Source: Terriglobia bacterium (lineage in GTDB: Bacteria; Acidobacteriota; Terriglobia; Terriglobales; Acidobacteriaceae). From it: a stretch of DNA of 64,000 nt. How positions within the stretch are numbered: position 1 is the first letter of the stretch; each line of letters begins with the position of its first letter. The DNA lies in NCBI GenBank assembly GCA_020072585.1, contig JAIQGL010000014.1:1-64000 (forward strand), read 5' to 3'. The position numbers were made by a program, and so were the translations under genes. Shown here in pieces: positions 1-64,000 of the stretch. Under the pieces are notes generated by a model. The model saw only the letters and a program-made list of their open reading frames with translations. It did not search any database and was not told where the DNA came from.

Positions 1-61
1 CGGCCTCTGATTCCTTCAGAATGCCGATGATCTGTTCTTCGTTGAATCGACTCTTTCTCAC
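1..61 (-). CDS. IS3-family transposase OrfA, N-terminal fragment
   Basis: A GTG start at 61 follows a strong GGAGGAGAA ribosome site. It opens 20 codons whose product begins VRKSRFNEEQIIGILKE, the usual start of the helix-turn-helix OrfA (transposase_8 type) of IS3-family elements. OrfA binds the element ends and is normally joined to the DDE catalytic OrfB by a -1 frameshift. The gene runs off the left edge, so neither the rest of OrfA nor OrfB is visible. The short length limits confidence, but the motif is distinctive. Confidence 0.75.
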   Translation of the reverse strand, partial: MRKSRFNEEQIIGILKESEA

Positions 62-139
62 TTCTCCTCCTCCGCCCTGGCGGGCCATCTTAATGGAGAA
101 GTCTCATTCAGTCTGGACTATTTCTGGGGGAGCAGGTCA
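1..139 (-). mobile_element. IS3-family insertion sequence, one end (partial)
   Basis: The minus strand reads inward from about position 139 with TGACCTGCTCCCCCAG, an end that starts with TGA as IS3-family inverted repeats do. After roughly 75 bases comes a ribosome site and the start of a transposase OrfA. Only this end is in the window, so the other inverted repeat and the target duplication cannot be checked. The element lies against the 3' end of the neighbouring zinc-ribbon gene and supplies that gene's stop codon. The exact outer base is inferred, and the family call rests on the OrfA start. Confidence 0.7.
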
Positions 140-797
140 AACTCTGAGCAATCAAATGGTATTCGCCGCGGGCTTTCGGCGCATGGTAGCTGGCCCGAAA
201 AAATAAACGCGGCCCCACAGCAGTCGCTCCTAACGGCACCACGACACCGGCGTTGCTTTCTCTGATTTTCCAAACGAGGCTTTCTGGAGTTCCGCCACTC
301 GCTCTTGCGCCGACAATCACGGTTCCATCTGGTGGAACCGAAATAATCGACTGTTCGGCTACAAGAGCAATCGGCGCCGGTCGGGAAGAGAACCAAAAGC
401 TCCAGCTTAGGATGGCTAGGAAAGCAGCCAGCATTGGCGTCCCGGCCACGGCGAGGGTGCGTATCGTACGCCTCCTGCGATAGTCATCATAGCCCGTTGC
501 CGGAAGCTGGTTGCCAGTGGGAGCAAGTTTCACCTCCGCTACAACTGGCTGCCAACATCTGGGCTTTGAGAACAGAGCTGCTGCGAGGTCTATTTCCGCA
601 GCTGAAGGTTCGCTTGATCGATCGTTAACGGCACGTGCGAGGCGATTTCCGCAGCGCAAGCAGAAGTGGTGGCCTGTCGTGATTGAGGCCTTGCACACTG
701 CACATCGTTCCGGCGCTGAAGCTGCTTCTGCGGCGTTGCACGCCGTACAATGGGAGTTCCCGTCGCTGATTTTCCTACCACATTCATGGCACAGCAT
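108..797 (-). CDS. Double zinc-ribbon membrane protein with Ig-like domain, 3' end cut by an IS
   Basis: The protein has two four-cysteine zinc ribbons (C3, C6, C17, C20 and C32, C35, C46, C49), a low-complexity linker, one membrane segment at about residues 113-136, and an extracytoplasmic part resembling a bacterial Ig-like fold. The last good Ig-like residues are GEYHLIAQS. The following ten residues are encoded by the IS end and carry the stop, so the domain is truncated. The gene is divergent from the FtsK-like gene, which also starts with a zinc ribbon, so they may belong to one locus. Function is unknown. The start at 797 has no clear ribosome site. Confidence 0.6.
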   Translation of the reverse strand: MLCHECGRKISDGNSHCTACNAAEAASAPERCAVCKASITTGHHFCLRCGNRLARAVNDRSSEPSAAEIDLAAALFSKPRCWQPVVAEVKLAPTGNQLPATGYDDYRRRRTIRTLAVAGTPMLAAFLAILSWSFWFSSRPAPIALVAEQSIISVPPDGTVIVGARASGGTPESLVWKIRESNAGVVVPLGATAVGPRLFFRASYHAPKARGEYHLIAQSLTCSPRNSPD

Positions 798-1225
798 TGG
801 GAGGATGCTCGTAAATCACCGGTATTGCATGCACTACAAGCTGTCCCGCTCGGGTTGTAGGTACTGCATACTAACTGGACATTTTTGCTGTGTGCGCAAC
901 ATCCATCGGTGCATCTACCAAATTGGTTTCAATTTTTACCGGACATTCTGAAGAATATCGCTACTCTTGTCAATCACTAGCTTCCCTTCCTATTCCGTAT
1001 TTCGCAGATAAGAAAATCCTAATAGATTCTATGTTTTGGTTTTAGCCAACGAAGGGGTACACTGATCGCCTACGAAACTCAGCTCAGATACCCACAACGT
1101 ACAGGTTTGCGGTGATCAAACTCCTTTCGAGTCTCGCCGCATGCCCGGGCAAGGCATCGGCGATTTTCGAGAAAGATTCCCTGTTTCCGCACCTCATTTT
1201 ATGAGAGCGCGCAAGGAGGCTCAAG
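798..1225. other. Divergent intergenic region
   Basis: These 428 bases separate the zinc-ribbon gene from the FtsK-like gene and must hold promoters for both directions. The central part (about 950-1060) is AT-rich. Short open frames here do not resemble proteins. No operator could be identified by eye. Confidence 0.5.
1212..1219 (+). promoter_or_regulatory. Shine-Dalgarno site deciding a GTG start
   Basis: AAGGAGG lies six bases before GTG at 1226. The codons after this GTG give MRICSGCHYFNPDG, a complete zinc ribbon, which supports GTG over any downstream ATG. Confidence 0.8.
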
Positions 1226-4200
1226 GTGAGGATTTGTTCTGGATGCCATTATTTCAACCCCGACGGGACAGAGAACTGTACCCAATGTTCCCGGCCCGTG
1301 AACAACTGGGAAGATCTCTTAGGCGGCGTTACGACCGAGCCGAAGGGGTCCTGCACCTGGGATGAGCCGGTGCTAGGGATGCTTTCTCTAGTCGACAGCC
1401 TCCACGGTTCTTTCTCGACTCCTTTGGCCAATGCGGTGCGGGGAGTGATGCAGGATTTCAACAATGCTCAGCAAGCGGCGCAAAGCGAACGCGAGAAACG
1501 ACTCTCCATATTTCGCGCTGGCAAAGAAGCCATCGATCGCGAAATCGGAAAGCTTTCCACCGAGATCAATGAATTCCGTGTGGCAAACCAGAAGGTCATT
1601 AACGAGGCGGAAGCCATCTGTGGACAGATTCAACAACAGGTGATCGCCATCCGTACGTCGAGCCTGGAGTCGGTATCCAAGCGCGCAAACCCCTTCACTC
1701 CAGATTCAGCGGGTCTGGAACGTGCGGCAAAGGTCCGGGCACAGAAGGCTTGCCACGGCGCCGACAAGAATTCTCTTCTGGAAGCAGCGAAGTTGCATGC
1801 CGCGGATGCCAAAACACTGGCCACGAAGCTGACTGAAATGAAGGCGCCTCCCTACCCTGTGATTGCCATGCTGCCTAGCTTTGTGGCGTGCATCATCGTC
1901 GGCACCAGCGGCGGCCCGATGAATGCCGTTCTGATCAGCTTCGGCATTGTTTACCTGGCCGCAATGATCGCAGGTTATTTTTATTCCGGGCGCTCCATGG
2001 GATGGCGTCTGGAAGATACTCTGGTTGAAGCTTATGCTGCAGAAACCTCTGCTGCCGCCTACTCGGCCGGGGTTCGAAAAGAAAGATCGCGAGTCGTCGA
2101 GAATGCGGTCACGAACTCCGACGAAGCTAAAGCTGCGTTACAAACGCAGGTAGCGGAACTCGATCAGCGCGTTCGAGTGGCCGCCCTAACGCAATATGAG
2201 GCGGCAATCTCGCTGGCAAGCGCGCAACGAGATGCCGATCTTCAAATGTGCGCTGATGAATTTCGCCCGGTCCTGGTGGAAAGGCATCGGCTGGTGGAAA
2301 AATTCCAGAACGAACTTCACTCCATTGGCTCCGATTGGGAAGCCGAGGAGTGGCACAAATGGACATCGCCGCAGCTCGCGGCGGAAGCCGTACGAATCGG
2401 TACTCTGTCGTTAGCACTTAATCCCGTTCCGGTTTCAACTCCGGACTACGCTGCTCCCTTTCAATTCCCGGCGCTCTTGCCTCTGTGCTGGGGGCAGTCC
2501 CTTCTGATCACGCCACAGCTGGAAGCCAGGGCCCAGGCACTCGAATTTGCGCGTGCGCTGATGTTGCGTTTGCTCGCGACTTTTCCGGCGGGCAAGCTGC
2601 GCTTCATTCTGGTGGATCCTGTAGGCCTGGGACAAAATGTGGCAAGCTTTATGGAATTGGCTGATCACGACAAAGATCTCGTGACGAGCAAGGCGTGGTC
2701 GGAGCCTTCGCAGATAGAACGCCAGCTAACCGAGCTAACCAGCCACATCGAAACAGTCATTCAAACCTATCTCCGGAATGATTACGCTACCATTCAGGAC
2801 TACAACCGCAAGGCTGGCGAAGTAGCGGAAGCTTTTCGCGTGCTCATGGTGTTCGATTTCCCATCGAACTTCTCCGACTCAGCGGCGCAGCGTCTTTTGA
2901 GTATTGCCCAAAACGGCCCGCGATGCGGCGTCTTCTCCATCATCGTGCGCAGCCCGTTGAAAACAATGCCTTATGGATTCAAACTCGAGGACCTCATCCA
3001 GTGCTGCACTTGTGTCGATGTCACCGCGACAGGTCCCCATATCAATGTAATAGGGAACAATCTGATCAACCTTTTCCGCAAGCGCGCCGGCGGCGAGACG
3101 CATCCTGCACATGCTTCCGGCCAGGGGCTTGGCTCCTCCTTCAAGAGTTACAACCTCGAACTTGATACTGAGCCCCCTGAGTCGCTGAAAAAGCTCGTCA
3201 TTTCCACGGTCGGTGTCGGCGCCAAAGAAGGATCCAAAGTCGAAGTCCCATTCAAGCAGTTGCTAAAAATGGCGGGACTCAAAGAAAACGAATGGTGGAA
3301 GGCGTCAAGTGCGTCCAGGCTGGAAGTACCGCTCGGACCGAAAGGAACCCGCACCGTGCAGTCCCTCGTCCTGGGGGAAGGAACGGCTCATCATGGGCTG
3401 ATAGTGGGACGCACCGGATCAGGCAAGAGCAACCTCATGCACGTCATCATCACTACGCTTGCGCTGAAGTATTCTCCTTCCGAGGTGCAGCTCTATCTGA
3501 TCGACTTCAAGCAGGGAGTTGAGTTCAAGTGTTACGCGGCAAACAAACTGCCGCACGCCCTGACGATCGCGATTGAGAGTGAGCGCGAATTTGGGCTGAG
3601 CGTGCTGCGCCGCTTGCAGTCGGAAATGCAGGCTCGAGGAGAAAGGTTCCGCAACGCCAATTGCACCGGCATTGCGGAGTTCCGCGAGAAGACTGGCCAG
3701 GTGCTTCCGCGGATACTGCTGTTGGTTGACGAATTCCAGGAGTTCTTCAGTGAAGAGGATGCCCTCGGAACGGAAGCCAAGGCGATTCTGGATCAACTGG
3801 TTCGTCAGGCTCGGTACTCCGGAATTCATGTTCTGCTAGGTTCGCAAACGCTGTCGAGCGCCTCTCTGCAAGGCAGCACTTTAGGACAGATCGGGATCCG
3901 AATCGCACTTCAGTGCTCCGAAACCGACTCAAGGTTGCTGATGGCGGACGGGAACCTGGCTGCGCGCCGTCTCTCCCGCCCCGGTGAGGCGCTTTACAAC
4001 GCCCAGAACGGCCTCATCGAGGGCAACGAACTCTTCCAGGTCGCACTGTTTTCCGAACAAGACCGCGAATCGTACGTCGAGTCCGTGGTGAAATACGCCA
4101 GGGCGCGGATCGAAGAGCTGCCGGAACCGGTGGTATTTGAAGGCAACATGCCCGCGCCGTTGGATATGCAGGCGATCCGTGCACTGTACTCGCAGAAATC

Positions 4201-4963
4201 TTCTCTCCCGTACGGTTGCGCGCTGTTGGGATCACCCATCGAAATCAAAGACCTCACCGAGGTCCGTTTCCGCAAACAATCCGGATCCAACCTGCTGTTA
4301 GTGACCCGCGACGAAGCTACTGCGATGAGCCTGATCAGCAGCATCATTGTCAGCCTCCACAGCCAGGGTCCACTGGCCGGCTTCGTTATAGCTGACTTTG
4401 CGATGCCTGAGATGGAATGGTCCGGCCTGCTGGCCGGAATGGCCGAAACCTCCTCGCGTATCGTTCGCATCTACCACCGCCGCGATCTGCTGGAGAAGCT
4501 CCAGGACTACGCAAACATAGTGCGAAGTCCTCTACCTGCTTCGCCGGAAGTCTATTTCATCATCTTCGGGTTGCATCGCGCCCGCGATCTTCGCGACGAC
4601 TTTGAATCCTATGGCGGTGCCGAGCAGGACGCGCCGATGCAATTGTTCAATGAAATTCTCCGCGAAGGGCCGGAGATTGGTATTCACGTGATTACATGGT
4701 GCGATAGCATGGTCAACTTCGGGCGTTTGAACCGGTCCGCAATCCGCGAGTTTGGCTTCCGCGTCGCCGGACCCATGAGTTCCAGCGATTCCAACCAGCT
4801 TATCGGCGAAGAGGACGCTGCCAGGCTCCGCGACCACAATCGTGCCCTGCTTTACGATGAGGAGCGTCCAGGCGTGTTGGAGAAATTCAGGCCTTTCTTA
4901 TTGCCCAGCGCCGCGCAGCTTCGCGATGTCTTGACGGTTCAGGCTGATGCCACGCATGCTTGA
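1226..4963 (+). CDS. FtsK/SpoIIIE-type ATPase, EssC/EccC-like, with N-terminal zinc ribbon
   Basis: This is the probable motor of a type VII-like secretion system. Visible in order are a zinc ribbon (CSGC and CTQC, residues 4-22), a long charged helical or coiled-coil stretch (about 75-200), two membrane segments (about 210-255) and three nucleotide-binding-like modules. The first module (about 405-600) lacks a P-loop. The second has a perfect Walker A, GRTGSGKSN, at 728-736 and Walker B LLLVDEF with D835/E836. The third (about 1010-1235) has no P-loop. Three tandem modules after two membrane segments is the layout of EccC/EssC. FHA domains, found in EssC, are absent. The gene is followed directly by three WXG100-like genes, which fits EssC and its substrates. 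FtsK itself is unlikely because there is no gamma domain and there are three ATPase modules. Confidence 0.85.
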   Translation: MRICSGCHYFNPDGTENCTQCSRPVNNWEDLLGGVTTEPKGSCTWDEPVLGMLSLVDSLHGSFSTPLANAVRGVMQDFNNAQQAAQSEREKRLSIFRAGKEAIDREIGKLSTEINEFRVANQKVINEAEAICGQIQQQVIAIRTSSLESVSKRANPFTPDSAGLERAAKVRAQKACHGADKNSLLEAAKLHAADAKTLATKLTEMKAPPYPVIAMLPSFVACIIVGTSGGPMNAVLISFGIVYLAAMIAGYFYSGRSMGWRLEDTLVEAYAAETSAAAYSAGVRKERSRVVENAVTNSDEAKAALQTQVAELDQRVRVAALTQYEAAISLASAQRDADLQMCADEFRPVLVERHRLVEKFQNELHSIGSDWEAEEWHKWTSPQLAAEAVRIGTLSLALNPVPVSTPDYAAPFQFPALLPLCWGQSLLITPQLEARAQALEFARALMLRLLATFPAGKLRFILVDPVGLGQNVASFMELADHDKDLVTSKAWSEPSQIERQLTELTSHIETVIQTYLRNDYATIQDYNRKAGEVAEAFRVLMVFDFPSNFSDSAAQRLLSIAQNGPRCGVFSIIVRSPLKTMPYGFKLEDLIQCCTCVDVTATGPHINVIGNNLINLFRKRAGGETHPAHASGQGLGSSFKSYNLELDTEPPESLKKLVISTVGVGAKEGSKVEVPFKQLLKMAGLKENEWWKASSASRLEVPLGPKGTRTVQSLVLGEGTAHHGLIVGRTGSGKSNLMHVIITTLALKYSPSEVQLYLIDFKQGVEFKCYAANKLPHALTIAIESEREFGLSVLRRLQSEMQARGERFRNANCTGIAEFREKTGQVLPRILLLVDEFQEFFSEEDALGTEAKAILDQLVRQARYSGIHVLLGSQTLSSASLQGSTLGQIGIRIALQCSETDSRLLMADGNLAARRLSRPGEALYNAQNGLIEGNELFQVALFSEQDRESYVESVVKYARARIEELPEPVVFEGNMPAPLDMQAIRALYSQKSSLPYGCALLGSPIEIKDLTEVRFRKQSGSNLLLVTRDEATAMSLISSIIVSLHSQGPLAGFVIADFAMPEMEWSGLLAGMAETSSRIVRIYHRRDLLEKLQDYANIVRSPLPASPEVYFIIFGLHRARDLRDDFESYGGAEQDAPMQLFNEILREGPEIGIHVITWCDSMVNFGRLNRSAIREFGFRVAGPMSSSDSNQLIGEEDAARLRDHNRALLYDEERPGVLEKFRPFLLPSAAQLRDVLTVQADATHA

Positions 4964-4974
4964 GGAGTGAACCC

Positions 4975-5259
4975 ATGATTGCTCATTCAGATCCGGAACG
5001 GCTGCGTGAATTTGCCATGCAGCTCAAGGGCTACAACGATTTCATCGAGACCATGATGGCGTCAGTGCGCCAGGGAACCAAACGGCTGGGCCAATCGTGG
5101 AAAGACCCGCAATTCGATGAATTCGAGACTATCCTGGAGCGTACCAGGAATTTGCTGGTCAACTTCACCATGGAAACCAGAAAAACGGTGGAAGTGCTGA
5201 AGCGCGATGCGCAGGCGCTCGACGAGATCCACGCTGTCCGTCCCCCGGAAGGAATCTAA
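4975..5259 (+). CDS. WXG100-like small helical protein 1
   Basis: This 94-aa, mostly helical protein has a central tryptophan at residue 42 in LGQSWKDPQF, the place where WXG100 (EsxA-like) secretion substrates carry W-x-G between two helices. Here the turn reads W-K-D. Such proteins form helical hairpins and dimerise, and type VII ATPases export them. The frame is open from a TTG at 4960, but GAGGAG ahead of ATG 4975 makes that the likely start. The gene begins 11 bases after the ATPase stop, so the two are probably cotranslated. Assignment rests on length, helix pattern and context. Confidence 0.7.
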   Translation: MIAHSDPERLREFAMQLKGYNDFIETMMASVRQGTKRLGQSWKDPQFDEFETILERTRNLLVNFTMETRKTVEVLKRDAQALDEIHAVRPPEGI

Positions 5260-5261
5260 TC

Positions 5262-5531
5262 ATGCCGAAAGTCGTCATCGATCCTGAAGAGGTCCGGCGC
5301 TTTGTCAGTTTCCTGCAGACTCAGTCAGGAGAATTGCGCAAGCGCAAGAATTCCATTGAATCTTCCTTTCAGCGGCTCGGCGAATATTGGAAGGACGAAA
5401 AACACCGCCGCTTCGAAAATAACTTCGAGTACACCTCCAAGTTGCTGGATGAATTTCTGCGCAAAGCGGACGCCTACGTCGAATATTTGCGTAAGAAAGC
5501 CCACAAGGTGGACCGCTACCTGGATAACTGA
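5262..5531 (+). CDS. WXG100-like small helical protein 2
   Basis: This 89-aa, highly charged, helical protein has W43 in LGEYWKDEKH. The motif matches that of the preceding protein (LG-x-x-W-K-D), so the two look like a diverged pair that could form a heterodimer as EsxA/EsxB do. The ATG lies two bases after the previous stop. There is no signal peptide, as expected for type VII substrates. The classical C-terminal YxxxD/E export signal is not obvious, although the tail contains Tyr and Asp (DRYLDN). Confidence 0.7.
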   Translation: MPKVVIDPEEVRRFVSFLQTQSGELRKRKNSIESSFQRLGEYWKDEKHRRFENNFEYTSKLLDEFLRKADAYVEYLRKKAHKVDRYLDN

Positions 5532-5541
5532 GAGCCAAGCC

Positions 5542-6504
5542 GTGAATCCTTCCGCCGATGTCCGCAGCCTCGAGCGGCTCGAGCAGTTTGATGCCGCGCT
5601 GGCCGAATTCATCAAGAGATTTGGTCGGCACGTTTCCGCTCTGGAGGCCCAGCATTCCCGGGCATGCGATTACATCGAGCGAAGGCACACTGCGCTGTCG
5701 TCCCGCGTTGCCGACCTGGAGGAACTGCTCTATGCGGCCGATGAAGAGACTGATACTTATGAGATAGAACAGGAACTGGAGGAAGCTCGTTCCCAGTTGG
5801 AGGAGGCCATCGACTGCGAGCTGCGGGCAAACGAGGCCCGAGCACGCTATCGTCGCGAAGCAGCACGCATTCACGGCCTTTTACAATCCGGCATTCCCCA
5901 GGGTCGGTCTTTTCTGCAACGGAAGATCGAGGTACTCCACGAGATTCTGGCCGTTGCCATGCCCGAAAGCTCGAGTCCAGGCGCTTCCACCGGGGATGTG
6001 TCTGCCGGTGTGGCCGCTGCCCCATCTTCGCCGGCCGGCGCAGCGGCTGCTCCCAGGATGATCGTCGAACCACGGCCGTATTCCTCGATCATGGAGTTTT
6101 ATCCACTGCCGCAGGGATTCCGATGGGTTCGGCTCTCTGAGATCGCACCCTCCGAATTGGAACGTGCAGGCACCATCGCCGAATCCGGCAAGGAATCCTA
6201 TGCGAATATGAAGAAAGGCTTCGCCATTCTCCAGCAGGAGATATTGCCGGCCTTGAGCAAGATGTCTTCCGACCAGGCCTACGAATATTTCCGTGAGCAA
6301 GACGTGAGTGCACCACGTGCGGACGGTCTGTTTCGCCAGAACGTCTTTTCTGCGTTCTTTGGCCGGCGGGCGCCGGAGGTCATAAGACTGGAAAAGCGCC
6401 GCAGCGACGGTTCTTACTCCGTCGTCAATGGATATCATCGCATCCATGTGGCCATGGAACTCGGCTGGAAGGCCATACCGGCGGATGCCGTCGAGGTCGC
6501 CTGA
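5542..6504 (+). CDS. Coiled-coil protein with C-terminal ParB-like domain, possible type VII cargo
   Basis: The GTG at 5542 is the best start of this 320-aa protein, because the frame upstream overlaps the previous gene. Residues 1-130 are helical and acidic, a WXG/LXG-like carrier region. An Ala/Pro/Ser-rich linker follows (about 150-180). The C-terminus ends with VVNGYHRIHVAMELGWKAIP, which resembles the G-x-R-R-x-x-A-x-x-x-G-x-x-x-x-P box of ParB/sulfiredoxin-like domains; these also occur as C-terminal domains of polymorphic toxins. Carrier, linker and compact C-terminal domain between WXG100 genes suggest a secreted effector, but activity is unproven. No immunity gene is evident unless the next small gene serves as one. 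Confidence 0.6.
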   Translation: MNPSADVRSLERLEQFDAALAEFIKRFGRHVSALEAQHSRACDYIERRHTALSSRVADLEELLYAADEETDTYEIEQELEEARSQLEEAIDCELRANEARARYRREAARIHGLLQSGIPQGRSFLQRKIEVLHEILAVAMPESSSPGASTGDVSAGVAAAPSSPAGAAAAPRMIVEPRPYSSIMEFYPLPQGFRWVRLSEIAPSELERAGTIAESGKESYANMKKGFAILQQEILPALSKMSSDQAYEYFREQDVSAPRADGLFRQNVFSAFFGRRAPEVIRLEKRRSDGSYSVVNGYHRIHVAMELGWKAIPADAVEVA

Positions 6505-6719
6505 TGCCGGGGAGAACGGAGTTGGGGGAATTGGAATCATTGATTCAGGCATTGCGGGCGGATTGGGCAGAAGTATGCCTTGTTTGGCGCGACAGCGTCC
6601 ACGAAGAATTCAAGGGGCAGTTCTGGGACAATTGGGATGCTATGCTTTTAGACTTCATCAATGTTGCAAATGACAGTGCAGACGAGATGGAGGATCAATT
6701 AAGGACATTGAAAGACTAG
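6504..6719 (+). CDS. WXG100-like small helical protein 3
   Basis: The ATG at 6504 overlaps the TGA of the preceding gene (TGATG), indicating translational coupling. The 71-aa product is acidic and helical with tryptophans and the box CLVWRDSVHEEF at residues 26-37. That is the same W-[K/R]-D turn as in the two proteins before it. It may be a partner or chaperone of the ParB-domain protein, or a third secreted hairpin. It is the last gene of the operon; no terminator was seen just after it. Confidence 0.6.
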   Translation: MPGRTELGELESLIQALRADWAEVCLVWRDSVHEEFKGQFWDNWDAMLLDFINVANDSADEMEDQLRTLKD

Positions 6720-7345
6720 TGCGTGATGCTGTCTGCTGCGAACGCTGTCAGCGCTTCTTTCCAACGGAGCCTCGGCCAAACATGAATCTACAAATACAAA
6801 AGTATAGGCCACAATTCGTAGGCATGCCGAAGCATGATTAACCTGCTGCCTGTTGCTTGCGGAGTGTCTGGCTGACCGCTCGGCGAACCTGCCCGCTACG
6901 AAGTTCAACGAGTTCTCAAGATTCTGGAATGTGGTGGCCGGGATGGAATCGAACCGCCGCCAGCTTTTTCAGTTTGTGAACAAGCAGTATCTTAAACGAC
7001 TTAACAGGATTCAGGTGGCTGCGTAAGTTCTTGAAAAGCCGTTGAGACAATCGAATCGCGGGCCGGAATCGTGGGCTGAAAACGCTGCGGCGGTTGGTGT
7101 GAAATATCCTTGCTCTTCGGATCACGGAGAGCTTAGTCGCCCCGCCTAACTAGGAGCAAAAAGACATTCATCGCCGCACCCCATCGAATTGAGCCACGTC
7201 GCTTTATTCCCCGCATCACTGGACACCACAACCCTCCACTGTTCGGGCCTACTTATGCCTCTCGCAATCGACGTCACAAGCGCAGTCATGTCAGTCAGTG
7301 AAAGCAGACTGCTGATTTCTCGGCATCAAGTTGACTGTCACGTCA
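6720..7345. other. Intergenic region between the type VII-like operon and the eCIS operon
   Basis: These 626 bases separate two convergent transcription units. No convincing coding sequence or strong terminator hairpin was seen. At 6932-6960 the minus strand resembles a tRNA T-arm plus ACCA end without the rest of a tRNA; see findings. Confidence 0.5.
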
Positions 7346-8269
7346 TCATCTCTGAAGCTGGATACTGCCGGTTCGGGCGCGGAAATAACGTGCGCAGCGA
7401 TCATAATGTTCAGGGAGATCCCGCTTCACGCGGAGTTCCAGTTGGCGGCAAATTCGAGCTTCGCCCTTGGAACCTGACGCCAGATGCGTATAACCAAGTT
7501 CGGTCGATCGTTCCGGCCTGCTGAGATCGCCGATCGTGTCAAAGAGATAGCGGATGTCAACGCCATTATAAGGAGAACCTCGCCGATTACGATGGTATTC
7601 GATACACGCAGTCAGCAGGTACTGCTCAAGCAATATCATGTGCATCACCTTATTGGATAAAACCGCTAAACCCCTGGAATTTTTTGGATGGGATAACAGC
7701 CGCATCGCCGTCGAAGCATAGTGATGGATGAAGTCAATGTTGCAGCCTCCAAAAACTCCACAGCATTCTGCTCTCGGGAACTCGGCGTTGCGCCGATACC
7801 AACTCCACTCCTTCGGCAACCAGCCCTGCGCCGGAAAACCGAGGGCCTGCTCCAACTCCTCCGGACGATAGCAAAAAGCATCTCTTCCAATAGGCTCGGG
7901 GTTTTGCGCAAAGACATCGGCAGCCGCGACATCTGCAGGCAGCGGCTTCCACAAGAAAACATCGGTGTCGATGTGTACGAAAGGGGCGCGCTGGCGGCGG
8001 TAGGCTTCAATCTTGCCGAGCGCCCACCACCGCGGGTCCTGGTCTTTGAGGGTGTTAAGAGCAGTAGAAACCCGTTCAAAGGGCAGTTGCAATTGTTCGA
8101 CAAGAATGCGAGCGCCAACATCGTCTGTCACCAGGCAGGTTTCAGAGTAGTGTTGACGGGCGGCATAGAATGACAATCCCCATGCCAGCCAATGATGCCA
8201 ATCCTGGTGCCAGCCCGACCGGCGGTCCGAGAAGTGCGGCTTCGTCCAGAATGACCAAACGGCTCTCAT
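7346..8269 (-). CDS. Glycosyltransferase-like protein, last gene of the eCIS operon
   Basis: This 307-aa soluble protein has a DxD-type motif in FVHIDTDVFLWKPLP (about residues 95-110), typical of metal-dependent GT-A nucleotide-sugar transferases. Preceding residues (DDVGARIL... ALGKIEAYRRQ) fit the nucleotide-binding half. Its start overlaps the stop of the DUF6519-like gene by four bases, so it is cotranslated with the injection-system genes. It could modify a surface or particle component, or it could be a tail-end passenger. The fold assignment is by motif only; donor and acceptor are unknown. Confidence 0.6.
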   Translation of the reverse strand: MRAVWSFWTKPHFSDRRSGWHQDWHHWLAWGLSFYAARQHYSETCLVTDDVGARILVEQLQLPFERVSTALNTLKDQDPRWWALGKIEAYRRQRAPFVHIDTDVFLWKPLPADVAAADVFAQNPEPIGRDAFCYRPEELEQALGFPAQGWLPKEWSWYRRNAEFPRAECCGVFGGCNIDFIHHYASTAMRLLSHPKNSRGLAVLSNKVMHMILLEQYLLTACIEYHRNRRGSPYNGVDIRYLFDTIGDLSRPERSTELGYTHLASGSKGEARICRQLELRVKRDLPEHYDRCARYFRARTGSIQLQR

Positions 8270-9705
8270 TTAGTTTTCTTTGTCGCTCTCTGTTTCTTAG
8301 TTTCTCGCACTGGATCTTGCTTTGGAACAACCTTCACTTTCTGCGCCAACCGAAGATTTTGATCTCCGGTTGCTCCGCTGCCCTGAGGAGCGCAGCTGCT
8401 CGCTGGTCTGAACTCACATGAGCAGTGCTCAATACTAAGTTTGCCCGCTATCCACTGAACAATGCCTAATGGCGCGTAATGGTGCTCCACACCGGCGGCG
8501 GTGAGTGTATCCGGTTTTGCGGGGCCTTTGTCATCGGTTACCGGCCATTCCAGAATGCCCTCAGTCTCGCCCACCCGGGCCAGAATCAACCAATAGTCAC
8601 CCGTACGATACTTGCCATTCGTGGAGAACTGAACCTGGACGCCGTCTTCCAGGTCTATCCAGTTGGGAACCTGCGCTGCAGCCTTGATTTGGACCGCGCC
8701 ATTAACCAGCGGGACGCCCTCTTTCTCATTTTGGTCCCAGCGCCTTACTTTTGGGTTACTGAGTTGCTCGATAGACGGGTTGAAGTCCTTCGGCCTGCTG
8801 TCTTTGTCCATTGAGAGTCTGCCATCGCCCGTCTTTGTCACCCCGACCAGCCATCCATGGCGCCCCTGCAACTCCATGTCGTCGTCCGACAACTCTACCC
8901 ACTTCGCGGATTCGAAGCCGCGCGTGTCAGGTACGAGCAGATCATCGCCGTCGGTGCCCAGCCAGGCTGTGACGATGCTGCCGTTATCGCGCGACCACTT
9001 AAACGTCGGAGCGGCGTCGCTCAACAGGTTTCCATCGTGAATCTCCACCCGGTAGAGATGGTTTTCGGCGCCGCGGTACTTCGAACTCGGAGCCAGAACA
9101 CAGGTGCTGGTCGCCATCTTGCCGGGGTCGAGACGCGCTGCCATTGACCCTGTGCTGAGAGTGAACAGACCGGAAGGGAGATCGCACGGCTGTGGTGCGG
9201 GACTGATGTCCTTGCCAACCTCAAGCGCCTTGACCTGCCAAACCACCTGCGCCCGGGTGCTGGTGTCGGGACCTCCCAACGCCTTCTCGCGGATGCTATC
9301 GTCTTCAAGGGCGGTTATATGACGCTCCCATACATCCAGATAGACCCAGAGCTTTCCGCCCTGGGCATTCGGCGCGCGAAGCGCATCATCATCGGGAACG
9401 GTGTAATCCGGCTGGTCGATATAGGCGCACTCCTCTTCATTTTCAACCAGGATGCCATCCACGTAATAACGGCCTGCACCTATCTTCAAGTTCCCATCTT
9501 TGTCCAACTTGAGCGTAAACCCCGGCTTCTCTTCGGGTGCGCCGCACGGCCCGATCAAGTCGCGCGCCAGCATCCGCAGGTAATGAAGCAGTATGGCAGT
9601 CTGCTCATTCCGATCGGCATCGATCGTGACGCGGCCCTGTTGCTCCAGCACGCGGCTGAAATGTTTCATCCGCTGGAAGGTATCTCGCGTGAAATCACCC
9701 TTCAT
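8266..9705 (-). CDS. DUF6519-like eCIS-associated structural protein
   Basis: The 479-aa protein starts MKGDFTRDTFQRMKHFSRVL followed by QQGRVTIDADRNEQ. That opening matches a family repeatedly seen beside contractile injection system baseplate genes (DUF6519, recalled rather than searched). The middle is beta-rich, and near the C-terminus there is a cysteine group (HCSCEFRPASSC) followed by a basic Lys/Arg tail. It lies directly downstream of the tail-protein-I-like gene and overlaps the next gene, consistent with a baseplate or fibre-attachment role. That role is an inference. Confidence 0.7.
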   Translation of the reverse strand: MKGDFTRDTFQRMKHFSRVLEQQGRVTIDADRNEQTAILLHYLRMLARDLIGPCGAPEEKPGFTLKLDKDGNLKIGAGRYYVDGILVENEEECAYIDQPDYTVPDDDALRAPNAQGGKLWVYLDVWERHITALEDDSIREKALGGPDTSTRAQVVWQVKALEVGKDISPAPQPCDLPSGLFTLSTGSMAARLDPGKMATSTCVLAPSSKYRGAENHLYRVEIHDGNLLSDAAPTFKWSRDNGSIVTAWLGTDGDDLLVPDTRGFESAKWVELSDDDMELQGRHGWLVGVTKTGDGRLSMDKDSRPKDFNPSIEQLSNPKVRRWDQNEKEGVPLVNGAVQIKAAAQVPNWIDLEDGVQVQFSTNGKYRTGDYWLILARVGETEGILEWPVTDDKGPAKPDTLTAAGVEHHYAPLGIVQWIAGKLSIEHCSCEFRPASSCAPQGSGATGDQNLRLAQKVKVVPKQDPVRETKKQRATKKTK

Positions 9706-9749
9706 GGCTGTTCCTCTTCACTCTTTGGATTTGCATTTGAAAGCGATCA

Positions 9750-11966
9750 CTAACTGACAAAAATAATCCCGGCGTCCATGCCGCCAGGCGTGTATTCGCT
9801 GAGCCGCGCACGCAGGTTGGCCTCCCGCTGCGGCTGAAAAAGATCGTGAAAGACGCCCATCTCGGATTCGTCGTCAGCGCCGCGCCTGATTTCCTGGGCA
9901 CAGCCGGAGGCCATTTGCGCATAGCCCGGGTTCCCGTAGCGAACGCTCGTGAATTGCGGTTGTACTCTCAACGTCTCAGCTTCAATGCCGACTTTCTCCT
10001 GGATGGTGTCTTGTATGCTTTCCCTGACGGCCTCGATCACCAGATCGGGCTGGCAATGATAACGGCGAGGCGTGCGACAGTTGGGCAGGACATAACAGAA
10101 GCGCATGCAACCCAGCTGACGACGAACGGCATTCAGGCAGTTGTTGAAAATAGTGTTCTCCGCCAGTTCGATGGCATGCGTATCCACAATGCCGAACACT
10201 GTGCAGCGCTGCATGGTCAACACGGCAAAGGCGGCGGTGGAACCGGGCCCGCCAATTGCCTGGCTCTCCGGTTCGCCTGAGTCCAGGATGCTGTCGCTGA
10301 TGCGTATCTCGATTGGATCGGAGTTTACCTCGTCTTCAGCGACCTGAATGAACCCCAGGATGCTGTGCTCGATGCGCACCCGGGCGCGCAGCTGGCTGCA
10401 ATCCAGGCTCGGGTGAGCAGGATGCTCCGGCTCGCAGTCGCAGTCAATCTCCCAGCCAGGAACCAGTGTGCAATGGCGGATGACCAGTTCGGCGCCGCAG
10501 GACTCCGGTGGGCCTTGCTCGTCGCTGCTTCCCGGCCCGGTGACCTCCACCGGTTGTCCCGTAATCAGCAGCCCGTCCAGAGTCAGCCTGCTCCCGCTTC
10601 CCATGCGCACGGAAAAGGTATCAGGGGGATAGGATTGTGAAAGCAGGCGGATGACCGGCCGCGCGCCATTGGCCGCGCGCAACTGCAAACTCTGGTGGGC
10701 CCGCAGTTCGATACTGATTGGTTCAACATGGATGCTGTTATCGGTCAGCTCAATCACTGCGTCGTGGGGATTATCTTTCTGCCAATGCTCCAGGGCGTCA
10801 CCGATACGATGGAAAGGTCCATCCCGGCCCACCTTGTAGAACATGATTTCCGCTCCAAAACCCGCAACCTTCCGGGTCGCTGGGTCAAGGATTGGACGGT
10901 CATATTCTCCTCCCCCTATATTCGCGCTGAATCCGTAGTGATACGTGACACGGACCTTGCCGGGAACCTGAAGCGGAGGGAAAGCAAAGCGGCCCAGCAC
11001 CGTATCCACAGCAACCTGGTTCCTGAGCGGCACATAATGCCAATCGCTCAGATCGGCGGGGATGATGCAATCCGCCGGCACGGGCTCGTCGGGGCCAAGA
11101 TTGGCCCATCCTTCGGCCCAGATCGCGAAACTCCTGTCCTTTCCGTAGAAGCGTTCTTTATCGTCATGGAAAGCAATCCTGGTAATCGGACTGGGAAAAT
11201 TGGCCTGCTGGTCTGGTGCGCAATCGCTGGTCCGTGGTTCGGGGTTGGTGAATAACGGCGCATCCTGTCCCAGAATGCTGAAGGTATACTGCGGCTGGCG
11301 AACCACCTCGCAACCAGCATCTGTATTGGTCACCTTATAAGGTTGAAGCCGCCAGACGAACACTCCCACCGAGGGAATGTTGTATCGCCCCTGTATTCGG
11401 TTGGAATCGATCCTGCGGACATCCACAGTATGGGTAAGAGGATCGAAAGGGCCGCCGGCCAGGTCGAGCGCCGGCATCTGCCGCACGTCCACATTGCGGG
11501 CGCGATCCAGGTGCAGGTGATTGAGGTTCTGGTTCCAGCCCAGCAGCTTAAAAAACTCCACCGCTCGCGCCGGCCAGCCGGCCACATCCCAGGCAAGTTG
11601 AGGCAGGAGCGAAAGCCGGCCTTTGGCCCGGCGGTAGCCGATGGTATTGGCCACTTCACGCCGCGGAATCAGGACGCGGTTCAGTTCGCGCCCTTCCGCG
11701 GTCGTGGCGTCGCTCGGCGCGCCCGCTCCCGGCGCCGCGCGATAACCGATGAGGTCGGCTATGTAAGGCACGACCCACTCCTGGGCGGTTTCAATGAACC
11801 AGTTCTCGTAAAGCTGCCGGATGTCGTCTTCCACCACGTTGACTTGTTCTGCAATGACCCTGAGCAGAGTCTGCAGCTCGTGGTCCTGCTCAGCGTCCCG
11901 TATGCGGTAAATCGCAGGCAGCAGTTGGAAGAGCCGGTCAATGCGAGGATCGTTGATGAATGTCAT
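9750..11966 (-). CDS. Large tail protein I-like baseplate component (Afp12-like position)
   Basis: The first 150 residues (DRLFQLLPAIYRIRDAEQ..., ETAQEWVVPYIADLIGYR) match the phage P2 gpI/tail-protein-I type N-terminus found in eCIS baseplates, where it helps form the wedge with the J-like proteins. At 738 aa it is far longer than gpI (about 180 aa). The rest is beta-rich and includes a Cys cluster (WEIDCDCEPEHPAHPSLDC) and repeated short beta units resembling a parallel beta-helix. Its ATG overlaps the stop of the upstream J-like gene by four bases. Confidence is good for class, moderate for exact homology to Afp12. Confidence 0.75.
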   Translation of the reverse strand: MTFINDPRIDRLFQLLPAIYRIRDAEQDHELQTLLRVIAEQVNVVEDDIRQLYENWFIETAQEWVVPYIADLIGYRAAPGAGAPSDATTAEGRELNRVLIPRREVANTIGYRRAKGRLSLLPQLAWDVAGWPARAVEFFKLLGWNQNLNHLHLDRARNVDVRQMPALDLAGGPFDPLTHTVDVRRIDSNRIQGRYNIPSVGVFVWRLQPYKVTNTDAGCEVVRQPQYTFSILGQDAPLFTNPEPRTSDCAPDQQANFPSPITRIAFHDDKERFYGKDRSFAIWAEGWANLGPDEPVPADCIIPADLSDWHYVPLRNQVAVDTVLGRFAFPPLQVPGKVRVTYHYGFSANIGGGEYDRPILDPATRKVAGFGAEIMFYKVGRDGPFHRIGDALEHWQKDNPHDAVIELTDNSIHVEPISIELRAHQSLQLRAANGARPVIRLLSQSYPPDTFSVRMGSGSRLTLDGLLITGQPVEVTGPGSSDEQGPPESCGAELVIRHCTLVPGWEIDCDCEPEHPAHPSLDCSQLRARVRIEHSILGFIQVAEDEVNSDPIEIRISDSILDSGEPESQAIGGPGSTAAFAVLTMQRCTVFGIVDTHAIELAENTIFNNCLNAVRRQLGCMRFCYVLPNCRTPRRYHCQPDLVIEAVRESIQDTIQEKVGIEAETLRVQPQFTSVRYGNPGYAQMASGCAQEIRRGADDESEMGVFHDLFQPQREANLRARLSEYTPGGMDAGIIFVS

Positions 11967-14900
11967 GGGATCTGTTCCAGAATGATGGTGTCCTGAACCT
12001 CGGGAACGAAAATTGCCAGCTCCGCAGGCAAAAACGTTCCGCCTTTGAGGCTTCCCGGTTCCGCGGGGATTATTTGTTGATGGTCTGGGCGGATTACGGA
12101 TTGAGTGATGTGGCCGAAATCCACCATCCGCCGCGCACCCGAACTTTCTGTGATTTTTTCCGGCACTGCGGAGAACCCGGGCACCGTCACGTAAGCCACG
12201 CCTTTCACGCCCTGCATGGCACGAATGATTTCACTTAGAACCACCGGCTGGCCAAGAGCCCGCTGGTGGAAGCCGAACATGTCGAGAAGGACCGCTCGAA
12301 TCTCGGTGACTACCGGGCCCCACAGGTAGTCGGGCTCCAGCCGCACACCGGCGCTTAGCACCAGTATCTTCAACTCACGCAGGTCCACCTTGATCCCCAG
12401 CCCCGGATCGCCGTATTTCCGCAGCGCGCCCAGCAGATTGCGGCAGAGGTCCGACTGCGCGTCGATCGGAATGTCGTCCACCCCCGCAATGGTGAGATAA
12501 ACCAGCGGCCGGAAGCCGTCGCTTACCCGTACAGCAACTGCCTTCTCGATTCCCGCAAAGGTTCTCGCAAAATCCGCATAGTCCGGAATCGAGACCAGAC
12601 GGTTGAGGGCCATCACCGCGAGCGGCGCGTTGTCGCGCGCCCGGTCGCGCGTCTCCTTATCAGCACCGCCTCCGGCTGAGAGCGGATTTACGACGGCTTT
12701 CACCCCCAAGGGCTTGCTTTGCAACTGGCTGATCTGACCTGCGAGCACATTGCCGGCCTTTCCAATTCCATTTCTGTAGACGGCGCGAACGTTCTGCACT
12801 CCGGTGGGCAGGCGTGCCCCTGACTGGCCGTTGCCAAAGCTGACAGTGGTCAGACCCTTGTCGTCGGTCGTGGAAATGAAGTTTCGATCCTTCGGTCCCA
12901 GTCCCGCCAGCGTATCGGCTTCGTGCCACTCGATATCGTTGACATAGACTTTGAGCGTGCTTGTAACACCTTCCGGGTTCTCCGCGGAAATGTAGGTTAC
13001 CGGCGGCTGTTTGAGATCGAACGACTGCAGAGACTGGCTGCCATCGCCACTGCCAAGGGCCTCGATGCGCGACTCGCCATGGGTCGCTTTGACCACGTTG
13101 CCGTAGATCTTCAGCGTACTGCGCTTGTATGCATAGGCGGTTCCGGTATGCAGGGTCAGCGTGGTGTGGGCTTTGTCTCCCGGCAGTTTGCCGTTAAAGC
13201 TCTGTACCACCGCGGAGATCATTGCCGGTTCGCTGGAGTTTACCCCGCTTACCCTCGGTATGTCGGTGCGCTCGCCGGAAAGGATGATCCATCGCCCGGA
13301 CTCCAGTCCCTGGTAGAGCCCATCAAGTTCCAGTTTCGGTCCAGTCACGGCGTCGGACAGTGGTTCTTCAGCCAGCTCAAGTTGTTCCCCTTGGCCATAT
13401 ATGTAGGTGCCTCGAAGGGTCTCCATGGGCGTCTCATCATTTTCAGGCCGCCAGTCATCCGCCAGGGTAAGCTTCGTGGCTTTGCCACTGATGCCATACG
13501 CAGTTCGCGGCGTCACCTGGGCTGATATAACGCGATGCACTGAACGCCGGAGGTTTTCTGAAACGGGCGCCTGGGCCAGCACATAGCTGGACTGCAGGAT
13601 CGAGTCGTTCGGCTGATCCAGAAACATTGTTTCCCTGGATTCATCATCGGCAATTGGCCATTCGCTCGTTTGAGGAACAGGAGGCTTGCTGTTGTCGTAA
13701 GTGACGATCTTTGCAGCGCCGGCTCCGAAGAGTGATGCCGCTGTACGAAGCACGTAAACGGCCTTCAGCGAGGGTGTTCTTGCATTGACGATGGCGTTCG
13801 ACCACGCCTTATAGAAAGTGCCTTTGATCTGTGGAGCAAAACTCATGAGCAACTGGGCTGCCGCATCAGACTTTTTTGTAAAGCTGGATTTCAGGCTCCG
13901 CCTCAGATTCACGCTGCCGGGCGGCTGTACGCTCGGCTGCTTTAGAAGATCGCGCACGAAATTTGACGGATCAGTGGTGTGAACCCGAAGTTCAGGAGTC
14001 TCGATGCTGAGTTGGCGGATGGTAGCAAAGAATGCTTGTAGTGAGTCGGTCAGGCCCAAATCGTTGATGTCGGTTGCTATCTTTGTCCAGTTGGAACCGA
14101 GCTCGCGTAACCACTTGAAATTGTCATTGCCCAAAACGTTTTTAGCGGAGATATTTTCTTCAAATTTCGCAGCTGTAACATGACCAGCCATATTATTGCC
14201 CGAATCAAGTGTCCGTCGAAACTGTACGAACTGCAGGTACATGCTGTATGCCGCCGTCGATCCCAGGTAGGCGCTGTCTACCACCTGCTTTGCGCGTTGC
14301 AGCAGGCCGCCGACTGAGGAATAACTAGACATATTGATCTTCTTCTTAGCGATTGTGTCTGCAGCATCGTTCAAAAACTTCTCGATGGCCGCCACAATAT
14401 CTTGAAGTGCCTTCGTAACCGGCTGAAGATGGACCACGATCCGCTGGTCGGTAAACTGGCCCTCTGTGCGTTCCACGGTGCGTACTGCAAAGCGCGAGGT
14501 ATTCTCGTCAAAGACCAGCAGCAGCAGGTCTCCGGTCTTCAGGCTGGGACCGGGAGCTTTGAGGTAAATCTCGTTGGTGGAAAGAACTTCTGTCCACGAA
14601 ATATCCTGGGGTTGCGTTAACCTGACCTGCAGGTTGTTCCATTCTGCACGTGCCGTCAGATCGTCACTGGTTTCAAATGATTGCGGCAGTTCGCCTGATC
14701 CCTGCACGGGAACGCTCTGTGAACGGCTGCCGGCCGGAATCATCACCGGCACCGTCTGATTGTCATCGAGCGTATAGCCGAGAAAAACGCCGGCCGCGAC
14801 ACCGGGACGCAATTGATATCCGACCAACCGCGCCAGTTCCAGGATCGAACGCCGCTCGGTGGCGGTGCGCAGGTAGCCTTCATTGGCGATGCGTTCCTGG

Positions 14901-15208
14901 TAAAAGGTGAGCACATCGCCAACCGTGGCCCAGCCATCCAGCAACGCAATCGACGGATCGCTGCCGTCACGGGTGGTAAGACCGCGCAACGGCTGCACCG
15001 AACGCGCCGCGCCGCCCTGGGCATACCGCTCATCCACGGTCATCGAGGCCAGCCGGGCTTTCATCGTCTCCAGAAACGTGCCATGTGTGCCCGCTCGATA
15101 ACGGATGGCCGGCAGCCCGGGACGGTTCTCGATCCCGATGGGTGTCAATATCCGGGCGCCTTCGCAGCATTCGCAGGTGCTGGTGGTACAGCCGCAACGT
15201 TTCGCCAT
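11963..15208 (-). CDS. Putative baseplate assembly protein, J-like (second copy)
   Basis: The product is about 1081 aa. The start is set at 15208 (MAKRCGC), which follows GGAGG at a good distance; an upstream in-frame ATG at 15223 lies inside the preceding gene. The N-terminus holds a dense cysteine cluster (CGCTTSTCECC), then RDGSDPSIALLDGWATVGDV and YQERIANEGYLRTATER, the hallmark start of J-like baseplate proteins. The C-terminal third (ADFARTFAGIEKAVAVRVSD...) is the conserved J core. J proteins form the baseplate wedge that holds the sheath in its pre-firing state. Residues about 260-500 are a helical insertion not usual for J proteins. Confidence 0.85.
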   Translation of the reverse strand: MAKRCGCTTSTCECCEGARILTPIGIENRPGLPAIRYRAGTHGTFLETMKARLASMTVDERYAQGGAARSVQPLRGLTTRDGSDPSIALLDGWATVGDVLTFYQERIANEGYLRTATERRSILELARLVGYQLRPGVAAGVFLGYTLDDNQTVPVMIPAGSRSQSVPVQGSGELPQSFETSDDLTARAEWNNLQVRLTQPQDISWTEVLSTNEIYLKAPGPSLKTGDLLLLVFDENTSRFAVRTVERTEGQFTDQRIVVHLQPVTKALQDIVAAIEKFLNDAADTIAKKKINMSSYSSVGGLLQRAKQVVDSAYLGSTAAYSMYLQFVQFRRTLDSGNNMAGHVTAAKFEENISAKNVLGNDNFKWLRELGSNWTKIATDINDLGLTDSLQAFFATIRQLSIETPELRVHTTDPSNFVRDLLKQPSVQPPGSVNLRRSLKSSFTKKSDAAAQLLMSFAPQIKGTFYKAWSNAIVNARTPSLKAVYVLRTAASLFGAGAAKIVTYDNSKPPVPQTSEWPIADDESRETMFLDQPNDSILQSSYVLAQAPVSENLRRSVHRVISAQVTPRTAYGISGKATKLTLADDWRPENDETPMETLRGTYIYGQGEQLELAEEPLSDAVTGPKLELDGLYQGLESGRWIILSGERTDIPRVSGVNSSEPAMISAVVQSFNGKLPGDKAHTTLTLHTGTAYAYKRSTLKIYGNVVKATHGESRIEALGSGDGSQSLQSFDLKQPPVTYISAENPEGVTSTLKVYVNDIEWHEADTLAGLGPKDRNFISTTDDKGLTTVSFGNGQSGARLPTGVQNVRAVYRNGIGKAGNVLAGQISQLQSKPLGVKAVVNPLSAGGGADKETRDRARDNAPLAVMALNRLVSIPDYADFARTFAGIEKAVAVRVSDGFRPLVYLTIAGVDDIPIDAQSDLCRNLLGALRKYGDPGLGIKVDLRELKILVLSAGVRLEPDYLWGPVVTEIRAVLLDMFGFHQRALGQPVVLSEIIRAMQGVKGVAYVTVPGFSAVPEKITESSGARRMVDFGHITQSVIRPDHQQIIPAEPGSLKGGTFLPAELAIFVPEVQDTIILEQIP

Positions 15209-17751
15209 CATCTGCCTCCGCAAACCTCAATTTCCAGCTTGCCGTGTTCCGGATTATTGGGGTCGTTATCGAGTTGTGCCACCTGCGTGGCGCCCAGGGG
15301 CAGCACGCCGTTCTCAATTTCACCATTGGGCTGGTCGAACAGCCGTTGGAAGCGTCCCACGCTCACAGATTGAACGCCCGGCACGGCCTGGGCGGCCGCA
15401 ATAATCCGGCTCAGGTAGAGGCCCTCCCCGAAAGTGAGATTGTCGGGATGGAAGAAACCGCGATTCCCGCCCGGCAGAGCGCGGTTACTGAAGACATCCA
15501 GCAGCGCAGCTTTGACCTGCCCGCGCACATAGTCCGGCAGCGCGCAAACCGTCAAATTAAGATCAATGGGAACGTACTCCGCCGGAAGCACGGCAAGATC
15601 GTGCCCCATGCGGCGAAAGCACTCAAGCTGCTTCGTAATGTCTTTTAGCAGATCTTCCCCGGGGGCTTCGCTTCCCCGCGGATCAATCGCCACATCGGCC
15701 TCGTACCAGCTTCCGGTCCAGACCAGCGAAGCCGCTGCGCGCTGCAATCTGAGGTCGTGCTGCGCGAGCTCAGCGTAGTCGCCGGCGGTGATGGCGCGCT
15801 TGAGTTGCTTGCGGAAGAGGTGCGGCGCAAACAGTTTGGCTTCCGCCATCGGTTCCGGCTCCGTTCCGCCAACTGCCGGAAGAGGATTACGCACCGTAAT
15901 CGCATAGCCGCTCAAACTCAGGCCCTTCAACACCAACCTGGTGATGGATTCCGCGCCTACATTACCCGCGGCTCCGTTTCCCGTCCGGTATAGGCTTTCG
16001 AACACCTCGCCGGGAGCAGGCTGCGCCCCCATCTCCCCGTCGCCGAACCTCAGATTAGCGACGCCGTCATTGTCGATCTCCACGACGAAGTGTCGGTCCC
16101 CTGGACGGCTTTCAAGCAAATCATGCTGCGCTGTCCAATGCTGGTCCGGTGCTGACTTCGGAGTGATTTGCACATCAGGCATGGCGCAGCGCGCGTCCTG
16201 TTTCAGCAGGGCAATGGCTGAAATCCTTTCTTCCGGCGGAGGCTGCCGGAAGGTAATGGGAGATTTCTTCAGGTACGCGGAAAATCGTCCGGGAACAATC
16301 TGCACGTCTCCCGGTTCCTCCTCGCACTCGCACGGCCCCGCGATGGGCACGGCGGGCACCTTGTCCAGATCTTCCGAATCCTGCGTCTTTCCGTGGTCCA
16401 CCAGGATCACGTTGCCGCGGGCCACGCTGACGTTGCCAAGATAAAAGCAGTCGGGAGCCTGGGTGATCGCAGAAACACAGAACGGGAATGGCAACGCGTC
16501 GTCCTGCGCCCATTCAATAGTGAGATATGGGGTGGGCAGGCCGTCAGTCAGCAGGACTGGATCTTCTCCGGGGATAACGGCGGTCAGGCGCACTGCATGG
16601 CGGTGCGCCGGATCGGCATCGGCGGTGAGACCCGTCACTGGTCCCAGCACCTCTTCAAAGATCAGTACATCACCGGCTTTCATGTTCAGTCGCCGACCTG
16701 TGGTTCGCACTGCTTGATCTGTACCCGCCGATTTCGGGCTTTCTGCCACCCAGGCATCCAGCAGAGTTGCCGATGTGCTTCCCTGGGGGATGCAGCAGTC
16801 CCTTTCGCCAAAGGTATAGAAGTGAATTTCGTTGTGCGCCTGCAGCAGATTGATCTTTGCCGTCCGGTCGGGCCAAAGCGGCTCGAACACTTCATAGTCC
16901 TGGACTTTGACTTCCCTCAGATCATCCCATGACAAGACTGTCTGCTGCGCCGTGAGAGCATCGTTGAGGCCCGTAATAAAGGATACGGAAGCGAGATCGA
17001 GGTCCTTCAGGTCAGGCGTGGCTTCGATACAGACCCAGGTCCGAGCGTTGCACCCTTCATGCAGCAGATAATCCACCAGCCGCGCGTGCCGTCGCACGGA
17101 GATCCTCCGGCGAGCCGTATTAAGGTAGGCCTCGGTGGCGACCGCATCCTGATAGTAGCTGAGGTAGTCGCCGGTATAGGCGAGCAGTTCCACCAGCGCC
17201 ATCCCGATGTCTGCGGCGTGCGTCTCTTTCCAGCCGGGCGCCAGCAGCGAAATGTGGTCAAGGATGAGCTGACGAAAGCTGCCATAGTCCTTCGCCAGGT
17301 AGTTGATCTCCGGCTCGTCGATCGCCGGCGGCTCGCAGAGGCACGAAGGCGCGCAGTCAAGATCAGACGGACAGTTGATTTTGAAAGAAAAATCGACGTG
17401 ATCGTATTGCGGATCGACGCGCTCCACACCCACCAGCCGCAGCGTGTAGGTGGAAAAGTCCCCGTATTTCTCCACCGTCAGCGTCAGATATTCGTCCCTG
17501 GTCGTGTCAGGATCGGTGACCGGATCAACGTGCACGATCCGGATACCTGTGACTCGCCGCCCTCCTTCCAGACGGAGGTATTTCTCCAGGCCTGGCCCGG
17601 GCCGGCTTAGTTCAGGTGGCAACTTTCCCAGAAAGTAGAGATTCAGCGTGAGTTGATCATCATCGACGACTTCGACATAATCGAGGCCGTTCCAGCCGAT
17701 TAACTGTCGGACTGCTTCGCGCCGCTCATCGCGTTGGCAACAAAGATTCAT
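15208..17751 (-). CDS. Putative baseplate assembly protein, J-like (first copy, Afp11-like)
   Basis: This 847-aa protein carries INYLAKDYGSFRQLILDHIS and ALVELLAYTGDYLSYYQDAV near residues 160-215, a segment diagnostic for the J-like baseplate assembly proteins of eCIS clusters, and a C-terminal J core (AITAGDYAELAQHDLRLQRA). A cysteine-rich stretch, CPSDLDCAPSCLCEPP, precedes the conserved segment. It stops inside the ATGATG of the next J-like gene, so translation is coupled. Paired large J-like genes are common in eCIS operons and probably form asymmetric wedge dimers. Confidence 0.85.
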   Translation of the reverse strand: MNLCCQRDERREAVRQLIGWNGLDYVEVVDDDQLTLNLYFLGKLPPELSRPGPGLEKYLRLEGGRRVTGIRIVHVDPVTDPDTTRDEYLTLTVEKYGDFSTYTLRLVGVERVDPQYDHVDFSFKINCPSDLDCAPSCLCEPPAIDEPEINYLAKDYGSFRQLILDHISLLAPGWKETHAADIGMALVELLAYTGDYLSYYQDAVATEAYLNTARRRISVRRHARLVDYLLHEGCNARTWVCIEATPDLKDLDLASVSFITGLNDALTAQQTVLSWDDLREVKVQDYEVFEPLWPDRTAKINLLQAHNEIHFYTFGERDCCIPQGSTSATLLDAWVAESPKSAGTDQAVRTTGRRLNMKAGDVLIFEEVLGPVTGLTADADPAHRHAVRLTAVIPGEDPVLLTDGLPTPYLTIEWAQDDALPFPFCVSAITQAPDCFYLGNVSVARGNVILVDHGKTQDSEDLDKVPAVPIAGPCECEEEPGDVQIVPGRFSAYLKKSPITFRQPPPEERISAIALLKQDARCAMPDVQITPKSAPDQHWTAQHDLLESRPGDRHFVVEIDNDGVANLRFGDGEMGAQPAPGEVFESLYRTGNGAAGNVGAESITRLVLKGLSLSGYAITVRNPLPAVGGTEPEPMAEAKLFAPHLFRKQLKRAITAGDYAELAQHDLRLQRAAASLVWTGSWYEADVAIDPRGSEAPGEDLLKDITKQLECFRRMGHDLAVLPAEYVPIDLNLTVCALPDYVRGQVKAALLDVFSNRALPGGNRGFFHPDNLTFGEGLYLSRIIAAAQAVPGVQSVSVGRFQRLFDQPNGEIENGVLPLGATQVAQLDNDPNNPEHGKLEIEVCGGR

Positions 17752-17763
17752 TAGGATCCTCGG

Positions 17764-18120
17764 CTACACAGCCCGGGTCAAAGTGGCCGTCTGCTGCTGG
17801 TTGGTGGTGCGTATCACGTATTTGACGGTGAGGGAAAGCGTTGAATCCACGCACTGCACGTCGGTGTCCTGCACCAGAATCAAATCTCCGAGCCAGTGCT
17901 GGAGCGCGGCTTGCAGGGTGAATTGCACGGTGGCCGCCACCTCCGGGCTGTTGCCGCCAAAGACCAGTTGCAGCAGCCCGCTGCCAAAATCAGGACGGTT
18001 CACCCGCTCACCCGGATTGGTGAAGATCAGTTGTTCGATCATGTCGCGAATGTGGTCTTCGTCACCGGTGGAAGCGGTCTTGCCCCGGGCATCGAAATGA
18101 AATGGGTAATCAATGTTCAT
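17764..18120 (-). CDS. gpW/gp25-like baseplate wedge protein
   Basis: The 118-aa product shows the gp25 signature: DHIRDMIEQLIFTNPGERVN followed by RPDFGSGLLQLVFGG (residues about 22-57). gp25 is a T4 baseplate wedge protein with lysozyme-like topology that nucleates sheath polymerisation through the conserved EPR-type loop. Here the loop reads NPGERVNRPDFG. Length is normal. It sits between the PAAR-like and J-like genes, the usual order of contractile injection system clusters. Confidence 0.9.
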   Translation of the reverse strand: MNIDYPFHFDARGKTASTGDEDHIRDMIEQLIFTNPGERVNRPDFGSGLLQLVFGGNSPEVAATVQFTLQAALQHWLGDLILVQDTDVQCVDSTLSLTVKYVIRTTNQQQTATLTRAV

Positions 18121-18127
18121 CGCGTCC

Positions 18128-18484
18128 TCATGTGCCCATCACCCGGATCTGAACAAAGCCGACGATGGGCGGTCCGGCGGGAATCTGCTCAATGCTCAGG
18201 CAAACGCCCGGACCAGGCCCCGGACCGGGAGCCAGCGCCACCGGCTGGCCCGACACCAGGACCCGTGTGGCGGGCATGCCCCATTTGACCTGCACGCACG
18301 GTTGCGGCTTGGTTCCCGCCCCGACCGGAATCTGAAAAGGGCATCCAGCCACCGCGATCACGCTGGCCATGGTGGCCACCGGCTGGCCGCCCACCAGAAC
18401 CCTCGGCTGCGAAGGCGCAATGGTGGCCTTCGCCATGTGCGTGCACTGCATGACTGCGTTGACGTGTAAAAAGAATCCAGGCAT
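18128..18484 (-). CDS. PAAR-like spike tip protein
   Basis: The 118-aa protein is Gly/Pro/Val-rich with repeated turns (PRVLVGGQPVATMASVIAVA; TRVLVSGQPVALAPGPGPGP) and Cys/His residues that could bind the tip metal (CTHM, CPF, C near position 70). PAAR proteins cap the spike and form the sharp point that crosses the target membrane. The gene lies directly after the gpV-like spike gene, as expected. The sequence is of the PAAR-like/DUF4280-related sort rather than a classical PAAR repeat. Confidence 0.8.
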   Translation of the reverse strand: MPGFFLHVNAVMQCTHMAKATIAPSQPRVLVGGQPVATMASVIAVAGCPFQIPVGAGTKPQPCVQVKWGMPATRVLVSGQPVALAPGPGPGPGVCLSIEQIPAGPPIVGFVQIRVMGT

Positions 18485-18496
18485 TGTTGTGCAACT

Positions 18497-19039
18497 TTAC
18501 TTCACGATGGTGAGAGCACCGAGGTTGAAGTCGATGGCCGTGCCGATCATGGTGATCATGGCCCCTTTGCCGTTGGAGATATAAATACCGGAATCGTTGA
18601 CCACGATCATGGCGCCGGTGGTGCTCTTCAGAATGATGCCTCCGGTAAGCGGCGTAGGCGGCATGTCGCTGATCATGAACATGTGTTGCAGTTGTGACTG
18701 GATCACGATGTTGGGTGCAAGCGGTGGCGGCGCCGCAAGAGCCAGCGGAGGCACATTGGTCGATGCTAATCGGCAACCAGTCCAGATCGGACGGCCCGGG
18801 TCACCCTGCTCGAACTCCACCCAGACTCCCGCGCCGAGCGGCGGCACCATGTACACGCCCATGGGCGAGCCGGTTGGTCCGGCCAGCGGTGTGCATGCCT
18901 CGCACCAGCTTGACGGCACTAATCCGAGCACATCGGGAACGAGACATATGATTCGTCCGCGGAATTCCAGATCGACGTTCTGCACCACCGTGCCCTTGTA
19001 TTTTCCATAGAATTTCTTCGGGCTGCTGCCCCCGCTCAT
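18497..19039 (-). CDS. Baseplate protein V/VgrG-base-like spike protein
   Basis: At 180 aa, the protein starts with an OB-fold-like region (KYKGTVVQNVDLEFRGRIIC, WCEACTPLAG, GVWVEFEQGDPGRPIW) typical of gpV/gp5 N-terminal domains. It ends with a short beta-helical stretch of repeated strands (GGIILKSTTGAMIVVNDSGI) that would form the trimeric needle. VgrG equals gpD plus gpV fused; here the two are separate adjacent genes overlapping by four bases. The spike sits in the baseplate hub and is pushed out on contraction. Confidence 0.85.
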   Translation of the reverse strand: MSGGSSPKKFYGKYKGTVVQNVDLEFRGRIICLVPDVLGLVPSSWCEACTPLAGPTGSPMGVYMVPPLGAGVWVEFEQGDPGRPIWTGCRLASTNVPPLALAAPPPLAPNIVIQSQLQHMFMISDMPPTPLTGGIILKSTTGAMIVVNDSGIYISNGKGAMITMIGTAIDFNLGALTIVK

Positions 19040-20163
19040 ACTGGTACCCTCGGCGTGTTGGAGATCAGCCCGTCACGGCTGAGCTGAAAATTCTGCTTAT
19101 ACTCACCCCGCTTGATGTTATGGGTGACGCTGTTGACGTAGTAAAAACCGTCATAGGCCAGACCGGCACCGCGTACGCCCACCAGCATGCGCGACCGGAG
19201 CACTTGGCCATAACGCACCACATCCAGCGACCCGGAAACGCTGATCGCATCCGAGGCGTTGAAGGTCATGCCCAGAATCTTCTGCATCGCCTTCGGAAAA
19301 CTCTGGGCCGTTCCATCATCGGCAAACTCGATCTTGGCGGGCGGGGTGAGACGAAGGCCCATCGGCGGGCGCAGGATGCTGATGTTCGGCGCCGGGATAG
19401 GAATCGGAATGTTCTTTGTGATCGGATCCATGATCGTATAAACCACAATTTTTTTCGCCAGCCCATCCAGGCTGAAGGTCATCGATTCCACGTTGGTGTG
19501 GGCGTCCATATTCACGTTCAAAGCCGGTTGGGGCACAGGAATGCGGATATCGGGACCGAAATAAGCAATGCTCTGGCCCGGCAGCGGCCCCGGCTCCACG
19601 TAAAAGACGTAGCCTGCGTCGTTGGCCATCAGGTTGATGTAGTCGAGGTCGGTCCCCCAGTGCGTTGGAACCTGATCGCTGGGTAGCGTAACATCCGGCG
19701 GGATAGGTGGGATGAGGACCGGCACAATACCGAAAACCAGATACTTGGCCAGGATCACGTAGAGCCGCCCGACCTCCGGGAGTGCCCAGTAGCGCATGAA
19801 CGGCATCTGTGCCACATTCATCAGCACGCTCAAGTCTTCGCCCGTGATCGTCAAGGTCGATTGCCCGGGGTCGTTGCTGGGCGTAAGCTCCTGCCGCGTC
19901 ACGATGCCATCCATCAGCACATTCGGCATTCCCCCCAGCGTGGCCACGATAATGACTCGCGTGATCATCGGATCGAAATAGCCTGCGGGCAGCATGGCCG
20001 TGAGCAGCGGCGATGCCTTGCTGACGGCAAAGGTCAACTGAAACCCGGACTTGTCCTTGCCGCTTGTCACCTGCGCGCTGGTCAGCGCATCCATGACTGA
20101 CTTGGGCGCCGGAACCGGCGCCATCGGCCCGATCATCAGCGTCAGATGGACACCTTTAAGCAT
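19036..20163 (-). CDS. gpD/late-control-D-like baseplate hub protein
   Basis: This 375-aa protein has the beta-rich pattern of phage late-control D/gp27-type hub proteins: a substrate-like N-terminal half (QLTFAVSKASPLLTAMLPAG, LTITGEDLSVLMNVAQMPF) and a C-terminal domain ending SGSLDVVRYGQVLRSRMLVG and GFYYVNSVTHNIKRGEYKQN, common in eCIS VgrG-like proteins. It forms the pseudo-hexameric hub joining tube and spike. It overlaps the LysM gene upstream (8 bases) and the gpV gene downstream (4 bases). Confidence 0.8.
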   Translation of the reverse strand: MLKGVHLTLMIGPMAPVPAPKSVMDALTSAQVTSGKDKSGFQLTFAVSKASPLLTAMLPAGYFDPMITRVIIVATLGGMPNVLMDGIVTRQELTPSNDPGQSTLTITGEDLSVLMNVAQMPFMRYWALPEVGRLYVILAKYLVFGIVPVLIPPIPPDVTLPSDQVPTHWGTDLDYINLMANDAGYVFYVEPGPLPGQSIAYFGPDIRIPVPQPALNVNMDAHTNVESMTFSLDGLAKKIVVYTIMDPITKNIPIPIPAPNISILRPPMGLRLTPPAKIEFADDGTAQSFPKAMQKILGMTFNASDAISVSGSLDVVRYGQVLRSRMLVGVRGAGLAYDGFYYVNSVTHNIKRGEYKQNFQLSRDGLISNTPRVPV

Positions 20164-20476
20164 TGGGCGTTCCGGGAATGCCTTCCGGCAATGTGATGCG
20201 CAATGTTCTTCCGGGCGTTCCGGTCAGATCTTCGGGATTCATCGCCGCATTGGCATCGGCAATCCGCCAGAAGGCCTCAGCATCGTTCATATATTTCGAT
20301 GCAATCAGGTCCATGCGCTCTCCCTGACTGATGTTGTGCAGTTGCAGCAGCGCGAATTTTTCCGGCGCCGGAAGAAAGCGCCGCTGCAGGTAAACAACCG
20401 GGCCATTGCCGGTTTTGAGCGTGACTGTCTCGATGCCGTAATAACGGCTGGTGGCAGGGAAATTAAATGTCTTCAT
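20156..20476 (-). CDS. LysM-like tail protein X
   Basis: The 106-aa protein ends with a LysM-like module (ISQGERMDLIASKYMNDAEA, FWRIADANAAMNPEDLTG, RTLRITLP). In phages gpX and in eCIS Afp7-like proteins this module locks the baseplate hub to the tube end. Here it is separate from the CIS-tube protein encoded ten bases upstream. Binding to peptidoglycan is not implied. Length and position are typical. Confidence 0.8.
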   Translation of the reverse strand: MKTFNFPATSRYYGIETVTLKTGNGPVVYLQRRFLPAPEKFALLQLHNISQGERMDLIASKYMNDAEAFWRIADANAAMNPEDLTGTPGRTLRITLPEGIPGTPNA

Positions 20477-20485
20477 GGGTCTTCC

Positions 20486-21139
20486 TCAGGGAATGCCGGT
20501 GATGCCCAGTGCTCCAAAGGTCCCGGCCTTATTTTGCGCCGACAGTTGCTCTTTGGCCTGAAGGTAGGCCATAAACAGACTGCCGCCTTTTTCATCGAAT
20601 CCAACATCATCAATGGTCAGCACTCTCATCCCCAGGCTCACCTTGGCGCGGATGGGGTTCAGCGCCACATCGAATGCTTCCTCGGTAATGCTGAACTCGG
20701 TGATGCGCACCGGAGCAATGCGCTTGGGCCCGAAAACAAAAACGGTCAGCGGAGCCTCGGCCGCCACGATCTCCAGTGAGCCGGAAGACGCCGCGCTGTT
20801 GTTGGCCTGCAGTTGCGTGCTGGTGGGATAAACCAGCGTCTCCAGGGCGGCCAACACCGGATGCAGTCCCACTTGCGTTGCCTGACTGTCCGCTGCCTCA
20901 AGCTGGTCGGTGGCGTCGATCTCCGCCTCCACCTTGATGGTTTCCGCCGGCGGGCCTTTCAGGCGCAGCGCTTCCAGGCGATCACCGCTTTCCTGGCCGA
21001 CGCCCTTGATCTGAAAGCTCCGCGTCAAGGTGTCAGGGTTATATTGCAGACCGATTACGCGCAACACCGCGCCGCTGATCGGATCGAGCAACACGATGCC
21101 GCCTTTGAGAAGTCGAGGTGATCCGGGGAAGGTGCTCAT
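20486..21139 (-). CDS. CIS tube/hub adaptor protein (Afp7-like N-terminal part)
   Basis: The 217-aa protein begins with a beta-rich domain containing VIGLQYNPDTLTRSFQIKGV, followed by RLKGPPAETIKVEAEIDATD. This Q-Y-N-P-D-x-L-x-R box is characteristic of the CIS_tube family, which adapts the tube to the baseplate hub. In Afp7 this domain is fused to LysM; here the LysM part is the next gene. Start and stop overlap neighbours closely (four bases with the DUF4157 gene upstream). Confidence 0.85.
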   Translation of the reverse strand: MSTFPGSPRLLKGGIVLLDPISGAVLRVIGLQYNPDTLTRSFQIKGVGQESGDRLEALRLKGPPAETIKVEAEIDATDQLEAADSQATQVGLHPVLAALETLVYPTSTQLQANNSAASSGSLEIVAAEAPLTVFVFGPKRIAPVRITEFSITEEAFDVALNPIRAKVSLGMRVLTIDDVGFDEKGGSLFMAYLQAKEQLSAQNKAGTFGALGITGIP

Positions 21140-22656
21140 GGCTCATTCCTCATTCTTGACTGGCTCCCCTTACCAATCACAGTCTCTTGCGGCTGAACAA
21201 ATACTCGTGCCCGCACTTGACGGTCATTCGGGTTCATCGGGCTGGATGCCATGGCGTCCCCGCAGTTGTGAATCCCCTCGCTGATGGTTGTGCACCCCGA
21301 AGGCAAACCCGGAGGATCCGTAACACGAGCGGCAATGATGCCATTGGTCTTCAGCGCGTTCGCAACGGACATGACGCGGTGCTCCCCCAGTCTGGTGTTG
21401 TTCTCGGTAGGTCCTTCCACCGATGCCATTCCTGTGAGCTGTACCGAAAAACGTGAGTCTCGTTTGAGCCAGGAGATAACCGTTTCCAGTTCTCCCTGGC
21501 CTGATTGCGTGAGGCTGCGGCGCAGCTCGCTCGCAGACGCCATCGCTGTCCCAGGCTGGTTCTGGTTAAAGTGAATTGGGAAATCCAGCTTCAAGGGCGG
21601 CACCATGGGCGGCAGACGCAACTGGAACTTCGCCTCTTGCTCCGTGGGTGTTCTGCCTTTGGGCTCCTGGCCGGGAATCTTCTCTGGCGCCCGTCCAGGA
21701 CCCTTCTCGCAACCTAAGCCGCCCGCCGTTTGTTCAGGCGGACAACACGTCGCCGTTGCCGTCAGTCGCGAAGGTGAGCAGCACTTGGTCGTGTTGACGA
21801 CAGAACCGCTGGCATCTGACTTCCCCTCGCAGCACTCCCCGGTCTTCATCATCACCCATCCGGGGGGACACCTCCGGTCTTTTGGCTTCTTTGGATGCGT
21901 CAACTTGTAATAAGCACTGTGCACATCCTCTACAGAGGGCAAATCGATTGGACTGGGAACGATAGGCTGGACATCGATCCCGTAGTCCCCCCATTGCAGA
22001 AGTGGTGGGGTTTTTTTCTCTGGTTCATCTGACCCGCTGCCGGGCTGCCGCCGCAATTTCGTTGCGCCTGCATCCGCCTTGGGCAATCTTGACGCAGCAC
22101 TCCACGATGCACCGCTGAGTCCGATGATCTGTCCGGCAAAGAGCTCCGCCTGACTTTCGGTCGCGTCATCCTGCGGGCCGATTTCCAGCTTGGATTGTGG
22201 ATGGTGATGGCTGGCGCCTGCGGACTGCTGCACCACATGGGTAAGTTCATGGGCCCCCGGAGATGCTCCAGGGCACGAACTGCCCAGCTCCGAACACCAG
22301 GTTGTTGCCCACTGTGTAGGCCAACGCATTGACTGCCTGAGCGGACTCTGCTGCTCTCTGATCCGTGTGTACGCGAACGTTTCCGAAGTCGTGTCCGGCG
22401 CGTGTTTCAAAGAAAGAACGGGTTTCGCCGTCCAGTGGCTGCCCGGAAGAGTGCAGGACTTCATGCACGATCGGCGGCGCGATAGCTGGATCATGCCCGC
22501 AGAACGGCGCTGCAGTAGTGATTCCTTTTGCTTGCACTCCTCACAGTCGCCACCTACAACCGTGTGCTGGCCGCAGCCACATTTTCGCTGCAACAGTGAC
22601 GCCGTGACTGGATTGGGTGCCAGTAAGCCGCCACTTGTTTTCATCTTGATAGGCAT
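21136..22656 (-). pseudogene. DUF4157 protein with OmpA-like C-terminus, core read out of frame
   Basis: The frame is open for 506 codons, starting with the cargo-type leader (LLQRKCGCGQH, GGDCEECKQK). The conserved DUF4157 core, PPIVHEVLHSSGQPLDGETR through VNALAYTVGNNLVFGAGQ, lies in another frame (about 22255-22515), and the HELTH box returns in the first frame. Two compensating frameshifts are therefore needed, near 22500 and near 22260. As written the protein would have a garbled core. The rest contains a Cys-rich patch (ECCEG, KCCSP, TCCPP) and an OmpA-like C-terminal domain (about 393-500, FSVQLTGMASVEGPTENNTR). It is either a decaying gene or has two sequencing errors; programmed shifting is unlikely. 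The C-terminal part could still matter if translated. Confidence 0.65.
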
Positions 22657-22772
22657 ATGATTCTCCTGACTTACTTAAGGAGTCGTGCGAGTGAGTGCCT
22701 TCTGTCAGGCTGCTGCTGAATATGCGTGGCTTCAGGAAGTAGCTGATCCTTGGACTCTTTGGCGCTGCTGCT

Positions 22773-24515
22773 TCATTTCTTCCTGCATACTTTTCTGCTG
22801 CCTTTAGTCTGTTTCTCCGCTTCGGCCAAGGTCATGTCTGTCCCAACATAAACATCAACCCTTTTATCTTTGATCCTGCGACCGGTATCTTCCGCTGTTC
22901 TGGAACCGACATCTTCAATTAAGAGTTCCTTGCCCATTGGAATCACTTTTTCATCCACGGCCACAGTTCTCCCTACAGTCGCGCACGTTCGCGAATGCGT
23001 CAAAGCACATGGGGCTTCTTCGAAACAATTATTTCCTTTGTAGTGGATGAGCTTGCCTGAACTCGAAAGGCCAGAGCCTTGCATCTTGACACCGCGTGGG
23101 GCCGTCTTTGTCTCGAACAGAAAGTTACGGCGAAAAGTCCCCTTCAGCCCGCATGGATCTTTTACCGTTGGCTTTTCTGCAAACTCATTCTCTTGTGCTA
23201 ACGCATAAGCCGTGATTAGAAATGCGCCCAGATCGACATAGCCTTTAGGACATTCCGTTTTTATAGAGTAGACGTATGACTTCAGCTCCTTGGACTCTTT
23301 CGTGGCAATCTTGTACAGGCCTTCCATAAATCCCTCGCGGGCCTCAGCTGCCTCCTGACCCGCCTTTTCAGCTGTTGCTTTCGCCATCGGCTTATAATAA
23401 AGACCGTATTTGCCTTTCTCGAGGGTATAAACTTCAGTCTCCAGGTGCGCAGCCGCGAATCTCTGAGCAAGTCTCTTGGCCCCGGATTCTGTAGGAAAGC
23501 ATCGTTCCCACACCTTGTAATCCTTCTTCTCAGGAATAGCATCGGGACAATTGGCAATGACTTTCACATAATAAGAATCTGCCCTTCTGTCGTGCTCAAC
23601 GGTGATGCTGTGGCCTTTACTTTTGTACTTTTCTTTTTCTTTTGCCAGGGCTTCGGCCTCCGCTTGGTTCATCTTGAAGTAGTGAAATGTCCAGAGCTTC
23701 TTCTTCCCCCCTTGGACAGGATCTTCGGCCTCTAGGCCAAAGCTTTCGACGAGCCGCTTCCGAGCATCCGTTGCCTCTTTGTTTGTCTTATATTCTAGTG
23801 CCCATTTCGCACGCTCTTTTCGCTGTAGGATGCGCTCCGCCGTGGGGCCACGGCTCTGTTGAAACACATGCACCAGTTCATGCCCGAGCAATTCTTTGCC
23901 CGCTGCAGTATTTGGAGAAAACTCGCCCGGCGCAAACACAATGTGGTTTTGCACTGTGTATGCAAGGGAATTTAAAGTCTGCGCTGACCTGCCGGCTTCC
24001 CCATCGTTATGTATCCTCACTTGATTGAGCGCACGCCGGGCTGGTGAGTGGGGACCGCGTGCGCGCGGCTCGGCGCTCACGGATGACTTTGCTGGATCTT
24101 CGGCATTTCTTCCGTTCTGCTTGCCGTGAACTACTTCTCTTGCAACCCGGCTCGCTTCCAGCTCGTAGGCATCTGAAGATTCGGAAATGGTCAGCCTGCG
24201 CTGCATGTCTTCAGATTGGGCAGGCACATGTGAGAAATCCTGGGGTAAGTGTGATTCGAAATATGCTTGAGTCTCGGTATCGAGAGGTTGGCCAGTGGAG
24301 TTCAATACTTCATCTACGTTTGGAAATGCTGCGCTTGGCCAACTGCCACCGAGTTGGCGTTGCAGCCTCGTTCTCTTCTTCGCGCATTCATCACACTCTT
24401 CACCGCCAATTCTGTGCTGGTTGCAGGCACACTTGCGCTGTAGAATGCCGCTGGACAGATTCGCTCGCACCGGCGTTGTGGCCGTGCCCAGTCGTGATGT
24501 ACGTCGTTCACTCAT
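22773..24515 (-). CDS. DUF4157 protein with C-terminal 3D domain, candidate cell-wall-cutting cargo
   Basis: The 580-aa protein opens with the Cys leader (LQRKCACNQH, EECDEC), then a DUF4157 region ending in LLGHELVHVFQQ, with an HExxH motif. An insertion of about 80 residues splits that region. A helical, Lys-rich middle with SPOR-like repeats (about 240-400) follows. The C-terminus (about 512-560) reads GRTVAVDEKVIPMGKELLIE then SRTAEDTGRRIKDKRVDVYV. That is a 3D domain with all three aspartates (VAVD, AEDTG, KRVD), as in MltA-type lytic transglycosylases. DUF4157 is known as a marker of eCIS-delivered proteins. The gene sits inside the eCIS operon, so a peptidoglycan-cleaving payload is the likely role. 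Confidence 0.75.
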   Translation of the reverse strand: MSERRTSRLGTATTPVRANLSSGILQRKCACNQHRIGGEECDECAKKRTRLQRQLGGSWPSAAFPNVDEVLNSTGQPLDTETQAYFESHLPQDFSHVPAQSEDMQRRLTISESSDAYELEASRVAREVVHGKQNGRNAEDPAKSSVSAEPRARGPHSPARRALNQVRIHNDGEAGRSAQTLNSLAYTVQNHIVFAPGEFSPNTAAGKELLGHELVHVFQQSRGPTAERILQRKERAKWALEYKTNKEATDARKRLVESFGLEAEDPVQGGKKKLWTFHYFKMNQAEAEALAKEKEKYKSKGHSITVEHDRRADSYYVKVIANCPDAIPEKKDYKVWERCFPTESGAKRLAQRFAAAHLETEVYTLEKGKYGLYYKPMAKATAEKAGQEAAEAREGFMEGLYKIATKESKELKSYVYSIKTECPKGYVDLGAFLITAYALAQENEFAEKPTVKDPCGLKGTFRRNFLFETKTAPRGVKMQGSGLSSSGKLIHYKGNNCFEEAPCALTHSRTCATVGRTVAVDEKVIPMGKELLIEDVGSRTAEDTGRRIKDKRVDVYVGTDMTLAEAEKQTKGSRKVCRKK

Positions 24516-24746
24516 TCGCGTGTGGGCCGGGCTTGGAGGTGCTGCGGTTCAGGCAGGCGCTACGGGCCATGCATCAGATCCGCCTTTTCATAGCTGCCCT
24601 TGTCAATCAGAATATTTCTGGAGCTCTGCGCCCTGGCTGGCCCTTCAAGTCCCCTGGTTTGGCTCTCGCCCGGTCATTAATGACCCAATCCTTCGAGCGT
24701 GCGCACGAAAAATTGCATTCCGTGCACTTAGCTTTGAGCTGCTGGT

Positions 24747-26477
24747 TCAACCCTTGGGAGGACTGCCGCCACACACTGGGTCAAGCCACCAAAGATTGTT
24801 CGTGCCTTGCTTGGTTCCGTAATTTGGCTTGATTCCGTATGTACTTCCTTTGCCATGTCCGAGAGTAGCTGCAATCGAATCGTACAGATGCGTCAAATCA
24901 AAGCAGCGCGGATCACAATGGTCTCCCGCTGTCCTGTCTACCCAAAAATGAGTTGTAATCTCTGGAAACTGGCCAGCCTGAAGTGCCGCCCGAAGATAGG
25001 TTTTGGTCAAAGCGTTAAATTGGTCGTCGGAGTATGCCGGCTTGGGTAGAGGTTGAAGCTTTCCAGTTGTGCGACAATCCGATCCTCTCTCCTGGACAAT
25101 CTCGACGTTCACCATCGAACCAATGCGAGCCGCCCGTTGAGCGAGAAGAGGCGCCAGCTTCTTGCATGAGCCTTCAAGCTGCGCTTCACTAGTCGGGCTT
25201 GCGGCTAGAGCTTGAATGCCCGCACTGTCAACCTTCGCGCAAATCTCCGCTACCGCCCACGAAGCCGTCGTTCTTACATCTCCGGAACCGGCCTCCAATT
25301 GTTTCTTGGCGGCGGATTGTTCCTGGGTTACCTCTTTCGGTGTTAGGCCCAGTCCATCCAGAGCACGGTCGAGTGCGGGTTGGTGTTCGCTTGCTTTACT
25401 GGCGCCCCATACGCTTCGGTACGCCTTCTCTCGATCCGCTTTCTTCATGATGTCCTGCCCGCGTTCGAATTCAGTGCCTGTGGGGCGTTTCGCTTCAAAG
25501 AAAGAGCGAGCCGTCACTGCGTCCCCAACTGCCGGAATGTACGCGGCGGCACCTTCTCCTAGTGGTCCTCGGCCTTGTTTTTTTAGCTCTTGTAGCCGGG
25601 CGGAACCTACTTTTGCGGCGGTGTCGTGCAATACAAACTGTAGCCCTTGACGAAAAGCCATTGCTGCGGAAGGGACGCCAGTCTTTGTGATTTGAGCAAT
25701 TCTGTTCTTCTCTTTGTCGCTCAGCTTCGCTCCTGCGTTGTCCGACACACCGCCAATATCCCTCCAGGTCTCCGGACTGACTGTGGGCAGCTGGATCCCC
25801 AGCTTTTTAAGGCGTTCCTGTTCTTCAGGACTGGTGGGAACAAGATCTACTTCAATTGTCTCGCCTCCGTTTTTTCTCTGTAAACCGTACCCAGTATTCG
25901 TTGCCCGGTCTGATTTCTGAACCTCACCAGCCAGAATGCTTTCAGCGAATCTGTCTGCCTCATTCTCGAGGACATTATGAGTGTCCATTCTTAGCAGTTG
26001 TGACGCGGATTGTGCGCCGTCACCCTGCTGCAGCACATGTGTCAACTCATGTGCCAGGAGCCCTCGGCCCTGCCTTGTGTTGGGCGCGTAGAATCGAGGA
26101 TCAAACACAATATCCCGACCGACCGTGTAAGCACTCGCATTTACTGCCCGCGCCGACTGCCCTGCGTGGAAATCCGTATGCACCCGTACATGGCTGAAGT
26201 CGTGCCCAAAACTCGGCTCCATGAATGCCCGTGTCGCGCCATCGAGCGGTTGCCCTGGTGAGCGCAGCACTTCATGCACAATCGTCGGAACTTCGCTTGG
26301 TCCAGTGCTGGTACCGCGGCGTTGCAGGCTCGTTCCCTTATTCTTGCATTCATCACACTCTTCGCCATGAATCGTATGCTGCCCGCAATCGCACTTGCGT
26401 TGCAAGACTCCACTGCATACCGGCTGCAGCGCCGGTTTGGCGGGTGTCGCGACGGCGGTTAAGGAACGGTGGCTCAT
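24747..26477 (-). CDS. DUF4157 protein with novel C-terminal domain, candidate cargo
   Basis: The 576-aa protein has the Cys leader (LQRKCDCGQH, GEECDEC), an intact DUF4157 core (IVHEVLRSPGQPLDGATRAF, FSHVRVHTD, ASAYTVGRDIVFDP) and HELTH at about residues 141-145. A variable helical middle follows. The C-terminal 120 residues do not match a family I recognise. They contain clustered His/Asp/Cys (THFWVDRTAGDHCDPRCFDL, THLYDSIAATLGHGKGSTYG) that could make a metal or catalytic site. It begins with a four-base overlap of the small gene upstream. Loading by the eCIS is inferred from DUF4157 and position. Confidence 0.75.
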   Translation of the reverse strand: MSHRSLTAVATPAKPALQPVCSGVLQRKCDCGQHTIHGEECDECKNKGTSLQRRGTSTGPSEVPTIVHEVLRSPGQPLDGATRAFMEPSFGHDFSHVRVHTDFHAGQSARAVNASAYTVGRDIVFDPRFYAPNTRQGRGLLAHELTHVLQQGDGAQSASQLLRMDTHNVLENEADRFAESILAGEVQKSDRATNTGYGLQRKNGGETIEVDLVPTSPEEQERLKKLGIQLPTVSPETWRDIGGVSDNAGAKLSDKEKNRIAQITKTGVPSAAMAFRQGLQFVLHDTAAKVGSARLQELKKQGRGPLGEGAAAYIPAVGDAVTARSFFEAKRPTGTEFERGQDIMKKADREKAYRSVWGASKASEHQPALDRALDGLGLTPKEVTQEQSAAKKQLEAGSGDVRTTASWAVAEICAKVDSAGIQALAASPTSEAQLEGSCKKLAPLLAQRAARIGSMVNVEIVQERGSDCRTTGKLQPLPKPAYSDDQFNALTKTYLRAALQAGQFPEITTHFWVDRTAGDHCDPRCFDLTHLYDSIAATLGHGKGSTYGIKPNYGTKQGTNNLWWLDPVCGGSPPKG

Positions 26478-26749
26478 ACTTTTCGAACCAGCGATTGATA
26501 CACGCTGTGGGCAATCTGCCGTCCCATTTCCACTGGAAGGAGCGGGCCCGACATCTGAATGTTCGGTGCGCTCAGTGTTGGTACAGCGCCGCTCTGTGAC
26601 GCCCAGCCCATGCCATCGCGTTGCAATATGCGAGTCAGTTCACGTTGCACGGACGCCTGAAGCTGCGCCGCCTGCCCGGCCTTCAACGGCAAACCGTCAA
26701 TCACCAGGCGGTCGATGTGCAAAGACACGCTGTTGCTCTTCTTTTTCAT
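26474..26749 (-). CDS. Small conserved eCIS-associated protein
   Basis: This 91-aa protein begins MKKKSNSVSLHIDRLVIDGL and ends with MGRQIAHSVYQSLVRKV. Short proteins with this pattern (IxRLVLDGLP..., then ...IAxAVxxSL) lie between the AAA+ ATPase and cargo genes in other eCIS clusters, as I recall. Its start abuts the ATPase stop and its stop overlaps the DUF4157 start, so it is tightly coupled to both. It may act in cargo loading, but no function is known. Confidence 0.7.
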   Translation of the reverse strand: MKKKSNSVSLHIDRLVIDGLPLKAGQAAQLQASVQRELTRILQRDGMGWASQSGAVPTLSAPNIQMSGPLLPVEMGRQIAHSVYQSLVRKV

Positions 26750-28881
26750 TAACGGAACTCGGCTTCGCTGACCGGCTTCTCCAGCTTCCGCAGTTCGGTG
26801 CGCGCAGCGGAAAACAGCAGGGGCATGGTCACGGGTCTTCCCTTCTCACACGCCAGGAAGGCCGCGTTCAGGGCGATACTGTGAATGTTGCCGCCCGTGA
26901 TGTTGAGCCGCGCCAGGCGGTCGTAGTCCAGAGTTTCCCTGGGGGTTTCCGGCGGCAGCACCTTTTCCCAGATCATCCGCCGCTCTTTCACGCCCGGGAA
27001 CTGGAAGTTCACCACAAACCGCAGGCGGCGCATGAAGGCCGCATCGAGCGCGGTCTTCATGTTGGTGGCCAGAATCGCCAGCCCGCTGAAAGTTTCCATC
27101 CGTTGCAGCAGGTAGTTGATCTCAATGTTGGCGTAGCGATCGTGGCTGTCTTTCACCTCGCTGCGCTTGCCGAAGAGCGCGTCAGCCTCGTCGAAGAACA
27201 GGATAGCCCCGCCCTGCTCCGCGGCGTCAAAGAGCCGTCGCAGGTTCTTTTCTGTTTCGCCGATGTATTTGCTCACCACCGCGGAAAGATCGATGCGATA
27301 GAGATTCAGGCGCAGGTCGCCGGCGATCACCTCGGCCGCCATGGTCTTGCCCGTGCCGCTCTCCCCGGTAAACAGCGCGGCAATACCGAAGCCCCGGTTC
27401 ATTCTGGTGGAAAAGCCCCATTCGCCGTACACCTTGTGCCGCCCGCGCACCTGGGCGGCGATCTGGCGCATCAGCGCCATTTGCTCGTCGGGCAAAACCA
27501 GGTTATCCCATGTGGCCTTCACATCGAGGCGCTGGGCGAGAGAGTCAAGCCGCGGCCGCGTCAGGTTGAGACACGCTTCCCAGAGCCGTTCGTTCAGCGG
27601 CTCGGCCTTGTCCTGGGTTTTGAGGGCCAGTGCCGCGATCTTCCGTATCTCGCCCAGATTCAAGCTGAACTGCCCGGCCAGCTTCTCCGCCATCGGTCCG
27701 ATCTCCGGCTCAGGCTCATGAGCGCTCAGAGCCGAAGTCCACGCCGCGCACTGCTCGGCGGCATCCGGCCTGCCCACGTCCACTGGAATGCTGTCTCCGC
27801 TGAGCCGCAACGGCACTTCGCGCACACCCAGAAAAACCAACTCCACGCCTCGCGCCAGGAAACGTTGAAGGGCCGCCTGCGCGTCCGCGGAAGAGCCATC
27901 CAGGGATTCAGCATCCACGTAGAGGGCCAGCGGCAGCAGAACACTTTCCCTCTGCCACAGGCGCGCCAGAGTTTCGATTTCAGCGGGCTGCGCCGGCAGT
28001 GTCTCCACGCCGATTCGATACAGCCGGCGTTCCATCGCTGCGCAGACCTGCCGGGCCACTTCCAGTTTGCTGCCGGAATCCCGGCCGATCAGTTGTACGA
28101 CCGGCAAGACCGGCTCTGCCGCCGCGTCGTGCAACTGCGACAAAATGGTTTCCACAACAGTTGATTGTGAAGCGGCCAGCTCATCGGTCTCGCTTGTAGC
28201 CGCGGAGCTGAGCAGGGTCACGAGGCGCTCGTCCATCAGATTGAGGCCCTTCAGGAAGTTCACAACCCGCTCATCGGCCCGCAACGGGCTGGCGGTCAGC
28301 GGCGTCGCGCCCGGCTGGTTGATCTCGAGCAGACGGGCATAACGCAACGGACGGTGCGCGGCCAGCGCATCCCAGCTCGGATCATCCAGCGCCGACAGGG
28401 CCAGCGCGAACGTGGGATAGCTGCGCCCGCCGCCTTGCGCCTGGGCACACAGAGCGGCCAGACCATGATCGAATTCCATGGCGGCGCAAAGCAACAGCGT
28501 ATCGCGCTCGAAGGCGCTCAATCCAAACCTCTGCGCCAGCAAGACCAGCGCAGGTGGCGGATCGGCTTTGGCCGCCTGGTCCCGCTGCTGCGCCGCCTGC
28601 TTGAGCTGTTCTTCGGCGTTTGCTCCCCTGCCCTCCGGAAGCAGCCCGGCAATCATCGTTCGCCCGGGGGGCTTTCCGCCGAACCAGCGGTGGAAGAATC
28701 CTCCCGGCGCAGTTCCGCCAGCGGGCTGCTCATTGCCGCCGCTGCCCGGCCCGGAAACCGAAGCGGCCGGCTCCGCCTCAGATGCGCTTTCCGGAACCAG
28801 TGCCAGAAGCCGCAATCGCAACCATTGCAACGACGCAGCGAGATAGCGATTATTGCTCTCTTGCCAGCCTTCGACGCTCAT
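26749..28881 (-). CDS. AAA+ ATPase of the injection system (Afp15/Pvc15-like)
   Basis: The 710-aa protein has a degenerate N-terminal ATPase-like half and a canonical C-terminal AAA+ module: GESGTGKTMAAEVIAGDLRL (Walker A, about residue 506), ILFFDEADALFGKR (Walker B, about 555), an N-box-like ILATN sensor and FMRRLRFVVNFQFP arginine residues. Every eCIS carries such an ATPase; in Photorhabdus PVC it is needed to load or unfold payload. Here it directly precedes the cargo block. A Gly/Pro-rich linker lies near residues 45-75. The long open frame on the opposite strand is a shadow. Confidence 0.92.
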   Translation of the reverse strand: MSVEGWQESNNRYLAASLQWLRLRLLALVPESASEAEPAASVSGPGSGGNEQPAGGTAPGGFFHRWFGGKPPGRTMIAGLLPEGRGANAEEQLKQAAQQRDQAAKADPPPALVLLAQRFGLSAFERDTLLLCAAMEFDHGLAALCAQAQGGGRSYPTFALALSALDDPSWDALAAHRPLRYARLLEINQPGATPLTASPLRADERVVNFLKGLNLMDERLVTLLSSAATSETDELAASQSTVVETILSQLHDAAAEPVLPVVQLIGRDSGSKLEVARQVCAAMERRLYRIGVETLPAQPAEIETLARLWQRESVLLPLALYVDAESLDGSSADAQAALQRFLARGVELVFLGVREVPLRLSGDSIPVDVGRPDAAEQCAAWTSALSAHEPEPEIGPMAEKLAGQFSLNLGEIRKIAALALKTQDKAEPLNERLWEACLNLTRPRLDSLAQRLDVKATWDNLVLPDEQMALMRQIAAQVRGRHKVYGEWGFSTRMNRGFGIAALFTGESGTGKTMAAEVIAGDLRLNLYRIDLSAVVSKYIGETEKNLRRLFDAAEQGGAILFFDEADALFGKRSEVKDSHDRYANIEINYLLQRMETFSGLAILATNMKTALDAAFMRRLRFVVNFQFPGVKERRMIWEKVLPPETPRETLDYDRLARLNITGGNIHSIALNAAFLACEKGRPVTMPLLFSAARTELRKLEKPVSEAEFR

Positions 28882-30197
28882 GTAACTTTCACCTTTTGCT
28901 TCGGATCAAAATCAAATTTCGGTGGATCTCCCTGAACGGTCATTGACAAACTGTCAACGCCCTGCACGCGCAGCCGCACCAGGTACTCGCCCGCAACCAC
29001 CCCGGGCACGGTAAAGCTCAGGATCGTAGGCTTGCTGAGGTCGTCCTTAGGCGTCTCGATCTTTTCAGGTGAGACGGTTTGAGATCCAAAAATGAGCTGC
29101 GTGAAGGGCTCCTGGTCGGGCAGCAGCCGTGGGGTGCAGGTCACATTCAGTTTCACGTCACCCTTCGGCGCTGTCGGCGGGTCGATCTCGATGAGAGGGG
29201 CCAGCGCCACCGGCACAGCGTTCGTGCACCACTCGATGGCACCGGGCCTGCTGACGGCCATTGAAACCGAGTACACACCGATGGCCCATTCATTCATCGC
29301 ATTGGGGTCTTCAACCACGCTGGGCACATGAACTGACATCTCGGTTGGTGACACGACTGCTTTGGGCGGCAGCGAAGTTGTGACTTTCTCTCTCGCGTTC
29401 TCAAATTGCAGCTTGGTGGTTCCTGAATTGTCGAAATAGGATCCGGTTACTTTTAGATCGTCACCCAGACGCATCGCCGGCAGCAGCTCCGACAATGCCG
29501 GACGTACCGCAGTGAGCGTGGGAAAGGGGGCCGCGAGGGCAGACGGTCCGCTATCGTCTTTGCCTTGCTTGAGCACCGGTGGCGCCGCCTTGACCGGGGC
29601 CGTGCTCTGGATGAGCACGACTGAAACCAGGTAGGCCATGGTGGTCCGGTAGCGCGCCTGCATGGCCGTCCACAACTTAGACAGCTCTTCGGAACTCAGG
29701 AAAACCGGCGCGATCTTGATGAGCTCGACCTGGTCGGCCAGATCGAGGACCGGCAGGTTTTTGAACAACGGCGGCAGGATTGCGCCATCGACCGGCGAGG
29801 GCTTGCCCAGCACAGTGCGCAGCTGCGCGCGTGTCAGCACCGGAGTTTCATGCAAGAGTTGCATGGCGTAACCAAGCAGTATCTCGGCATTAAAATCCTG
29901 AGCGCCATAGGCAGTGAGCAGGTAATGGAGGTCCAGGGCCAGCGGCGGATTGGCCAGCCTCTGGCCGCTGCCATCGCGGGAAGGCAGACCCACATTTCGC
30001 CAGCCCAGGTTGGGGGTCACCTGATAAAGAAAAAGATTGAGCTGGTTGGCCTCATTCGCGCCGGTCGTAATCCGATCGGGCGCCGTGGAGCTGACGGTAA
30101 CGCTGCCAACTGCTGAGAGATCATGGTTGAGCAGGCCGTCATTCAGCAAATCCTTGAGAGTTGCCGTGACTGCGGCAATCGCCAGCGGGCTGCTCAT
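28878..30197 (-). CDS. DUF4255/Pvc16-like tube cap protein with Ig-like repeats
   Basis: Residues 1-190 (AIAAVTATLKDLLNDGLLNH, NQLNLFLYQVTPNLGWRN, LALDLHYLLTAYG) form the DUF4255/Pvc16 N-terminal domain, which terminates the sheath-tube at the end away from the baseplate. Residues about 215-439 hold two IPT/TIG-like immunoglobulin folds (PALSELLPAMRLGDDLKVTG...), an extension absent from the shortest homologs, which could decorate the cap or anchor it. It overlaps both neighbours by four bases. Confidence 0.88.
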   Translation of the reverse strand: MSSPLAIAAVTATLKDLLNDGLLNHDLSAVGSVTVSSTAPDRITTGANEANQLNLFLYQVTPNLGWRNVGLPSRDGSGQRLANPPLALDLHYLLTAYGAQDFNAEILLGYAMQLLHETPVLTRAQLRTVLGKPSPVDGAILPPLFKNLPVLDLADQVELIKIAPVFLSSEELSKLWTAMQARYRTTMAYLVSVVLIQSTAPVKAAPPVLKQGKDDSGPSALAAPFPTLTAVRPALSELLPAMRLGDDLKVTGSYFDNSGTTKLQFENAREKVTTSLPPKAVVSPTEMSVHVPSVVEDPNAMNEWAIGVYSVSMAVSRPGAIEWCTNAVPVALAPLIEIDPPTAPKGDVKLNVTCTPRLLPDQEPFTQLIFGSQTVSPEKIETPKDDLSKPTILSFTVPGVVAGEYLVRLRVQGVDSLSMTVQGDPPKFDFDPKQKVKVT

Positions 30198-31123
30198 CGC
30201 GTACCTCCGTGGCGGACCTTCAGATAGTCTTCGAGGGACAACCTGGGCGCCATCGATTTTGCCCTGGGAGCAGATGGGACCTGCTGCGTGGCGCGGATCT
30301 CAATGCGCCCGATGGTTACCTGAATCGCAGGCTCGCTCAGGGCGTCGCTACGGACGACCGCCACCGGACGCTGGTTCTTCTGCTCAACTCCGTGGCGCTG
30401 CGGCGCCGGCTGAAACTGCGGCGATGACATTCGTTCACCCGCGGGCGGAAAAACGGAAGCCCGTGGGATCGCCGGCTGAGATTCATTGCCAACAGGCGGA
30501 TTGGCGGAATGTTTCACCTCCACCTTTACCGGTTGCAGTGAAGGTCCCACCGTTAGCTGCAGTTTAGTTTCAGGATGCAACATGTGGAAAGGAGATTCTT
30601 CGCTGTCTGCCCTGGGCAGCGTCACCGATGCCTGTTCCCATCGGCCGTTTTGTGACAGCGGTCGCGACAAAGAATTTCTATCCACTTCACTTGCAGGGAT
30701 AGTCGGCTGCACTGTGCGAAAAGAAGATTCTCCGTCGTCTGCCCTGCTCGCTCTTAACGGTGCTTGCTCATCCCGACCCTCTTGCCGCGCCGCCTGCAGG
30801 AGCAAAGAATTCCGTCTGGGCCGTTGCGCCGTCAGAGCTTCTTTGTTTTCGGTTCCCGTTTCTCCCCGATCCTCCACCAGCGGCAAAAGAGGCGACAGGC
30901 CCCGGCTTCCGGACTGTGCGACTTCGCGTCCTGTTCTTCCTAAAGTCTGCAAATCTAGACTCGGCAGGGTTTCCATATCTTGCTCTATCCCATTCGTCAC
31001 AGTCTCAAGCCCCGCGGCGGCCCGCACTCCAGGTCTGGGCTCGAACAGAGCCGGCCTGCGTCTCTGCAGAACCGAACCATGGCCGAATGCGCGGTCTACC
31101 AGGCTGGAGAGAAAATTATTCAT
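30194..31123 (-). CDS. Disordered protein with short conserved C-terminal box
   Basis: This 309-aa protein is rich in Arg, Pro, Ser, Gln and Glu through most of its length with no fold visible. Its end, QVTIGRIEIRATQQ then RLSLEDYLKVR, resembles the tail of proteins found at the same place in other eCIS operons. It has no membrane segment. It lies between the gp26-like and cap genes. It could be a length-control, packing or cargo-adaptor factor; nothing in the sequence decides. It shares four bases with the cap gene. Confidence 0.65.
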   Translation of the reverse strand: MNNFLSSLVDRAFGHGSVLQRRRPALFEPRPGVRAAAGLETVTNGIEQDMETLPSLDLQTLGRTGREVAQSGSRGLSPLLPLVEDRGETGTENKEALTAQRPRRNSLLLQAARQEGRDEQAPLRASRADDGESSFRTVQPTIPASEVDRNSLSRPLSQNGRWEQASVTLPRADSEESPFHMLHPETKLQLTVGPSLQPVKVEVKHSANPPVGNESQPAIPRASVFPPAGERMSSPQFQPAPQRHGVEQKNQRPVAVVRSDALSEPAIQVTIGRIEIRATQQVPSAPRAKSMAPRLSLEDYLKVRHGGTR

Positions 31124-31144
31124 GGAAGTTCGTCGTCACCTTTA

Positions 31145-31945
31145 TCACCCGGTCGCCATATCGATGTAAATCTGACGCCGGACCGCGCTGAGAGAAAGAA
31201 CCTCAGATTCGGTCCACCCATAAAGTGAAGCCAGAACATGAACATCGCGCAGAAAACCGCGGGCCCAGTCTTCAATCTCGCTCCACAGATACGAGGCAAT
31301 GTCGAAAAGCATGGTCCATTCGTGCCGGCAACCCGGGCATGATATGGCTATTTGTAGGTCGGCCTGCGCATCGACTCCGGCCATCTGTTCTATCACCGCC
31401 TCCATCACCTCAGCGGGCAACTCCGACGGCAGGAGGGGCGCATCGCCACAGGATGCAGCCGAGATGCAGCGCTCCAGTACGGCAGAAGATGCGACCGCAC
31501 TCTCCATGTTTTCAACCGCCAGAAGATCATGGGTGTTGGGAAGGCGAAACTCCACGTGGTAGTCAGACATTTGCACTTGCAACGTCTCTCCCACGGCGTT
31601 ACCCGACCGGTGGGGGCAAATGTCAGCAGTTCTGAAGTTCAATTCCAGCCGCTCTCCGCACCGGGGGCATGCAGCAATCGTTTCAAAATCTGGGCCAAAG
31701 AGCACCTCGCGGAGCGCGAACAATCTTTCGTCGCGTTCACCGATGCCGGCGCCCGCCCATTCTTCAGCGGAGACATCCGGCCAGGCTACCGACAGGAGTA
31801 TCAACGGACGCCGGACCGGCGGCTGCGAAGCGCCTCTCTCCCATGCTGCCAGCAAAGCATCCGCATTCAGGATTGTCGTAGGCATCTGCTGCGACAACTG
31901 GCCTGGAGCGCCCGTTTCACGAGGGCGCGCTCCGGGACTCATCAA
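31145..31945 (-). CDS. T4 gp26-like baseplate protein with zinc ribbon
   Basis: The 266-aa protein has the layout of gp26-type baseplate proteins in eCIS operons: an N-terminal part that sets up a split zinc ribbon (CPRCGERLEL at about 98 and CPGCRHEWTM at about 206) and a helical C-terminal half ending EVLSLSAVRRQIYIDMA. The motif YGWTESEVLSLS is typical of phage baseplate proteins of this type. It overlaps the tube gene stop by four bases. The frame opens at 31945; an internal ATG is possible because the first 20 residues are unstructured. Confidence 0.75.
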   Translation of the reverse strand: MMSPGARPRETGAPGQLSQQMPTTILNADALLAAWERGASQPPVRRPLILLSVAWPDVSAEEWAGAGIGERDERLFALREVLFGPDFETIAACPRCGERLELNFRTADICPHRSGNAVGETLQVQMSDYHVEFRLPNTHDLLAVENMESAVASSAVLERCISAASCGDAPLLPSELPAEVMEAVIEQMAGVDAQADLQIAISCPGCRHEWTMLFDIASYLWSEIEDWARGFLRDVHVLASLYGWTESEVLSLSAVRRQIYIDMATG

Positions 31946-32469
31946 CTGGATGGCTCCGCGAAACTAATCTCGCCCGGTTCCTGCTGCTCAGTGTCGCGTA
32001 CCCAGCCCTCGTTTTCCAGCTTGATATGCTGGATTGCGATGGCATTGGCATTGGCGTCAAGGTCAGGCATCGCCTGAAACTCGCTCACCCAGCAGCGGAA
32101 GATGTTGTAGACGATAGCGATCTGGCCTGCCTCGTTATAGACCTCCAGCGTGATGTCTTTGCGAAAGTCTTTCAGCGATACCTCGGCGCCCAGGCCGGCC
32201 CCGAAGTTCCAGACCTTGTTCGCCCACTGCTCGAAATCCGTATCATGAGTGACGCCCCGATCGAGAGTAATGGCCTCGTATTCGGTGCGTCCTGGCGATT
32301 TACGGCTGCTGCTGGGGTCGCCGCCTTCACGGTGCTTGACGACTTCAGTGGTGCGTTTCAACGCGCTCATCTTGCTGAGGCCGGCAATGTAGCGGTTGTC
32401 CCACTTCAGTTTGAATTTGAAATTTTTATAAGGATCGAAACGTTGAGCGTTAACGGTGAATTGCGCCAT
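31942..32469 (-). CDS. Inner tube protein (gp19/Afp1-like)
   Basis: The ATG at 32469 follows GGAGA and gives MAQFTVNAQRFDPYKNFKFK, the usual start of gp19-like tube proteins (175 aa). The upstream extension of the frame overlaps the sheath gene and is not needed. The body (KWDNRYIAGLSKMSALKRTT, FRKDITLEVYNEAGQIAIVY) is the conserved tube fold, and the end (AIAIQHIKLENEGWVRD) is also typical. Tube hexamers stack to form the rigid needle that is propelled out. Only one tube gene is present, unlike Afp, which has two. Confidence 0.92.
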   Translation of the reverse strand: MAQFTVNAQRFDPYKNFKFKLKWDNRYIAGLSKMSALKRTTEVVKHREGGDPSSSRKSPGRTEYEAITLDRGVTHDTDFEQWANKVWNFGAGLGAEVSLKDFRKDITLEVYNEAGQIAIVYNIFRCWVSEFQAMPDLDANANAIAIQHIKLENEGWVRDTEQQEPGEISFAEPSS

Positions 32470-32491
32470 GACTCTGTTCTCCAGTTTCGTC

Positions 32492-34387
32492 TCAGACTTG
32501 GATCTGGCCAGCCATCTGCTGGATTTGAATGACCAGGAACTCCGCAGGCTTGAGCGGAGCAAAGCCCACTAACAGGGTGACCACGCCGAGATCAATCAGG
32601 TCCTGTGGATTTGTGGTCTTATCGCACCGCACGAAGTAGGCATCTCGCGATGAGGCACCCTGAAATGCGCCCTGCCGGAAAAGATTGTGCATGAAAGCCC
32701 CCGCGTTCAGGCGAATCTGCGACCACAGGGGTTCATCATTGGGCTCGAATATCACCCACTTCAGGCCCCGGTAAAGACTTTCTTCGATATACAGCGCCGT
32801 GCGCCGCACCGGAATGTACTTGTATTCATCGGCAAGCTCGTCGGCGCCGCGCAGAGTCCGCGATCCCCAGACGATGGGGCCGGTCAGGGGGAATGACCTG
32901 AGGCAGTTGATGCCCAGCGGATTGAGTTCTCCGTTTTCCGGGTCGGTGAGTTGCACGCTGAGACCCGATGCGCCGACGATTGCTGCATCATTGCCGGCCG
33001 GAGCTTTCCACACGCCTCTCTGCGAGTCGGTGCGGGCGAAGATTCCGGCAATCGCGCCTGATGCTGCGAAAACCTCGATCTGGTTGTCGTGCAGAGTATT
33101 GGCCTTTTTGAGCCGGGGAAAGAACAGTGCGGCGTTTCGGCTCTTCGTCCCGATCCTATCTGTGGGATCCAGGAACTTTGTGCGGGCGTTGTCCTTATCG
33201 TTCCAGTCCTTGGGCGCGTCCACCAGCAGCATCGCGCGGCGGGTTTCACAGTACGCAGCTGCGGCGGAGATCAGGTTGACGTCCCAATCCAGGGCGTCGG
33301 CGGAAGCGCGATATGGGGGAATGCACAGCAGATTGAAAAGGTCAGCCTGCTCGAGCGCATAGAGGCCTTGCTTGTTATCCATGCCGTTTGCCGGAAGAAA
33401 ATCCGCGACTGCGAGAGGCAAGCCGTCTGATACTGCGGCCAAAGCCTTCGGGAGCGCGTCGTCAAGATCCTTCTTCGTATCTGTCACCGCCTGTTTCTCT
33501 GTTGTCAGATCGGCTGTGGGTTCGGCGTTTTGTTTATTTCTCAATTTCCTTTGAGCATCGGCCCACAATTGCTCCTTGGCGCCCAGATCGTCATTACATT
33601 CCTTTACTAGATTGCTATTTGCTTCGTCCACAGCTTTCTGAGCCTTATCGATTTCGCTCTGCGCAGCCTTGGCGTCTTGCTTATCGGTGAGAGTTTTTTG
33701 CAGACCCTGTAAGGCTTTGCTGTCAGTCCATAAAGTATTGAGAGACGTTTGGGCAGCCGGAATGCTCGGGCTGCCTTGGTAGCGCAGAAGGTTTGAATTG
33801 CCGGCAAGCACATTGTCCACGCGGCGCGGGCTTTCTATGACGGTCAGATTCACGAACCTTTCTGAAGAATTCGTGCCGGTGTCACGAACCGTCAGATTGA
33901 ACAGGTCGCCGGTGGTAACACCCATGTCTTTGGCTACGTCAGCGGAAATATTATCCACGTCGACCGTCACGCGCAGGTTGACGCCCCATTGGCCTTCGCT
34001 GGAGGCCTCAAATTTGAGCTCGCCTGCGGTCAAAGTATGCTTCGTACCCGGCGCGACCGCCGGTGTGCCTGCCGGTGTGCCTGCCGGTGCGCCTGCCGGT
34101 GCGCCTGCCGGCGGCTTACCTGGGTTGTACAGCCGGACGATAATCGCCTGCCCGCCGCCATTCTGAAAAAAGTCGCGAACTGCGAAGCCCAGGTTGCTGT
34201 TAATCCACAGCCCTCCGAACTTCCTCTCAAAATCCGCGAAGCTATTGATGATGGTTGCCTCATTTGTAGGTCCGCGCGCGGCCCGCCCGATGAATGCGGT
34301 GATGGATGTTGCCACGCCCGTAATTGGCCGAACCCCGCTTCGGATTTCCTCAACGTAAACGCCGGGATAAGTCGGTGTTACTGGCAT
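32492..34387 (-). CDS. Contractile tail sheath protein
   Basis: The 631-aa protein begins TPTYPGVYVEEIRSGVRPIT and ends with the sheath handshake domain (IRLNAGAFMHNLFRQGAFQG, GFAPLKPAEFLVIQIQQM). Sheath subunits contract to drive the tube. It is longer than a core sheath (about 350-500 aa) because of a Pro/Ala/Gly repeat near residues 87-108 and a coiled-coil insertion at about 220-315. A perfect AAGGAGG precedes the ATG, consistent with high expression. It is the only sheath gene here, whereas Afp has three. Confidence 0.93.
   Translation of the reverse strand: MPVTPTYPGVYVEEIRSGVRPITGVATSITAFIGRAARGPTNEATIINSFADFERKFGGLWINSNLGFAVRDFFQNGGGQAIIVRLYNPGKPPAGAPAGAPAGTPAGTPAVAPGTKHTLTAGELKFEASSEGQWGVNLRVTVDVDNISADVAKDMGVTTGDLFNLTVRDTGTNSSERFVNLTVIESPRRVDNVLAGNSNLLRYQGSPSIPAAQTSLNTLWTDSKALQGLQKTLTDKQDAKAAQSEIDKAQKAVDEANSNLVKECNDDLGAKEQLWADAQRKLRNKQNAEPTADLTTEKQAVTDTKKDLDDALPKALAAVSDGLPLAVADFLPANGMDNKQGLYALEQADLFNLLCIPPYRASADALDWDVNLISAAAAYCETRRAMLLVDAPKDWNDKDNARTKFLDPTDRIGTKSRNAALFFPRLKKANTLHDNQIEVFAASGAIAGIFARTDSQRGVWKAPAGNDAAIVGASGLSVQLTDPENGELNPLGINCLRSFPLTGPIVWGSRTLRGADELADEYKYIPVRRTALYIEESLYRGLKWVIFEPNDEPLWSQIRLNAGAFMHNLFRQGAFQGASSRDAYFVRCDKTTNPQDLIDLGVVTLLVGFAPLKPAEFLVIQIQQMAGQIQV
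34059..34106. repeat. Four tandem 12-bp repeats inside the sheath gene
   Basis: The + strand shows GCCGGTGTGCCT twice, then GCCGGTGCGCCT twice, followed by a partial copy. On the coding strand this gives an Ala-Gly-Pro/Thr tetrapeptide tract. The unit is a multiple of three, so copy number can change without breaking the frame. Confidence 0.9.
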
Positions 34388-34399
34388 TAGAGCCTCCTT
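34388..34399 (-). promoter_or_regulatory. Perfect Shine-Dalgarno site of the sheath gene
   Basis: The minus strand reads AAGGAGGCTCTA immediately before the sheath ATG. It is among the strongest ribosome sites in the operon and fits the need for many sheath subunits. Confidence 0.8.
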
Positions 34400-34531
34400 A
34401 TTTCACTTTTGCTGATATCAATCCACCGTGGATGCAAAACCCCGGGCCCGACCCCCTTTGAGAAGAACGCGCCAGCGCACATGAATGCATCAACAATGTC
34501 ATTGGAAGTCACAAGACTTGATTCTCAGATG

Positions 34532-35158
34532 TCAGGCTACATTCGTTTTGTATGGGAAATCGCACAATGGCCTGGACTCTTTCACTAGTTCGACGCAATC
34601 GGCGTCCACTTCCACGGCAAAAGCCCGCCAGATCGAATCAAGTAAAACCACAACACGGGTCTGGTTGTGTCTGCGAAGAAGAATTCCCTTCATCCCGGCT
34701 AAAACACCCGCAGTGATCATGACCTGCTGGCCCGCTTTCAGATATTCGTGCGGCTCGACTTTGCCGTCGCTGGTGCTTTTCCTGATCCAATCGATTTCTT
34801 CGGGCGATATCACCGCTGGAGCCTCCTTTCTGCCAATGAGAGAAACGGCATAGGGCACGGTTAGAACTCTCATGCGTTCCAGCAGCGGCAATCGGACAAA
34901 TAAATATCCGCGGAACAACGGGGTCTCCAGTTTTACACGCCGGTCTTTCCACTGGCGCAGAGAGGAATAGCATGGCAGAAAGTGTTCGATCCCACGATCG
35001 TGCAGGCCTTGCGCAACCTTCTTCTCCTGGTTGGAACGGACAAAAAGGACATACCAGTTTGGCTGTTGCCAATCAATCAAGGAGTGCTCGCTGTTCCGAC
35101 CGCCAAACTCTCCCAACTCTCGGATTCCGGCTGGCTGCATGTAGCTTCGCCCCGTCAC
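34532..35158 (-). CDS. NusG-paralog antiterminator (RfaH/UpxY-like) of the eCIS operon
   Basis: The protein has a NusG N-terminal domain (WYVLFVRSNQEKKVAQGL, HFLPCYSSLRQWKDRRVKLE, TPLFRGYLFVRL) and a C-terminal KOW-type domain (AGQQVMITAGVLAGMKGILL). Such specialised NusG proteins bind paused RNA polymerase and let it read long operons. RfaH-like AnfA1 controls the Serratia entomophila Afp cluster, so this position at the head of the sheath operon is meaningful. The frame opens at GTG 35158; the ATG at 35140 is an alternative, and neither has a strong ribosome site. It is not housekeeping NusG, as it lacks the usual secE/rplK neighbours. Confidence 0.88.
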   Translation of the reverse strand: MTGRSYMQPAGIRELGEFGGRNSEHSLIDWQQPNWYVLFVRSNQEKKVAQGLHDRGIEHFLPCYSSLRQWKDRRVKLETPLFRGYLFVRLPLLERMRVLTVPYAVSLIGRKEAPAVISPEEIDWIRKSTSDGKVEPHEYLKAGQQVMITAGVLAGMKGILLRRHNQTRVVVLLDSIWRAFAVEVDADCVELVKESRPLCDFPYKTNVA

Positions 35159-35284
35159 TTACATGGCTCTTGTGACCCAACCCAATTCAGATACCGACAC
35201 GCAGGCGCGTTCCGCCTTACGTAAAGATGACAACATCCGCTCAGACAACGTAAAATTGGTCCACTTTTCAGGGCGCTGCACGCT

Positions 35285-35566
35285 TTAGGGCGATCTGCGC
35301 TTCTTCAGCCACTGCTTCACTCTCCAGCCGAAGTCCACCTGCACGCCCATGCGCTGCAAGTAGGTCTTTACAAAACCCGCAATATCACCAAGAGACTTCA
35401 GATAGCATCTTTCATTGCCTGGCACATGCGTGATGTGGCCTCGCCATTTCGGCCGTGTGCCTTTCTCAGCTTCTTCTCGCCAGATCTTGATGATGAACGA
35501 ATGGATCATCCGTCCTAGCAGGTCGTCTCCCGATCCGCCGCCATCTTGATCTGCCGCCAAAAGCAT
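35285..35566 (-). CDS. Small conserved eCIS-associated protein
   Basis: The 93-aa protein contains SFIIKIWREEAEKGTRPKWR and GHITHVPGNERCYLKSLGDI. This pattern is familiar from small unassigned genes near eCIS clusters. It is soluble with a basic C-terminal tail. An internal ATG at 35509 (MIHSFIIK) has a closer AGGA and may be the true start. It lies between the BTAD regulator and the antiterminator, so a regulatory role is possible. No family name is claimed. Confidence 0.65.
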   Translation of the reverse strand: MLLAADQDGGGSGDDLLGRMIHSFIIKIWREEAEKGTRPKWRGHITHVPGNERCYLKSLGDIAGFVKTYLQRMGVQVDFGWRVKQWLKKRRSP

Positions 35567-35639
35567 CCCTCGACTGTGAACCCACGATGGCGAAGCTATC
35601 GCTGGGTTGAAGTCGAAGGTAAATGGGGAAAAATTCTCG

Positions 35640-35673
35640 GAGCGTATCTCTACACGTGTGAAAGAGCGTATCT
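35640..35673. repeat. 10-bp direct repeat spaced 24 bp, possible activator site
   Basis: GAGCGTATCT occurs at 35640-35649 and again at 35664-35673, with the palindrome ACACGTGT (35652-35659) between the copies. It lies in the 200-base gap between the BTAD regulator and the first eCIS gene. SARP activators bind short direct repeats near the -35 region, so this is a plausible operator, though the 24-bp spacing differs from the classical 11 or 22. Confidence 0.45.
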
Positions 35674-35691
35674 TCTTAAAAAAATTAAGAA
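35673..35691. repeat. AT-rich palindrome TTCTTAA-N5-TTAAGAA
   Basis: The two arms are perfect inverted repeats around a run of five A. It abuts the 10-bp direct repeat. The low GC makes a terminator unlikely, so it may be a protein-binding site or part of the eCIS promoter. Confidence 0.45.
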
Positions 35692-35766
35692 TGCGGCATC
35701 TCGGAAGGGTTCGCGAAAAAACGCTTAAAGGACTTTCTTGAGAGAAGGGTTGCAGAGGGATCTCGT

Positions 35767-36717
35767 TTAGTGTGGCTGGCCGGAACCGTGATTTGATGCC
35801 TGCAGGGCCTGGCGAACCCGATCCAAGCTTTCGTCGATGGCATTCTGCAAGACAGCTAGTGCTGTCTTCACTTCCGCAAGCCGATGTAGAGCCCCTTGGA
35901 GCAAGGAAGGCTCATCCTCCGGTTCGCATCGATCGCCGTTCGCTCCCGCAGCCACTACTAGTGTGTCGTCTTCACAAATTTGCCGGTAGAGCTGACGAGT
36001 GCGCTCCGACGGTTGCACCCCCAGCTCTTCTTTCAGGGCTGACGCGCAATTCTCATATTGACGGAGAGCGCCAGCTCTGTCACCTGACAAATAGCGTAAC
36101 TGCATAAGATGCCGGTGCGCGATTTCGTGGGCCCGATCACATCTCAGGATTCGGGTGGCATAATCAAGCCCCTTTTCATATTCGTGGTTCGCCTCCGCGC
36201 GAGCAACGACTCTATCGAGCATGACGAGATACATATTTTGCAATCGTTCGCGGTCATAGAGGCACCAGTCCTGATACCACCCTTCAAGAAGATCTCCTCG
36301 GTAAAGATCGGCGGCGGCTTCCAAGCCTTCTAATAGTGAACCTTCTGCGAACCTTGAAGAATTCTGAGCACCAGAACAAAAGCGCTCGAAGTCCGCGACG
36401 TCGACCCAAATGTCTGCTTCTTGACTCAAGGAAACCCACTGCGAGTTGGCTTGCAAGATGGGTTCCGCGGCCGCTCCATACTTGCAAAGAGCCCGCTGAA
36501 GTTGCCAAAGAGCTTTGCGGAGGTATTGCTTGGAGTGTTCTGTGGTGCAATCTTCCCAGAGAACGCTGGCCAGGAATTCACGTCCAAGGGGGCGTTGGCG
36601 ATGAGTGAGCAAATAGCAAAACAATTCCTTCGCCTTGCCGGGGATTAAGTCTTGGAGGGCTTCGTCACCCCAACAAACGCTGAATTGACCGAAAAGCCTG
36701 ATACTAAGGGCGGGCAT
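35767..36717 (-). CDS. SARP/BTAD-family transcriptional activator, likely eCIS regulator
   Basis: The product is about 316 aa. An N-terminal winged-helix DNA-binding domain (LSIRLFGQFSVCWGDEALQD through LRKALWQLQRAL) is followed by the bacterial transcriptional activator domain (DLYRGDLLEGWYQDWCLYDR, AHRHLMQLRYLSGDRAGALR, YENCASALKEELGVQPSERT), the AfsR/DnrI/RedD layout. A helical tail follows (about 270-316). The frame is open from GTG 36747; ATG 36717 was chosen because the conserved domain begins right after it. BTAD regulators recur beside eCIS operons. It probably activates the antiterminator/sheath unit just downstream. Confidence 0.82.
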   Translation of the reverse strand: MPALSIRLFGQFSVCWGDEALQDLIPGKAKELFCYLLTHRQRPLGREFLASVLWEDCTTEHSKQYLRKALWQLQRALCKYGAAAEPILQANSQWVSLSQEADIWVDVADFERFCSGAQNSSRFAEGSLLEGLEAAADLYRGDLLEGWYQDWCLYDRERLQNMYLVMLDRVVARAEANHEYEKGLDYATRILRCDRAHEIAHRHLMQLRYLSGDRAGALRQYENCASALKEELGVQPSERTRQLYRQICEDDTLVVAAGANGDRCEPEDEPSLLQGALHRLAEVKTALAVLQNAIDESLDRVRQALQASNHGSGQPH

Positions 36718-36747
36718 GCTTGCAACTCGCACTACTGAATCTGGCAC

Positions 36748-37685
36748 GTTCGAACAGCACTAACGGCCTGAGGTCAAATGGATGTCAACACGTCAACTGT
36801 CGTCGAGGTTATCTGAACGCCAGTGTTCTAGGTTAGTGGTGTGAACAAATGCTGGTCGAAATTTCAAACGGCAGCCTAATCTTGCGGCCTTTCACGATAG
36901 CCGCATCGTTGCCAAACGAAGCGTCCGCACAGGTCCGCGGTTGTTAGGCGCGAAAATCCAACACTCGTTACAATCGGCTTGTGATCTGCGTCACACCTGA
37001 AAGGAGTCCTCATTCTAGAACAATAAGTCCAAAGTGTTGCTCCGAGGGTTGCTGCTCTCAAAATCTTTGTAAATCTCGTTCCACTATGGAAAATTAGAAA
37101 CTTCCAAGATTTATCTGAGTTTCCCTATCCAGCTGCGAGGTTGCTCTTGGCAAGAGTCAACATTTTTTGCGCTCCTTAGCCTGCGCTCGATTTGGCAAAA
37201 ACTGCCAATTTGAATCGCCCCTCCCCGCAAGGAATCCATTAATAATCGCATTGGTTAGAAAGCGAGTCGACTACTTGTCGATGCCGCCGTCCGTCCGTGC
37301 GTGTGTCGATGTCTACAATGGCATGACGACCACGGTGACACTCCAAGCGCCCACCCAATCGGATCGCCGCATGGAAATTCATACTGCGCCAGTGAGCCAA
37401 AACGGAACGGGAATCGAATCCCACAAATACAAAGGGGTAACACAGTATTTGTTGGAACTTTGGACAGAAATCGAGGCGTTCCAGCTATCGAACAAAATCA
37501 TTTTTTGTTTGCGCCAGAACAACGATTAGTAGCATTATTTGCTGATTGACTTTACAGCGAAAAATACCTCCACACCAACTAAAGAACGTTACTTGACACT
37601 CAGAAAGCGAAGCAACGTTAACACTCTGCTGCTCTGGTGGTGCACTGCAGATGACAGCTATTGAGACGGGAAAGCGAGGTCTAAT
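36748..37685. other. Long regulatory intergenic region, divergent
   Basis: About 940 bases lie between the leftward regulator gene and the rightward secretin-N-like gene. The only strong element seen is the CRP-type palindrome at 36980. An open frame at 37167-37529 has poor protein character and is not called. Confidence 0.5.
36980..36995. promoter_or_regulatory. Perfect CRP/FNR-type palindrome
   Basis: TGTGATCTGCGTCACA matches TGTGA-N6-TCACA with no mismatch. It lies about 260 bases upstream of the BTAD regulator start and about 690 bases upstream of the rightward gene, so it more likely serves the regulator. Binding is inferred from the consensus of the CRP family. Confidence 0.55.
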
Positions 37686-38441
37686 ATGCGACCTACAATC
37701 GCAACACTTCTAAAGCTGTCTATGCCGGTATTAAGCACGGTCGCGCTAACACTAGCCGTTATCGCCCAACCATCTGCGGGGCTGATGATAGATAAAGAAA
37801 GGCCAGAAACCTCGCAGAACAAAGGCGACTCTCCCCAGGGCACTGGCGGCTCAAATATTGACTTTGAAGGTGGCACGCTCGCGAAATATGTGGAACATCT
37901 AAGGACTAAGTTCCCGAATTCGAACATCATCATAGATGGCGATGTAGGCAATACAACTCTTCCGCCGGTACACCTGCGAGTTTCTCTCTCACAGGCTCTC
38001 CAGTGGATCTCCGGTACTATCGATGCCCGCAACCGTTCTGTGTTGCTGCAAACAACGAACGGGAGCGTTTACACCTTTACTACGCAAGCAGCGCATCCGC
38101 GAACCGCCGAGACCGATGTCGTGATCAAAACTTATGTCCAGGCAAACTCAGATGGGACATGGGCGCAGCCGACTGGGGCGGCGCTCAAAGAAGTACTTGG
38201 CGGGTTGCTGCAAAAACGGGATGCGAATCGGCGAGGTGTCGATTTCGACGCCAAAAGCCGGCTCCTCATTGTCACTGGAACACGGAGCGATATTCAGATG
38301 GTAGATCAGGTCATTGACGAGATCGCTCAAGGCGGCCAAAATGCCTCGTCGCTGTCCTCCGTACAAACGGCGATCGATAAGCTCAATGCACGTATAAAGA
38401 CTCTCGAGGGGCAAGTCATTGAGCTGAGAAAGAGTAAGTAA
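37686..38441 (+). CDS. Exported protein with secretin N-domain-like region
   Basis: The 251-aa protein has a signal peptide or anchor (LSMPVLSTVALTLAVIAQPS), a first domain (DFEGGTLAKYVEHLRTKFPN, NIIIDGDV) resembling STN/secretin N0, and a second (VDFDAKSRLLIVTGTRSDIQ MVDQVIDEI) resembling the secretin N1/NolW repeat. It ends in a coiled coil (residues about 220-251). There is no secretin pore domain, so it is not a channel. It is three bases from the large gene downstream and probably cotranscribed. Role unknown; a periplasmic scaffold is plausible. Confidence 0.65.
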   Translation: MRPTIATLLKLSMPVLSTVALTLAVIAQPSAGLMIDKERPETSQNKGDSPQGTGGSNIDFEGGTLAKYVEHLRTKFPNSNIIIDGDVGNTTLPPVHLRVSLSQALQWISGTIDARNRSVLLQTTNGSVYTFTTQAAHPRTAETDVVIKTYVQANSDGTWAQPTGAALKEVLGGLLQKRDANRRGVDFDAKSRLLIVTGTRSDIQMVDQVIDEIAQGGQNASSLSSVQTAIDKLNARIKTLEGQVIELRKSK

Positions 38442-38444
38442 ACG

Positions 38445-41400
38445 GTGACTAAGCGCACGACCATTCCCTCTCAGCAGCGGTCAAATACAGTAGAGGTGGA
38501 GGTTCCACCGCCCGGATCGACTGACTGGCCTGCGTTGTTGTTGCCCGTCCGCCTTGAGACTAGACGTGTCGGCAATGATATATGTGTCCGCATTTTTCCG
38601 GATCAGCCTTTTGTTGACACACACGAAAGAGAATTGACGCAGGAAGAACGCGATGCCGGAATGCCGCTGCACCTTTTAGTGAGAGAGCGCGATGGTGACT
38701 TTCGTAATGCAACCACAGATGTCGCTGTCCTAAACGAGGTACGGGGTGAGTGGTTGGAGCTTGCTCGACGCTATGGGGCCCGCCGCGCCGCCTGGGTTAT
38801 TAGGAGCCTCAGGGACGAGACAAAGAGTATTTCAGGACCTAGCGCATCGTCAAAAGCGCCCACATTGTTTCTCCTTCCTCGTCGCTTCGTGGTCATCCTT
38901 TACAAGAATGGTCAGCCTGCCTATACCAAAGAGGGCAATCAAGTTCGAAAGAATCTCCCGATCTTTCCGAGTGCCTCAGCACCGACGGAAGACGTGCCAC
39001 CGGTGCATGCTTTGTTCGATGAAAACTCGAAGTGGTTATTGAGCTTCACGGAAGCGGTAAATGTGGGACTCGGTGTGCAGGTTTCACTCTCTGCGCTCGA
39101 TAGTGCTTCACCTGAGCTGCACTTCTCCCACATTGTCGCCGTCGGCCTATACGCTCTCGACCCGAAAGATGGAATTGGCTGTTTCGAAACATTCGTGGAG
39201 AGCCATCACTATACCGATGGAATCGAATTTCTACCTTACGGCGCAGTTACTACCAATACTGCCGATGCAGCATCAGCATATTCAGTTTCGGATGAAAAGC
39301 TACTGGAGGCATTTGATCACGAGATTCTCTCTCCCCTGTTGCGTCTCTCCGACGAGCGCCGTGGGAATTCAGCTGCCGCAAAGCTAGCACGTGCGGTTGG
39401 GCTCCGAGCCTCGTCAGATCTCTTTGATCACGTCAAAGGGGCTGATCTGGTCGAACAAGCTGAATTTCCTGATCTGCTTGAGACACTCTGGCCGGCAACG
39501 GGAGATTACGTATTCAGCCACATGCTGACCAATTCGGAAAAGAAGGATGGGCGAGCACAGCTACTGCAACATGTGAAGACCTACTTGCGTCCTCGAGGCA
39601 TCTTTTCTACACTTCGGATTGGCAACTTCCCGTTTGGTCTATTGCCGGCAAGCAGGATCCGACCTCGTTCGGCGAATGACCCGTTTGGCTGGGAGAATCT
39701 TAGCGCGAGAGACCACTTTGGTTCGGGAGGCTCCAAGTGGGATCGTTTCGACGATGGTCTTTTTCGTGCTCTGACTGCGCTTCTGCCACTCTGGACCGAG
39801 AAGGCGCAAGACCCATCAATGGTGCCCCGCGTTGGCGCGACCTTGGACCCTGACGAGGAGATTCTCAGAATCCTTGGCATGTCGCCTTACTCCCTAGATT
39901 ATCGCGTACGCCCCATTGTGGATCATGCGTTGATCCGCGTGCTCCTGATGCTCTTTGGTGGACGCCTTTTCGGCATTGACTCAGCTTTTGGCGGAATGGC
40001 CGATGAGAACACCTCTATTGCGCAATGGGTCGCTGAGAAAGAGCGGATTACAGACGCAGCAGAGTCGCTCTTACAACGCATGGGGACAACAGGTATGCGT
40101 AATTCGCCGCTCCTGCGCGCGTTTTATTGGGGGAGTGGAGAAAGACTCTACATGCCTCTCGTTCAAGACCCCGGCGTGCCGACGGACAATCCAGCGACCT
40201 ATTTGCCGCAATTGTTACAGTATGGAGCGAATGCATCACCTGCGCTGTCTAATACGCTCCTCTATGACTTAATTCGTCGATCTCTGGCTATTAACTTGCA
40301 GCTTCCAATGACGGAGCCTACTAGCGAGGTGCTGAAACGGCTGACCAATCTTCCTGTCCTGGAGTTCTTTAATAACGCAGTAACAGCATCACGACTCGAA
40401 GCACTTGCAGCCCGTATCCCAGTGATGGACCTACCAGATTCAGAGACCCTTGCCAGCTTTGTCGACCGTCTCAACGCGCAGAACTTCGAGGATGTAAGAC
40501 AGATCGCGAACGCCTTCGGCAGCTGGTCGCATCTTTTTGCGAGCCTTGCCACAAGACTTCGACAGGATTTCGTGTCACGCCTGGAATCTTCACTCACCGA
40601 CGTGATCGACTCCCTAACCTACCGATTGGATGCATGGTACTCAAGTTTGGCAGCAAGGAGACTCGATGCTATGCAGTCCCGTAATCGTGAGTTTCAACCA
40701 CATTCGCTAGGAGTTTACTGGGGTGCGTATGGATACCTGGAGAATCTGTCCTTTTCGCGGAACACGGCTGCCGGTGGTCAACCAGCGACGGGTGGAGGCT
40801 TCATCCATGCGCCGTCGGTGGCTCACGCCACTGCAGCGGCGATGCTGCGCAGTGCTTACGACTCACACCGTGAAGATGATAGCCGCAAGGCCTATACAGC
40901 AAATCTCTCGTCAAGCCGAGTCCGAAGAGCGCGAACCCTGATTGAGGGTATCCAGCAGGGGCAGTCTCTAGCCGCACTTCTTGGCTACCAGTTTGAAAGA
41001 GGTCTTCACGATGAGAGTCTTGATCGGTTGATTGACGACTTCCGTCGCAGCTTTCCCGTTGAAATACAACCCGAGCGGGATGCTGACGAACCCCAAGAAA
41101 CAATACCTCCACACAACGTAGTCGATGGGCGCGCGCTTTCCCAGGCATACACCCAGCCGCAATCCTTCTCTGGACACCCGGACATCGTGTCTCTAATCGG
41201 ACAACTGAAATCCGCCGAGCAAAAGAAGGTTCGTGACCTCCTCTATGATTTAGCGGACTGCACAGATGCTGTGGGTGACTGCCTTTTGTTTGAAAGCGTC
41301 TTCCAAGCAGTCCAGGGAAACTATGACCGGTCGGGCGCAGCAATGGATGCTTGTTCTGGAATCGGGTGTCCGCCAGATTTGAACGCTATGGCGACGCCGA

Positions 41401-42941
41401 TTGTAGGGAGCACCCTGCGCCACCGGGTATGTCTAATGTTCCCGTGCACCATTCCCGCCGACAAATTAGAACTGGGAGCGCGTGCGCAGATTGAGCCTCG
41501 CTTCAACGCGTGGGTGCGGAGTATTCTTGGCTCGTTCTCGACGATCGGGTATCGTGCGTATGTCAGTGCATCCGGCGCCGCCCATTCGAGCACCCTCGAC
41601 TTCGACCTGGGCAACTTAGACCCCCCGCTGTCCGCACTCGATTTCTTGTACTTATGCACGTCCCTGCCCAGCGGTATCGGTACAACGGAAATAGAAGTGC
41701 GGCTCCGCCGGCACGTTCGCGCAGATCCGCGGACGCCTCAAGGAGCGACCATTCGACTCGCCTTCGACGAGCCGCCAACCACCATTCCAGGTGCCCGAAG
41801 CGTGAACGACGCCATGGAACTTGGCCGAACGTTGCTAGATATGATGGGTAGCGCGAACTTGATGACGCCGGCCGCGCTCACACATCCGGATGACGTCTCA
41901 GAAAAAATGTACGAGGATTCGGAAGTCGAAGAACTTCGTAACCGCGCACTAGCGTCCATCGGACTCCTTGTGGAACAGGAAAATGCGCTTAAAGTAAACG
42001 ATGCTGCCACAATCGTTCACACGCTCCATGCGTGCAATGGCTTTGGTGTCGAGGAAGCACTACTTGAGAGTACGGACCCTGCGTCAATCGAGGAACGGCG
42101 GGTTAAAGCGCTGAATATTGTCAGCAAGAGGATTGTGGATGCGAATGCGCTTATCGCTTCTGCCACATCGAATGCTGACACCAGCGTGCCGACATTGCTA
42201 AGCGTCTTCAGAAAAGTTTTTGGTGAGAGTTATCTAGTTTTCCCCACCTTTGACCTTTCCCTGGCAACAAGGAAAGCCACGTCGGTTGAGGATGCCACCA
42301 TGAACAAAAAGCCAACTGAAGATCGTGTTTGGCTATGGCTCCAGCAAGTAGCTGAAACACACCCGCGGGTTCGTAGGCTTGAGACGTTGCTCATGGCGGC
42401 TGAGGCATGGGGGACTGTTCGAGGAAATCCGCTGCTATCTGACCCAAAAGTCATTCAGGTGCCAGCTCAAGTAGACTTTGGGTGGCAGGCATTGTCGGAT
42501 GCAGAACTCGGTACGAAGCTGCGAGCCAAAGGGCGCCAGTCAATCGTCTCATTTGCGCCAAATGATTTTTCCCTCCGCTGCGTATCGGGTTTTGTGATTG
42601 ACGAATGGACCGAGACGATTCCAGCAGCAACCATCTCCACTGGCCTCAGCTTCGAGCATAACCAGCCGGGTAGTCAGGCGCCGAATTGCATTTTGCTGGC
42701 GGTTCCGGGGAACTTTCGCACAGGGGTCTGGACGGAGGAACACCTTGCCGAGATTGTCCGCGATACGATGGACCTGGCAAAGATCAGGCTTGTGGACCTC
42801 GATGCACTCCCCGCTACGGCTGGAATCGCTCCAGCTCTCTTGTTTCCGATCAGTCAGACAACACCAACGACCGATCCGGCGACTGATCCCGGCTTCGTGA
42901 TGCCTACTGGGTTCAACACTGTTCATGATCAGGAAAGGTAA
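38445..42941 (+). CDS. Very large conserved protein of unknown function, accessory to the island
   Basis: A GTG start gives 1498 aa. The start, WPALLLPVRLETRRVG then CVRIFPDQPFVDTHERELTQ, resembles very large uncharacterised proteins encoded near phage-tail-like clusters, as I recall; no domain name is claimed. No signal peptide, membrane segment or nucleotide-binding motif is evident. The body is mixed alpha/beta. The C-terminal part ends VPGNFRTGVWTEEHLAEIVR. The next gene is what remains of its usual partner. Function is unknown; a structural or delivery role with the eCIS is only a guess from location. Confidence 0.6.
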   Translation: MTKRTTIPSQQRSNTVEVEVPPPGSTDWPALLLPVRLETRRVGNDICVRIFPDQPFVDTHERELTQEERDAGMPLHLLVRERDGDFRNATTDVAVLNEVRGEWLELARRYGARRAAWVIRSLRDETKSISGPSASSKAPTLFLLPRRFVVILYKNGQPAYTKEGNQVRKNLPIFPSASAPTEDVPPVHALFDENSKWLLSFTEAVNVGLGVQVSLSALDSASPELHFSHIVAVGLYALDPKDGIGCFETFVESHHYTDGIEFLPYGAVTTNTADAASAYSVSDEKLLEAFDHEILSPLLRLSDERRGNSAAAKLARAVGLRASSDLFDHVKGADLVEQAEFPDLLETLWPATGDYVFSHMLTNSEKKDGRAQLLQHVKTYLRPRGIFSTLRIGNFPFGLLPASRIRPRSANDPFGWENLSARDHFGSGGSKWDRFDDGLFRALTALLPLWTEKAQDPSMVPRVGATLDPDEEILRILGMSPYSLDYRVRPIVDHALIRVLLMLFGGRLFGIDSAFGGMADENTSIAQWVAEKERITDAAESLLQRMGTTGMRNSPLLRAFYWGSGERLYMPLVQDPGVPTDNPATYLPQLLQYGANASPALSNTLLYDLIRRSLAINLQLPMTEPTSEVLKRLTNLPVLEFFNNAVTASRLEALAARIPVMDLPDSETLASFVDRLNAQNFEDVRQIANAFGSWSHLFASLATRLRQDFVSRLESSLTDVIDSLTYRLDAWYSSLAARRLDAMQSRNREFQPHSLGVYWGAYGYLENLSFSRNTAAGGQPATGGGFIHAPSVAHATAAAMLRSAYDSHREDDSRKAYTANLSSSRVRRARTLIEGIQQGQSLAALLGYQFERGLHDESLDRLIDDFRRSFPVEIQPERDADEPQETIPPHNVVDGRALSQAYTQPQSFSGHPDIVSLIGQLKSAEQKKVRDLLYDLADCTDAVGDCLLFESVFQAVQGNYDRSGAAMDACSGIGCPPDLNAMATPIVGSTLRHRVCLMFPCTIPADKLELGARAQIEPRFNAWVRSILGSFSTIGYRAYVSASGAAHSSTLDFDLGNLDPPLSALDFLYLCTSLPSGIGTTEIEVRLRRHVRADPRTPQGATIRLAFDEPPTTIPGARSVNDAMELGRTLLDMMGSANLMTPAALTHPDDVSEKMYEDSEVEELRNRALASIGLLVEQENALKVNDAATIVHTLHACNGFGVEEALLESTDPASIEERRVKALNIVSKRIVDANALIASATSNADTSVPTLLSVFRKVFGESYLVFPTFDLSLATRKATSVEDATMNKKPTEDRVWLWLQQVAETHPRVRRLETLLMAAEAWGTVRGNPLLSDPKVIQVPAQVDFGWQALSDAELGTKLRAKGRQSIVSFAPNDFSLRCVSGFVIDEWTETIPAATISTGLSFEHNQPGSQAPNCILLAVPGNFRTGVWTEEHLAEIVRDTMDLAKIRLVDLDALPATAGIAPALLFPISQTTPTTDPATDPGFVMPTGFNTVHDQER

Positions 42942-42956
42942 GTTGCGGAGTTACAT

Positions 42957-43880
42957 ATGCCTTTTCGAACACCGACTAACGTCAACTTCGCGAAGTATTT
43001 CCGCGGTTGGAACCGTCTAGAAGGCCGAAGTCGTCGTGACGACTTCTCAATCGGGTTGCAAAAAGCCACTGCCGACGCACTCTGGATGTTGGGACGACAA
43101 TGGCAAGCGTCTGAACTCACCGGTGAGGACGCAGCAACGCAAATTCATGTCGAGGCGACGATCGAAAGTGTCACGCTCGATCAAATTGTGCTTGGTAGTG
43201 GAACGCCGGAGAACGTTGGTACTGTTCCAGTGGAAGTGCTTGTCGAACGCGAGCAAGTGGATTGGGATTGGCGCATGCGCATCCGGGCCGGCCAGCACTT
43301 CGAACGGTTGGCGCGCCTCAACCAGCCTAACGCAGAAGGACTGCTTGCACAGCTTCGAGTGACGCTGTGTCCAGTTCAATAGCCGGCAGACGACAGTCAC
43401 GAGTGGCTTGACATGGATGTTGCTACACGTCGGTTTGTATCGTTGATGGCAGGTCGTGCAATCGATGGAAAGAAGCTGTTTGAGAAAATCGGTTTGTTGC
43501 GCTCCCTTGAGCGACCTCACATGTCACTCTGCACACTCCGATTCTCCTGATATTCAGGTGCCAGTCATGCTCGGTCACATTGCGGTCGCTGGTAAAATCC
43601 CAAGCCAAAATCAATCGAGAATTGGACGATGAAGCGAGGCGAGCCTCTCGCGAGTGGGCGCAACTCGGCGCGAGGTCCCGGCCATGTTCCGCGGTCGCCT
43701 TATGCTCGATGTTGACGGTGAAGACATGGTGGAAGAGGAATGAAAATGCATTCCTTTTGCTCCGACGATCTGGACCGCGATAACACCTCTCTCCTGGCAA
43801 ACCGTTCGTGGTGATGCTTCCCAAGGACGAGGTGTCTTACTCTTCGCTTGGAAAAACACTTCCGCGATAGTGTCCAAATC
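42957..43880 (+). pseudogene. Decayed partner of the large gene
   Basis: The intact part, 42957-43382, encodes 141 aa starting FAKYFRGWNRLEGRSRRDDF with ADALWMLGRQWQASELTGED, a recognisable start of large partner proteins. It stops at an in-frame TAG, but the same frame continues with homolog-like sequence (DVATRRFVSLMAGRAIDGKK) before a TGA, and further pieces follow in other frames to about 43880 (e.g. WTAITPLSWQTVRGDA). Nonsense and frameshift changes have broken a once longer gene. The right limit is approximate. GGAG precedes the ATG, so the first fragment may still be made. Confidence 0.65.
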
Positions 43881-44264
43881 TCACGGTCGAAGTTTCCATG
43901 GCCTCTTTTAACCAAAGACTCTTGTCCACAAGACTGTTGGTCCGCAGTTTGCTCTATCTCTTGCCAACCTAGTGCCGCCTCTGTAACCCACGACTCGTTC
44001 GGCAATCCGGGAAGTTGAAGGATGAGCCGAGCCTGGTAACTGAGATGGTCTAAAGCTATAACCTATTAGACGCACATTTATTTCCGAAACGGGAAATGTA
44101 GTCCGATTGTGCTACGCTGAGATGTGTCTTCGAAGGGAGCGACCAAGTCGACAATGTCTTTAGCAAGACCACAAGAATGGATCGAATTTTGTTGTTTACG
44201 ATAGTGTGCCATCTAGTGTCGGGCTAGATGAAGTCCTGCTCATATAATACCTCTCGGTCTTGAC
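43881..44264. other. Non-coding gap
   Basis: These 384 bases follow the decayed gene. I see no coding sequence, hairpin or repeat worth naming. The last 100 bases must contain the promoter of the next gene if it is not read from upstream. Confidence 0.4.
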
Positions 44265-45161
44265 ATGGCGACTGTATCCATACCCAACGCAAGTGTTTAT
44301 CGCGAGCGTGTCGCCGTAATCAGATTCCAGCCCAATCCCCCACGCTGCGTTTTGGTCAACGGCGCCGAGGTCATCCTGCCCTTGACGCTGTTGCGTTATC
44401 TCAGCGTTGGCGATGAAATAGCATTCCCAGGCCTCCTGGGAGGCTCGATAGAAACTGAACTCTTGGTCTTCCGGCGGCGTGCGGACAGACGTGGCGACGA
44501 GTTTTTCTTTGCTTCGTTCGCCTTTGTGGGCGCTCCAAAAAAAGACGCGCGCGGCGACTTGTCCTTGTTGGCTGAGGTTTGTGGAAATGCCCTCGGAGTG
44601 AATCGAATCGTTCTCGCCGGTGATGCCGTTCAGTCATATTTCTATCCAACTGACGGGTCCGAGTCTTTTTATGGCCTTCTTGGCGTTGAATCACATGTGT
44701 CTGACGGTGAATTGCGGATGGCTTACAAAATCCGGGTATTAGAACTCAAGCGGGAGGGCGCGGGACGAACGGCACATGCAGCGGTGGAACGAGCGTTTAA
44801 CATCTTGGCCCATCCAGATCTTCGCGCCGGCTATGACTCGTGGATGCGTGATCCGGAGACTCCTCTCGCCTTTCCCTATGGGAGCCTTGGCAGTATTTTG
44901 GTCGCGGGGAGCCGGCCGCTCAACGGCCAGACATTTTTTGCCAATGAGATTCTCTTGTTTCTCCCTGATATTCAGCAACGGCGGTTCCGGGCGCCCCTTC
45001 GTCGCTGCGAGTTCTACGAGCACCGGGCTCTTTATCGCGATGCTGGCCGCCGAGTGGAGGTCTGGTTAGACCCGGCGATGCTTCACATGTCGTGGGCCCC
45101 TGAGTGGAACCAATGGAAACGCCATTTGGCCTCGAGGATCGAAATCAAGGCAGCTTCGTGA
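44265..45161 (+). CDS. Protein with degenerate J-like domain
   Basis: In this 298-aa protein, residues about 130-190 (SESFYGLLGVESHVSDGELR, MAYKIRVLELKREG, AVERAFNILAHPDLRAGYDS) match the helix pattern of DnaJ J-domains, YxxLGV...AY...AFxxLxxPxxRxxYD. The catalytic HPD loop is replaced by ELKREG, so it should not stimulate Hsp70. The N-terminal 130 residues are beta-rich (VLVNGAEVILPLTLLRYLSV) and unassigned. The stop overlaps the start of the next gene (GTGA). Confidence 0.65.
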   Translation: MATVSIPNASVYRERVAVIRFQPNPPRCVLVNGAEVILPLTLLRYLSVGDEIAFPGLLGGSIETELLVFRRRADRRGDEFFFASFAFVGAPKKDARGDLSLLAEVCGNALGVNRIVLAGDAVQSYFYPTDGSESFYGLLGVESHVSDGELRMAYKIRVLELKREGAGRTAHAAVERAFNILAHPDLRAGYDSWMRDPETPLAFPYGSLGSILVAGSRPLNGQTFFANEILLFLPDIQQRRFRAPLRRCEFYEHRALYRDAGRRVEVWLDPAMLHMSWAPEWNQWKRHLASRIEIKAAS

Positions 45162-45805
45162 CTCGCGCACGCTACCGCAAGAAGGCCGGTTCCTGGAACA
45201 AATCTCTGTGGGAAACAGCTTTGCCAAGCCGAACCAGCGTCCGAGTTCCAGCGAATCTGGTCGAACAAATAGATCAGGCCCGCAAGAAACATCAACAATT
45301 CGGCAAGTACGCGCCAGCCATTGAAGAGATCAGGGCATTCTTGCAGCGGCAACCGTTGGAGCGTGCGGACCTCCAACGTACCTGCCATCACTATGGTATT
45401 CCCGGCGATTTCGATGTCACCCAGATCACCTGGGCGCCCGACTATGATCCTGCGTTCTACAAGCAACTCGCCCGTTGGAGCCGGCGCCTGTACCTCTTTC
45501 GGTCTGAGTACATCTTCGAGATGCACAAGGCGATTGTGATTGAGACCCCGGAGGTCGGGCACGCAACATATTTATTTCGAAAGCCGGCCTCGATTGACGC
45601 GTTCTTGTCGCGCTACATCACGGTTACGAAACAAGATATCCGGCATAACAAGCAAAATGTTGCAGAACAACTCGGTTTTATTCGGAGGATTCTGCATGGT
45701 CGAAACCCCCGCGCATGGCTGAAAGAGCTCAAGAGATATCTCGGGGAGCCACCGAACACACCCGACATCACGTCCGCATCTGGCGCTGCGGATTTATTTC
45801 ATTAG
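45158..45805 (+). CDS. Hypothetical protein coupled to the J-like gene
   Basis: The GTG at 45158 overlaps the preceding TGA and follows AAGG, so it was preferred over the ATG at 45104 deep inside the J-like gene. The product is about 215 aa, basic and helical, with YAPAIEEIRAFLQRQPLERA and TKQDIRHNKQNVAEQLGFIR. No membrane segment or family motif was recognised. Coupling suggests it works with the J-like protein. Confidence 0.6.
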   Translation: MTRARYRKKAGSWNKSLWETALPSRTSVRVPANLVEQIDQARKKHQQFGKYAPAIEEIRAFLQRQPLERADLQRTCHHYGIPGDFDVTQITWAPDYDPAFYKQLARWSRRLYLFRSEYIFEMHKAIVIETPEVGHATYLFRKPASIDAFLSRYITVTKQDIRHNKQNVAEQLGFIRRILHGRNPRAWLKELKRYLGEPPNTPDITSASGAADLFH

Positions 45806-45828
45806 TGGTTTTGCGGTAGTATGGGCCT

Positions 45829-46068
45829 ATGTCAAGACGACCCACATTTATGAAAGAGATACACAAACTTCGCGAAGGCCAGAAAGCGATGGATAGAATT
45901 GCTGCTTTGGATCCTAATGACAGGGAGCTGTCACACTTGGTCGGAGATATTCTGTCCGATCACGATCTGTTAATCGATGAGGCTGGGGAGGATGCTTTGG
46001 TAACTCTGGAAGCTTACGAAGCAGATCTCACTCTGCAGGACATCGCTAATGGCGAGCGAATTAACTGA
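45829..46068 (+). CDS. Small acidic hypothetical protein
   Basis: This 79-aa protein starts MSRRPTFMKEIHKLREGQKA and continues with an acidic helical part (LSHLVGDILSDHDLLIDEAG, EAYEADLTLQDIANGE). It lies 23 bases after the previous gene in the same direction. It resembles a small helical regulator or antitoxin in size only; no family was identified. It is the last gene of the island before the gap to tRNA-Ala. Confidence 0.5.
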   Translation: MSRRPTFMKEIHKLREGQKAMDRIAALDPNDRELSHLVGDILSDHDLLIDEAGEDALVTLEAYEADLTLQDIANGERIN

Positions 46069-46952
46069 CTGGAAGTTTGTCCCGGCACGGGTCTAACGCC
46101 AACCTGGTGCGAGGGAGTCTTTATCGGAGAAGCGTCCGTCTTTAGCTCCGGAACTGTCCGCGATCTTCCTCGACATCAAAATGACCCTGAAAAAGGGCTC
46201 GTTGCTAGACAAGTTGCCGCGGTGGCTTGGACGATCCAATCACCGGTTGGGTTGTCCTTCAACTTATTGATTCCACAGACAAGTGGCAGCCATGCTAACA
46301 GAGATTTGATTGTCGTACTTGTGGACAGCGTCAATGTTAAAATCTGCACCAGCCAAATAAATTTAAACCGATCCACTAAGCCCTTTTCCTGTCAATCTAA
46401 CTTCACATCAGAACCCTGATTGACGGGAGATTGAATGCCAAGTAACCCTCGTCGAACCTGCTCCGATCCCTAAGATCACCCCAGCCTTGTTGACTGGTGC
46501 CCGGGACAGCCGGGGATTACCGGTGGGGCTCGGGCCCCCGGGCGAGCACTTTGCGGGATTGTGGTCCTCTGTCGACCCACTAGCCCTCCCGAAAAAGGGA
46601 TCGGCCACCGCTGGGCCCCAACAACTTTCGCAGAAAAACCGCGTTGAGCGGGGCTGTCGATGTTTGAAGATTGGCTCTCGCAAGAGATGCTACCCAGCGT
46701 TAGCCTTGATTCGCGGCGGACGATGACACACCGGCCAAGGATGCGAACTTGCAGCTTGGGGATTTGCGCACATTGCCAAGAATCGTTTTATCCGCTCTAC
46801 TCCTCCGGGCGAGAGAGAAACTTGAGAGGCAAACTTCAGCTCCCGCGATTTTGCGCTTTGGTTCCGTTTGGGTTCCAATAAAACGGTTCCAATGCGGTCT
46901 TTGAGGTTTAGAACCGGAGCAGGTAAATCGCTGAAAAGATTGGAGATGATTT
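46069..46952. other. Gene-poor gap at the island's right edge
   Basis: About 880 bases hold no convincing gene. The stretch 46490-46620 is markedly GC-rich, and GGTTCC recurs three times at about 46860-46890. No integrase or transposase remnant was recognised. Composition changes from AT-rich (46180-46420) to GC-rich and back, as in a junk-laden junction. Confidence 0.4.
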
Positions 46953-47028
46953 TGGTGGAGCTAGTCGGGATCGAACCGACGACCTCATCGTTGCGAACGA
47001 TGCGCTCTCCCAGCTGAGCTATAGCCCC
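46953..47028 (-). tRNA. tRNA-Ala(CGC)
   Basis: The minus strand folds as a full cloverleaf: acceptor GGGGCTA/TAGCTCC with the G3-U70 pair that specifies alanine, D-arm GCTC/GAGC, anticodon loop TTCGCAA (anticodon CGC) on a five-pair stem, T-arm GTCGG/CCGAC with TTCGATC, and an encoded CCA. Its 3' end faces the accessory island, the orientation expected if a tRNA 3' end had served as an integration site. Confidence 0.97.
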
Positions 47029-47115
47029 AAACACGTAAGAAGAAGTTACAAATAGATTTTACCAGTGTAAGGCAATCTCACAAAATCACGTTCCGCATCG
47101 GTGCCGAGCCAAGAC

Positions 47116-47904
47116 TCATACCGGTCTGCCGAGCATCCTTGCCAGCACCGTAGGGAAAAAACGTTTGAGATACACCAGCGCTTTTTCGCGGCCTGCAGCC
47201 GCCACAATTTCCTTCTTCTTTCCCGCGATGCCTTTCAATATCTGCCGGGCACATTCGTCGGCGGGCATGCCATGGGCAAGTTCCGAGTCCATTTTGGCAT
47301 GCTTGCGTCCGTCTCCACGAAGCGCGGACAAGCTGATATCCGTACGAATGTACCCCGGGCACACCATAGTCACATGGATGCCATTGCGCTCTTCCTCGGC
47401 ACGAAGGGCTTCAAAGAAGCCGTGCAAAGCGAACTTAGTGGCGGAGTATCCGGAGCGCATAGGCACGCCGAATTTGCCGGCGACGCTGGAAATCACCACC
47501 ATATGTCCGCTTTTTTGCGCGAGCATGGAAGGCAGAACTGCGCGGGCCATGGCTTCCGGGCCGAAGAAATTTACTTCCATGAGCCGGCGATAGACACTCT
47601 CATCCGTTTCACGAGTGCGCGATCTCTGCGTAATACCGGCGTTGAGAACAAGGATGTCGATGCCGCCGAAGAGGTTGAGCGCCAGTTGCGTCTTCTTAGG
47701 CAGCTCTTCAGCATCGGTCACATCCATTGGCAGAATGAGTGTGCCGGGCTCGCCGCCGCACGCGGATTGAACGCGCTTTAACTCATCTTCGCGCCGTGCG
47801 GACAAAATGAGTTTTGCTCCAGCACGATGGAACGCGAGGGCCAGGGCTTCGCCGATACCAGACGATGCTCCGGTGATCCAGATGCGCCGGTCTTGAAAAT
47901 CCAT
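47116..47904 (-). CDS. Short-chain dehydrogenase/reductase
   Basis: The 262-aa start at 47904 (MDFQDRRIWITGASSGIGEA) puts the NAD(P)-binding GxxxGxG motif at the N-terminus; the longer frame overlaps the peptidase gene. Visible are TGASSGIG, the NAG motif (LVLNAGITQ), catalytic Ser (VISSVAG) and YSATK. The profile fits the classical SDR group resembling DHRS7-type proteins. The substrate cannot be read from sequence. It begins four bases after the M20 peptidase stop, so the two are probably cotranscribed. Confidence 0.9.
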   Translation of the reverse strand: MDFQDRRIWITGASSGIGEALALAFHRAGAKLILSARREDELKRVQSACGGEPGTLILPMDVTDAEELPKKTQLALNLFGGIDILVLNAGITQRSRTRETDESVYRRLMEVNFFGPEAMARAVLPSMLAQKSGHMVVISSVAGKFGVPMRSGYSATKFALHGFFEALRAEEERNGIHVTMVCPGYIRTDISLSALRGDGRKHAKMDSELAHGMPADECARQILKGIAGKKKEIVAAAGREKALVYLKRFFPTVLARMLGRPV

Positions 47905-47908
47905 ACGT

Positions 47909-49303
47909 TTATTTTGCTCCAGCAATTTCGGTTGTCGCCGTATACAGGAATTGCACGAACTTGCCAAAACCCGCGATCTGTATGCGTTCATCATTGCCAT
48001 GGACGCGCTTGAGATCGTTGGCGCTCATCACAGTCCCAATGTCATAAGCCTGCACGCCTTTGGCACGGAGTTGCGCCGAATCCGTGGCGCCCACTTGCAT
48101 GATGGGAATAGTGGGCACGCCCGGAAAAACTTTTTGCTGGGCATGCTCCAATGCATGAAAGGCCTCCGTATCAAGCCCGGATGGCGGTGTGGCTGGACGC
48201 TGGTTTACGTTTTCCGCATCAACGAAAGTAATAGCAGGATCATTCAACAGCCTGGCCAGCTCGGCCTTGAGCGCATCCATGTTTTCATCTGGAAGCGCGC
48301 GCACGTCAAAGCGCGCCTCTGCTTCCGCGGGAATCACGTTGGAACGGAAGCCGCCTTTGATGATCGTCGGGACGAGAGACGTGCGCAGCATGGAGTAGTA
48401 CGCAGGCTCGCTCTGACGCAGTTTCTGCTGGGCAGCAGGGTCTTCCACCTGAGCAAAGAGCCGGGCTTTTTCCGGCGGACTGATTTTTGCCATCTGCTGA
48501 AAGAAGCGGCGCGTTGTTTCATTCAGCCGCATAGGCGCTTCCCATCGCGCAACTTTGTCGACAGCGGTGGCAAGGTGAGCAATCGCGTTGTCAACGCGCG
48601 GTACGGAGCCATGACCGCTGGTGCCATGCACGACCAGCGAGAATCCGCGCGGGACCTTCTGCGTGGTGGATACTGCAACGTACTGCACCTTGCCATTTTC
48701 TTCATGAACCTCGCCGCCCTCATTGAGCGCATACTCGCAAGCAATTTCATCCCAATGCTTTGCCACCATGAAATCGATTCCGAACTGTGTGGTTCCCTCT
48801 TCGCCGGCTTCGGCCAGCAGAATCACATCGCGATCAAGTGGGACCTTCATGCGGTGGAGCAGCAGGAAGACTTCAAGGTTTGCGGCGTCCATGGATTTGT
48901 CGTCGATCGAGCCCCGGCCATACAGGTAGCCGTCTTTGATGGTGGCGGCGAAGGGGTCCACGGTCCACTTGTCTCGCTCCACTCCCACCACGTCAATGTG
49001 CCCCATGAGCAACAGCGGCTTTTTCTTGCCTGTACCTTTGAGCCGCGCAACAATATTGCCTCGACCGGGAGCAGACTCAAAGATCTGCGCGGAAATGCCC
49101 TCGGCAGCCAGCACGCTCTTGATATATTCGGCCGCGCGCGTTTCATTGCCTGGCGGATTGCTGGTGTCAATCTTGACCAGTTCACCCAGAAATTTTACGG
49201 CTTCCGTTTGGGCGGTGCTGAAATCAGGAGCAGGCTGTTGCGCCTGCCCGAATAAAGACAGCAACAGCACGGCTGCAAAGATGCGGAATTGAAATGGAAA
49301 CAT
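47909..49303 (-). CDS. Secreted M20-family metallopeptidase
   Basis: The start is ATG 49303 (MFPFQFRIFAAVLLLSLFGQ), a clear signal peptide; the frame reaches TTG 49312. The protein has the dinuclear zinc site of M20 carboxypeptidases: LLLMGHIDVVG, YGRGSIDDKS and ILLAEAGEEG (the catalytic Glu pair), plus a dimerisation domain and a late HGNDE metal ligand. It is likely a periplasmic or secreted amino-peptide or carboxypeptidase, related to the PM20D1/CPS1 type. The substrate is unknown. Confidence 0.9.
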   Translation of the reverse strand: MFPFQFRIFAAVLLLSLFGQAQQPAPDFSTAQTEAVKFLGELVKIDTSNPPGNETRAAEYIKSVLAAEGISAQIFESAPGRGNIVARLKGTGKKKPLLLMGHIDVVGVERDKWTVDPFAATIKDGYLYGRGSIDDKSMDAANLEVFLLLHRMKVPLDRDVILLAEAGEEGTTQFGIDFMVAKHWDEIACEYALNEGGEVHEENGKVQYVAVSTTQKVPRGFSLVVHGTSGHGSVPRVDNAIAHLATAVDKVARWEAPMRLNETTRRFFQQMAKISPPEKARLFAQVEDPAAQQKLRQSEPAYYSMLRTSLVPTIIKGGFRSNVIPAEAEARFDVRALPDENMDALKAELARLLNDPAITFVDAENVNQRPATPPSGLDTEAFHALEHAQQKVFPGVPTIPIMQVGATDSAQLRAKGVQAYDIGTVMSANDLKRVHGNDERIQIAGFGKFVQFLYTATTEIAGAK

Positions 49304-49954
49304 AGCGAGCAAGCTTAGAGCTTGCGGGCTGTTTCCTGCAAGAAGAAGTTATTTGTTTAAGGTTTACAACGAAGCTGGCTTATTATGCAGTCAATATGTC
49401 TAAGCCGAAGAAAGCTCTGTTTTTCACAGCGGTGGGCCTTCTCATGGCGGTGATCGTGGGATCATACGCATTCATGTCGCACGGGAAACCCCTAAATGAG
49501 ATAGAAATCAATTTTCCATCACATCATTTATCAAGCGCTGACTTGCAATCCTTCCTGGCCGGGGATTTTACGACTGTTCAAGACATGCGGCAGTTGCCTG
49601 GCCCCGTACTACAGGCTTATACGGAACGCGGCGGTTCACGACTGGTGATGGCCAATCCGGGCAAACGATTTGAAGCAACCGACTACATATCCGATTCCAG
49701 CGTACCCAGGAAAAGGCTGATTTTTGCAGCTGTTTCCAAGGACAAATGCATTGTGCACTATGAGCAAGGAGGCTTGGCGCACAGCTATGTGATCGGCCTT
49801 TTCAAACTAAGTTCCAATAAGGCGGAACCAGTTTGGCAGGGTTATTGCAAAGCTAAGGACCTTGAGGATTTACGCTGGGAGGCCGCCAGTCGATACTGCA
49901 AAAGTTTTGGAGAGTGAATGTTTAGCGACATAGCGAGAAAGCTTAGAACCTGCG
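49300..49954. repeat. Imperfect 27-bp direct repeat flanking a small gene
   Basis: The copies are at 49300-49326 and 49928-49954, starting ACATAGCGAG and matching at 24 of 27 positions. The first copy includes CAAGCT-TAG-AGCTTG, a perfect hairpin. The repeats bracket the small anchored-protein gene 49396-49917. The span given covers both copies and the sequence between them. Confidence 0.6.
49396..49917 (+). CDS. Hypothetical membrane-anchored protein
   Basis: The 173-aa protein has an N-terminal membrane anchor (ALFFTAVGLLMAVIVGSYAF, residues 7-26) and a soluble domain of about 145 residues with three Cys (DKCIVHY, GYCKAKD, SRYCKSF) and no known motif. It is transcribed away from the M20 gene. 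Located between two copies of a 27-bp repeat. Function unknown. Confidence 0.6.
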   Translation: MSKPKKALFFTAVGLLMAVIVGSYAFMSHGKPLNEIEINFPSHHLSSADLQSFLAGDFTTVQDMRQLPGPVLQAYTERGGSRLVMANPGKRFEATDYISDSSVPRKRLIFAAVSKDKCIVHYEQGGLAHSYVIGLFKLSSNKAEPVWQGYCKAKDLEDLRWEAASRYCKSFGE

Positions 49955-50048
49955 CCGCCCAAAGACAACTGCAAACCTTAAGCCGGATTCTCGAGTACAA
50001 TTTTGAGCATCCGCATTTTTTCTCAATTCCCAAAGGCGGTGACCTCGA

Positions 50049-50948
50049 GTGCGTCTCGTTTCAAAGCTCCTGATTGCGTTTCTGGCCGCAGCACCTCTGG
50101 CGGCCCAACAGCCCGGCCTGAGCCGTGCGGACCTGGATCAGCGCATCGAGCGCCAGGTGCGCACTTACTCTGGTGTTCCGCCGGACGCAAAAGTGACCAT
50201 CGGCGACCGGACGCCGGGCAGTTTCAACGGCTACGACAATGTGCCCGTCACCATTGAACGCGCAGGCACGAAAGATGTTTTTAACTTTCTGTTGTCCAAA
50301 GACGGGCGCAAGCTTCTCTACGTAAAAGAGTTTGACCTGGGTGAAGATCCTTATGCCCGGATCATGAAGAAGATTGATATCGCGCGCCGTCCCATCCGCG
50401 GCGCAGCGGACGCCAAAGTCACCATTGTGGTCTACGATGACTTCCAGTGCCCTTTTTGTGGGCGCACGTATGTGACTCTGTTCAATGAAGTCATGACCCG
50501 CTATCGCGACAGGGTCCGCGTGCTGATCAAGGACTTTCCCATCCTAGACGCTCACCCCTGGGCCATGCGCGCGGCTGTGGATGCGCAATGCCTTGCGCAA
50601 CAGGATAGCGAAGCCTATTGGGAGTTCTCTGACTACGTCCACACCCACCAGCAGGAGATTACTCAAAAGAACAATGCGCTCGCGGCAGGCACAGCGTCTC
50701 CTTTGGATTTGGTTGCAAAAGACGTTGCACAGAAGCACGGAGTGAATGCCGCTGCGCTACAGGCCTGTCTGACGGCCCAGGATAAATCGCAGGTAGAAGC
50801 TTCCATGCGCGAAGGCCAGGCGCTGGGCATCTCCGCCACGCCCACGATCTTCGTCAATGGACAGATGACGGAAGGCGTATTGTCCGCGGAACAATTGCGT
50901 GCGCTGCTGGACAGGGTCTTGAGCGAGTCCGCCGCGCCAGCCAAGTAG
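50049..50948 (+). CDS. Periplasmic DsbA/thioredoxin-fold oxidoreductase
   Basis: A GTG start gives a 299-aa protein with a signal peptide (KLLIAFLAAAPLAAQQ). Residues about 25-110 form an uncharacterised N-terminal domain. The thioredoxin fold has active site CPFC (VYDDFQCPFCGRTY) and cis-Pro region (GISATPTIFVNGQ). DsbA-like proteins with a CPFC centre catalyse or shuffle disulfides in secreted proteins. The many Cys-rich proteins in this window are potential clients, but that link is speculative. Confidence 0.88.
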   Translation: MRLVSKLLIAFLAAAPLAAQQPGLSRADLDQRIERQVRTYSGVPPDAKVTIGDRTPGSFNGYDNVPVTIERAGTKDVFNFLLSKDGRKLLYVKEFDLGEDPYARIMKKIDIARRPIRGAADAKVTIVVYDDFQCPFCGRTYVTLFNEVMTRYRDRVRVLIKDFPILDAHPWAMRAAVDAQCLAQQDSEAYWEFSDYVHTHQQEITQKNNALAAGTASPLDLVAKDVAQKHGVNAAALQACLTAQDKSQVEASMREGQALGISATPTIFVNGQMTEGVLSAEQLRALLDRVLSESAAPAK

Positions 50949-50962
50949 TTTCCTTTGTTCGC

Positions 50963-52189
50963 TCAGGGTTGCTGCAATTTGGCCCCGACTTCCTGAAGGA
51001 GTGCTTCAATCCGGCTGAGATCAACCGCACCAGCCGGAAGCCCGCCCTGGGCAATCTCCACGCTGCCCCCGCCACGCCCGCCAAGCTGGGCCATGGCGTC
51101 TTTCATGAGTTGGCCCATGTTGGATTTCTGGCCGGGGCTCTGTGCAAAGACCAGCGTGGGCTGGCCTGAGTTGGAGGCCAGCAGCGCGATGACATCAGTC
51201 TTGCCTGCCGTCAACTTCTGAGCCAGCAGCTTGATGAAGAGCGCATTGCGGTCCGGAAACAATCGGGTGATCACGCGCTGCGAGCCTGAAGTTTGAGCAA
51301 GCATGCGCTCTGCGGAAAGTTCGGCCAGCTCTTCCAGCAGCTTTTGCTGGGCCTTGCCGGCGGACTTGCTTTCCGCCAGCGACTTGCGGACCTGCTCAGG
51401 CACGTCATGGATATGGCTGGAGTAGAGTGCAGCAGCTTCAGTAAGTGTTGTGTAGTCACGGCGCGCTGTACTCACAGCACGCTGCCCGCAGACAAACTCA
51501 ACACGCATTCCCTGTTTTACTTTTTCAATCTTGCGCAGCAGGATCGAACCGATCTGGCCGGTGGCGCGGACGTGGGTCCCGCCGCAGGCGGTCATGTCAA
51601 AGTTCGTAATGTCAATCAGGCGCAGGTCGCCGGTCTGTTTCGGCGGAAGCTTGCGCAGCCCGAGTTGGCGCGCCTCTTCCAGAGGAACAAAGCGAATACT
51701 GACCGGACGGTCCTCCGCGATCACTTCATTCGCCAGGAACTCCGCTTTTTCTGCCTGTGCAACCGAGACGCCGGCGGTCTCCAGATCAATAGTGCAACTT
51801 TCCACTCCCATGTGGAAACTGACCGTGGGCATATTGAAGAGCCGGATGAACGCCGCTGAGAGCACATGCTGGCCGGAGTGCTGCTGTACGTGGTCACGGC
51901 GGCGTGTGGCATCCACGCTGCCATGGACCTGGGTTCCCGCTGGGAGCGGCGCAGCAGAAAAATGAAGAATGCGACCATCTTCCTCATCGGCAACTTCGGT
52001 AATGGCAATCTGCCTGCCCTCAGCAAGCAATGTTCCCAGATCGTGCACCTGGCCGCCGCTGGTGGGATAAAAAGCCGTGCGGTCAAGCACGATGGCAGCT
52101 CTGCCGTTGCGCTCCAGCGCTTCGACCACGCGCGCATCGAAGTCATAGAGGAAAGAATCGTGGTAATAAAGCCGTTCCGTCGAAGACAT
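50963..52189 (-). CDS. Alanyl-tRNA editing protein, AlaX-L type with DHHA1 domain
   Basis: The 408-aa protein shows the AlaRS editing domain: FYPTSGGQVHDLG, zinc ligands HSGQH and CGGTH, and a C-terminal DHHA1 domain (MAQLGGRGGGSVEIAQGG). Such free-standing editors hydrolyse mischarged Ser-tRNA(Ala) or Gly-tRNA(Ala). The length with DHHA1 matches the long AlaX class. It overlaps nothing and faces the DsbA-like gene convergently (14-base gap). Confidence 0.9.
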   Translation of the reverse strand: MSSTERLYYHDSFLYDFDARVVEALERNGRAAIVLDRTAFYPTSGGQVHDLGTLLAEGRQIAITEVADEEDGRILHFSAAPLPAGTQVHGSVDATRRRDHVQQHSGQHVLSAAFIRLFNMPTVSFHMGVESCTIDLETAGVSVAQAEKAEFLANEVIAEDRPVSIRFVPLEEARQLGLRKLPPKQTGDLRLIDITNFDMTACGGTHVRATGQIGSILLRKIEKVKQGMRVEFVCGQRAVSTARRDYTTLTEAAALYSSHIHDVPEQVRKSLAESKSAGKAQQKLLEELAELSAERMLAQTSGSQRVITRLFPDRNALFIKLLAQKLTAGKTDVIALLASNSGQPTLVFAQSPGQKSNMGQLMKDAMAQLGGRGGGSVEIAQGGLPAGAVDLSRIEALLQEVGAKLQQP

Positions 52190-52363
52190 GGGATTATTTT
52201 ATTGTTCGAGCTGATCTTCCAGTCAATCCTTGATTCAATTTATCTGCCAGACTGCGAGCACATATAAACAGGTGCAACGCTAATAAGGAGCGGGAAATCA
52301 TTGCACCGCCTTCTTGTTGCCATAGAGGGCCCTCGCTCGCTCGGGACAAAAAACTAAGGCCGG

Positions 52364-53530
52364 CTAACTCTCAATCTTCAGCGCCTGCGCAATCACATCA
52401 ATGTATTTCAGTCCGGAGCCGGTGTTGAAAAGCACTACCCGGTCCGTAGACTTCAGGAATCCCTGCTCCAGCAAAACTTTATGAGCAGCCAATGATGCTG
52501 CGCCTTCCGGTGAAGCGAAGACGCCTTCATGGCTGGCCCATTCCTCGACGGCCTGAAAAATCTGCACGTCAGAAACGGCAATGGCTGTACCGCCGCTCTG
52601 CTTGAGAATGTCGAGAATAATATAGTCAGCGTATGGCTTGGGCACGCGCAACCCGGCGGCTGAGGTATGCGCGTTTTGCCACATCTCGGCCACAGGCTTG
52701 TGCTCATTCCAGGCCTTTACCACCGGGGCGCACCCTGACGCCTGGACCGCAATCATCTTTGGACGCTTGCCGCCTCGCTTGAGCCAGCCGAGCTGTTCCA
52801 TTTCATCGAAGGCTTTCCACATGCCAATTAGGCCCACCCCCCCGCCCGTCGGATAGAAGATGGCGTCCGGCAGTTCCCAGTTCAGCTGCTCGGCAACTTC
52901 GTACCCCATGGTCTTCTTGCCTTCCACGCGGAAAGGTTCTTTCAATGTTGAGATCTCAAACCAACCTTCCGCCTGTTTGCGCTCATTCACCATTTTGGCG
53001 CAGTCAGAGATCAAGCCGTCCACCAGAGTGACGTGTGCGCCGTACGCCTTGCACTCAACAAAGTTGGCCAGCGGCACATCTTTGGGCATAAAGATGTGAG
53101 CTTCAATGCCGGCAGCGGCGCAATATGCGGCAAGAGCGCTGGCCGCATTTCCGGCAGAAGGGACCGCCAGCTTTTTCAATCCATATTGCCTGGCCATGGT
53201 CACGGCGGCGCAAAGGCCGCGCGCCTTGAAGGATCCCGTGGGATTCAGGCCTTCATCCTTTATATAAACGTTGGGATTCTCGCGGCTGGGCAGCATGGGA
53301 GTGAAGCCCTCACCCAGAGTCACAGGCACATCGCCGGGAAGGACCTCATGGTACCGCCACATGGTGGCGGGCCGGCCGCGCAATGAGTCCGGCGTGAACT
53401 TGCCTTGCAGAGCTGCAAGGTCAAACCGAACATAGAGAGAGCCGCCGTCTTTGGGGCAGATGGTTTGCGGCTGCGCGCCGCTGATTTGTTCTCCACACTT
53501 GGAGCATTCGAGGTATGCGATTTTGGCCAT
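52364..53530 (-). CDS. thrC: Threonine synthase
   Basis: The 388-aa protein begins with a zinc-ribbon-like segment (CSKCGEQ, CPKDGG) found in many bacterial threonine synthases. It continues with the PLP site NPTGSFKARG (Lys forms the Schiff base), the phosphate loop AGNAASALAAY and the late FNTGSGLKY. It converts phosphohomoserine to threonine. Length fits the class. Other PLP fold-II lyases (cysteate synthase and the like) are less likely given the overall pattern. Confidence 0.9.
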   Translation of the reverse strand: MAKIAYLECSKCGEQISGAQPQTICPKDGGSLYVRFDLAALQGKFTPDSLRGRPATMWRYHEVLPGDVPVTLGEGFTPMLPSRENPNVYIKDEGLNPTGSFKARGLCAAVTMARQYGLKKLAVPSAGNAASALAAYCAAAGIEAHIFMPKDVPLANFVECKAYGAHVTLVDGLISDCAKMVNERKQAEGWFEISTLKEPFRVEGKKTMGYEVAEQLNWELPDAIFYPTGGGVGLIGMWKAFDEMEQLGWLKRGGKRPKMIAVQASGCAPVVKAWNEHKPVAEMWQNAHTSAAGLRVPKPYADYIILDILKQSGGTAIAVSDVQIFQAVEEWASHEGVFASPEGAASLAAHKVLLEQGFLKSTDRVVLFNTGSGLKYIDVIAQALKIES

Positions 53531-53564
53531 GCGTGAGAGTTTAACAAACGCATTGATTATCTGA

Positions 53565-54461
53565 TTAGTGGTAGCGTTTCTCTCCGGCCGGGATCTCTAC
53601 CTGCAAGCGGTTTCCCGGCGACGGCAGCGGACACGTTGTATAGGGATTGTAAGCGCAGGGCGGATTGTAAGCCTTGTTGAAGTCGAGCTCGACGGTGCCG
53701 TCTTTCGGCGGATCAGTATCAAGAAAACGTGACGCCTGGTAGGTAGTGGTGAGGCTTGTGAAATCACGGAAAACAATGAACAGGCCTCTGGACTCATCTT
53801 GTTCCGCATCGAGCCGGTACTCTTTGCCGCCGAGCGAGAAAGTTACGTAGCCTGCCATGACAAGCTCCGCGCGATCGCCCAGGACGGTTTCAATCTCTAT
53901 TGGCCGCGGTGAAGGGTACGCCGCATAGTGAGCTGTGACGCGAAAGGCTTCATTCACCGGGTACCAATGGGGCCCTTTAAACTCCCGGCGCAGCTTGTTG
54001 TTTTTGTCTTTCAGACGAATCGCAAAACGGTTGCCGCTGGCATGGACATAGAACGTCAGGTCGCCGACGGCCAGGCGGTCCTTTGGAGAGTCAGGACGCA
54101 GCTCTGCTGTATCCACAGCTTTGCCGCCCATGGTGATTGGCGCGCCGGAATTTACATGCACCACGGTCTTGCCCGCGTGCAGATCAAAATAACCTGCCTT
54201 TGCGGGAATAGAGGACGATGGCAGCACAATGTCATTCCCCGCAGCGGAACCGAAGCTGTTTTTTCCTTCATGCAGCCAGAAGAGTCCTGCCACTGTGAGC
54301 CAGCCGTCGTCGCCCCGGAGTTTCGCATCGTAGGCCTGGCGCCATTTCTCCACGGATTGCTGATAGGAAAGGGCATCTGTCGCGCCAAGACAAACTATTC
54401 CAAGACCAATCAAGAGCGCAAACACTGAAGCCGCCGCAGAGGTCCGAACGATGAAGCGCAT
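53565..54461 (-). CDS. Exported DUF1684 protein
   Basis: This 298-aa protein with a signal peptide (ASVFALLIGLGIVCLGATDA) has the DUF1684 pattern: QSVEKWRQAYDAKLRGDDGW, LAGLFWL-like segment (VAGLFWLHEGKNSFGS), FKGPHWYPVNEAFRV and the end YNPPCAYNPYTTCPLPSPGN. The family function is unknown. It lies between threonine synthase and the SYLF gene, all leftward. Confidence 0.85.
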   Translation of the reverse strand: MRFIVRTSAAASVFALLIGLGIVCLGATDALSYQQSVEKWRQAYDAKLRGDDGWLTVAGLFWLHEGKNSFGSAAGNDIVLPSSSIPAKAGYFDLHAGKTVVHVNSGAPITMGGKAVDTAELRPDSPKDRLAVGDLTFYVHASGNRFAIRLKDKNNKLRREFKGPHWYPVNEAFRVTAHYAAYPSPRPIEIETVLGDRAELVMAGYVTFSLGGKEYRLDAEQDESRGLFIVFRDFTSLTTTYQASRFLDTDPPKDGTVELDFNKAYNPPCAYNPYTTCPLPSPGNRLQVEIPAGEKRYH

Positions 54462-54467
54462 AAAACG

Positions 54468-55199
54468 CTACTTCTTCCCCTCGGCTCCCGCTTCCTGGAG
54501 AGACTTGGGATCGGACATATTTTTCGGTGAAGCTTTCTGCAAAGCACTCACCATGAGCTGGCCGGATTTTGGCGTTCCCACTTTGTGCCCGATCACAACA
54601 TCACGGGCCGAAACTTTGCGGCCATAGACTTTTTCGGTGGCGCTGTTGTCAGGCCGCAGGGTCGAGCCGTCCAGAGAGATGCCGGCAAAGAGGCCGCGCG
54701 AGCGCGAATAAGTGAGTATCTCAGCGTGCATAAGGATGTCCGTGGCTGCCTGAGCGTCGCGACCCTTGGGGCCGGCAGCAGCTGCAGCGTCTGCACCGAG
54801 CTTGACCTTGCTTCTCAGGATGGAATCGATTCCCTTTGGATTGACCACGAGAAGCACAAAGTCAGTGGCCTGGCCGCCGAGCTGGAAGCCGATGTTGCCG
54901 CCTTCCAGCGCAACCATGGCCGGGGGCCCCCAGGAGCCGGTGAAATTCTGGCCACCACGGCAGGTCATGGCGCCGCGTCCGTAATTTGCTCCAATGCCGA
55001 TGGCGAGTTTTTTCACTGAGGGGATCACGATCACGCATTCTGATTTGTCCAATACCGGTTTGGGAATGTTGTCTGGAATGTTCAGGATCTCCATCAGGAC
55101 TTCACCGGAGTGGCGGAGCCGGTCAGCCTCATGCTGCTGAGCCTGCACAGCGGTTGAAACCAGGAGCACTACAATCGCGAAACTGCAAATCTTCTTCAT
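54468..55199 (-). CDS. Secreted SYLF-domain (Ysc84-like) protein
   Basis: The start at 55199 (MKKICSFAIVVLLVSTAVQA) is preceded by GAGGGA and gives a good signal peptide; the longer frame upstream is not needed. The 243-aa product shows the SYLF pattern SVKKLAIGIGANYGRGAMTC, LEGGNIGFQLGGQATDFVLL and ILTYSRSRGLFAGISLDGST. SYLF domains bind lipids. It lies six bases from the DUF1684 gene in the same direction. Confidence 0.9.
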   Translation of the reverse strand: MKKICSFAIVVLLVSTAVQAQQHEADRLRHSGEVLMEILNIPDNIPKPVLDKSECVIVIPSVKKLAIGIGANYGRGAMTCRGGQNFTGSWGPPAMVALEGGNIGFQLGGQATDFVLLVVNPKGIDSILRSKVKLGADAAAAAGPKGRDAQAATDILMHAEILTYSRSRGLFAGISLDGSTLRPDNSATEKVYGRKVSARDVVIGHKVGTPKSGQLMVSALQKASPKNMSDPKSLQEAGAEGKK

Positions 55200-55296
55200 C
55201 AGTCTTCCCTCTTCATTTTGTGTTGGGGCCTTAAGCATCACCAGCAAGGCACTTTGCTGGCAATCATGTAAACTGTACCACCTCCGGAGGCTGCAT

Positions 55297-57339
55297 ATGC
55301 GTTTTCCAGCGCGAGTTGTATGGACCCTTTTGTTCGCCACGGCTTTCATCCCGGCAATGCAAGCCCGAGTGGTGCGGGTGGAGATAGCTTCGCGCACCGA
55401 CATAAACGATGGCAAGCCTTTTGGCGTGGCCGGTGCTTATGAAAAGATCACCGGGCACGTCTTCTTCGCGGTGGATCCCGCCAACCTGCATAACCGGCAG
55501 ATTGTGGACGTGGACAAAGCGCCACGAAACGTCCAGGGCGAAGTTGAGTTCTCCGCGGACCTTTACCTGCTCAAGCCCAAGGACATGGCCAAAGGAAACC
55601 AGGCGGTGCTGTTTGAAGTTTCCAACCGCGGCGGCCGCGGGATTCTTTCTATTGTGAACGGTCGCGACGGCGAATTTGGGGATGGCTTCCTCATGCGCCA
55701 GGGATACACGATCGCATGGGTAGGCTGGCAGTACGACATGGCAGAGCAACCGGGACGTCTGCGGCTTTCCGCTCCGGTGGCCCATGAAGCGGACGGAAAA
55801 GAAATTCACGGGCTGGTGCGCTCGGACTTTACCCCTGCCGAAAAACGCGAGGACATGCCGCTGGGGCACATCCTGCTGGGGCCCGATGGAGGAAAGAGCT
55901 ATCCGGTGGATGATCCGGCGAGCGACAGGAACCGGTTGACCGTCCGCGATACGCCGGCAGGAGACAGAAAAAACATTCCGCGCTCAGAGTGGAGTTTCGC
56001 GCATGTGGTGCAGGGGCAGCTTACGGCTGATCCGCACTATGTGCATCTGAACAGCGGGTTTTTGCCGGGCAAGATCTATGAGGTGGTATATTCGGCCAAA
56101 GACCCGGCGGTTGTCGGCGTGGGACTGGCTGCGGTACGCGATTTTCTTTCCTACTTAAAATACGATCCGCAGGCAACAGCGCCGGTGAAACGCGTTTACG
56201 CCGTTGGCATCTCGCAGAGCGGGCGCTTTCTGCGGCATTTTCTTTATCAGGATTTCAATGCTGACGAACAGGGCCGGCAGGTAATGGATGGCGTGATTTC
56301 GCACGTGGCTGGCGCGGGACGAGGCAGCTTCAACCATCGGTTTGCGCAGCCGTCGCGCGACGCGCAGCCCATGTCGAGTCTGTTCTTCCCCACTGATCTT
56401 TTCCCTTTTACCGATCTGCCCGAGGAAGATCCCGACACCGACGCCAAAGCCGGTCTGCTGGATGCCTCGAATAAATCACACACGGTCCCAAAAATCTTTT
56501 ACACCAACACGTCTTATGAGTATTGGGGCCGCGCTGCTTCACTGATTCACACCACGGCTGATGGCAAGAAGGAAGCGCCTCTGGCCACGAATACCCGCGT
56601 CTATTTTCTGGCCGGGCTGCAGCACTTTACCGGGGCGTTCCCGCCGGAGAAGAGCGTGCAAAGCAATGCGGATTACACCGCGCAGCAAAAGCAAAATCCG
56701 AATCCGATTCAGTGGTACTGGCGGGCATTGATCACGGACATGAACCAGTGGGTGAAAGATGGAACACAGCCCCCACCAAGCACTTATCCCAGAATCGCAG
56801 AGAAGACCCTTGTCCCGCTGGTCAAATGGTCATTCCCAAAGATTCCCTGGGTCAACAGGCCACATGAGGTGAGTCTGGCCTACCACATCGATCGGGAAGT
56901 CAGTTTCATGAGCCAGGCAACGCACAAAGAAGAGATGATTATTGTTGAGCCTCCGCGAGTGGGCAATGCGTTTGGCGTGCTGGTGCCGCAGAGCGATGCT
57001 GACGGCAACGATCTGGGTGGAGTGCGTCTGCCCGAATTACAGGTTCCTTTGGCGACCTACACGGGATGGAACCTGCGTGATCCAAGCATCGGCGCGCCGG
57101 AGCAGCGGGTGAGTTTTCTGGGATCGTGGATTCCGCTGGCAAAGACGGCGGAGGAGCGCAAGAAGTCGGGCGATCCGCGATTGTCCATTGCGGAGCGATA
57201 TGCGTCGCGTGAAGCGTACATGAGCAGGTTCGAGCAGGCGGCGAAAAAGCTGATCGATCAGCGGTTTCTGCTGCAGGAAGATCTGCCGGCAATGTTGGAA
57301 CGGGCCAAACTGGAGTGGAAGGTAATTGCGGAGCAGTGA
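55297..57339 (+). CDS. Secreted alpha/beta-hydrolase domain protein
   Basis: The 680-aa protein has a signal peptide (VVWTLLFATAFIPAMQA) and the layout of the large secreted hydrolase family often annotated as alpha/beta hydrolase domain (Abhydrolase_10-like). The nucleophile elbow is GISQSGRFLR (about residues 308-317). The substrate is unknown, probably an ester or amide. It stands alone between divergent and downstream genes. Confidence 0.85.
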   Translation: MRFPARVVWTLLFATAFIPAMQARVVRVEIASRTDINDGKPFGVAGAYEKITGHVFFAVDPANLHNRQIVDVDKAPRNVQGEVEFSADLYLLKPKDMAKGNQAVLFEVSNRGGRGILSIVNGRDGEFGDGFLMRQGYTIAWVGWQYDMAEQPGRLRLSAPVAHEADGKEIHGLVRSDFTPAEKREDMPLGHILLGPDGGKSYPVDDPASDRNRLTVRDTPAGDRKNIPRSEWSFAHVVQGQLTADPHYVHLNSGFLPGKIYEVVYSAKDPAVVGVGLAAVRDFLSYLKYDPQATAPVKRVYAVGISQSGRFLRHFLYQDFNADEQGRQVMDGVISHVAGAGRGSFNHRFAQPSRDAQPMSSLFFPTDLFPFTDLPEEDPDTDAKAGLLDASNKSHTVPKIFYTNTSYEYWGRAASLIHTTADGKKEAPLATNTRVYFLAGLQHFTGAFPPEKSVQSNADYTAQQKQNPNPIQWYWRALITDMNQWVKDGTQPPPSTYPRIAEKTLVPLVKWSFPKIPWVNRPHEVSLAYHIDREVSFMSQATHKEEMIIVEPPRVGNAFGVLVPQSDADGNDLGGVRLPELQVPLATYTGWNLRDPSIGAPEQRVSFLGSWIPLAKTAEERKKSGDPRLSIAERYASREAYMSRFEQAAKKLIDQRFLLQEDLPAMLERAKLEWKVIAEQ

Positions 57340-57608
57340 TGCGGAAAGCGTGATTTCATAAACCGGTGCTTGTTTCCTCTATTTTTGCTGATACCGGTTT
57401 TGAATCAACAATATTACTGTCATAAAGCATACACAATTCCCTCTTTTGACACACAATGAAAGGGTCGAAACAGAGCCTTTCTTGATGCCATATCTGCTGT
57501 CACGGGCCGCACGAACGCCGACGCGACAAAACATGGCTTGTACAACCGCCCCAGGTTTGCGGTATGATTCGCGGTCAACCTTCCTACTACTCTCGGGAGT
57601 AAACCCTT

Positions 57609-60600
57609 ATGAAAACACTCGTCAGATCGATTTTTGTTTTGGCCCTGGTGCTGGGCACACAGAGCCTGCTTATGGCACAGGGCAAGACCGGAGACCGCAC
57701 CAAGAAAACTACGGGCGCAAATGCGGCGGCACCACAGGCAGACAAGAAAACCTCAGCCGATGGCGACAAAGTTACGGCGCCCTCCACGGAAGCAACAAAG
57801 CTTGAAGACAATCAAGCCAAAGACCCGCTGGAGAACATGAAGTTCCGCAACCTGGGCCCGGCGGTGGGCGGCGGACGAGTCACGTCCGTAGTGGGCATTC
57901 CCGGCAAGCCGAACGTCTATTACGTGGGCGCAGCCGGAGGCGGAGTGTTCCTGACGCAGGATGGCGGGCTCTCCTGGAAGGCGATCTTCGAGAAAGAATC
58001 GACGGCCTCAATCGGCGCGATTGCGCTGGCGCCCTCCAATCCGAACCTGGTCTGGGTGGGAACGGGGGAGAAAAATATTCGCAATGACGTGATCACGGGC
58101 AAAGGCGTTTTCTTCTCTCCTGACGCAGGCACAACGTGGAAATTCATGGGGCTGCGCGATGCCGGACAGATTTCGAACATCGTCATTGATCCGCGCGATC
58201 CGAACATTGTTTTTGTCGGCGTGCTGGGTCACGCGTGGGGACCGAATGCCGACCGCGGCGTTTTCCGCACCACGGACGGCGGCAAGACCTGGGCAAAAGT
58301 GCTTTTCGTGGATGCAGACACGGGCGCAAGCTCACTGATCATGGATCCAGGCAATCCGATGGTACTGTTTGCCGGGATGTGGCGCGTGCGGCGTTATCCG
58401 TGGGCGCTTGATTCCGGCGGGACCAGCGGTGGCATTTTCCGGTCGAGCGACGGCGGGAATACCTGGAAGAAACTGACAGAAGGGCTGCCGACAGAGCCCA
58501 CGGGGCGCATCGGTCTGGGTGCAGCGCCGAGCAATCCGCACCATATTTATGCGCTGGTGGAAAACAAAAAGGGCACGCTCTATGACACCAATGACATGGG
58601 CGACCACTGGCGGATGGTGAGCAACAACCATAATCTGGCGGCGCGCGGATTTTACTTCAGCGAACTGGTAGTGGCGCCGAACGACGAGAACCGGGTGTAC
58701 TTTCTTTCTTTCAACGTGATGCTTTCTGAAGATGGCGGCAAAACTGCGCGCAATACAACGCCGCGCGTGCATGTGGACCATCATGCCATGTGGATTGACC
58801 CGGAGAACCCAAGCCGGATCATCAATGGCAATGACGGCGGGGTTTACGTGAGCGCGGACGCGGGCCGCACGTGGCGCTATCTGGACAATCTGCCCATCGA
58901 GCAGTTTTACTCCGTGGCTGAGGACGACGAGACGCCGTATAACCTCTGCGGCGGATTGCAGGACAATAACGGCTGGTGCGGACCTTCCAACAGCCTGAGC
59001 CGTGGCGGCATCGGCGGCTTTGAGTGGTACACAGTGACCGGAGGCGACGGCGAATACGTTGTTCCGGCACGCGGCAAGGGCACGCATCTGATTTATACCG
59101 ACTCACAGAACGGTTCGATTCAGCGCGTGAACAATGAAAATGGCATGTCAAACTTCGTCCGGCCGTACCTTCACGGCGTGCAGTCGATGAAGCCCTCTGA
59201 CCTGAAATACCGCTTCAACTGGACTTCTCCGATCGCGGTTTCCATGACCGATCCGAATGAAGTATATCTCGGCGGCAACGTTTTGTTCCGCTCCACCGAC
59301 GGCGGCAGGGGCTGGACGCCGATCAGTCCTGACCTGACGCGCAATGACAAGACCAAGCAGCAAAGCAGCGGCGGGCCAATCTGGTTTGACCTGAGTGGCG
59401 CGGAGACGGTGGGAGCAATCTTGTCCATTTCAATTTCTCCGGTGGACCCAAAAACGATCTGGGTGGGCACGGACGATGGTGTTGTACAAGTCACACGCGA
59501 CGGCGGACAAAACTGGAGCAACGTTACTGCCAACATCTCGAACCTGCCGCAGTGGGGACGCTTGCAGCAGATTGAGGCGTCACCGAGCGACGTGAACTCA
59601 GCCTACATTGCCGTGGATTTCCACGAAGTTGAAAACAACAAGCCATATGTGTTCAAGACCCACGATGGCGGCAAAACCTGGACTTCAATTACAGCAGGGC
59701 TGCCGCAGGATGATCCGGCGCGCGTGGTGCGTGAAGATCCGAACCGCAAGGGGTTCCTGGTCCTGGGAACCGACACCAGTCTGTTCTACTCGAGCGACGA
59801 AGGCGCACACTGGACGCAGATCAAGAGCAACTTCCCCACGGCGTCGATCTATGACATTAAATTCATCAAAAAGACGCACGACCTGGTGGTGGCGACGCAC
59901 GGACGCGGCCTGTTTGTGCTCGACGACATTACTCCTCTGGAAGAGAGCGGCGCAGAGCTCGCACGGAGCGAGTTCCACCTCTTCCCTGTTGCTTCCGCGA
60001 TCAACTGGCATAACTGGAACAAACATGGCTTTGCCAGTGGCGGATACGTGGCTCCCAACCCGCTGAGCGGCGCCGTGATCACCTACTGGCTGCCGAAGGA
60101 GATCAAGGCAAATGCCGACCGGCCCGCGCGGCGCAGGGCCAACGGCGAGACGGCAGTAAAAATCACGGTCACAGACAGCAGCGGACAGGTGGTCCGTACC
60201 ATGTATGGGCCAACAAAATATGGAATCAACCGGGTCGCGTGGAACCTGCGTCATGACGGGCCCAAGCGACTGAACTTCCTGCCGCCACCGGAAGGGCTGG
60301 ATGATCAGGACTTTTTCTTTGATCCCAGCACCGGGCCTAACGCGCTGCCGGGCACGTACAAGCTGGCGGTAACGGTGCAAGGCAAAACGGAGACGCAGAC
60401 GGTTGAGGTCCAGACCGATCCGCGCTTCAAGTTTGACGCCAACGGCATGCGCACCCAACTAAAGCTGGGACTGGAGCTGCGCGACGAAGTCTCTGCCCTG
60501 CACGAGGCTCTGAACCGGCTTAACAGCCTGCACAAGCAGATCACCAGCTTGCAGGAAATTCTGACTTCAGAAGAAGGCCAGGAGGGCGCAACCAACGTGG

Positions 60601-61010
60601 CCTACAGGCCTGTACTGGAGGAAGCGCGAGCACTCGACAAGAAGATCACGTCAATCCAGGAGCCGCTCTACAACAATGAAATACAGCCCGGCAGCCAGGA
60701 TGACATCCATTATCTGCAGCGTTTCCAGAACCGTTTGCAGGGGGTGATGCGCGGCGTAACCGGCGGCTTTGGCGAGGCGCCGAGCCCGCTGCTGATTGAG
60801 GAAGCATCCGAGGTACGCAAGGAACTGGAAACACAACTGGCACAGGTAAACACGTTCCTGAACACAGAGGTCGCCAACTTCAATAAGAAGGCGGCGGAGC
60901 ACGGTTCCAGCACACTCTTTGCCGGTGGTCCGATCCAGATCAAGCCCGGTGCGGGTGCAGCCTCAAGCGCGAGTACGGGCAACGAAGAGGAAGACGAAGA
61001 CCCGGATTAG
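57609..61010 (+). CDS. Large secreted BNR/VPS10-like beta-propeller protein
   Basis: This 1133-aa protein has a signal peptide (SIFVLALVLGTQSLLMAQ) and many sialidase/BNR-type blades, e.g. LTQDGGLSWKAI, RTTDGGKTWAKV, RSSDGGNTWKKL, VTRDGGQNWSNV and KTHDGGKTWTSI. Such proteins (sortilin/VPS10-like, often annotated glycosyl hydrolase) are abundant in Acidobacteria. A C-terminal region of about 250 residues is helical. The tail is acidic. A gene of the same kind lies 1.1 kb downstream. Catalytic activity cannot be claimed. Confidence 0.88.
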   Translation: MKTLVRSIFVLALVLGTQSLLMAQGKTGDRTKKTTGANAAAPQADKKTSADGDKVTAPSTEATKLEDNQAKDPLENMKFRNLGPAVGGGRVTSVVGIPGKPNVYYVGAAGGGVFLTQDGGLSWKAIFEKESTASIGAIALAPSNPNLVWVGTGEKNIRNDVITGKGVFFSPDAGTTWKFMGLRDAGQISNIVIDPRDPNIVFVGVLGHAWGPNADRGVFRTTDGGKTWAKVLFVDADTGASSLIMDPGNPMVLFAGMWRVRRYPWALDSGGTSGGIFRSSDGGNTWKKLTEGLPTEPTGRIGLGAAPSNPHHIYALVENKKGTLYDTNDMGDHWRMVSNNHNLAARGFYFSELVVAPNDENRVYFLSFNVMLSEDGGKTARNTTPRVHVDHHAMWIDPENPSRIINGNDGGVYVSADAGRTWRYLDNLPIEQFYSVAEDDETPYNLCGGLQDNNGWCGPSNSLSRGGIGGFEWYTVTGGDGEYVVPARGKGTHLIYTDSQNGSIQRVNNENGMSNFVRPYLHGVQSMKPSDLKYRFNWTSPIAVSMTDPNEVYLGGNVLFRSTDGGRGWTPISPDLTRNDKTKQQSSGGPIWFDLSGAETVGAILSISISPVDPKTIWVGTDDGVVQVTRDGGQNWSNVTANISNLPQWGRLQQIEASPSDVNSAYIAVDFHEVENNKPYVFKTHDGGKTWTSITAGLPQDDPARVVREDPNRKGFLVLGTDTSLFYSSDEGAHWTQIKSNFPTASIYDIKFIKKTHDLVVATHGRGLFVLDDITPLEESGAELARSEFHLFPVASAINWHNWNKHGFASGGYVAPNPLSGAVITYWLPKEIKANADRPARRRANGETAVKITVTDSSGQVVRTMYGPTKYGINRVAWNLRHDGPKRLNFLPPPEGLDDQDFFFDPSTGPNALPGTYKLAVTVQGKTETQTVEVQTDPRFKFDANGMRTQLKLGLELRDEVSALHEALNRLNSLHKQITSLQEILTSEEGQEGATNVAYRPVLEEARALDKKITSIQEPLYNNEIQPGSQDDIHYLQRFQNRLQGVMRGVTGGFGEAPSPLLIEEASEVRKELETQLAQVNTFLNTEVANFNKKAAEHGSSTLFAGGPIQIKPGAGAASSASTGNEEEDEDPD

Positions 61011-61035
61011 ACTGCAAAGACTTTGGAGATTCGAA

Positions 61036-61066
61036 GGGCGTGACCAACCAGGTCACGCCCTTTTTT
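61036..61066 (+). terminator. Rho-independent terminator
   Basis: A ten-pair stem GGGCGTGACC/GGTCACGCCC closes over loop AACCA and is followed by six T. It lies 26 bases after the BNR gene stop. Confidence 0.95.
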
Positions 61067-61313
61067 ATTTACCAGAATAAAATATTTGTTTGCTTACATT
61101 TACAATGCTAATCGTAAATCCACATAGGAGAAATCCTTCGACTTGCCTCGGAAACGAGCTTTCGCTCACGCAAAATGGATCAAGGCTAACAAATCTGATT
61201 TAAGAAGGTCTAAAAAAGGTTTGTCCTATAAAGAGTAGTATCAGAACGGGAAATATCCACGGGACGTTAATCGCAAAGCAGTTGGTTCGTCAGGAAAGCT
61301 AAGGAGCAACCAA
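61067..61313. other. Intergenic region
   Basis: An AT-rich stretch just after the terminator probably holds the promoter of the next gene. No other element was seen. Confidence 0.4.
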
Positions 61314-62078
61314 GTGACAGCAATACGCACCATTCTGGTAAGCACAATTTGTTTCATGACGTTGAGTGCCGTCGCACAGACCGCCGATGAACTGGTGGCA
61401 AAAAACCTACAGGCCAAGGGCGGCGTGGAGAAGATCAAAGCAATCAAGTCTCTCCGTATGACCGGCAATTTTGACGCAGGTGGTTTTAAGGCGACCATCG
61501 GCCAGTTGAGCAAACGCCCGGACATGGTGAAGGAGAGCTTCTCCGTGCAGGGAATGACACAGGTACAGGCTTATGATGGCTCCAGCGGATGGCAGATTTC
61601 ACCTTTCGGCGGACGCAAGGACCCTGAATTGCTGGGCGAAGACGACGTCCGCGGGCTGGCGGAAGACGCTGATTTCGATGGACCGCTTGTGGATGCCCAG
61701 GCCAAGGGCAACAAGGTGGAGTACATGGGCCATGACCAGGTTGACGGCGATGACGCCTACAAGCTGAAAGTCACGCTGAAAAACGGCGATATTTTTTACT
61801 ACTACCTTGATCCGGACACATATGTCGAGATTCAGGTGGAAAAGCAGCAGTTCATCCGTGGGGCTGTGCGGGAAAGCGTGACGGTAATGGGTTCCTACAA
61901 GCCGGTGAACGGAGTGATGTATCCGTTCTTTGTTGAGAGCGGGCCGAAGAATAATCCTGACGCGCGCGGCAAAATCACATTCACAAAAATTGAGGCGAAC
62001 GTGGCGATAGACGATGGAACATTCAAGATGCCGGCTGCACCGGCCGCGCCCGCCGCAACCAAACCGGCGCCCAAATAA
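61314..62078 (+). CDS. Exported LolA-like outer-membrane lipoprotein-sorting-like protein
   Basis: A GTG start, preceded by AAGGAG, gives 254 aa. It has a signal peptide (TILVSTICFMTLSAVAQ) and a beta-rich body reminiscent of the LolA/LolB half-barrel (QAKGGVEKIKAIKSLRMTGN, YKLKVTLKNGDIFYYYLDPD). The tail is Ala/Pro-rich. Proteins of this sort are common next to secreted enzymes in Acidobacteria. Probably cotranscribed with the following BNR gene, which begins 50 bases later. Confidence 0.7.
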   Translation: MTAIRTILVSTICFMTLSAVAQTADELVAKNLQAKGGVEKIKAIKSLRMTGNFDAGGFKATIGQLSKRPDMVKESFSVQGMTQVQAYDGSSGWQISPFGGRKDPELLGEDDVRGLAEDADFDGPLVDAQAKGNKVEYMGHDQVDGDDAYKLKVTLKNGDIFYYYLDPDTYVEIQVEKQQFIRGAVRESVTVMGSYKPVNGVMYPFFVESGPKNNPDARGKITFTKIEANVAIDDGTFKMPAAPAAPAATKPAPK

Positions 62079-62127
62079 AAAGAGCGCAAGACGGCCCACA
62101 ATCAGCTGAATATTTGAGAGGAATTTC

Positions 62128-64000
62128 ATGATGACGACTTCCCGCCTGCCCTTACGCTACTCGATCTCTGTTTTTGCCCTGCTGTTAAGTTTTTGCGCAC
62201 TGCCCTCGGCAGTTGCTCAATCCCCGGTGAAATACGATTCCGGCACCATCTCTGGCCTGACGGCAAGAAATATTGGGTCCGCCACCATGAGCGGACGGAT
62301 TGCGGCCATTGATGCAGTGGATGAAAACGGCAAGATTACCGTGTTTGCCGGATCTGCCAGCGGAGGCGTATGGAAGTCGATTAATGGCGGCACAACGTTC
62401 AAGCCGGTGTTTGACCGCGAGGCGGTGCAATCGATTGGCGCGGTAACGATCGATACTGCGAACCACAAGATTGTCTGGGTGGGAACGGGCGAATCCTGGA
62501 CCAGAAACAGCGTTTCCATCGGCAATGGAATTTACAAATCGACCGATGGCGGCGAGAACTGGAAGAACATGGGTCTGAAGGATTCAGAGCGCATTGCCCG
62601 CATTCTGGTGGATCCGGCAGATAGCAACACGGTCTATGCATGCGCCACCGGCCACTTGTGGAATGACAATGACGAACGTGGTGTCTACAAAACCACCGAC
62701 GGCGGCACAACGTGGAAGAAAGTACTGGCCGGCGCCAACGGCGCGACTGGATGCGCCATGCTGGCAACAAACCCGCAGGAGCCGAAAACAATCTACGCCT
62801 CCATGTGGGACTTCCGCCGCCAAGGCTGGACGTTCCGCTCAGGCGGGCCCGGCAGCGGACTGTTTAAATCGACAGACGGAGGCGACCACTGGACGGAGAT
62901 CAATTCCAGCAATAGCCAGGGCCTGCCGGAAAAGCCATACGGAAGAATTGCGCTGGCGGTGGCGCCTTCAAAGGCGAACGTGATTTACGCCATGATTGAA
63001 TCCAAGCAGAGTGCGCTGTACCGTTCTGACGATGCGGGCAAGAACTGGAAAAAGCTGGATGCCAGCCAGTACATGGTGTGGCGGCCTTTTTATTTTGCCA
63101 ACCTGATTGTGGACCCCAAGAACGAAAACAAGGTCTTCAAGGTCGATCTGTCACTGCTGGTCAGCCTGGATGGTGGACGCAGCTTTAGCTCCACAGCCAA
63201 CGCCCACGGCGACTATCACACGGTATGGATTGATCCCAGCAATACCAACCAGCTTTATACCGGAGACGACGGCGGCTTCTGGACCAGCGTGGACGGAGGC
63301 ACCCGCTGGGCCCGCGCATGGAACCTGCCCACGGCGCAGTTCTATCACGTAAGCGTGGACAACGCGACCCCGTATCACGTTTACGGCGGCCTGCAGGACA
63401 ACAGCACCTGGGTGGGCGATTCATCGTATCCCGGAGGCATCACGAATTCGCGATGGGAAAATGTATTCGGCGGTGACGGGTTCTGGGCATTTGAAGACCC
63501 GGCAGACCCGGATTATATCTACGCAGAAGCGCAAGGTGGGGAGATTGGCAGAATCAACCGCCACACGCTGAGCGGCAGAGGCATTAAGCCGCAGCCGCAA
63601 TACAACGAGAAGAAGCTCCACTTCAACTGGAACACGCCGATCCATATGAGCCCGAATGAAAAAGGCACCATCTATATGGGCGCGCAGTTCCTCTTCCGCT
63701 CAAGAGATCATGGCCAATCCTGGGAACGTATCTCTCCGGACCTTTCCACCAATGATCCCGAAAAACAAAAACAGGAAGAGTCAGGCGGCATCACCGTGGA
63801 CAACTCCGCGGCGGAGATGCACACCTCGATCTACTCCATCAGCGAATCGCCGAAAAACGGCCAGCTGATCTGGGCCGGGACAGACGACGGCAATCTGCAG
63901 ATCACGCGCGATGGCGGCAAACACTGGACCAACGTAGTAGATAAAGTCCCGAACCTGGGCAAGAACTCATGGGTTTCCACGGTAACGGCGAGCCGGTTCA
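62128..64000 (+). CDS. Second secreted BNR/VPS10-like protein (runs off the window)
   Basis: ATG 62128 after GAGAGGA opens a frame without stop to the window end (624 codons seen). A signal peptide (SISVFALLLSFCALPSAVAQ) is followed by BNR-type blades: KSTDGGENWKN, KTTDGGTTWKKV, KSTDGGDHWTEI, ITRDGGKHWTNV. The architecture matches the 1133-aa protein upstream (e.g. VWVGTGE, GGLQDNSTW vs GGLQDNNGW), so the two are paralogs. The 3' end is missing, so total length is unknown. Confidence 0.9.
   Translation, partial: MMTTSRLPLRYSISVFALLLSFCALPSAVAQSPVKYDSGTISGLTARNIGSATMSGRIAAIDAVDENGKITVFAGSASGGVWKSINGGTTFKPVFDREAVQSIGAVTIDTANHKIVWVGTGESWTRNSVSIGNGIYKSTDGGENWKNMGLKDSERIARILVDPADSNTVYACATGHLWNDNDERGVYKTTDGGTTWKKVLAGANGATGCAMLATNPQEPKTIYASMWDFRRQGWTFRSGGPGSGLFKSTDGGDHWTEINSSNSQGLPEKPYGRIALAVAPSKANVIYAMIESKQSALYRSDDAGKNWKKLDASQYMVWRPFYFANLIVDPKNENKVFKVDLSLLVSLDGGRSFSSTANAHGDYHTVWIDPSNTNQLYTGDDGGFWTSVDGGTRWARAWNLPTAQFYHVSVDNATPYHVYGGLQDNSTWVGDSSYPGGITNSRWENVFGGDGFWAFEDPADPDYIYAEAQGGEIGRINRHTLSGRGIKPQPQYNEKKLHFNWNTPIHMSPNEKGTIYMGAQFLFRSRDHGQSWERISPDLSTNDPEKQKQEESGGITVDNSAAEMHTSIYSISESPKNGQLIWAGTDDGNLQITRDGGKHWTNVVDKVPNLGKNSWVSTVTASRF

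What the first reader, a model, noticed from the sequence alone, without database searches (positions are those of the whole stretch)
1226..6719. Type VII-like secretion locus in a presumed Gram-negative acidobacterium
A single EssC/EccC-like ATPase with two membrane segments and three ATPase modules is followed without gaps by three small helical proteins with a central Trp and a carrier-linker-domain protein. That is the minimal ATPase plus WXG100 logic of type VII systems, which are best known from Gram-positive bacteria. No EsaA/EssA/EssB or EccB/D homologs are visible. It would be a reduced or different system.
Basis: partly seen in the sequence, partly recalled or inferred. Interest (0 to 1): 0.75.

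Follow-up and report, generated by a model that had tools for sequence, protein, structure and literature searches.

The report
Gram-negative type VII-like export cassette
A soil acidobacterium carries a stripped-down relative of the type VII protein export machine, with a helical carrier protein whose tail differs from species to species, suggesting that this export logic may also work in bacteria with two membranes.

Summary
Window 1226-6719 is a nearly gap-free cluster: a two-TM ATPase with three tandem FtsK/HerA-type modules (one Walker A, in the middle), two WXG100-type proteins, a carrier-linker-domain protein and a third, shorter WXG-type protein. Relatives occur in Planctomycetota, Chloroflexota, Acidobacteriota, Pseudomonadota, UASB270 and a Rhodococcus plasmid. 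Of 85 ATPase loci, 68 carry WXG-type genes and 62 the carrier. The signature is W-x-D, not W-x-G.

AlphaFold models the window carrier as a long helical hairpin, a disordered linker and a folded C-terminal domain, ParB/sulfiredoxin-like by weak but consistent matches. In relatives the C-terminus differs: ParB-like, Imm33-like, other, or only a tail. That resembles LXG effectors with their WXG-like partners.

Best reading: a reduced T7SS-like exporter with a dedicated substrate cassette. Export itself is inferred. The kind was footnoted in 2012 (PMC3482391: apparently mobile T7SS, three-domain ATPase, only the middle active, in Gram-negative lineages). The carrier, the W-x-D signature, the acidobacterial member and, in two relatives, a membrane partner diversified by a retroelement did not turn up in the papers searched. 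New variant of a known kind.

The parts
1226..4963 (+). EccC/EssC-related membrane ATPase, 1245 aa: N-terminal zinc ribbon (by eye), helical region, 2 TM, helical region, three FtsK/HerA-type modules
   Evidence: (FtsK_SpoIIIE 1.4e-33; EssC/EccC NCBIfam 3.7e-33 and 9e-33, far below their equivalog cut-offs)
1859..1981 (+). two predicted transmembrane segments (aa 212-230, 234-252)
   Evidence: Hydropathy scan
3407..3430 (+). the only Walker A (GRTGSGKS, aa 728-735), in the middle module
   Evidence: Sequence; one match per protein in 84 of 84 family ATPases
4975..5259 (+). WXG100-type protein a (94 aa, W-K-D motif)
   Evidence: PF06013 9.3e-4 (with the TTG start); family profile A7
5262..5531 (+). 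WXG100-type protein b (89 aa, W-K-D motif)
   Evidence: PF06013 1.6e-5; the one genome-wide match
5542..6504 (+). carrier protein (320 aa): helical hairpin aa 7-137, disordered linker about aa 142-173, ParB/sulfiredoxin-like domain aa 182-320 (motif NGYHR)
   Evidence: AlphaFold mean pLDDT 87.2, pTM 0.49; Foldseek ParB/Srx/Noc, E 0.09-0.2; profile A12 hits only ParB/Noc/SbnI in the PDB, best 8e-4
6504..6719 (+). short WXG-type protein c (71 aa, W-R-D motif)
   Evidence: PF06013 0.11; family profile A8 with invariant W and D
108..797 (-). divergent neighbour: double zinc ribbon plus one TM protein; a zinc-ribbon+TM protein stands in the same divergent place in G008; membership of the system uncertain
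   Evidence: DZR 3.5e-6; TM in both; G008 counterpart L035:15005-16459 (by eye)

Best explanation
A reduced, type VII-like export module with one dedicated substrate cassette. [quoted passage not shown] The carrier is a long helical hairpin joined by a flexible linker to a C-terminal domain; it is encoded between or beside two kinds of WXG-type proteins. Mechanism (inferred): the WXG-type proteins pack against the carrier hairpin as the Lap/WXG partners of LXG effectors do, the helical bundle docks on the ATPase, and the middle motor drives the complex, with its C-terminal domain as cargo, across the inner membrane. In the window the cargo is a ParB/sulfiredoxin-like domain that keeps the invariant G-x-H-R motif, so a nucleotide-dependent enzyme or a nuclease acting in the recipient compartment is the best guess. 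How an outer membrane would be crossed is unknown.
For: ATPase profile against the PDB: EccC of Thermomonospora curvata 158 bits, EccC5 118, YukB 110, FtsK 63, TcpA 62. NCBIfam: EssC/EccC 90-114 bits against FtsK 36 for the window; in 7 of 7 relatives the T7 models lead and FtsK is lower or unlisted at 1e-5. Foldseek rank 1 is EccC 4nh0, E 3.6e-32 over 976 columns, though TM-score is only 0.40 and rmsd 16.5. WXG family profile A7 to HP0062/EsxB/EsxA. Window carrier model: two long helices, linker, folded domain. Different C-termini on one conserved N-terminus. Co-occurrence: WXG in 68 of 85 loci, carrier in 62 of 85 (the profiles were built from members of these loci), no hit in control sequence. 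Garrett et al. 2024 describe candidate substrates next to one or two small WXG100-related genes, likely Laps (PMC11217815, passages). One UASB270 relative encodes a WXG domain fused to a long C-terminal region (L062:6147-7100, WXG100 4.5e-8).
Confidence: 0.6

Rival explanations
1. A membrane-tethered intracellular conflict or stress module: the FtsK/HerA-type motor and the ParB-like (or Imm33-like) domain act inside the cell, on DNA or nucleotides, and the WXG-type proteins only assemble the complex. Nothing is exported.
For: The middle motor matches DptH motors at least as well as EssC D1; PADLOC SspH 9e-29. The ParB-like domain recurs in Acidobacteriota, Chloroflexota, UASB270, a betaproteobacterium and Rhodococcus, so it looks retained rather than swapped there. 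The Rhodococcus ATPase has an N-terminal TerD domain and lies beside TerD and DUF475 genes.
Against: Whole-protein and multi-module similarity is to EccC/EssC. WXG100-type proteins and a carrier-linker-variable-domain architecture are hallmarks of T7 substrates (recalled). PADLOC hits of the window ATPase are confined to the motor module, aa 715-929.
Confidence: 0.25
2. An accessory of the contractile injection system (eCIS) encoded next door (8266-34387): the ATPase/WXG cluster loads or regulates it.
For: Adjacent in the window; sheath, tube, Pvc16-type, AAA+ and eCIS_core proteins are annotated there.
Against: In the congeneric genome the same five genes and a zinc-ribbon protein lie between a nucleotide-sugar dehydrogenase and rho (my readings), and I recognised no tail gene in the stretches listed. 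Of seven ORF clusters shared by 5 or more of 84 loci none looks like a tail gene.
Confidence: 0.04
3. A coincidental assembly: a divergent FtsK-type DNA translocase beside unrelated small helical ORFs.
For: Pfam WXG100 scores in the window are below the curated cut-off; short helical proteins can match coiled-coil profiles by chance.
Against: Synteny and conservation across phyla, invariant W and D in 47 and 44 members, profile hits to Esx structures, empty controls.
Confidence: 0.02

Closest known systems
Mobile T7SS with a distinct YueA-like ATPase (Zhang et al. 2012, PMC3482391, Table 1 footnote 6; passage seen)
   Different: The footnote speaks of solo WXG domains and does not mention a carrier with variable C-terminus, two kinds of WXG-type partners, a W-x-D signature, Acidobacteria or a diversified membrane partner; the rest of that long paper was seen only in passages
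T7SSb (EssC, EsxA, LXG effectors with Lap partners) and T7SSc-j (Garrett et al. 2024, PMC11217815; passages seen)
   Same: FtsK-related membrane ATPase, WXG100-type proteins, candidate substrate with helical targeting domain flanked by small WXG-like genes; FHA protein nearby in one relative (L054)
   Different: Described in Bacillota and Actinomycetota, with four NTPase domains; here three modules, one Walker A, no EssB or EsaA found, no YukD at the locus
T7SSa / ESX (EccC, Esx pairs)
   Same: Best Foldseek match is EccC 4nh0; tandem WXG-type genes
   Different: No PE/PPE or mycosin among the families found in ten window genes; EccB not found but its control did not ring; W-x-D instead of W-x-G
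FtsK and DptH/SspH motors
   Different: FtsK and DptH/SspH rows form supported clades apart from this family; the multi-module profile scores EccC far above FtsK
ParB/Noc/SbnI/sulfiredoxin superfamily (carrier C-terminus)
   Same: All 11 PDB hits of the domain profile are ParB, Noc or SbnI; Foldseek gives ParB, Srx, Noc
   Different: Weak scores (best E 8e-4; Foldseek E 0.09); fused to a T7-like carrier

Membership tests
WXG100 / ESAT-6 superfamily (small proteins a and b) | Match to the WXG100 profile | tested here: met
   44 of 47 family members at E<=1e-3, best 3.4e-11; window members below the curated cut-off
WXG100 / ESAT-6 superfamily (small proteins a and b) | W-x-G motif at the hairpin turn | tested here: not met
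   W and D invariant in 47 of 47 aligned members: W-x-D
WXG100 / ESAT-6 superfamily (small proteins a and b) | Helical-hairpin fold | tested here: inconclusive
   Full-length profile homology to HP0062/EsxB/EsxA structures implies it; no structure was predicted for the small proteins
WXG100 superfamily (small protein c) | Match to the WXG100 profile | tested here: inconclusive
   5 of 44 members at E<=0.01; PDB EsxA 4.8e-4; window member no hit at 0.01
T7SS core (EccC/EssC) | Membrane ATPase with two TM segments and tandem FtsK-type modules, closer to EccC/EssC than FtsK over the whole protein | tested here: met
   single-module comparisons do not show it
T7SS core (EccC/EssC) | ATPase branches with EccC/EssC in a tree | tested here: inconclusive
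   Own clade 98/97 (23 of 84 family rows plus Rhodococcus); EccC/EssC D1 on long branches, not resolved
T7SS core (EccC/EssC) | Four NTPase domains | tested here: not met
   Three modules read from the model; one Walker A
T7SSb | EssB (YukC) | tested here: not met
   PF10140 absent genome-wide, control B. subtilis rings
T7SSb | EsaA | tested here: not met
   TIGR03929 absent genome-wide, control rings
T7SSb | EsaB/YukD at the locus | tested here: not met
   One YukD-type protein, but on another contig beside a ThiF gene
T7SSa | EccB | tested here: inconclusive
   No match, but no control genome rang
T7SSa and T7SSb | EccD, EccE, MycP; EssA | not tested
   No genome-wide search made
Mobile three-module T7SS of Zhang et al. 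2012 | WXG-type genes with an ATPase of three FtsK/HerA modules, only the middle active | tested here: met
   (activity judged by Walker A only)
Secretion system (any) | ATPase-dependent export of the WXG proteins or carrier | not testable with these tools
   Needs experiment
LXG-type polymorphic effector (carrier) | Conserved helical N-terminus, linker, variable C-terminal domain | tested here: met
   Model of the window carrier; alignment and domains of 49 carriers
LXG-type polymorphic effector (carrier) | Match to the LXG profile | tested here: inconclusive
   No LXG family among the Pfam families listed for 49 carriers at E<=0.01

The most novel reading that the evidence does not exclude
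A contact-targeted effector-delivery branch of the type VII lineage, spread through Planctomycetota, Chloroflexota and Acidobacteriota: one active motor exports a carrier-plus-WXG complex with exchangeable C-terminal domains, and a membrane partner displays a target-recognition domain that in two relatives (L074, Chloroflexi; L073, untitled, branching with Chloroflexota-type rows) is hypermutated by a diversity-generating retroelement (TR/VR mismatches at template adenines 18 of 18 in L073 and 17 of 19 in L074). It would be a diderm-compatible T7SS subtype with evolvable targeting. Outward display and export are inferred.
Probability: 0.2. Interest if true: 0.87.

Novelty: new variant of a known kind. 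Interest (0 to 1): 0.6.

Why it matters
The T7SS papers whose passages I saw place these systems mainly in Gram-positive phyla (PMC11217815, PMC3935865). A compact, widespread cassette with one active motor and its own substrate in LPS-bearing bacteria would ask how T7 export copes with a second membrane, what the minimum T7 machine is, and whether the extra EccC/EssC modules and accessory membrane proteins are later additions. It also names cultured hosts (Singulisphaera acidiphila, Limnoglobus roseus; non-pathogenic as far as I recall) in which export can be tested.

Tried and rejected
Link to the neighbouring eCIS: rejected as conserved, because the congeneric copy lies elsewhere without tail genes that I recognised in the stretches listed and none of the seven ORF clusters shared by 5 or more of 84 loci looks like a tail gene.

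Counting all FtsK-profile hits as relatives: rejected. Most matches look like FtsK translocases; G007, G230 and G253 are treated as DptH-like motors, from a DndB/cysteine-desulfurase-like neighbourhood read by eye in G007, large size and clade.

Settling kinship by the middle module alone: inconclusive. Only the multi-module comparison favours EccC/EssC. The tree used 23 of 84 family ATPases plus Rhodococcus; reference domain hits under 25 bits or shorter than 140 residues were dropped.

Retroelement in L082: no template repeat found (best 44 of 103). Candidate immunity genes: small ORFs lie between WXG-c and the ATPase in some relatives but no family was tested. Literature: searches; no open-licence paper found there describes the carrier or the retroelement link. 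All papers were seen in passages or listings only, none whole. Subscription papers, such as Sutcliffe 2011 (recalled), were not readable.
Full report
Check of the observation. The ATPase matches FtsK_SpoIIIE at 1.4e-33 and the EssC and EccCa models at 3.7e-33 and 9e-33, far below their full-length equivalog cut-offs. Two hydrophobic segments precede the motor. In the 6.9 Mb genome the WXG100 profile has one match at E<=0.001, inside this cluster and below the family cut-off. The genome has three FtsK_SpoIIIE matches: one strong, taken as chromosomal FtsK, this ATPase, and one weak. LptD is present, with controls E. coli and Caulobacter ringing, so the host is very likely a diderm.

Conservation. 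G008 has the same order, ATPase, WXG-a, WXG-b, carrier, WXG-c, and a divergent zinc-ribbon membrane protein, with identities of 64, 70, 61, 53 and 41% for the five. It lies in a different neighbourhood in which I recognised no tail gene. In 61 genomes (own and 60 relatives) only the own genome and G008 match over the full length. In 396 phylum genomes 13 reach E<=1e-15, of which I read 5 (G000, G133, G309, G340, G403) as family members by coverage. In 399 class genomes only the own genome passes E<=1e-60. The system is thus rare and patchy in Acidobacteriota.

A scan of genome contigs with six ATPases gave 306 relatives at tblastn E<=1e-3, 80 of them fetched. By my count of record titles 60 of the 80 are Planctomycetota and 12 Chloroflexota; the rest are UASB270 (2), Acidobacteria (2, the same contigs as G008 and G133), Pseudomonadota (2), one untitled and one titled Nealsonbacteria. 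A Rhodococcus plasmid carries another member. Among 85 distinct loci, 68 encode WXG-type proteins and 62 the carrier at E<=0.01, with profiles built from members of these loci; of the 17 without WXG, 14 have under 2 kb upstream of the ATPase match and 3 (L106, L126, L130) have 10 kb. The order read in planctomycetes is WXG-a, carrier, WXG-c, ATPase. Control sequence of 281 kb gave no hit.

The small proteins. WXG-a/b members align over 90 profile positions with W43 and D45 invariant in 47 of 47; WXG-c members have W28 and D30 invariant in 44 of 44. The Gly of W-x-G is replaced by Asp. Profile A7 hits 3fx7, HP0062, EsxB and EsxA structures (2.5e-13 to 1e-7); A8 hits EsxA at 4.8e-4. No small protein was folded.

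The carrier. AlphaFold of the window protein on a 26-row alignment gives mean pLDDT 87.2 (pTM 0.49): helices 7-65 and 73-137, a disordered stretch around 142-173, and a folded alpha/beta domain 182-320. Foldseek's top rows are ParB, sulfiredoxin and Noc at weak E-values (0.09-0.2). A profile of nine such domains hits 11 PDB sequences at E<=5, all ParB, Noc or SbnI, best 8e-4; G, H and R of the G-x-H-R motif are invariant. Among 49 carriers, 9 have this domain, 8 an Imm33-like domain by Pfam at E<=0.01, three have other domains known only from motifs (L072, L074, L094), and most of the remaining 29, by eye, end in Pro/Ser/Ala-rich tails. A UASB270 locus also has a WXG domain fused to a long C-terminus (L062:6147-7100).

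The ATPase. Each of 84 family ATPases has exactly one Walker A. The core model (pLDDT 83.9, pTM 0.73) shows three RecA-like modules by my reading, and EccC 4nh0 is Foldseek's rank 1. Single-motor comparison is ambiguous: FtsK superposes better, DptH motors score as high as or higher than EssC D1, and the family is its own clade. The control of own FtsK against NCBIfam failed on coordinates and was not repeated. In L068, L072, L073, L074 and L082 a separate protein has a coiled coil, one TM and WD40 or FGE-sulfatase domains (Pfam for L072, L073 and L074), and the L068 ATPase, the only one of these scanned, shows no TM. In G309 a separate protein has TM segments, FHA and TPR. In L073 and L074 the FGE protein is the variable protein of a diversity-generating retroelement: template and variable repeats differ at template A in 18 of 18 and 17 of 19 positions, with a reverse transcriptase beside (Pfam in L073; by motif in L074). 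L082 has no such repeat. That the variable domain faces outwards is inferred from positive charges before the TM segment.

Mechanism. Shown or modelled: gene set, folds, conservation, single Walker A. Inferred: that WXG-type proteins bind the carrier hairpin, that the complex is exported, that the C-terminal domain is cargo. The pattern matches LXG effectors with Lap partners; Garrett et al. note candidate substrates beside one or two WXG100-related genes, likely Laps (PMC11217815, passages). The main rival is an intracellular, membrane-tethered conflict module.

Known literature. Zhang et al. 2012 (PMC3482391; passages) state in a table footnote that several Gram-negative lineages have solo WXG domains with a distinct ATPase of three HerA/FtsK domains, only the middle active, apparently mobile T7SS. 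The family here fits. A WXG100 survey found almost only Actinobacteria and Firmicutes with a few Chloroflexi (PMC3935865, passages); PMC4010439 mentions sporadic homologues in Proteobacteria (passage). PMC7159879 holds no occurrence of WXG, ESX or T7SS. So the ATPase+WXG kind is known, while the carrier, the W-x-D signature, the acidobacterial member and the retroelement link did not turn up in searches (open-licence papers only, read in passages).

Verdict. Real, related to T7SS, in a diderm, a new variant of a scarcely described kind. Interest 0.6.

Noticed in passing
window 8266-34387 (- strand): A contractile injection system (eCIS): sheath, gp19-type tube, Pvc16_N protein, AAA+ ATPase with winged-helix domain, Baseplate_J protein, DUF6519 protein, two eCIS_core proteins (one with a 3D domain).
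   Followed up: partly
L073:1917-4739 and L074:4859-7912: Diversity-generating retroelements whose variable protein is the coil+TM+FGE-sulfatase partner inside the T7-like loci; TR/VR mismatches at template A 18/18 and 17/19.
   Followed up: partly
L150 (G000:C36:140146-145891): Same genome, other contig: ubiquitin-like conjugation-type cluster with YukD-type Ub-like protein, ThiF (E1-like) protein and, by my reading of the sequences, JAB-type peptidase and E2-like protein.
   Followed up: partly
L140:6709-14514 (Rhodococcus plasmid): Family ATPase with N-terminal TerD domain, beside TerD and DUF475 genes.
   Followed up: no
L062:6147-7100: WXG100 domain fused to a long C-terminal region of unknown family, next to the cassette; candidate second substrate.
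   Followed up: no
L101, L133 and other Phycisphaerales-type carriers: Imm33-like domain at the C-terminus of the carrier in 8 of 49, an immunity-type fold in an effector-type position.
   Followed up: no
L054:9590-12142 (G309): Separate partner protein with TM segments, FHA and TPR repeats and, by eye, a zinc ribbon; FHA is typical of EssC-type systems.
   Followed up: no
window 46953-47028 (- strand): tRNA-Ala (anticodon cgc).
   Followed up: no
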